From IMG/VR virus record IMGVR_UViG_3300005600_000076, positions 1-24,857 of that record: a stretch of 24,857 nucleotides of DNA. One strand, 5' to 3'. Below, one piece after another: positions 1-24,857 of this stretch. This DNA is from a virus. The notes under the pieces are model-generated. The model searched no databases. It saw only the letters and a list, made by a program, of their open reading frames with translations, and was not told the DNA's origin. Both the position numbers and the translations under genes were made by a program. Numbering within the stretch: position 1 is the stretch's first letter; every line of letters starts with the position of its first letter.

Positions 1-213
1 TTGCGCGAGGTTCGCGCCAGCATACTCAGCGCGAGCCGCGAGGTTTTGGGCGCTAGGGAAATATTCAATGCTAACCATTTCCCCGTCGATCATGTGACGC
101 AGCGCATAATCCGCAATGCCGTGGATGCCGATCCATATTTCAGTGGTTACATCGCCATCCGTCACAACGGTTTCCCGCTCAAACAGCCCCTTGTTCATCA
201 TCGTGTGCCGCAT
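1..213 (-). CDS. Partial minus-strand phage protein of unknown function (N-terminal 71 codons)
   Basis: An open frame reads leftward from an ATG at 213-211 to the window edge without a stop, so only the first 71 residues are visible. The start is well supported: AAGGAG (complement of 221-226) lies 7 bases upstream. The peptide begins MRHTMMNKGLFERETVV and later contains ALRHMIDGEMVSIEYFP. I recognise no domain, signal peptide or membrane segment. It is the only convincing gene on the minus strand and it diverges from the late operon, so it probably belongs to a different transcription unit, possibly an early or regulatory one (inference). A minus-strand promoter lies at 257-285. The competing + strand frame over the same bases has no ribosome site. 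Confidence 0.72.
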   Translation of the reverse strand, partial: MRHTMMNKGLFERETVVTDGDVTTEIWIGIHGIADYALRHMIDGEMVSIEYFPSAQNLAARAEYAGANLAQ

Positions 214-256
214 TTCCAGTCTCCTTATCCGCGCTTCATTGCGCTTTGGTGCTCTA

Positions 257-285
257 GATATAATCTGTCATTATGGGCTTGTCAA
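257..285 (-). promoter_or_regulatory. Sigma70-like promoter reading leftward
   Basis: On the minus strand a perfect -35 TTGACA (complement of 280-285) is followed after 17 bases by TATATC (complement of 257-262), which matches the -10 consensus at four of six positions. The downstream gene begins at 213 with a strong ribosome site. The -35 sits inside the 9-base palindrome CTTGTCAAG at 278-286, which could serve as an operator; that is speculation. Confidence 0.55.
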
Positions 286-342
286 GATAAAATATTTACA
301 TGTGGTGAAAAATAATTATTGGGCCATTGAGGTAATCTATAC

Positions 343-370
343 TTGACAGGGCGCGCGGATCAGGTACTAT
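343..370 (+). promoter_or_regulatory. Sigma70-like promoter for the late operon
   Basis: A perfect TTGACA (343-348), a 16-base spacer and TACTAT (365-370) form a good host-type promoter facing the structural genes. Transcription would start near 377, about 60 bases before the GTG at 439. Bases 214-370 are clearly richer in A+T than the coding DNA and include the palindrome AATAATTATT at 311-320. No T7-type phage promoter was noticed, so host RNA polymerase probably reads the operon (inference). Confidence 0.6.
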
Positions 371-391
371 AAGGCATAGTGATACAGTTGC

Positions 392-422
392 GGGCGGGCC
401 TTAGATGGGTGCCGCCCTTTTT
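392..422 (+). terminator. Terminator-like hairpin in the leader of the late operon
   Basis: GGGCGG (392-397) pairs with CCGCCC (412-417) and is followed at once by TTTTT (418-422), the form of an intrinsic terminator. Two further G-C pairs are possible inside the 14-base loop. It lies between the promoter at 343-370 and the first gene at 439, so it would stop most transcripts early unless it is overridden. This looks like a leader attenuator or an antitermination target. Confidence 0.6.
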
Positions 423-438
423 CGTTGAGGAGCCGAAA

Positions 439-645
439 GTGACTGACTGGGCTGCCTGGTACTTCGAAGAAGGCCCCCGGCTTAAAGAGCCGTCTCTATT
501 CGCTCAAATGGTGGACTGGTATCGCCAGAACCCCACGAAGAAGCACCCGCGCCGCCTAGACAGCTCTTTCACAAGGGAAATGGCAGACAGGGCCGAACAA
601 TGGGCATGGCGCGAAAAATGGCTAAACGCATCAAAGGTCCAATGA
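439..645 (+). CDS. Small hypothetical protein, first gene of the late operon
   Basis: A 68-residue protein rich in Trp and charged residues, starting MTDWAAWYFEEGPRLKEP. I chose the GTG at 439 because GAGGAG (427-432) lies 6 bases upstream. An in-frame GTG at 379 would place the coding region over the promoter's start point and through the leader hairpin, so it is unlikely. The stop TGA overlaps the ATG of the terminase small subunit candidate (ATGA, 642-645), implying translational coupling. No family is recognised. The size and place directly before terS fit a small DNA-binding or packaging accessory protein, but the sequence does not show this. Confidence 0.6.
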   Translation: MTDWAAWYFEEGPRLKEPSLFAQMVDWYRQNPTKKHPRRLDSSFTREMADRAEQWAWREKWLNASKVQ

Positions 646-1121
646 CTGACACAAAGCACATAAGCAAGCTCACTCCCAAGCAAGAGATCCTCGCCGCCGC
701 AAGGGCAAGCGGTAAGACATACGAGGAATGCGCCCAAGAGGCGGCCTATTCTTCAAAAGGGAACGCCTGTAGGGCCGTGAATACGAATGAAAACGTTCAA
801 GCCCGTATAGGTGAACATCTGGTAGACGGTATGAAGGCCAAGGATCTATCCCCTGAATGGGTCCTAGAACGGCTTATAGACTTGGCTAACGGAGATAAGG
901 TCAAAGACGGGGCACTAGTACGGACACTAGAGCTGTTGGGGAAGACTGACCGTGGAGGGGCCCTCTTTAGTGATCGCGTCAAAACAGAGGTGACCGACCC
1001 TCGCCAGGCTCTCGAAGAGGGGGCCGCCATCATCACCAAGTGGGCTGAAGATCACAACGTTGAGGCGAACAGGGCCGATGTGATGCTCTGGATCATGGGG
1101 CAGTACGGTATAAGCCCTTGA
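642..1121 (+). CDS. terS: Terminase small subunit (candidate)
   Basis: This 159-residue protein probably recognises phage DNA and hands it to the large terminase for packaging. After MTDTKHISKLTPKQEILAAA the N-terminal third has a helix-turn-helix-like region (about residues 10-50, with TYEECAQEAAYSS). The middle contains ALVRTLELLGKTDRGGALFS (about 90-110). The LELLGK...LFSDRV pattern is common in small terminase subunits, where a helix leads into the oligomerisation region. I chose ATG 642 because it overlaps the previous stop (ATGA) and AAAGG lies just upstream; the frame stays open to an ATG at 600, but that lies inside the previous gene. The large subunit is more than 7 kb downstream, an unusual separation. 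Identification rests on pattern and context, not on a diagnostic catalytic motif. Confidence 0.65.
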   Translation: MTDTKHISKLTPKQEILAAARASGKTYEECAQEAAYSSKGNACRAVNTNENVQARIGEHLVDGMKAKDLSPEWVLERLIDLANGDKVKDGALVRTLELLGKTDRGGALFSDRVKTEVTDPRQALEEGAAIITKWAEDHNVEANRADVMLWIMGQYGISP

Positions 1122-1363
1122 TTCCGTTGGCATGCAGTGCAGTATTTCCCATAAGAGTAATTATGCGCACACCGTGAATGGCTGAATGCCTGGGGTATGA
1201 AGATGGACCCCCGGCCCACCCCCAAGGGTGTCTCGGTATATGCGTATTGGTGTATTTTCATCCAGCCCCTTTTGAAACCACAACCCTTTAGTGCACCGAT
1301 TGATTTGAGTGCCTGAAAACACGGGGTTTTACCCACTTCTAGTTGAAACGAGGTCTGATTCCC
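1122..1363 (+). other. Gene-poor gap with one doubtful 39-codon frame
   Basis: No convincing gene is visible here. A 39-residue + strand frame at 1197-1316 starts MKMDPRPTPKGVSVYAYW with GGGG just before the ATG; it could be a tiny gene but nothing supports it. CACCC/GGGTG (1217-1230) can form a 5-bp hairpin without a T tract, and AAAAC/GTTTT flank 1321-1325. Neither is a convincing terminator. No good promoter was found. The gap marks the left border of the accessory block. Confidence 0.3.
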
Positions 1364-1546
1364 ATGATTGGAGCGATGCACCCCAAGGGGGTTAAGCCGA
1401 AGAAGCAGCGGCAGTGGGCTCAGGGGAACTATGGCCGGGGCGGTCCTGTTCGTGCTGAGCGTGATCCCGATCCTGTTGAGGCAGACACACCTGCGGTAAA
1501 GCGCGGGCTTTCTGACATTTTGAAACATCTGACGAAGGTTAAGTAG
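1364..1546 (+). CDS. Small basic hypothetical protein
   Basis: A 60-residue protein, rich in Lys, Arg, Gly and Pro in its first half (HPKGVKPKKQRQWAQGNYG) and ending KRGLSDILKHLTKVK. The reading frame is open from a TTG at 1343, but the ATG at 1364 has GAGG (1350-1353) 10 bases upstream and is the simpler start; ATG 1376 is also possible. The next gene's ATG follows the TAG directly, so the two are probably co-translated. The basic, probably disordered sequence resembles small nucleic-acid-binding or structural accessory proteins, but no family is recognised. Confidence 0.55.
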   Translation: MIGAMHPKGVKPKKQRQWAQGNYGRGGPVRAERDPDPVEADTPAVKRGLSDILKHLTKVK

Positions 1547-1849
1547 ATGGCGACACTTTTCATCACCGAATGCGAGAGCATGGGGCTTGACGCGGACGGG
1601 TTCGAGATCCAGGCCCTGAAGATGCCTCCGATTGCGGAGCAGGCTGTATCGTTCTCGTCCTCCACGGCATCGGCGGCATTTAACGACCGCACACGCGTTG
1701 TAATGCTTTTATCCACGGCGGCTGCGAATATCTCGTTTGGCGCGTCACCGACGGCCACAGCGTCCACCACGGCCATTCCTGGGGAGGTTCCGCTTTTCTT
1801 CACGATCCCTGCGGGGGCTTCGATGAAGGTGGCGGCGGTTACTCGATAG
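1547..1849 (+). CDS. Small phage structural-type protein, unknown
   Basis: A 100-residue, Ala/Ser/Thr-rich, probably beta-structured protein beginning MATLFITECESMGLDADG and ending with VPLFFTIPAGASMKVAAVTR. The final IPAGASMKVAAV stretch resembles the ends of small beta-sandwich or decoration proteins found near tail genes. AAGG (1535-1538) lies 8 bases before the ATG. Stop and start are adjacent with the neighbours on both sides, so it sits in a translationally coupled group (1364-2005) feeding into the fibre gene. A minor virion or fibre-associated role is likely from context; the sequence alone does not prove it. Confidence 0.6.
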   Translation: MATLFITECESMGLDADGFEIQALKMPPIAEQAVSFSSSTASAAFNDRTRVVMLLSTAAANISFGASPTATASTTAIPGEVPLFFTIPAGASMKVAAVTR

Positions 1850-2005
1850 ATGCCTGAACTTGTAAAGCCGACGAAACAGATGGTGCCTGACGGCGCTGGT
1901 ACTGTTCCGAGCGGCCCCCCTGCCGATGAATATATTTTGCTTGAGACGGGTGATTACCTTCTTTTGGAAACCGGCGACAAGGTTGTGAAGGAGACGGGAG
2001 CTTAA
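1850..2005 (+). CDS. 51-residue protein with an internal LLETGD repeat
   Basis: A short gene between 1547-1849 and the fibre gene. Its ATG directly follows the previous TAG, and its TAA directly precedes the TTG start of the fibre. The peptide begins MPELVKPTKQMVPDGAG and its second half contains LLETGDYLLLETGDKVV followed by KETGA, a short periodic beta-like repeat. The repeat copies use different codons (for example GAG ACG GGT against GAA ACC GGC), so the pattern is kept at protein level. Such ILLETGD-type repeats occur in small phage proteins near tail genes (recollection). The exact stop/start spacing and frame make it a believable gene; its role is unknown. Confidence 0.62.
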   Translation: MPELVKPTKQMVPDGAGTVPSGPPADEYILLETGDYLLLETGDKVVKETGA

Positions 2006-5000
2006 TTGGCTGACCAGAAAATTACGGCGCTGACGGCTGACGCGTCGCCCAGTTCTGACGATCTTTTCATCACCGTCAATGATCCCGGAGGCACCCCCGC
2101 TAACAGAAAAGTGACCTTCGCTTCGATGGAAGCGGCGCTTGCTATCGCGAGTATGTCCGACGCGTCTGATTTCGCGACGGTCGCTACCCTTGCCTCCACA
2201 TCGAATGGCGACGGGGCATCTCTTATCGGGGTTGAAGATTCCGGTGGGCTGATTACCGCGACCACCGTTGAGGGCGCTCTGGCGGAAAACCGAGCGGCTA
2301 TCGACGCACTTGAGGCGGCTGGCTATATTACAGCCACCCTCACGGATGAAGAAGTCCAGGATATTGTTGGCGCGATGTTCTCGGGCAATACCGAGACGCT
2401 TGTCACCGTCACTTATCAGGACGCGGACGGCACCGTTGATGTCGTCGTTGATAACGATCTCGCGAACTATTCGAACTCAAATTCCGGGTTTTCTGTTGCT
2501 TCCGATCTTGCGTCTACATCGAACGGTAATGGCGCGTCCCTCATCGGTATCGAGGATGCGGGCACGCTTATTACGGCAACGACTGTCGAAGGGGCCTTGG
2601 CTGAGAACCGCGCTGCCATTGATGCACTGGAGGCTGCGAACTATATCACGGATGTAACGGGCGATAATCTTTCCGCCCTCGCTGATGTGACCATCTCTGC
2701 CATCGACTCGGGTGAACTCCTCAAGTGGGGTGGCTCCGGTTGGGTGAATAACACCCTTGCCGAAGCGGGGATTGCCGCTGCATCGCATAACCACTCGGCA
2801 TCCGAAATTACATCCGGCACGCTCGCGCATGAGCGCGGCGGCCTTGAGGCTGATGTTTCTGCTTATGACGGGCTCGTCAAGATTTCAGGCGGCGCGACAA
2901 GCGCTGTTACCGATAATTCATCGAATTGGGATACGGCCTACGGTTGGGGCGATCACTCTACGGCAGGATACGTTCCTGACACCCGGCAAGTTATTGCGGG
3001 GGACGGCCTTTCCGATGGTGGTGCGCTCTCCGGCAATGTGACGCTCAACCTCGATATTTTTGGGCAGACCGAGAACGCGAGCCCCGCATCCGGTGATTTT
3101 GTTATTGTCGAGAACTCGGCTGGCGGGACCGTCCGCAAGGTTCAGCTCGGGAATCTCCCCGGGTCAGGGGCGAATCTTTCGGGCCTTGGCGATGTCACCA
3201 TCACGGGGCCGTCATCAGGCGATCTCCTGAAATACAATGGTTCCGCGTGGGTGGACCAGAGCCTGTCAGAACTTGATCTCCCCACACTGACGAACCTCGC
3301 CTCAACGTCAAATGGCGTCGGGGCCTCGTTAATCGGTATCGAGGATTCAGGGACACTTATCACAGCCACGACGGTTGAAGGCGCTCTCGCGGAAAACAGA
3401 GCCGCCATTGATGCGATTGAAGCCGACTATCTCACAAGTTCCGGTATCGGGTCGACCATTCAGGGCTTTGACGCGGGCCTCGCCTATCTCGATGGGCTTG
3501 ATTTTACGGATGAGGCCACATTTAAGGCGGGGGTTAACCTCGAAGCGGGGACGGATTTCTATTCTGTCTCCGGTGCCGACGCTGCATTCCAGGCCCTTGA
3601 TGCTGATCTGACGGCCATTGCGGGCCTCTCCAGCGCCGATGGTAACTTCATTGTCGGGTCTGCTACCGGGTGGGTGGCGGAAAGCGGGGACACGGCTCTT
3701 GCGTCCCTCGGCCTGACCGCAAACGGAACATCGCTCGTCAAGGCGGCGAACTACGCCGCGATGCGGACTTTGCTCGACCTCGAAGCAGGCACTGACTTCT
3801 ATAGTATTTCTGGCGCTGACGCAGCGTTTCAGCCACTCGACTCCGATCTTACGGCGGTTGCCGCCCTCACAACCACGGCAGCGGGGCTCACGGTACTGGA
3901 GTTCGCTGATCCGGGTGCTGACCGCATTCTGGCGTGGGATGATACAGCGGGGGCCGCTGGGCCGATTGCGCTGGCTGACCTTACGGACGAAGCATCCCCG
4001 GCAACAGGTGATTACCTTCTCATCTATGGCGCTGAAGGTGATCTCAGAAAAGCCGATTGGAGCACGCTCCCGAGCGCGGGCGGCGGGCTGACAGATATTG
4101 TCGATGATACGAGCCCCCAATTAGGTGGCGATCTCGACACAAACGGCAGCGATATTGTTGCGGGCAACGGCGACGGGCTTCTGACTGGGACAACCGCAGG
4201 CAACACGCTACTTCTCGGGGCCTATGATGTTGACGGAACGTCCTATAAAACGTTCGCGACTCTGACGGCGAACAACACGCCGACAATGAATTTGGATACT
4301 GCTGTCACGATTGATGGCAAAACAGTTCTCCGAGATTCAACGCCGCTCAATAACGCTGTTCCGGTTCAGTCCGGGTCGGATGGGTCAATCCTCAGTTCTA
4401 CGCAGCTCTCATTCACCACTAGCGGCGGCCTGTTCTCGCGCGCGCAGACCACGGAAACCACTACGGTTCAGCCGGGCGCTACAATTGCGCACGACACGAG
4501 CGGTACGGCAGCGGCTGGGTTTGGTGTCAGTCTTATCGCTCAGGCGGAAAATGCTGGTGGGTCTGTTCATGAAATCGGTACGCTCGAATGGGAATGGACA
4601 ACTCCGACAGCATCATCTGAGGTCTCCGACCTTGTAGGTTATATCTATGAAGGCGGCGCGAAGACAGAAGCATTCCGCGTCGATACGTCCGCCAACCAAT
4701 TTGATCTTCCTTCGGGGTGGGCTTTCGCGGTAAATGGCACCCCTATTGGCGGTGGTGGGCTTTCCAATATCGTTGAGGACACCACGCCGCAGCTTGGCGG
4801 CGATCTGGACCTCAATGGCAATGTCATCACGGGCCTTGAAATTGGCACTGACGTTCAAGCCTACGATGCCGATCTTGACACATGGGCGACACTAACTCCG
4901 AGCGCCAATGCCCAGAGCCTCGTCACGGCGGCGGACTACGCGGCTATGCGGGCGCTTCTGGACCTAGAGGCCGGAACCGATTTCTACAGCATTAGTGCCG

Positions 5001-5842
5001 CAGATGCAGCGTTCCAGCCTCTTGACTCTGATCTGACATCTTGGGCGGGTGTGACGCGGGCGGCGGGCTTCGATACCTTCGCGGCAACACCATCCAGCGC
5101 CAATCTGGCGTCCCTTGTCACAGGTGAAACTGGCTCCGGCGCTCTAGTGTTTGGAACTTCCCCGGCACTCACAACACCTGACCTAGGGACACCCTCAGCA
5201 CTCACACTTACGAACGCCACGGGGCTTCCGGTTTCAACGGGTGTTTCTGGACTTGGCACGGGCGTTGCGACATTGCTTGGAACGCCAACCGAGGCGAATT
5301 TTCAGGCGGCGCTTTCTGATGGGGTATTCCGCACTGCCGGCACGGAAACTATCTGGATGCCTGCCTCTGCCATGACAGCGCGGACGACTTCTGGCGCTGC
5401 TACTGGTTCGGCAGAAACCACCACGAACAAGGTCATGGTCGAAACCCTCGACTTTGACACGGCGGCGGACGAGTTCGCTCAATTCTCGGTGGCATTCCCT
5501 AAATCATGGAACGGCGGAACCGTTACGGCCCAATTCTTCTGGTCGAATGCTTCTGGCACAGGGACCGTGGCATGGGCAATTCAAGGCATGGCGCTGGCCG
5601 ACAGTGATGTTCTCGACACGGCATTCGGCACCGCCGTTGTCACCACCGATACCGTAACGACAGCAGGCGACCTGATGGTCAGCGCGGCTTCTACTGCTGT
5701 GACCATCGCGGGGACACCCGGCGATGACGAGCTTGTTTACTTCCAGGTCTATCGGGATGTGAGCGCGGATACGTTAGGCGTCGATGCACGTCTGCACGGT
5801 GTCAAGCTGTTCTACACGACCGATGCCGCAAACGATGATTAG
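2006..5842 (+). CDS. Large repeat-rich tail fibre protein
   Basis: A 1278-residue fibre probably used for host attachment. The N-terminus MADQKITALTADASPSSDDL is typical of phage fibre starts. Three near-identical 47-48-residue repeats (LASTSNG...AIDAL) lie at residues 62-109, 168-215 and 431-477. Three LEAGTDFYS repeats lie at 512-536, 592-616 and 987-1011. SPxSGD segments recur, and the common fibre motif DxTPQLGGDLD occurs near residues 700-711 and again near 924-936. The last 170 or so residues, from TIWMPASAMTARTTSG, form a non-repetitive beta-rich end, a likely head or receptor-binding domain. TTG 2006 is the only possible start near the N-terminus because an in-frame TAA lies immediately before it; GGGAG and AAGGAG lie upstream. 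No chaperone or enzyme motif was seen. Confidence 0.85.
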   Translation: MADQKITALTADASPSSDDLFITVNDPGGTPANRKVTFASMEAALAIASMSDASDFATVATLASTSNGDGASLIGVEDSGGLITATTVEGALAENRAAIDALEAAGYITATLTDEEVQDIVGAMFSGNTETLVTVTYQDADGTVDVVVDNDLANYSNSNSGFSVASDLASTSNGNGASLIGIEDAGTLITATTVEGALAENRAAIDALEAANYITDVTGDNLSALADVTISAIDSGELLKWGGSGWVNNTLAEAGIAAASHNHSASEITSGTLAHERGGLEADVSAYDGLVKISGGATSAVTDNSSNWDTAYGWGDHSTAGYVPDTRQVIAGDGLSDGGALSGNVTLNLDIFGQTENASPASGDFVIVENSAGGTVRKVQLGNLPGSGANLSGLGDVTITGPSSGDLLKYNGSAWVDQSLSELDLPTLTNLASTSNGVGASLIGIEDSGTLITATTVEGALAENRAAIDAIEADYLTSSGIGSTIQGFDAGLAYLDGLDFTDEATFKAGVNLEAGTDFYSVSGADAAFQALDADLTAIAGLSSADGNFIVGSATGWVAESGDTALASLGLTANGTSLVKAANYAAMRTLLDLEAGTDFYSISGADAAFQPLDSDLTAVAALTTTAAGLTVLEFADPGADRILAWDDTAGAAGPIALADLTDEASPATGDYLLIYGAEGDLRKADWSTLPSAGGGLTDIVDDTSPQLGGDLDTNGSDIVAGNGDGLLTGTTAGNTLLLGAYDVDGTSYKTFATLTANNTPTMNLDTAVTIDGKTVLRDSTPLNNAVPVQSGSDGSILSSTQLSFTTSGGLFSRAQTTETTTVQPGATIAHDTSGTAAAGFGVSLIAQAENAGGSVHEIGTLEWEWTTPTASSEVSDLVGYIYEGGAKTEAFRVDTSANQFDLPSGWAFAVNGTPIGGGGLSNIVEDTTPQLGGDLDLNGNVITGLEIGTDVQAYDADLDTWATLTPSANAQSLVTAADYAAMRALLDLEAGTDFYSISAADAAFQPLDSDLTSWAGVTRAAGFDTFAATPSSANLASLVTGETGSGALVFGTSPALTTPDLGTPSALTLTNATGLPVSTGVSGLGTGVATLLGTPTEANFQAALSDGVFRTAGTETIWMPASAMTARTTSGAATGSAETTTNKVMVETLDFDTAADEFAQFSVAFPKSWNGGTVTAQFFWSNASGTGTVAWAIQGMALADSDVLDTAFGTAVVTTDTVTTAGDLMVSAASTAVTIAGTPGDDELVYFQVYRDVSADTLGVDARLHGVKLFYTTDAANDD
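2189..3436 (+). repeat. Three copies of a 48-residue fibre repeat (family A)
   Basis: Copies at 2189-2332, 2507-2650 and 3296-3436 encode LASTSNGxGASLIGxED followed by LITATTVEGALAENRAAIDA. The proteins are nearly identical but the codons differ widely, so selection keeps the protein rather than the DNA. They look like trimeric shaft or coiled segments of the fibre. Confidence 0.85.
3539..5038 (+). repeat. Three copies of the LEAGTDFYS fibre repeat (family B)
   Basis: Copies at 3539-3613, 3779-3853 and 4964-5038 encode LEAGTDFYSxSxADAAFQxL. The first two are exactly 80 residues apart. Copies two and three are each preceded by a shared YAAMRxLLD segment, so the duplicated unit is longer than the core. 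Synonymous differences again show conservation at protein level. Confidence 0.8.
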
Positions 5843-5850
5843 AGGCTGAT

Positions 5851-6099
5851 ATGGCTACCATTACGATTACGAGCCCCAATGTAACAAAGTCCTTCTCGCT
5901 CGATGCGGCGCAAGTCACGCGCCTGCTCGATTACGCGGGCTATGCGCTAGGCCCGGACGCGACCAATCTTGAGAAAGAGGAGTGGGTTGTCCGCCGCTTC
6001 TTTGTCCTGATGCGCGATGACCTGAAAACTCACGAGGATCAGCAGGGCTACAAGACGGTACGGGAAACGAACGCAAAGCTGCCCGTCACGGAGGTCTGA
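5851..6099 (+). CDS. Small hypothetical tail-associated protein
   Basis: An 82-residue protein beginning MATITITSPNVTKSFSLDAA, with a beta-like N-terminus and a charged helical second half (EEWVVRRFFVLMRDDLKTHE). GAGG lies upstream of the ATG, only 8 bases after the fibre stop, and its own TGA overlaps the next ATG (TGATG, 6097-6101). The compact helical part and the place directly after the fibre would suit a small fibre-assembly or attachment partner, but no family is recognised and this is inference from position. Confidence 0.6.
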   Translation: MATITITSPNVTKSFSLDAAQVTRLLDYAGYALGPDATNLEKEEWVVRRFFVLMRDDLKTHEDQQGYKTVRETNAKLPVTEV

Positions 6100-6788
6100 T
6101 GCCTCTTACAACCACAAACCTTGTTGGCTTTGGGGGAAAGCGTGCCGCCGCTGGTGGTGGGGGTGCCGACCTTACATTTATTGGCAGCACCACAAATTCC
6201 GGCACGGGCTACAGCGTCTCATTCCACGGGTCTGCTGCCGCTGGCGACCTCGCAATTATGGCGGAATGCTTTGACGACGCCACGGCGTTGACGGGAACGA
6301 CAGCCACAGCCCCGACAGGGTGGTCAGTTTTCGATGATACGGTTACGACAAGTGTGAACTATCGCGCTTCGAAAGACCAACAGGTCGGCGTTTATTACAA
6401 GGTCCTGACATCGGGTGATATCTCCACGGGGAGCGTTACGTCACAGATCACCGCAGGCGGCGATGTTCTTCTTGGTATGGCGTGTCAAATATGGAGGCCC
6501 GCCAGCACGCCCACGGTCAGCACGCAGGAAGTTACAAACTCCGTCATCTCTGACACGAGCGTTACGTCCTCAAGTGGTACGCCGCCCTGTATAGTGGTGG
6601 GAGCGGTGGCGGGGTCTTTTGGGGGGGCTTACACTCCTGCCTTCGACCAAGTTGCAGAGGTTGCGAACAACGTCGCGCTCGGCGCGACATTCTATGATGC
6701 GTCACCGCTGGATCAGACGGTTGAGGACAATGGGACGACCACTGACGAAAACAACTTCGCGATTTATGCAAACCTGAGCTTCGCATGA
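6099..6788 (+). CDS. Beta-rich structural protein, probable tail or receptor-binding component
   Basis: A 229-residue protein rich in Thr, Ser, Gly and Ala with almost no Lys. It starts MPLTTTNLVGFGGKRAAAGGGG, where a Gly-rich linker (about residues 12-22) leads into a beta-sandwich-like body containing LAIMAECFDD, APTGWSVFDD and VGVYYKVLTSGD. The APTGW followed by a YYK strand is a pattern seen in phage tail and surface lectin-like domains. It overlaps its neighbours at both ends (TGATG at 6097-6101, ATGA at 6785-6788). It probably forms part of the adsorption apparatus with the fibre gene upstream. No catalytic motif is seen. Confidence 0.6.
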   Translation: MPLTTTNLVGFGGKRAAAGGGGADLTFIGSTTNSGTGYSVSFHGSAAAGDLAIMAECFDDATALTGTTATAPTGWSVFDDTVTTSVNYRASKDQQVGVYYKVLTSGDISTGSVTSQITAGGDVLLGMACQIWRPASTPTVSTQEVTNSVISDTSVTSSSGTPPCIVVGAVAGSFGGAYTPAFDQVAEVANNVALGATFYDASPLDQTVEDNGTTTDENNFAIYANLSFA

Positions 6789-7603
6789 CGAGCGGCATCA
6801 AATGGCTTGCGTCTTACCCCAAGAGCCGCAACACATGGGCGCGGCTGTTTCTGCTGAACTGGTACGCTGACGCGAATGAACCGCTAGATCCGAACGAGTT
6901 AGGCAAAACAAGATTCTGCCCCGCGTGTGATACGCCTTGGCTCTGGGAAGAAGCGACTGGCATGTCCACCGCAGATTTTGCGGGGCTTGGCGAAAAACGC
7001 CAGATGGTGCAATTCAAGATGCGCCCTCATGTGCAGTGGTTCTATCAGCACAAGGAAGAACGCCTTAGTGCGATACCGCCGTATTTGAAGACGCATTCGT
7101 CCAACGCCAATTTTGGCGGGCTGTTTCCGTTCATCAATTGGGGTGTAACGGATTCGGCAGTCTATTTGATTCGCGACCCGCGAAGGGTTGCGCCGTCACT
7201 GGCCGACCACATGGGCATGGGTATGGACGAGGCTGTCAACAGTATGGCGGACGATGACTATTCAACAGAGCGCGACGATGCGTTTTTGCTGCTTCTCGAA
7301 TCATGGTCCTCCCATGTTAATGGGTGGAAGAACCACGCGACAGTTATTCGCGCGGAAGATTTGCCCGATGCTTTTGAAGATCTGCTAAAGGCGTTTGGAC
7401 TCCCGACAGACGAGCGACTTGAAAAAGCAAAAGCGTTTACGCGCCTCGAAGTTCTGAAACAATTTGAAGAAGAAAATGGCTTCAACGAAGCGGTTGGCGG
7501 CCAGAAATTCTTTGGCGGTAAGCGCCGCACACTGACGAAATCGCAGACCGAACGTATAGAAGAAACCCACGAAAAGGTGATGCGTGAATTCGGATACCTT
7601 TAA
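6785..7603 (+). CDS. PAPS-dependent sulfotransferase
   Basis: A 272-residue enzyme expected to move a sulfuryl group from PAPS to a hydroxyl or amine, probably on a carbohydrate or lipid. The 5'-phosphosulfate loop is near the N-terminus: ASYPKSRNTW at residues 9-18, where the usual Gly of YPKSGxTW is Arg15. LKTH at 101-104 supplies the likely catalytic His104. The 3'-phosphate-binding element is YLIRDPRRVAPSLADH at 127-142, with Arg130 and Ser138 in the expected places. The C-terminus (GGKRRTLTKSQTERIEE and the final REFGYL) matches the end of cytosolic-type sulfotransferases. Length fits the family and no signal peptide or membrane segment is seen, so it should act in the host cytoplasm. 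It overlaps the previous gene by ATGA and the next by 20 bases. The acceptor is unknown. Confidence 0.85.
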   Translation: MTSGIKWLASYPKSRNTWARLFLLNWYADANEPLDPNELGKTRFCPACDTPWLWEEATGMSTADFAGLGEKRQMVQFKMRPHVQWFYQHKEERLSAIPPYLKTHSSNANFGGLFPFINWGVTDSAVYLIRDPRRVAPSLADHMGMGMDEAVNSMADDDYSTERDDAFLLLLESWSSHVNGWKNHATVIRAEDLPDAFEDLLKAFGLPTDERLEKAKAFTRLEVLKQFEEENGFNEAVGGQKFFGGKRRTLTKSQTERIEETHEKVMREFGYL

Positions 7604-8360
7604 AGAGGTCACTGGCGTTTATATTGCGGTCCCTTGTTATGGGATGCAGCTCTATTACCAGTGCGCCCACTCTCTTATGGCCGAAGTGATGCTGCTCAGG
7701 GATAATGGCATCCCAGCCGCCATAGAGTTTCTTGGGAACGAGAGCCATATTGACCGCGCCCGCATGTATTTACAGGCGTGTTTCATGGGCGGCACCGAGT
7801 TCTCGCATATCATGTTTGTGGACTCAGACATCGAGTTCCCGCGCGGGTCTATTCTTCGCCTTCTGGGGCACTCTCAGGGCGTCGTGGGCGGGGGGTATCC
7901 CAAGAAGGGGTATCCACTCAATTACGCGGTGAACCTTAGTGCTGACGCTTCTGAGGCGGCTGTTGACACCTTTGATGAGAAGAAGCTCTACCCGGTCGAT
8001 GATCTGGGGACCGGGTTTCTGATGATCCACAGGAAAGCATTTGAAATCATGCGCGAACACTACCCCGATTGTGGGGCAGAGCCCAGCGCGGAACAATTGG
8101 AAGTCTTCCCCGAAGAACTCCATGAGCCAATACGTCATTGGTACACGGACTTTTTTCACTCGGGGTTCTTCCCAAGTAAAAGAACCGGAAAACGGCTGTT
8201 TAAATCTGAAGACTATGCCTTTTGCCGGAGATGGGGTGACGCCGGGGGCATTGTATATCTCGACCCCGAAATCCCGCTCAATCACATTGGAGCCCACAAA
8301 TTTGCGGGCGATGTTGGGCGGCTAATTACCACCATCAATGAGGAACTGAAAAATGAGTGA
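7584..8360 (+). CDS. GT-A type glycosyltransferase
   Basis: A 258-residue soluble enzyme likely to transfer a sugar from a nucleotide-sugar donor. The N-terminal beta strand is VYIAVPCYG (12-20). The metal- and nucleotide-binding DxD motif is FVDSDIEF (78-85). LGTGFLMIHRKAF (141-153) and SEDYAFCRRW (208-217, with acidic residues in the place of the catalytic base) follow. LNHIGAHKF (232-240) offers late His ligands typical of phage GT-A enzymes. The start must be GTG 7584 or later, because an in-frame TGA lies at 7578-7580; AAAAGG is upstream, and the next Met (residue 21) would remove the first strand. It overlaps the sulfotransferase by 20 bases, so the two are made together and may act on the same glycan. 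Donor and acceptor cannot be read from the sequence. Confidence 0.82.
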   Translation: MNSDTFKEVTGVYIAVPCYGMQLYYQCAHSLMAEVMLLRDNGIPAAIEFLGNESHIDRARMYLQACFMGGTEFSHIMFVDSDIEFPRGSILRLLGHSQGVVGGGYPKKGYPLNYAVNLSADASEAAVDTFDEKKLYPVDDLGTGFLMIHRKAFEIMREHYPDCGAEPSAEQLEVFPEELHEPIRHWYTDFFHSGFFPSKRTGKRLFKSEDYAFCRRWGDAGGIVYLDPEIPLNHIGAHKFAGDVGRLITTINEELKNE

Positions 8361-8760
8361 TCGTGAATTTTTTGAAACCGGGCAGGGCAGCGAAGTTACC
8401 CAAGCCAACATGGAAAAGGCTACGCGGCTTGTTGTGCCGGTAACGCTTGGGACTGCCGCCACTACGGCGCTGACCCATTACGCGGTGCTGCCCGCTGACT
8501 GCTATCTCCTTGGCATTCACGCGGGCGTTACCGGGGACCCCGGCGCATCCGCCGCTGCCTTTACTGTCAAGAACGCTGGCGGGACCGTGACCTATGGAAC
8601 GGCTACTGTCGCGAATGGTGCGTCAGCCGGTGATTCCGCGAGCGGTGATCTGACGCGCACCTATGTCGCTGCGGGCACAGCCGTTGAAGTTGAAAAGGGC
8701 GTGACCACGAATGCTATTTCAGGGTCCGTGACTGTCGTTGCGACAACGCTGAACGCCTAA
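8353..8760 (+). CDS. Beta-rich small structural protein, possible decoration or fibre accessory
   Basis: A 135-residue protein beginning MSDREFFETGQGSEVTQANM and then almost entirely short beta strands rich in Ala, Thr, Gly and Val, with hardly any Lys, Arg or aromatic residues in the second half. GAGGAA (8339-8344) lies 8 bases before the ATG, and it overlaps the glycosyltransferase by 8 bases. The composition resembles small capsid-cementing or decoration proteins. The place between the glycan-modifying enzymes and terL would also allow a virion surface protein that the enzymes modify. Both ideas are inference; no family is recognised. Confidence 0.55.
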   Translation: MSDREFFETGQGSEVTQANMEKATRLVVPVTLGTAATTALTHYAVLPADCYLLGIHAGVTGDPGASAAAFTVKNAGGTVTYGTATVANGASAGDSASGDLTRTYVAAGTAVEVEKGVTTNAISGSVTVVATTLNA

Positions 8761-8765
8761 CCTGT

Positions 8766-10292
8766 ATGTCTCTCCAGGGCCTCGCAGCACTCCAAACGCT
8801 TGCCGAGGTTCGGAGGGGCAACAGACTTACTCAATACAGACCGTTCGGGCATCCTGATACGATTTGCCCGGACGGTGAGTTGTGGAAAGCAATGCACGAC
8901 CGGGGTCTTTGGGACACTTGGTCAAACAAGCCGTGGCAATCCGAGTTCCACAAAGCAGGCGCGCACTGTCAAGAGCGTATGCTGATGGCCGCGAACCGGC
9001 CTGGCAAAACTTATTCAGCGGCGGCGGAAGCGGCAATGCACGCCACGGGGCTATACCCCGACTGGTGGGAAGGCCGCAGATTCGAAAAAGAAACCCTTGG
9101 CTGGGTTGGCTCTGTCACGAACGAGGCGAGCCGCGACATCGTTCAAAAGGAATTGCTCGGGGGTCTTGGCGAGGAACTTGGTTCCGGCCTTATCCCCAAG
9201 CATTTGATTGTCGGTAAACCGCAACCCCGTCAAGCGGGCATCAGCGGCGTTATCGACAGGGTGAAAGTCAGACATTCATCCGGTGGAATCTCCACCATTG
9301 TGTTCAAGTCCTACGATCAGGGCTGGCGCAAATGGCAGGGGACGGCACCCGATTGGGTATGGCTTGATGAAGAACCCGACGCGTCAACAAGCAATGAGCA
9401 GAAAATTTACTCTGAGGCGCTGACACGGGTTTTGTCTTCACGGGGCATCATAATGGTGACTTTCACCCCCCTATTGGGCAAGACCGAACTTGTCGAGCAC
9501 TTCATGGATGCAGAGCCGGGCTCTGGCGTCTGGCTTGGAACAGCCACATGGGAAGACGCCCCGCATCTGGACAGAACAGAGCGCGAGCGAATGCTGAAAA
9601 GCTACCCCGCGCACGAGCGCGAAACCCGTGCGATGGGTGTACCCATGATGGGTGAGGGCCGTGTGTTCACGGTGCCGGAAGACAGCATTGTGGTTCAACC
9701 CTTCGAGATCCCGCGCCACTGGGCGCGCATCTGCGGGATTGACTACGGCATTGACCACCCGGCAGCGGGCGCATGGCTCGCCTACGACCGGGATACAGAT
9801 ACGGTCTATTTATACGACTGCTATAAGGAATCAGGTCAGACCGCCGCCTATCACGCGGCAAGGCTGAATGGTCCGAACAACAAGAACCATTGGATTCCTG
9901 TTGCCGGGCCGCATGACGGGATGAACCGCGAGAAGTCTGGCGGCTTGGCCCTTGCTGAATCCTACCGCCGCCATGGCGTGAATATGCTGCCCTATACGGC
10001 GCACTACAAACCGAGAGCGGGCGACAACCCCAAGCTCGGCCCACAGGCAACAGAGCCGATTGTTGATGAAATCCTTGACCGCATGTTGACGGGGCGGTTC
10101 AAGGTGTTTGCGAATTGCGGGCCTTGGCTCGATGAGTTCAGGTTCTACCACAGGAAAGACGGGAAGCTCGTGGCGACAAAAGACGATGCACTCAAGGCGA
10201 GTTTCTACGGCCTGATGATGCTCCGGTACGCGCGCACAAATGTTCAAGCGAACGCTGCTTCCGGGTCAAGATATACGCAGCCGGTTTACTAA
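8766..10292 (+). CDS. terL: Terminase large subunit (packaging ATPase and nuclease)
   Basis: This 508-residue motor drives DNA into the prohead and cuts the concatemer. The ATPase part has a deviant Walker A AANRPGKT at residues 75-82, typical of terminases, a Walker B VWLDEE at 198-203 with catalytic Glu, and a coupling motif MVTFTPLLGKTEL at 230-242. The nuclease part begins with CGIDYGID (323-330, metal-binding Asp326), continues with GPHDGMN, and ends with KDDALKASFYGLMM near the C-terminus, which carries the late Asp. Length is normal. There is no clear ribosome site before ATG 8766, only 5 bases after the previous stop, so translation may be coupled. Its TAA shares a base with the next ATG (TAATG). 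The small subunit candidate lies far upstream at 642-1121. Confidence 0.95.
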   Translation: MSLQGLAALQTLAEVRRGNRLTQYRPFGHPDTICPDGELWKAMHDRGLWDTWSNKPWQSEFHKAGAHCQERMLMAANRPGKTYSAAAEAAMHATGLYPDWWEGRRFEKETLGWVGSVTNEASRDIVQKELLGGLGEELGSGLIPKHLIVGKPQPRQAGISGVIDRVKVRHSSGGISTIVFKSYDQGWRKWQGTAPDWVWLDEEPDASTSNEQKIYSEALTRVLSSRGIIMVTFTPLLGKTELVEHFMDAEPGSGVWLGTATWEDAPHLDRTERERMLKSYPAHERETRAMGVPMMGEGRVFTVPEDSIVVQPFEIPRHWARICGIDYGIDHPAAGAWLAYDRDTDTVYLYDCYKESGQTAAYHAARLNGPNNKNHWIPVAGPHDGMNREKSGGLALAESYRRHGVNMLPYTAHYKPRAGDNPKLGPQATEPIVDEILDRMLTGRFKVFANCGPWLDEFRFYHRKDGKLVATKDDALKASFYGLMMLRYARTNVQANAASGSRYTQPVY

Positions 10293-10621
10293 TGAAGCGA
10301 GAGGAATTTGTCTCAGCAGCGCAGCGATCAGGGTTTCAGGTTGTGGCGAGGCGGGAGACGAAACACGGCACAGTTCTGGTTGCCGAAAAAGTGGTGCGCG
10401 ATCCACAGGATAACACGCCAGTTTGGGAAACGCTCTGGGCGTTTGACAGAGACGAAGAAGGGGATGTAGCGCAAGTGGTGCGCAATCCAATGTATCAGGA
10501 AAAGCACGGCGTTTGGCGCAATACGGACACCCCGTCAGACCGCGAAGACAGAATTAAAGAAGCATTGGATGTAGCAATGCAATGGATAGAGGACGGCGCA
10601 ACGCTTGGCAGATACGCCTAA
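10292..10621 (+). CDS. Hypothetical protein between terminase and portal
   Basis: A 109-residue charged, soluble protein beginning MKREEFVSAAQRSGFQVVAR. It has an alpha/beta first half (HGTVLVAEKVV, WETLWAFDRDEEGD) and an acidic helical C-terminus (REDRIKEALDVAMQWIEDGA). Its start overlaps the terL stop and its end overlaps the portal start by 17 bases, so it is fully embedded in the packaging operon. No family is recognised. A role linking terminase, portal and DNA is possible from place only. Confidence 0.65.
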   Translation: MKREEFVSAAQRSGFQVVARRETKHGTVLVAEKVVRDPQDNTPVWETLWAFDRDEEGDVAQVVRNPMYQEKHGVWRNTDTPSDREDRIKEALDVAMQWIEDGATLGRYA

Positions 10622-12470
10622 AGAGGCAAAGACGCTCAGACGTAATGACTGGGACCATGCCGCCGAATACATTTTCGATGAACTTTCGACGCGGAAACGC
10701 AAGCGGCAGGACAAGGAGAGGATCTGGAACGAGGTAGATCGTCAGGTCGCCCAGACGCCACGCCCCACAAACAGGGACAAGAACGGGCAAATCATGCCCG
10801 GCACCGAGTGGCAGACCTTCAAGGAACTCCCATGGCAAGCACAAAGCCTTGAGCTTCTGAGCGCCGATAGCCACCGCCTTCTGTTCCCCGATGATCGCAA
10901 TTGGTTTTCCGCTCATGCGTCCATGAGTGACCAAGACCTTGCCGGTATTGATAGCAATGCACTGGTTGGTGGGACGCCTGATATTCTCGACGAACGCTCT
11001 GTCGATATTTCCGACATTGAGGCGATCATCGAGGGCGCGCATACCCATTACCAAGACACATACAAGTTCCGCTCCGCCTGGGACCGCATGACAATTTCCG
11101 CCCTGAAATATGGGACAATGGTGGGTCGCGCCCGCATTGCGAAGCTGGATGATTTCAGCCATGAAGCGCGCGGCGTAGTGCCCAGCTCTCAGAAAATCCC
11201 GGCGCTCGTTCCTATGGATGTCCGCCAGGTCTATCTTGATGACGGGCCGTCAACGCTACAGCACTCGGACCAGATTTTACCGCCGAGCCCAATCTTTTGC
11301 TACAAGCAGCGCGTCACCGATTTGATGCTTGCCGCTAGTCGCGGGGGTGCGGACGAGGGCTGGATCGCCCAGAACCTCAAGGGTGTCGAGGGTGATGACG
11401 GAGGATACGTTGAGATAGCGGAATACGAGGGTGACATCGTTATCCCCCGTAAGACCACAGACAGTATTTATCTTCCAAATGTGATTATCACGGCGGTATC
11501 GGGCAAGGATTCGACAGGCAAGGAACTGTCTCGCGTTATTCGTTACCGTGACAACCCATTCAAGTTCTCAAGCTACATCATTGATGTTTACCACCCGGAC
11601 GATTTTTCTACCAATTACGGAACGTCACCACTAATCAAGGGTATGCCTGTTCAGCAAGCGGCGACGGATGCATTCAATCGCCTATGCCATGCAGCGATTC
11701 TAAGCACGGAACCGCCCATCGGGTATGATTCAAGTGATGCGGTTTATGCGGGGAACAATGGACCTCGAATTGAGCCGCGCGCCCTTTGGGCCACGCTGAG
11801 CCGCCTTGAGATCCACCAGATCGGCAACCCGCAAGAGCTTCTTCAGGTGTATCTGGCGCTGGTTCAGCAGTTCCAGGAAGTTACGGGGGTTTCTGCCCCG
11901 CGTCTCGGTGCTCAGACCAAGAGCCACCAGACCGCCTTCGCGGTTGATTCCGAAATTCAGCGCGGCGTTATCCGCACCGTAGATTTCACCCGTCACATGA
12001 TGTACGGCGGAATGCGGACGTGGCTTTCGCTTGAATACGAGATGATCCGCAAGATCATCGGCGAGAAGAAAAAAGGCTCGCCCATCTATATTCCCAAGCT
12101 GCGGCATTTCCTGAACGTCTCCAAGGATGTTTTGCCTGAGACTGTTTCCTATGATGTGCACGGCGTTTCCGGCCCGCTGGAAGAACGCGACAAGCAGCAA
12201 CAGCGGTTGCAGGCCCTGATGACCGCGCTTCAGATTGAACCTCTAGCGCAACAGTCTGGCGGCAAGCCGATTGATGTTGACCGCATACGCACTGACCTCC
12301 TGAAAGAAGGCGGCATAGACAATGCCAGTGAATATTTCGTCCAAAGACAAGCTCAAGGCTCCGCAGATGGAAGCCCTCTTGCGGCTCAAGCAGGACCCGG
12401 TGGTGCGGGGCCTGTTGCAAACGCTCCTGACCCCAACGCCAGTGTCAACGTGGCAGCCGGGATCAGCTAA
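10605..12470 (+). CDS. Portal protein (head-tail connector)
   Basis: A 621-residue protein expected to form the dodecameric ring through which DNA is packaged and released. The N-terminal region is helical and highly charged (RKRKRQDKERIWNEVDRQVA, about residues 31-50). PWQAQSLELLSADSHRLLFP follows near 75-95. The central wing/stem part includes SSYIIDVYHPDDFSTNYG and the helix MPVQQAATDAFNRLCHAA. QTKSHQTAFAVDSEIQRG is typical of portal stems. The last 45 residues are Ala/Gly/Pro-rich and probably disordered. TTG 10605 is the first possible start because TAG at 10587-10589 is in frame; GAGGA lies 11 bases upstream. Size and position after terL fit T7/P22-type portals. The end of the gene overlaps another reading frame (12322-12576). 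Confidence 0.85.
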   Translation: MADTPKEAKTLRRNDWDHAAEYIFDELSTRKRKRQDKERIWNEVDRQVAQTPRPTNRDKNGQIMPGTEWQTFKELPWQAQSLELLSADSHRLLFPDDRNWFSAHASMSDQDLAGIDSNALVGGTPDILDERSVDISDIEAIIEGAHTHYQDTYKFRSAWDRMTISALKYGTMVGRARIAKLDDFSHEARGVVPSSQKIPALVPMDVRQVYLDDGPSTLQHSDQILPPSPIFCYKQRVTDLMLAASRGGADEGWIAQNLKGVEGDDGGYVEIAEYEGDIVIPRKTTDSIYLPNVIITAVSGKDSTGKELSRVIRYRDNPFKFSSYIIDVYHPDDFSTNYGTSPLIKGMPVQQAATDAFNRLCHAAILSTEPPIGYDSSDAVYAGNNGPRIEPRALWATLSRLEIHQIGNPQELLQVYLALVQQFQEVTGVSAPRLGAQTKSHQTAFAVDSEIQRGVIRTVDFTRHMMYGGMRTWLSLEYEMIRKIIGEKKKGSPIYIPKLRHFLNVSKDVLPETVSYDVHGVSGPLEERDKQQQRLQALMTALQIEPLAQQSGGKPIDVDRIRTDLLKEGGIDNASEYFVQRQAQGSADGSPLAAQAGPGGAGPVANAPDPNASVNVAAGIS

Positions 12471-12576
12471 AGATTCCCGTACATGGGAATACGAGTCAGG
12501 GATGAACAAAGCTCTAAGCGATGTTTATGAACTGATTTTCGGTGAAAAACCTAAAACCGAGGTAAAACATGACTGA
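12322..12576 (+). CDS. Small gene overprinted on the portal C-terminus
   Basis: An 84-residue frame, shifted +1 relative to the portal, that overlaps its last 149 bases, continues through the 98 bases between portal and scaffold, and overlaps the scaffold start by 8 bases (ATGACTGA). The protein has a sensible make-up: a helix QMEALLRLKQDPVVRGLLQ, then TWEYESGMNKALSDVYELIF. Without it the 98-base gap would be unexplained in an otherwise gap-free operon. The start could be ATG 12322 or ATG 12367; the second has AAGG 8 bases upstream. The overlapped portal end is low-complexity, so it can tolerate a second code. The function is unknown; a small head-assembly partner is plausible. Confidence 0.65.
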   Translation: MPVNISSKDKLKAPQMEALLRLKQDPVVRGLLQTLLTPTPVSTWQPGSAKDSRTWEYESGMNKALSDVYELIFGEKPKTEVKHD

Positions 12577-13201
12577 TACGCAAACGGCTGTGACCGATGC
12601 GGGTCAAGGCGTGGCACAGCCGACGCCTGACGCACAACACGAGCCGACCTTGAGGGATCTCGTCAAGGAATTTGACGATGCCCCCAAAGCACCTGAACAG
12701 CCGAAACCGGCTGCCGGTGTCGCCCCCCAATCTGCCGGGGCGGGTCAGCTTGACCCAAAAGAAGACGATGAACTCCGAGCCTATGTTCGGCAGAAGCGCG
12801 AGGAAGAACAACGCGCCGAAACCGACAAGGGCGTGAAGGATGCAATCAGCACACTCAAAGATACCGAAGAAGCCTTTGCCGGACTATCCGACAAGGTGAT
12901 CGAGGGTCTTATGTATGCCGAGGCGAGCAGGAATCCTGACTTCGCTCGCGCCTTCGCGATCCGTGGCCAAAGCCCCTCCGCGTGGAAAACCGCGCTGAAG
13001 GAGCTTGCCCAATCAACGGCAGCGGAACTCACGTCACAACCTGACCAGAAACTTACGGCAAATAGGGAGGCGGCACGGGCATCGGTTCGCGGCACATCGC
13101 AAACCAAGCTCGCCCCCGAAGATGAGAAAAAGGCGTTCGAGGAAAAGGTGAACAAGATGTCACCCGCTGAACTCGATGCCTTCATTCGCACAAACGGGTA
13201 A
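12569..13201 (+). CDS. Scaffolding protein (candidate)
   Basis: A 210-residue, highly charged and mostly helical or disordered protein, placed exactly between portal and major capsid protein where podoviruses encode the scaffold that shapes the prohead. The N-terminal half is acidic and Pro/Ala/Gln-rich (QPTPDAQHEPTLRDLVKEFD); the middle is a coiled-coil-like stretch (DELRAYVRQKREEEQRAETD, about residues 68-88). The C-terminal helix-turn-helix PEDEKKAFEEKVNKMSPAEL leads to the end, DAFIRTNG, which could be the capsid-binding tip. A GAGG site lies before the ATG. Scaffolds diverge quickly, so the call depends on position and composition rather than on similarity. Confidence 0.72.
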   Translation: MTDTQTAVTDAGQGVAQPTPDAQHEPTLRDLVKEFDDAPKAPEQPKPAAGVAPQSAGAGQLDPKEDDELRAYVRQKREEEQRAETDKGVKDAISTLKDTEEAFAGLSDKVIEGLMYAEASRNPDFARAFAIRGQSPSAWKTALKELAQSTAAELTSQPDQKLTANREAARASVRGTSQTKLAPEDEKKAFEEKVNKMSPAELDAFIRTNG

Positions 13202-13232
13202 ATGGTGAGCGTAGCCAAAATGGAGAAAAACA

Positions 13233-14297
13233 TTGGCTGCTGCATTTACTACCGTCACCCAACTGACCCAGCCGGTCAACGTGGTCTTTCAGAAGCAACT
13301 TCTGGAAACCGCCAAGCCGCTGTGTCCGTATTTCATGGGTACAGAAGCCGCTACGATTCAAAGTCATAGCGGTTCCTTCACTGCGTCGTGGCGTCGGATT
13401 GAAAACCTGACCCCCACGACTTCCGCGCTGACCGCACTGACGGGGAACATTTCCCACCCGGTTCGGGCCAGCATTCAACCTTCAACCACGAACGTGTCGG
13501 CCACTCTTGGCAAGTACGGTCAGTATATTCTTCAGAACGAAGAATCTGACCTGATTAACTTCAATGGCCAGACGGCGAAACTTGTTGAGCAAATCGGCGT
13601 GTCTGCCGGGCGTTCGCTCAACATGCTTCAGCGTAACGAAGAAGAAGATAACTCGACGGCGGTTCTCGCTTCGAGTGCTGCTTCAGCCACGGCTGTCGTG
13701 AACAAGGTTACGCTTCAGGACATTCGCAGAACCGTGAATGCGCTGGACCGCAATGACACGATGAAGTTCACCCCGATGTCCGAGGGCTCGGGGAACTTCA
13801 ACACGTCTCCGATTCGTGCGTCTTACTACGGCATCACGCACCCGGACGTTGAGCAGGATATTCGCCTGCTTGCCGGGTTTACTGGTGTTGAAGCGTATGG
13901 CGGCAACACCCAAGTCATGCCGGGCGAGTTCGGCGCGGTTGGTGGTGTCCGCTTTATGTGCAGCACGGATTCGAGCATTGATGCCGAAGGCGGCGGTACG
14001 TCCACTGGTACGGGCCTCCGCACCTCCGGTAACACGAAGGTTGATCTGTACAACACCCTTATCTATGGCCGGAACTCTTACGGTTCTGTCTCTCTGGATA
14101 CGGCACACGTTCAGGAATCCTACCAGGCTGGTGACATGGCTCCTGCCATCCAGCTTATTTCGAAGGGTCGTGGTTCGTCCGGTATTGCGGACCCGCTCGA
14201 CGAGATGAGCACGATTGGCTGGAAAGCGTGGCACGCCGCGAAGGTTCTGAATGCCAACTGGTCACGTTGCCTCATCTCTGGCGCAACTGACCTCTAA
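13233..14297 (+). CDS. Major capsid protein, N4-gp56 family
   Basis: A 354-residue HK97-fold shell protein. Family-typical stretches are GKYGQYILQNEESDL (about residues 92-106), the following helix with TAKLVEQIGVSAGRSLNMLQ, and near the C-terminus DEMSTIGWKAWHAAKVLNAN, which closely follows the TVGWKAYFAAKIL pattern of N4-gp56 proteins. The start must be TTG 13233: an in-frame TAG lies at 13212-13214, the next Met is 35 residues in, and GGAG (13222-13225) is 7 bases upstream. A TTG start in what should be the most abundant product is notable. The gene is followed by a strong hairpin (14306-14330) that may set its transcript level or stability. Confidence 0.9.
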   Translation: MAAAFTTVTQLTQPVNVVFQKQLLETAKPLCPYFMGTEAATIQSHSGSFTASWRRIENLTPTTSALTALTGNISHPVRASIQPSTTNVSATLGKYGQYILQNEESDLINFNGQTAKLVEQIGVSAGRSLNMLQRNEEEDNSTAVLASSAASATAVVNKVTLQDIRRTVNALDRNDTMKFTPMSEGSGNFNTSPIRASYYGITHPDVEQDIRLLAGFTGVEAYGGNTQVMPGEFGAVGGVRFMCSTDSSIDAEGGGTSTGTGLRTSGNTKVDLYNTLIYGRNSYGSVSLDTAHVQESYQAGDMAPAIQLISKGRGSSGIADPLDEMSTIGWKAWHAAKVLNANWSRCLISGATDL

Positions 14298-14305
14298 CAC
14301 CAACA

Positions 14306-14330
14306 GGGGTGGGGGATACTCTCCCACCCC
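14306..14330 (+). terminator. Strong hairpin after the capsid gene (partial terminator or mRNA stabiliser)
   Basis: An 11-bp stem (GGGGTGGGGGA pairing with TCTCCCACCCC, one G-U wobble) closes a 3-base loop, 8 bases after the capsid stop. The following bases ACTTTCCC form only a poor T tract, so it probably terminates a fraction of transcripts or protects the upstream capsid mRNA from 3' decay. Leaky terminators after capsid genes are known in T7 (Tphi). Confidence 0.7.
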
Positions 14331-14349
14331 ACTTTCCCAAGAGGATACT

Positions 14350-14757
14350 ATGGGCCTTGCACATATCAGCGGTAGCGGTCAGCAGCTTGTTGACGACCCG
14401 CGCACTGAAATTGACCAGCTCCGCCGCACCGACCTTATCAAGATTGCGCGCTCGCGGGGCATGAAGATCACGGGCCACCCGACCAAGACACAGCTTATCA
14501 AGCTGTTCGATGCCAACGGGGTAGAGGCCAGTTTCCTGTCGCTTCAGGAAGCGCAAGCCCGCAAGGAAGATGCAAAGCCGACAATCGTTGACCACGAGGC
14601 GGAAATGGAAGCGTTTGCAAAAACGTTGGAAGAAGCCAAGTGGTTTACCCTCGTCAAATTTGCGGAAGACTATGATGTTGAGGTTCCCGAGAAAGGTACT
14701 GACAACCGCTCCGATGTCTTGCGCCAAGCAATTCTGAAAGCAGCAATGAATGGCTAA
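14350..14757 (+). CDS. Small protein with two HeH/SAP-like helical motifs
   Basis: A 135-residue acidic protein. Residues 19-58 (TEIDQLRRTDLIKIARSRGM, then TKTQLIKLFDANG) resemble a HeH/LEM/SAP-type helix-extended-helix motif; residues about 94-131 (KWFTLVKFAEDYDVEVPEKG then SDVLRQAILK) look like a second, divergent copy, joined by a charged helix. Such motifs bind nucleic acid or act as protein adaptors. I chose ATG 14350 because GAGG lies 5 bases upstream and an in-frame start at 14251 would lie inside the capsid gene and run through the hairpin. It overlaps the next gene by 8 bases. Related small proteins between capsid and tail genes often aid head completion, which is a guess here. Confidence 0.62.
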   Translation: MGLAHISGSGQQLVDDPRTEIDQLRRTDLIKIARSRGMKITGHPTKTQLIKLFDANGVEASFLSLQEAQARKEDAKPTIVDHEAEMEAFAKTLEEAKWFTLVKFAEDYDVEVPEKGTDNRSDVLRQAILKAAMNG

Positions 14758-15409
14758 AACGCTCCTTCAGGGTGTGAACCAGGTTCTGCAAAAGATGGGT
14801 CAGGTGAGCAGCACAAACGCCCTCTCGTCTTTGACGGACTCGGGCAAGCAGTTGTTTATCGACCAGTGCGTGCAGGCGATCAACGAAACCCTGATTGACG
14901 TTTATACAAGGCCCGGCATGTCATTGCCAAAGGCGGTGGGTAGCACAACGCTTACGCTTGTCACAAACGACCGCGACTATGACCTTGGCCTGACCGATTT
15001 GAGCCGTATTCTATGGCCCATTGTCGATGAGCAGAATTACTACTTCATCTACGAATATCCGGGTGGTTGGTCATCGCTTTATGGGGATATGCCTCTTTCA
15101 ACAGACTGGACGGGCCGCGCAGAATACGCGGTGATCCGCCCTACCGATGGGCAGCTGATGCTTGACCTCACACCCACCTCGGATGAGAACGGCCTGACCT
15201 ATACCGTATATTACGAAAAGGACACGCTCCTGTCCGCAGCAGCGGACGAGTTTCCATGCACCGACATTGCGTTTACGGCCCTCGTCCCTGCAATCACGGA
15301 ACGCTATAAGCGGATTCGTGGCGCTGGCGGGGATCAGGGCATGTATGAGGTGAGTGTCGCGGCTACAGCAAGGCTGCTCGGGCAGACCGAAGCACGGGCG
15401 CACTGGTAA
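14750..15409 (+). CDS. Tail tubular protein A / head-tail adaptor-like
   Basis: A 219-residue protein in the place of T7 gp11. It starts MAKTLLQGVNQVLQKMGQVS, resembling T7-type adaptors that begin with a short helix ending in LxKxG. The helical segment SGKQLFIDQCVQAINETLID (about residues 30-50), the beta segment around TNDRDYDLGLTDLSRILW and a helical end (LVPAITERYKRIRGAG...ATARLLGQTEARAHW) follow the alpha/beta/alpha plan of portal-tail adaptors. It would form the ring joining portal and nozzle. It overlaps its neighbour by 8 bases at the start and is followed by the next gene after 3 bases. The call combines order with modest sequence resemblance. Confidence 0.65.
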   Translation: MAKTLLQGVNQVLQKMGQVSSTNALSSLTDSGKQLFIDQCVQAINETLIDVYTRPGMSLPKAVGSTTLTLVTNDRDYDLGLTDLSRILWPIVDEQNYYFIYEYPGGWSSLYGDMPLSTDWTGRAEYAVIRPTDGQLMLDLTPTSDENGLTYTVYYEKDTLLSAAADEFPCTDIAFTALVPAITERYKRIRGAGGDQGMYEVSVAATARLLGQTEARAHW

Positions 15410-15412
15410 GAT

Positions 15413-17011
15413 ATGCCCAGAGCGGTCCCTGAACAGCAGTTAGATATTGTTCTCAAGTTTGGCGGCGGGCTGCATACGCGCGCTGGCGAAGATACCATTG
15501 ACGAAACAGAGTGCGTTGCTGGTGAGAACTTCCGACTTGACCTTGAGAATAACGATTTTCGCCGCAGAGAGGCTTTTGATCTTGTCGGTATGGCCCCCAA
15601 CGGGGGGCGGATAAATGGGTTCGCGCAACTCATCAAGGCTGACGGCACGAAAAGCACGCTCGTTCAGTCTGGAACAAAAGTCTATGAATGGGATGGAACC
15701 GAGAACGGGTTTACCGACACGGGCGTCACCGTCAATGCGAGTGCAAGACTGAGGGGAAACCCCTTCACGCAGTATTGGGCGCTGGATGATCTGGTTATCA
15801 TCACGGACCTTGGCTTGGTTGAGGGCGTCAAAACGTGGGATGGTACAACGCTTTCGAATATGACCCACAATCTTGGCGGCACGTTTATTGCCAAGTATGG
15901 ATTTGTCTCAAACGAGCGCGCGTTCTTTGCGAACGTCATTTCAAATTCTACAGCGACCCCTCACATGATTGTGGGCTCAACGCGGAGCGATAACGAAGTT
16001 CTGTCCGTTTCGGATCGTCCCTCTAGCGCGCTATCTGCTGAAGATCCATTCTTTCTGTTGTCGCCCGATCTAAAGCCTATTAATGGGCTTGTTGAGGCGT
16101 TTGGGTTTACGACATTCTCGACTGAAGACGGCAGCATCTTTAACCTGTCAGGCGGCGATGCGACGGACTTCGCGATCGGCGAGCTTTATCCTGGGTCTGC
16201 TGCTTCTGGTGATGAGTCTATGGCCTTTGTCGGGGATGACATTTGGTATGGACGCCGTGGCCGGATTGAAAGTCTGAGAGCCACAAACGCCTATGGCGAT
16301 GTCGAGCCTTACGACCCGTCTGTGCCTATTCAAGACCAGATTGTTGGCAAGTCAGGATGGGTAGTGCTGTTCAACTCACAGCTCCAGCGCGTCTATGTCA
16401 TGCACGACGATCAGGGCGAACTCTACGCCTACTACAAGCCGATGCGCGAGTCCGGTAAAAGCGGGTGGATCAAGTACACGACGAACCATTCGTCCGGGTT
16501 TAACTGGACGGCGCAGATGCCCATGCTTTCCCCGGCTCAGACGGATGATTCAGAGGGTGTTTATTTCGGTGACGCCACAGGGAACATCTATCTGCTGGAA
16601 GGCTCTGGCACCGCTGGTGATGGCGGGACCGCTGACATTACAGCGTCGAGAACATCCAAGCTCTATTCCATGCCCCTTGACGCTGGCTCATATCAGATCG
16701 AGGGCTGGCTGAAATACCACAAGTCAGAAGCCGCTACGGTTGACATTACTTTCCTTCACTCAGGCGAACAGGTGTTTGATGCCCCCATCTCAATTGACAT
16801 CGCAGCCCCAAGCGGAGCAGCGCACTTCGGAGGAACAAACTACTTCGGCGGTGAAGTCTTCTTCGGCGTCCTCGGGGAAGACCGCGTTACAAGAGAAGTC
16901 TTCGCAGCCCCGTCAGGGTCAAACGAAATCCAAATCAAAACGGAAATCAGCGGCACAAGCACGTTCCGCATCAACGATGTCGGGATCAGGTTCGTCGCAT
17001 CGTCTAGCTAG
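15413..17011 (+). CDS. Beta-propeller-like tail nozzle or stopper protein
   Basis: A 532-residue, mostly beta protein in the position of T7 gp12 (tubular protein B). N-terminal LKFGGGLHTRAGEDTIDETE and GENFRLDLENNDFRRREAFD are typical of phage tail proteins that open with a glycine turn and a list of local structures. Repeated aromatic strands follow (GTKVYEWDGTEN, GVKTWDGTTL, AFGFTTFSTEDGSIFNLSGG, DDIWYGRRGRIESL, GVYFGDATGNIYLLEG), as in a propeller. The last 130 residues form a separate beta domain with FGGTNYFGGEVFFGVLG. It probably makes the tail nozzle that retains DNA, like T7 gp12 or P22 gp10. It is shorter than T7 gp12 (794 residues). The C-terminus overlaps the next gene by 35 bases. 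Confidence 0.68.
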   Translation: MPRAVPEQQLDIVLKFGGGLHTRAGEDTIDETECVAGENFRLDLENNDFRRREAFDLVGMAPNGGRINGFAQLIKADGTKSTLVQSGTKVYEWDGTENGFTDTGVTVNASARLRGNPFTQYWALDDLVIITDLGLVEGVKTWDGTTLSNMTHNLGGTFIAKYGFVSNERAFFANVISNSTATPHMIVGSTRSDNEVLSVSDRPSSALSAEDPFFLLSPDLKPINGLVEAFGFTTFSTEDGSIFNLSGGDATDFAIGELYPGSAASGDESMAFVGDDIWYGRRGRIESLRATNAYGDVEPYDPSVPIQDQIVGKSGWVVLFNSQLQRVYVMHDDQGELYAYYKPMRESGKSGWIKYTTNHSSGFNWTAQMPMLSPAQTDDSEGVYFGDATGNIYLLEGSGTAGDGGTADITASRTSKLYSMPLDAGSYQIEGWLKYHKSEAATVDITFLHSGEQVFDAPISIDIAAPSGAAHFGGTNYFGGEVFFGVLGEDRVTREVFAAPSGSNEIQIKTEISGTSTFRINDVGIRFVASSS

Positions 17012-17528
17012 ATTACTCAAAGGGCGGTACACAGAGTTTCGCGGTATCTCTGATGAAGACATCAAGTATTACTGGGCGGCGTATCGGTTCGGGGATCTCG
17101 ACACGCTCAATCCGGTGTTCAAGGATCACCAGATGGGCCGGGATGATTTTACGTCAATCCTTGCCGAGGTTCTGGCCCCGCGCGATTGGGCGCTGACGCT
17201 TCTTGCCGATACCCCCGATGGGCGTATTCCTATTGGGTCACTAACTGCGATGAATCCGCTTGGGACACGCATTGTATGGATCGCTGATATTCTCTGGTTC
17301 AAGTGGTCAAGCCCACGGAACCGCATTGAGAGTGTGGCAAACTTCATAAATGAAATGCGTGATGACTTTACGGTTATGGAATACGCCGATGAGCGTGAGC
17401 CGGAAACCAAGAGATTCTTTGAGAACCTATGCAAATACGGAATTATGAGAAGGGTTGGAACACTGCATGACCTATATGGGCCGGGCAATAGCGCCGCCTT
17501 CTACCAGTCGCGGAAAAGGAAGAACTAG
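16977..17528 (+). CDS. Virion-associated protein, possibly GNAT-like (T7 gp13 position)
   Basis: A 183-residue protein. The open frame extends further upstream, but that part lies inside the previous gene and is Ser/Gln-rich shadow; I take ATG 16977 as the start, with LARLLKGRYTEFRGISDEDI following. The body resembles the acetyltransferase (GNAT) fold of the small protein found in this place in many podoviruses: a helix (FTSILAEVLAPRDWALTLLA), a beta hairpin GRIPIGSLTA, strand TRIVWIADILWF, helix NRIESVANFINEMRDD, and the end RFFENLCKYGIMRRVGTL like strands beta6-beta7. The usual acetyl-CoA loop is not clear, so enzymatic activity is doubtful. Position between nozzle and ejection proteins matches T7 gp13. 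No ribosome site is seen; coupling to the overlapped gene is likely. Confidence 0.6.
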   Translation: MSGSGSSHRLARLLKGRYTEFRGISDEDIKYYWAAYRFGDLDTLNPVFKDHQMGRDDFTSILAEVLAPRDWALTLLADTPDGRIPIGSLTAMNPLGTRIVWIADILWFKWSSPRNRIESVANFINEMRDDFTVMEYADEREPETKRFFENLCKYGIMRRVGTLHDLYGPGNSAAFYQSRKRKN

Positions 17529-18341
17529 ATGGCGGTAGGGACACTCCTGGCATCACTCGGAAGTGCCGCATTGTCGGCGGGTGTGTCGGCTGGGGCTAAC
17601 GCGCTCTTGGGAGGAGGTGGCGGGGGCTCGACAAATAGCTCGGGCGTCATGGACACGCGGGCCTATAGGGCGTTCTCCCCTCAATCACGGGGTGGGGCTC
17701 TTGTGGCGTCTCCCTTTGCGGGCGGTGGACGTGGGCGCGGATATGATGTCGCCCTCGGCGCTGATTATCAGAGCGGCCTCAACAGCTTCCGTTCCTTGTC
17801 GAACAACGCATCAAACGAACTGGGCCGCATTCGTGAGCGGGTGCAGCCTGGTTTCAGTGATCTACTGAGTGCTCGCGTTGGTGCGCTGAATGCGAACCGC
17901 AGTCGCACGGTCGGTAATCTCCGTGATGATCTGGCCCGCCGCCGTGTTCTGGGGTCCAGCTTTGCGAACGACCAAATCACGCGGGCGGAATCAGAGTTTG
18001 CCCTACAGGAAGCAGACCTGAGAGCGAGAACCACGCTTGAGGAAATTGACGCGACGGTGAACCTCATCAATCAGCAAGCCCAATATCAATTGAATGCGGT
18101 AGCGCAGGACATTGCAGCACAGGCAAACCTCGCCGGGATTTCGGCCTCATTGATTTCAGGGGTGCAGCAGAACATGACGGCGCTCGCCACAACCAACGCT
18201 CAACTTGCGGCACAGAATGCGGCGGCTAATGCACAAGGGCTCGGGGCTTTCTTCCAGCCAGCGATTGACGCCGTGGGGCAGGGGGCGTCCGACTGGATCA
18301 GCGGGCTATTCCAAAGTGGTAGCGGCGGGGGAGGCGGCTAA
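17529..18341 (+). CDS. Internal virion (ejection) protein, T7 gp14-like position
   Basis: A 270-residue protein whose ATG directly follows the previous TAG and whose TAA shares a base with the next ATG. The N-terminus MAVGTLLASLGSAALSAGVS is hydrophobic and small-residue-rich, a possible membrane-inserting helix, followed by a Gly-rich linker. The centre is an Arg/Ala-rich long helix (SARVGALNANRSRTVGNLRD...LARRRVLGSS) and a Gln/Ala-rich coiled coil (about 160-240, NLINQQAQYQLNAVAQDIAA). It ends in a Gly tail. This fits small ejection proteins that form the trans-envelope channel, such as T7 gp14. The call is based on composition and gene order. Confidence 0.65.
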   Translation: MAVGTLLASLGSAALSAGVSAGANALLGGGGGGSTNSSGVMDTRAYRAFSPQSRGGALVASPFAGGGRGRGYDVALGADYQSGLNSFRSLSNNASNELGRIRERVQPGFSDLLSARVGALNANRSRTVGNLRDDLARRRVLGSSFANDQITRAESEFALQEADLRARTTLEEIDATVNLINQQAQYQLNAVAQDIAAQANLAGISASLISGVQQNMTALATTNAQLAAQNAAANAQGLGAFFQPAIDAVGQGASDWISGLFQSGSGGGGG

Positions 18342-19246
18342 TGGCTAACAATCTTGGAATCATGCTCGGCGGTGCGGTTCAGCAGCGCAACACAGTGGCG
18401 CAACAAGGGCTCCAAACTCGCGCTCTCGACATGCAGCAAGAGCAAGCCCGCCGCGCTCAACAGCAAGCGCAATATCAACAGATACAGGACCAAATGGCTA
18501 CGGGGCTGGAACAGGCGCGAAGCATTGTCGAGAATGGGGGCGACCCCTCGTCTGTGATCCAAGCCTATGACCAACAGTTCACGGGCATTGTGAATAGCAT
18601 TGCTAATTCAGACCCGAGTTTTGCGAATACTCTGGGCACTACATGGCGGTCTGGCGTTGAGTCTATTCTATCAGCCCCGACGCCTGAGCAGGCGGCGACC
18701 CGGCAAGGTGAGCTAAGCGCCACTCAATCAATGGCAGAACGAAATGCCCTTGTCGCTGGCGGCGCACCTGACCCATGGGCGACAAGTGAGCCGGTCCCGT
18801 CTTCAGGCATGTTCGACGAACGGGGACGGGCCAACCCCACAACGCAGCGCCTTGTTCAGAGCACGGTGGGCGCTCTCTATGGGGCGACCTTTGATGAGGC
18901 GGGAAATTTTGTGCTCCCCGGCGATGCAAATCAACTCCGCGAGGCCACGGAGGTAACGGCAGAGGCCATTCAGCTTCTTGAAAGAATGTCTGAGATTATG
19001 ACCCCTGCGGAGGCGTCCCTCATTGCCCAGCGCAATGTGCGTTCCCGTGCAGGAGGAATTACAGGCGCAGTCACAAGTGGCGCGGAGTCCCTTCCCGCCG
19101 CTGGATCGGCTCCAGATAATCCGCTTCCGCCCCCCCAATCCCAAGCCGAACTTCAAGACGGTGCATGGTATCGCACGCCGGGCGGGGAAATTGTGCAGTA
19201 TCGGGGCGAAAAATTCTATGACCGTCAAGGTAATGAAATCCAGTAA
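18341..19246 (+). CDS. Internal virion (ejection) protein, T7 gp15-like position
   Basis: A 301-residue Gln/Ala-rich protein. Residues 14-60 form a strongly polar coiled coil (QQRNTVAQQGLQTRALDMQQ and beyond); the middle, with TFDEAGNFVLPGDANQLREA, is helical; the last 30 residues (DGAWYRTPGGEIVQYRGEKF) form a small SH3-like beta motif, common as a terminal tag on phage internal proteins. It shares a base with the upstream stop (TAATG), and its own TAA overlaps the giant protein's ATG, so the three ejection genes are coupled. It is shorter than T7 gp15 (747 residues), hence only positional similarity is claimed. Confidence 0.62.
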   Translation: MANNLGIMLGGAVQQRNTVAQQGLQTRALDMQQEQARRAQQQAQYQQIQDQMATGLEQARSIVENGGDPSSVIQAYDQQFTGIVNSIANSDPSFANTLGTTWRSGVESILSAPTPEQAATRQGELSATQSMAERNALVAGGAPDPWATSEPVPSSGMFDERGRANPTTQRLVQSTVGALYGATFDEAGNFVLPGDANQLREATEVTAEAIQLLERMSEIMTPAEASLIAQRNVRSRAGGITGAVTSGAESLPAAGSAPDNPLPPPQSQAELQDGAWYRTPGGEIVQYRGEKFYDRQGNEIQ

Positions 19247-22200
19247 TGGCCTCATTCGAAGAACTCTTTGGCCAGCCAGAGGCGACTACAGCCTCAACGT
19301 TTGACAATTTGTTCGGCAGCACAGAACAGCCCGCGAGTTCACCAGACCTCCCCGTCGTTCCGGTTGGCGAGGCCATGCTTGCCCCGGGCACCCCTGTGTT
19401 CACGAGCGAAAACCCGGAGTTTATCACTCAGGAAGAAGCCACCAGGCGGCAACAGGAAACACTAGCACGGGAACAAAGCCCCGGAGAGGGCGGGACGCCA
19501 TTTTCTCGGATCTTTGGCGCTGCTGTTCGTGGGGGCGTGGACGCTGCAAACCCAAGAGAGCCCCTTGGCCTGAACCCGGAATCTCTGGATCAGGTGCGGG
19601 ACTATGGGATATTCAATGCTCCTGAAGACGTAGGGCAAGTCGGGATAACGACAACGCCCCGTGATCTTCTTGAGGGGGTAACGCGGGTAGGGACCGCTGG
19701 GGTTGATTTTGCAATTCGCTCTGTTGATGTCCCGATCAGGGCTGGTGTTGAGGCCATTGTCCAGACATCCCGCGAACTCGGCGCAACATCATCTCAGGCC
19801 GACCGGCTCAGAGACGACATTGACAGCATTCTATTCTCTGCCGCGTCGGTTACAGGTATGGCTGCCCCCTCCGCAGCCCCTACCGTCTCAGGGGCCACCA
19901 GAGCCCGCACAGTGCGTAATATTGAGCGGGCAGTGGATGAGGCCACGGACGGCCTTCCTGAGCCTGTACGGGCCGCAGCGCGGACGAGAGCCGCAGAAAC
20001 GGCGAACAGCTCACTTGATGATGCCCTTCGCGCCGCTGTGGACGAGAAGATCGGCGTCCCCACAAATATCGAAATTGCCGAAAGCGCCTACCGCGCCGAA
20101 TACGGTGGTGCAGTGCGGAATACTGTGGAGCGGTTCAGAACAGAGGTGGTTGACGGGTTTGATCCTGTTCGCCGCATTGAGGAAGTAGCGCGTGAGCGCG
20201 GGGTTATACCCCCCGATGTGAGCCCGTATCGTGATTTGCGCCTGTTGCGAGGCGCGCCCGGAGCCATTGAAGCGATGCAACGTCGAGGGACACTGACATG
20301 GACAGAAGCTGGGGACATCGGGTTCTCTGGCGAGGGGCTTGTTTCTGTATTCCGTGACGTTGGCGACGATATGTCGGAGGCCATGAGGTACTTTGCTGGC
20401 CGACGCGCGCAGGAATTATCCGCTCGCGGGCTTGAAACACCGTTTACGCCCGAGCAAGTCGAATGGATGGTAGGGCGCTCGCGCCTGAATCCGGCCATTG
20501 AAGATGCGTTCAATCGCTATCAGGAGTTCAATCAACGAAATCTGACGTTCGCGCAGCAGTCCGGGCTTATCAGCGAGGAAACGCTGGCGTCTCTGACCGA
20601 GGCCGGGCAAAGCTATGTCCCATTCTACCGTGTTATGGACGAGGGCGGCGTTGGCGGTAGTGGTAGCAACCCGCTTCTCCGGCTTCGTGGTTCTGACCGA
20701 AACGTCAATGAGATCATGTCGAACATCAATCGCAATGCGATTATGTGGACAAACGCCAGCCTTGAGAACCACGCTAAGCTGCAAGTCTATGACATGATTG
20801 ACAATCTCGGTGTCGAGGGGATTGCGCGCCGCATCACAAACATGCCGGAGGAAGTCTTCGCTGCGGACGCCCGCGTTCGTGAGGCGCTTGCGGATCTAGG
20901 GCTGAGTGATGACGGGCTCGTTCAAGCATTCACAGGAAGACGGCTTGAGAATATCCGAGTCAACGGGAACCCAGTCGATGCTGTGTTCCGAGACGGTCAG
21001 CGTATTCTGTACGAAATTCAAGACCCCATGCTTTACAAAGCAATCCAGCATGTCAGCCCGCAGGCATTGAGCCCTGTTGTTCGGTATCTATCAGCGCCCG
21101 CTCAGTTGTTGCGCGGCGGCGTCACGCTGTCACCGGACTTTATCATGCGAAATATGATGCGTGATACTGAAACCGCGTTCATTCAATCAGGCGGGACATT
21201 CATCCCCTTCGTTGATACTGCGCGCGGCGTTGTAACACGGGTGCGTCGAGACGATGACTATTGGACGGCGATGGCGAATGGGGCAGGGTTTGGTTCATTC
21301 TACCAAAATGAATTCCACCTTGCCGATGGCGCGTCTGACCTATACCGCCGCTTTGGGCTAAACTATGAGCGCCAGGTTCTTGACACGCCCGCCAAGATCG
21401 GACGCTTCTTCGAAGATTCTGTCGCCGGTATAGGGCGCGGAATTGAATCCGCTGCGTCGGTCACAGAGCAGGCGTCACGGATGAGAGAGTTTCAAATCCA
21501 GCGCGCGGGCGGGGTAAATGCTCGTGCTGCCGCGATGGGTGCGCGCGATGTGGCGACAGACTTTTCAGTGCGCGGCACAAGCCCGACCATGAAAGCGATG
21601 ACGGCGATGGTGCCGTTTATGAACGCTCGGATTCAGGGGCTCGACCGCATGGCGCGGCTTGGTGCGGAAAACCCGGCCCGCATGTTTACCCGCTCGTTCC
21701 TGTCACAGACGGTTCCGGCGATGGCCGCGTATCAGGCAAACCGGGATGACCCGAATTATTGGGCATTGCCGGACTGGGTGCGAGATCAGCATTTTATTGT
21801 GCCGCACTATAATGACGCTGGTGAATATGAACCTTATCTAATTCCCAAGGCATTTGAATACGGGACAATTTTCGCCAGCCAAGCAGAGCGCCTTTCACGA
21901 TCTATTGAAACACGTCACGGGCGGTCGTTTGCTGATTTCTGGATGCGGAGCCTGAGCCAGACATTTGCCATGAACCCTGTTCCCCAATTTGCGCAGCCTG
22001 TTCAAGACATCGCGACCAACAGGAACTTCTCTGGAAATCCTATTGTACCGGCAGACCTCCAAAGTGTTCGTCCGTCAGACCAATATCGCCCTTACACGAG
22101 TGATACAATCGTGCAGCTCGCCCGCGCTATGCGGGAAGAAACGGGGGTGGAGATTAGCCCGATACAGGTTGAGCACCTATTGACCGGGTACACAGGAACA

Positions 22201-22689
22201 CTTGGTGTTTACGGTCTGAGTGCCGCTGACTGGCTTACCAGATCGCTTGATGAAGATTCAGGCTCGGACCCCACGGCGCGTCTTGATGAGATGCCTCTCA
22301 TGCGCTCGTTCATGCGGGAAAGCCCGCTGCGGGGAACCCAGTATGAGTCAGACTTCTACGAATTGCTTTCTTCAGCCCGTGAGCAAGCGACAACGTTCCG
22401 GCTTATGCAACAGGGGCTCAGACCAGACGCCACATTCACCGAGAATGAGCTGTGGCTGCGTGGCGTTGCCCCCGTTCTTGAACGCATGTCCACAGAACTT
22501 GCGGGTATGAGGCGCACCATGCGCCAAGTGCAGACAGACAGAAATCTAAGCGCGGACGAAAAGCGACAGCGCATAGATAGCATTCAAGCATCAATGAATG
22601 AACTCATGCTCGGCGTAATGCGCAGTCTGCCAGAAGATGAACTAGAACGGCGCGGCTTACTGAGCCCACCACCTGACCGCACAAACTAA
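19246..22689 (+). CDS. Giant ejection (internal virion) protein with LPD38-like region
   Basis: The largest head protein after the fibre, 1147 residues, in the T7 gp16 position. The N-terminus repeats a short tag: FEELFG (4-9) and FDNLFGS (19-25). The central part contains QALSPVVRYLSAPAQLLRGG and LSPDFIMRNMMRDTETAFIQ (about residues 605-650) and, near 780-815, TMKAMTAMVPFMNARIQGLD. This combination is the pattern I recall for the large polyvalent-protein domain LPD38 in podoviral virion proteins. The C-terminal 150 residues are helical and charged (RRTMRQVQTDRNLSADEKRQ). No lysozyme or transglycosylase catalytic motif was noticed, unlike T7 gp16. It is expected to be packed in the capsid and ejected to help DNA across the cell envelope. 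A moonlighting enzymatic role cannot be excluded. Confidence 0.72.
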   Translation: MASFEELFGQPEATTASTFDNLFGSTEQPASSPDLPVVPVGEAMLAPGTPVFTSENPEFITQEEATRRQQETLAREQSPGEGGTPFSRIFGAAVRGGVDAANPREPLGLNPESLDQVRDYGIFNAPEDVGQVGITTTPRDLLEGVTRVGTAGVDFAIRSVDVPIRAGVEAIVQTSRELGATSSQADRLRDDIDSILFSAASVTGMAAPSAAPTVSGATRARTVRNIERAVDEATDGLPEPVRAAARTRAAETANSSLDDALRAAVDEKIGVPTNIEIAESAYRAEYGGAVRNTVERFRTEVVDGFDPVRRIEEVARERGVIPPDVSPYRDLRLLRGAPGAIEAMQRRGTLTWTEAGDIGFSGEGLVSVFRDVGDDMSEAMRYFAGRRAQELSARGLETPFTPEQVEWMVGRSRLNPAIEDAFNRYQEFNQRNLTFAQQSGLISEETLASLTEAGQSYVPFYRVMDEGGVGGSGSNPLLRLRGSDRNVNEIMSNINRNAIMWTNASLENHAKLQVYDMIDNLGVEGIARRITNMPEEVFAADARVREALADLGLSDDGLVQAFTGRRLENIRVNGNPVDAVFRDGQRILYEIQDPMLYKAIQHVSPQALSPVVRYLSAPAQLLRGGVTLSPDFIMRNMMRDTETAFIQSGGTFIPFVDTARGVVTRVRRDDDYWTAMANGAGFGSFYQNEFHLADGASDLYRRFGLNYERQVLDTPAKIGRFFEDSVAGIGRGIESAASVTEQASRMREFQIQRAGGVNARAAAMGARDVATDFSVRGTSPTMKAMTAMVPFMNARIQGLDRMARLGAENPARMFTRSFLSQTVPAMAAYQANRDDPNYWALPDWVRDQHFIVPHYNDAGEYEPYLIPKAFEYGTIFASQAERLSRSIETRHGRSFADFWMRSLSQTFAMNPVPQFAQPVQDIATNRNFSGNPIVPADLQSVRPSDQYRPYTSDTIVQLARAMREETGVEISPIQVEHLLTGYTGTLGVYGLSAADWLTRSLDEDSGSDPTARLDEMPLMRSFMRESPLRGTQYESDFYELLSSAREQATTFRLMQQGLRPDATFTENELWLRGVAPVLERMSTELAGMRRTMRQVQTDRNLSADEKRQRIDSIQASMNELMLGVMRSLPEDELERRGLLSPPPDRTN

Positions 22690-22722
22690 CTAGAACAACC
22701 AACATCATTGGAGCAATAACGA

Positions 22723-24054
22723 ATGGGATATACGTCTCAGGCGATCACCGGATATAACTCATCGCCCCCTGATGATGACGGTTCGCAAACAGAATCCAAC
22801 CGGATTTACTGGTCAACCATCAAAAGCAAACTGGGTGATCCGGTAAAGACGCTTGCGGAGTCCATTAACTCTGCTGTTGTGTCGGCATTTGCCACACGGC
22901 TGGGGAACTCTGTCAGTACGTTCACCACGACCACGACCTTCGACGGTAACGACGAGGGGTCCATTCAGGTGTTCACAGGCACGAGTGCCACGACAGCTAC
23001 ACTGCCGAGTGCTGCGACGGTAGGTTCTGATTGGCTTCTTGCTGTCCGCAATGACGGGTCCGCTGTTCTGACAATTGACGGGTCTGGGTCCGAGACGATT
23101 TCGGGGTCGCTTACGAAGGCGCTGAACGCAGGGCAGTCGGCTATTATCGTGAGTGACGGGACCAACTGGATTCTCGTTGGCGCAGACCCTGACCAGCTAA
23201 ACCAGACGGGGATGATTGCCCCGTTTCTTCTTTCTTCTGCCCCGAGCGGGTGGGCGGCTCTGGATCGCGGGTCAATTGGCAATGCAACATCTGGCGCTGA
23301 TGATGCGTCCGCAACAAACCAGGCCCTCTTTATCAGCCTTCACGGGACGCTATCCGAGACTGAGGCCCCTGTTATTGAGGCAAGTGCTGGGTGGCAAACA
23401 GTATCATCTGTGTCGGCGGCTGGTGATACGATTACAATCACAAGCCATGGACTGCTTTCCAACGCGAAGGTGGTCCTGCTCGATGGCGGGTCAGCGACGG
23501 CACCAGCCGGGCTTCTGTTCAATCAGGTCTATTACGTTGTTTCGGACACGGCAGATACATTCAAGCTCTCGGCAACGGCTGGTCCGGGCTCTGCAATCAA
23601 TATCACTAGCACTGGTTCTGGCACACTCAAGATTGCCGAACTGAGCAAGGCCACGGCATCAACCGACTTTTCTGGCGGCAAGGTAATGATCCTTCCTGAT
23701 TGGCAAGGTCGCACAGTTATCGGTACGGGGACGGGCGAAGACGGGACGGGCGTTGATTCTCTCACGGCCCGCTCTATTGGCGACAGAGGTGGCTCGGAAA
23801 CACGAACGCTGACTGAATCTCAGTTACCGGCTCACGATCACTTTGTTGCTGGCACAACGACAGGCAATGGCACGGCACTTTCAAGCAGCAACTATCTCGC
23901 TGGTGATGACGTATCGTTCGGCACGGTCAAGAACTATGAACTGTCTGGGCGCGATACGGTTCCGTCAATCGGCCTAACATCAGAAACCGGCTCTGGGTCT
24001 GCGGTCAACATCATGCAGCCGTTTGCGGCGGCTCTCTGGTGCGTCAAGAAGTAA
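22723..24054 (+). CDS. Tail fibre with collar domain
   Basis: A 443-residue short fibre, second adsorption protein of the window, in the T7 gp17 place. The N-terminus MGYTSQAITGYNSSPPDDDG continues with IYWSTIKSKLGDPVKTLAES, an attachment module I have seen ahead of many marine-type fibres. A beta-helical middle contains LLAVRNDGSAVLTIDGSGSE. The collar domain starts at GMIAPFLLSSAPSGWAALDR (about 163-182), is interrupted by a beta insert (WQTVSSVSAAGDTITITSHG...), and resumes with LPDWQGRTVIGTGTG, RGGSETRTLTESQLPAHDHF and the closing NIMQPFAAALWCVKK. GGAG lies 10 bases before the ATG. The split collar suggests domain shuffling. The stop overlaps the endolysin start (TAATG). Confidence 0.83.
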   Translation: MGYTSQAITGYNSSPPDDDGSQTESNRIYWSTIKSKLGDPVKTLAESINSAVVSAFATRLGNSVSTFTTTTTFDGNDEGSIQVFTGTSATTATLPSAATVGSDWLLAVRNDGSAVLTIDGSGSETISGSLTKALNAGQSAIIVSDGTNWILVGADPDQLNQTGMIAPFLLSSAPSGWAALDRGSIGNATSGADDASATNQALFISLHGTLSETEAPVIEASAGWQTVSSVSAAGDTITITSHGLLSNAKVVLLDGGSATAPAGLLFNQVYYVVSDTADTFKLSATAGPGSAINITSTGSGTLKIAELSKATASTDFSGGKVMILPDWQGRTVIGTGTGEDGTGVDSLTARSIGDRGGSETRTLTESQLPAHDHFVAGTTTGNGTALSSSNYLAGDDVSFGTVKNYELSGRDTVPSIGLTSETGSGSAVNIMQPFAAALWCVKK

Positions 24055-24497
24055 TGCGCACGAGCCCCGAAGGTATCGCCCTCATCAAGAAGTTCGAGGG
24101 GTGCAGGCTGACGGCCTATCAGGATTCGGTAGGGGTCTGGACGATTGGCTATGGCTCCACCAAAGACATCAAGAAGGGGATGCGTATCTCACTTCACATG
24201 GCCGAAGACTTCCTTGTGAAAGACCTTGAGGAGGCCGAGGACGCCGTGAAGCGGTATGTGGCCCCCACGCTGACCCAGAACGAGTTTGATGCGCTGGTGA
24301 GCTTCACATTCAATCTTGGTGGTGGGGCGCTCAGAACATCGACATTGCTTAACAAATTGAACGGCCACGACAGGCAAGGCGCGGCTGATGAGTTCACCCG
24401 CTGGGTGTATGCGGGGAAGAAGAAATTGAGTGGATTGGTGCGTCGGCGGAATGCCGAGCGGGCCATGTTTTTAGGTGAAAACTGGAAGGACTCTTAA
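24054..24497 (+). CDS. Endolysin, T4-type lysozyme (GH24)
   Basis: A 147-residue muramidase that cuts the peptidoglycan of the host at the end of infection. The catalytic set of T4 lysozyme (E-8 residues-D-5 residues-T) is intact: Glu15 in IKKFEGCRLTAY, Asp24 in YQDSVGVWTIGYG and Thr30. The C-terminal half has NEFDALVSFTFNLGGGALRT and the GLVRRRNAERAMFL ending characteristic of the family. There is no signal peptide or SAR-type hydrophobic N-terminus, so release depends on a holin. ATG 24054 shares a base with the fibre stop (TAATG); an upstream in-frame ATG lies inside the fibre gene. The length is typical. Confidence 0.93.
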   Translation: MRTSPEGIALIKKFEGCRLTAYQDSVGVWTIGYGSTKDIKKGMRISLHMAEDFLVKDLEEAEDAVKRYVAPTLTQNEFDALVSFTFNLGGGALRTSTLLNKLNGHDRQGAADEFTRWVYAGKKKLSGLVRRRNAERAMFLGENWKDS

Positions 24498-24498
24498 G

Positions 24499-24699
24499 AT
24501 GGAAACGAAACCTTTTTGGCAATCCCGCACCCTCTGGGGCGGCGTCATCATGTTTGCCGTATCTATTGCGGGCACACTCGGATGGGAACTTCCCTTCGGC
24601 GCTGATGCCTTGACCGATGCGGTCATGACCCTTGTCGGCACCATTGGCGCTGTTCTCGTGGCTGTTGGCCGCTTGGGCGCGAACAAGCAGCTCTCGTAA
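24499..24699 (+). CDS. Holin candidate (two-transmembrane protein)
   Basis: A 66-residue membrane protein directly after the endolysin. METKPFWQSRTLWGG is followed by one hydrophobic segment (VIMFAVSIAGTLGW), a short acidic loop (LPFGADALTD) and a second segment (AVMTLVGTIGAVLVAVG), ending in a short basic tail (RLGANKQLS). That is the layout of a small two-segment holin, and KPFWQSRTLWG is a start I associate with proteobacterial phage holins. GGAAGGA (24484-24490) lies 8 bases before the ATG, inside the end of the endolysin gene. Its TAA shares a base with the next ATG. Confidence 0.75.
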   Translation: METKPFWQSRTLWGGVIMFAVSIAGTLGWELPFGADALTDAVMTLVGTIGAVLVAVGRLGANKQLS

Positions 24700-24857
24700 T
24701 GAGCTTCGGTACCTTCATCCTCATCGGCTTCGCGTCGCTGTGCATTGTCTTTCTATGGATGGTGTTCAGCAACGCAAAGAAAGCCGGTGGGGATTCGGTA
24801 TTGGCCAAGCAAGGCAAGCAAGCGGGAAAGGCTAGACGCGATGCCCAGGAAGCTGAG
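24699..24857 (+). CDS. Partial membrane-anchored protein, spanin-like (Rz-like) or lysis accessory
   Basis: 53 codons are open to the right edge with no stop. Residues about 4-23 (GTFILIGFASLCIVFLWMVF) form one clear transmembrane helix near the N-terminus; behind it comes a polar, Lys/Ala/Gln-rich helix (AKQGKQAGKARRDAQEAE). One N-terminal membrane anchor plus a helical extension right after endolysin and holin matches an inner-membrane spanin (T7 18.5, lambda Rz). The ATG at 24699 overlaps the holin stop (TAATG). Without the rest, other membrane accessory proteins are possible. Confidence 0.6.
   Translation, partial: MSFGTFILIGFASLCIVFLWMVFSNAKKAGGDSVLAKQGKQAGKARRDAQEAE

Follow-up and report, generated by a model that had tools for sequence, protein, structure and literature searches.

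What are a sulfotransferase and a glycosyltransferase doing between the tail fibre genes and the terminase gene of a phage? We address this question for the window, by which we mean the whole 24,857-nt stretch of viral DNA analysed here (record G000), which is 99.994% identical to IMGVR_UViG_3300010430_000148 (41,982 nt) across the 16,357 nt compared. The original prediction, made from the letters of the DNA, had placed two enzyme genes that overlap by 20 bases between the fibre genes and the gene for the terminase large subunit (terL), and had proposed that their products jointly build a sulfated sugar on the virion or on the host surface. The open reading frames and the family match of the terL product bear out the arrangement (Table 1). 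The genes run in the order fibre, 82-aa protein, 229-aa protein, sulfotransferase (ST), glycosyltransferase (GT), 135-aa beta-rich protein, terL, portal-like protein, scaffold-like protein and major head protein. We call the first of these a fibre on the basis of its length, composition and place, and after the name given in the original prediction, because Pfam and PHROG gave no match; the 229-aa protein also matches no Pfam or PHROG family.

Table 1 Features of the fibre–terL block, in window coordinates.
Feature	Position	Strand	Basis or remark
Tail fibre-like protein, 1278 aa	2006..5842	+	ORF; C-terminal half matched by G048 (blastp)
82-aa protein	5851..6099	+	84% identity in G048
229-aa protein, probably beta-rich	6099..6788	+	60% identity in G048, there directly upstream of ST
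PAPS-type sulfotransferase (ST), 272 aa, ATG start, stop 7603	6785..7603	+	Fold, profile, 45 aligned viral relatives
5'-phosphosulfate loop YPKSRNTW, ST residues 11-18	6815..6838	+	R replaces glycine at 15
H104 within KTH, expected catalytic base	7094..7096	+	Invariant in 46 rows
R130 to S138, expected 3'-phosphate binding element	7172..7198	+	Both ends invariant, 46 rows
GT-A glycosyltransferase (GT), 258 aa, GTG start, stop 8360	7584..8360	+	phrog_1574, fold
DSD metal-binding motif, GT residues 80-82	7821..7829	+	D80, D82 invariant in 9 rows
135-aa beta-rich protein, candidate virion protein	8353..8760	+	Weak phrog_34374 match, 0.012
Terminase large subunit (terL), block end	8766..10292	+	Terminase_6N 5.7e-21

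The genes in this block are tightly packed. Successive overlaps of 4 nt (229-aa gene and ST), 20 nt (ST and GT) and 8 nt (GT and the 135-aa beta-rich gene), followed by a gap of 5 nt before terL, suggest that the genes from that for the 229-aa protein through terL may form one translation unit. When positions 6785–8360 were shuffled 500 times with dinucleotide composition kept, a stop-free run of at least 258 codons arose once; ST and GT are real genes, and both proteins have diverged relatives. An error in a stop codon, coordinate or frame was rejected. Neither enzyme contains a transmembrane-like stretch (highest 19-residue hydropathy 0.99 for ST and 0.90 for GT), and no membrane-bound glycosyltransferase or flippase gene was recognised beside them among the gene calls of the window. 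The 135-aa protein has a short match (47% identity over 47 columns) at the same place in a related contig, G049. A search of NCBIfam returned nothing useful. Elsewhere in the late region, positions 19246–22689 encode a protein of 1147 aa.

The identity of ST as a PAPS-type sulfotransferase, which the original prediction had read from short motifs, is borne out by profile and predicted structure. Against the Pfam family Sulfotransfer_1 (PF00685) the window ST scores just under the cut-off (E 1.5e-4; 21.7 bits, cut-off 22), and of eight viral relatives seven score above it and one at 22.0. The window ST has no match to Sulfotransfer_3 (PF13469) at E 1 or to any PHROG at 0.1, and all nine of the Sulfotransfer_1-type viral STs examined lack a PHROG match. 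A search with the single sequence recovered Teg12 at E 0.0018, and a profile built from the window ST and 45 viral relatives recovered Teg14 and Teg12 at E 6e-34 to 2e-33. The predicted structure (pLDDT 94.8, pTM 0.91) superposes on Teg12 with a Z score of 19.1 (3.1 Å over 221 residues), with the PAPS-sulfotransferase fold spanning residues 2–272, and also matches StaL (Z 18.3), Teg14 (17.7) and the SULT enzymes (approximately 14–16). Taken as a group, Teg12, Teg14 and StaL share this fold with the window ST (Z 17.5–19.1 over 206–221 residues; profile E 6e-34 to 3e-24), but they are only about 22% identical to it and are bacterial enzymes that tailor glycopeptide antibiotics.

In an alignment (A3) of 46 of the 54 STs, from which eight were left out, residues K13, S14, N16, T17, W18, K102, H104, R130, P132 and S138 are invariant. 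By analogy with the SULT enzymes, H104 is expected to be the catalytic base, and R130 and S138 are expected to bind the 3'-phosphate. Conservation of the 5'-phosphosulfate loop is not an independent test, because many of the relatives were picked by a YPKSG[NT]TW DNA pattern; residues 102–138, which lie outside the picking motif, do provide one. The claim that the core motifs of ST are intact holds for K13, T17, W18, H104, R130 and S138 and fails for G15R and Y190A, at positions that presumably line the PAPS pocket, judging by SULT structures. Conservation among the other 45 STs reaches at least 90% in 33 columns, and the window ST departs at three of these (G15R, Y26W and Y190A); it is not an outlier in this respect, since four other rows also have three departures. 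Among the 49 columns conserved at the 80% level it has nine departures, the median of the rows being four. Arginine at position 15 was found in no other viral ST, either across the ST loci or in a scan of viral_contigs for that motif, which returned six contigs, namely that of the window and five that have no ST. Six of seven bacterial relatives, which had not been chosen by the glycine, carry YPKSGNTW according to a frame search. The window ST is very likely a sulfotransferase by descent and predicted fold, its activity being uncertain.

The window GT matches phrog_1574, a family without assigned function, at 8e-31, and matches no Pfam family at E 1. Relatives of GT at E 0.01 occur in 64 phage records, including those of Synechococcus phage ACG-2014f, Caulobacter phage Cr30 and Sinorhizobium phage phiM12. 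The predicted structure of GT (pLDDT 83.4, pTM 0.86, with residues 109–113 and 123–128 unsure) matches the glycosyltransferase domain of LH3 (Z 16.6), A197 of the archaeal virus STIV (Z 15.3 over 163 residues), R699 of mimivirus (Z 14.7) and Mnn9 (Z 14.5). A197 was also the sole match when a nine-row GT profile was compared to the PDB at 0.01 (E 5.8e-7), and D80, D82, E209, D210 and H234 are invariant in the nine rows. By its predicted fold and its DxD motif, the window GT is a GT-A glycosyltransferase, in agreement with the original prediction.

To what extent does the arrangement recur? A motif scan yielded 104 viral contig stretches, which contain 53 different near-full-length STs besides that of the window. 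Among these 53, three are followed directly by GT and have terL within two genes: G049 (locus L212; ST 36%, GT 32%, terL 53% and head protein 60% identical to those of the window), G050 (L181; ST 36%, GT 32%, terL 45%, head protein 55%) and G053 (L214; ST 34%, GT 29%, terL 48%). The fibre of G049 clusters with that of the window; in G050 ST is preceded by a 631-aa protein that has no PHROG match and is fibre-like by eye alone, and in G053 the genes ahead of ST differ from fibre-type ones. The original prediction had held that sulfotransferases beside fibre genes are no standard part of podoviral late operons. This agrees with tblastn searches of 50,697 phage records, in which none of four query STs was matched (the search may omit near records) and the window ST found nothing even at E 10, but it has to be set against the recurrence of the 53 further STs in metagenomic viral contigs. 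Single-protein scans of viral_contigs with ST and with GT returned the window's own contig alone, and a scan of genome_contigs with ST returned seven distant bacterial loci (29–34% identity) and no donor or host.

Among 50 records with related terL genes, six carry phrog_1574, in every case upstream of terL (one of the six is a fragment), and one has a weak, below cut-off match to PF00685, which is the different ST of locus L009. The slot before terL is variable in these relatives and holds methyltransferases, a radical-SAM-like protein, other glycosyltransferases, an HNH-like gene and a transposase-like gene, the final three of which we named by eye. At four loci (L008:144-2013, L009:1965-4265, L012:7458-9482 and L013:947-7650) it is occupied by a cassette of sugar-type enzymes, whose contents include glycosyltransferases of phrog_1962 and phrog_14945, an FkbM methyltransferase and a second ST-like type, together with methyltransferases and a radical-SAM-like protein recognised by eye. 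The second ST-like type, a shorter and different protein in the same slot, is found in L008, L009 and L012, which are the closest terL relatives of the window, and has relatives at 18 viral loci. Its matches to PF13469 (0.048 for L008, 3.6e-5 and under the cut-off for L009, none for L012) make its assignment as a putative sulfotransferase a lead.

The nearest relative of the window ST (50% identity) lies in G048, a contig of 46,771 nt that shares with the window the order fibre, 82-aa protein, 229-aa protein and ST. The head and packaging proteins of G048 show no relation to those of the window at blastp 1e-4. The match between the fibres is confined to window residues 703–1278 (42% identity over 602 columns, blastp 1e-3), the N-terminal half of the window fibre not being common to G048, and in the DNA a 1,244-nt block of 68.7% identity reaches from within the fibre gene to within that of ST. 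Also common to G048 and the window are a holin-like gene (98.5%), early genes whose proteins are 62–99% identical, and nucleotide blocks of 73–100% identity, the longest being 91.3% identical over 1,636 nt; the shared holin-like and early genes suggest that both phages probably encounter each other in the same host. Neither phrog_1574 nor PF00535 was found in G048. G048 has the fibre tip and ST without this GT; ST thus accompanies the receptor-binding fibre half and has no need of the phrog_1574 GT. A tie between ST and the virion or adsorption block, which the original prediction had proposed from position, is well supported by gene order and by this apparent swap of the fibre tip. We note that the comparison of L213, L232 and L233 (G048) with the window and L089 involves two uncultured phages whose head genes are unrelated, whereas their fibre tips, STs and holin-like genes correspond, as does a large part of their early regions, with protein identities of up to 99%.

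In a tree of 54 STs, the window, G048, G049, G050 and G053 form one branch (support 97); the tree was made by a quick method and gives weak support to 20 of its 51 inner branches. The remaining STs fall into context classes (14 behind the major head protein, nine beside the phrog_240 head protein or its neighbours, eight beside the phrog_3758 virion protein and 18 others) that cluster in the tree, though not every class forms a single branch. We scanned 43 of 46 direct upstream neighbours, leaving out three bacterial ones (L100/L227 are absent from the gene-called neighbour set). At least 17 of the 43, with no protein counted twice, belong to head or tail PHROGs (phrog_283 major head protein, 6; phrog_3758 virion structural protein, 6; phrog_240 head protein, 4; major tail protein, 1), and others include some kinases, an endonuclease and a regulator. 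Among the best 25 of 46 families for the 74 second-upstream and downstream neighbours are phrog_2941 virion structural protein (14), phrog_283 (10) and several scaffolds. One of three head or virion families lies at most two genes upstream of 28 of 48 viral STs; for the other genes of these 51 loci the figure is 29 of 555. The comparison is descriptive only, because the families were chosen after they had been seen beside STs and because the rows are related. At one locus (L112:7296-7670) an APS kinase (PF01583, 1.6e-21) is encoded between the major head protein and ST; this is 1 of 50 ST records, and PAPS must therefore usually be made by the host. The best 25 of 46 families in the ST neighbour set (A7) also include a 2OG-Fe(II) oxygenase and, at 5.3e-148, a tryptophan halogenase, two further enzymes of the kind that modifies proteins or small molecules, likewise beside virion genes.

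The proposal that ST and GT jointly build a sulfated sugar does not carry over to this wider family: 42 of the 50 ST records lack phrog_1574 and 49 of nearly the same 50 lack PF00535, absence of GT being counted by these two families in records many of which are fragments, and G048 lacks both. A joint product is possible for the window's lineage, though not in general. Phenols are the substrates of the closest solved enzymes, and neither phrog_1574 nor PF00535 was found in most ST records; some STs may therefore sulfate virion tyrosines directly.

How, then, might ST and GT serve the phage? The reading that we favour, to which we give slightly less than an even chance, is that they modify the virion or adsorption apparatus as soluble late enzymes made alongside the fibre and packaging proteins. 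GT would most likely take its sugar from a nucleotide-sugar of the host and attach it to a protein on the phage surface. ST would take sulfate from host-made PAPS and place it on that sugar or on a phage protein itself. The adsorption apparatus would be the likeliest target, whether at the tip of the fibre, at the 229-aa protein or at the 135-aa beta-rich protein, and sulfation would leave the virion with a negatively charged surface that tunes or shields attachment. Counting against modification of the virion are the window ST's substitutions G15R and Y190A, at positions expected to belong to the PAPS pocket, and the rarity of APS kinase among ST records; moreover, the late operon may simply tolerate insertions at a place that adjoins virion genes. 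The sequence comparisons suggest that some phages may decorate their own particles or the host surface with sulfate. The broader proposition, that a little-studied class of uncultured phages adds sulfate to its virions by means of a Sulfotransfer_1 enzyme encoded in the late operon beside capsid, decoration or fibre genes, in several architectures and sometimes with an APS kinase or a dedicated GT, we regard as possible and on the doubtful side. If the virion is the target, sulfation would be a phage coat modification, the sharing of ST together with the fibre tip would be explained, and the sulfotransferases catalogued as viral auxiliary genes, as in the portion of PMC10580990 on which we draw, would gain a concrete role.

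The sharing of ST with the fibre tip fits equally well an enzyme that alters the receptor. ST and GT might modify a host surface polysaccharide or its cytoplasmic precursor, such that progeny escape capture by debris or later phages cannot adsorb, which would amount to a new type of receptor change. Consistent with this possibility, the phages that have exchanged ST and the receptor-binding part of the fibre have early genes in common, and hence probably a host, and relatives carry the phrog_1962 and phrog_14945 glycosyltransferases and the FkbM methyltransferase in the same slot before terL. However, neither enzyme has a membrane-like stretch, no membrane-bound glycosyltransferase or flippase was recognised beside them, and many other STs lie behind head genes rather than fibre genes; we consider the host surface an unlikely target, if a serious contender, and the virion the more likely of the two. 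That the pair is general metabolic cargo acting on a small molecule from a tolerated spot in the late operon, with no tie to the virion or to adsorption, would agree with the variability of the slot and with surveys that, in the text available, catalogue sulfotransferases as auxiliary genes, but seems improbable given that the ST-GT-terL order is kept at ST identities of 34–36% and that ST moves with the fibre tip. Distinctly improbable, in our judgement, is that activity in the window ST is decaying or already altered and that its relatives alone are working enzymes: the substitutions at positions 15 and 190, the nine departures from 49 columns against a median of four and the Pfam score just below the cut-off would fit such decay, whereas the open frame, the retained K13, T17, W18, H104, R130 and S138, the confident model and the four other rows with as many departures at the 90% level argue against it. 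Least probable of all is modification of phage DNA bases; systems for nucleotide modification that are based on glycosyltransferases and sulfotransferases are reported in phages, according to the part of PMC10829341 that cites Iyer et al. 2013, but the pair considered here lies in the fibre–terL block, away from replication genes, and the relatives of ST by fold act on phenols and steroids.

Several known systems resemble the pair in part. STIV encodes A197, has a glycosylated coat protein and requires A197, whose acceptor is unproven (PMC10551542, in the portion available); A197 resembles the window GT in being a viral GT-A protein of similar size and differs in belonging to an archaeal virus and in that the same portion mentions no sulfotransferase partner. 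In mycobacteriophages Che8 and Rita, phage glycosyltransferases are thought to decorate capsid or tail proteins (PMC11256854, PMC12619734), but sulfation goes unmentioned in the excerpts of these reports, and the glycosyltransferases of Maravista lie near the 3' end of the genome. The Manatee Spring podovirus ct7QV12 (MW202713; terL 42% identical) has genes annotated as a glycosyltransferase, a methyltransferase and a PLP enzyme just upstream of terL, but has no sulfotransferase by PF00685. Unlike the seroconverting gtr module, which combines a membrane flippase with a bactoprenol glycosyltransferase, the window GT has no membrane anchor.

Sulfotransferases are catalogued as viral auxiliary genes in several surveys (PMC10580990, PMC8290583, PMC10829341, PMC12285232, PMC11309003), one of which, in its available text, calls the role of phage sulfotransferases unclear. 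Those of OM43 phages and of Synechococcus phage S-SRM01 are Sulfotransfer_3 genes of unstated function in the excerpted text of PMC10580990; they belong to PF13469, whereas the window ST is nearest to PF00685, and the excerpt does not connect them with fibre or head genes. None of the 5.39 million papers searched contains the phrase "phage-encoded sulfotransferase", and our literature searches did not turn up virion sulfation as a phage coat modification. New here are the recurrence of ST-GT-terL, the sharing of ST with the fibre tip, the virion-gene neighbours of viral STs and the case of the APS kinase.

Related contigs show further peculiarities around terL. At L011:937-2736, before terL, we recognised by eye a transposase-like gene and a PAPS-reductase-like gene, and a PAPS reductase is annotated in RHph_N3_2. 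In L010:818-3133 and L014:3-2027, terL itself is apparently split, as judged by eye, at the region of the ATPase P-loop by an intein-like insert of an extra 200–300 residues that ends in HHN before T/S.
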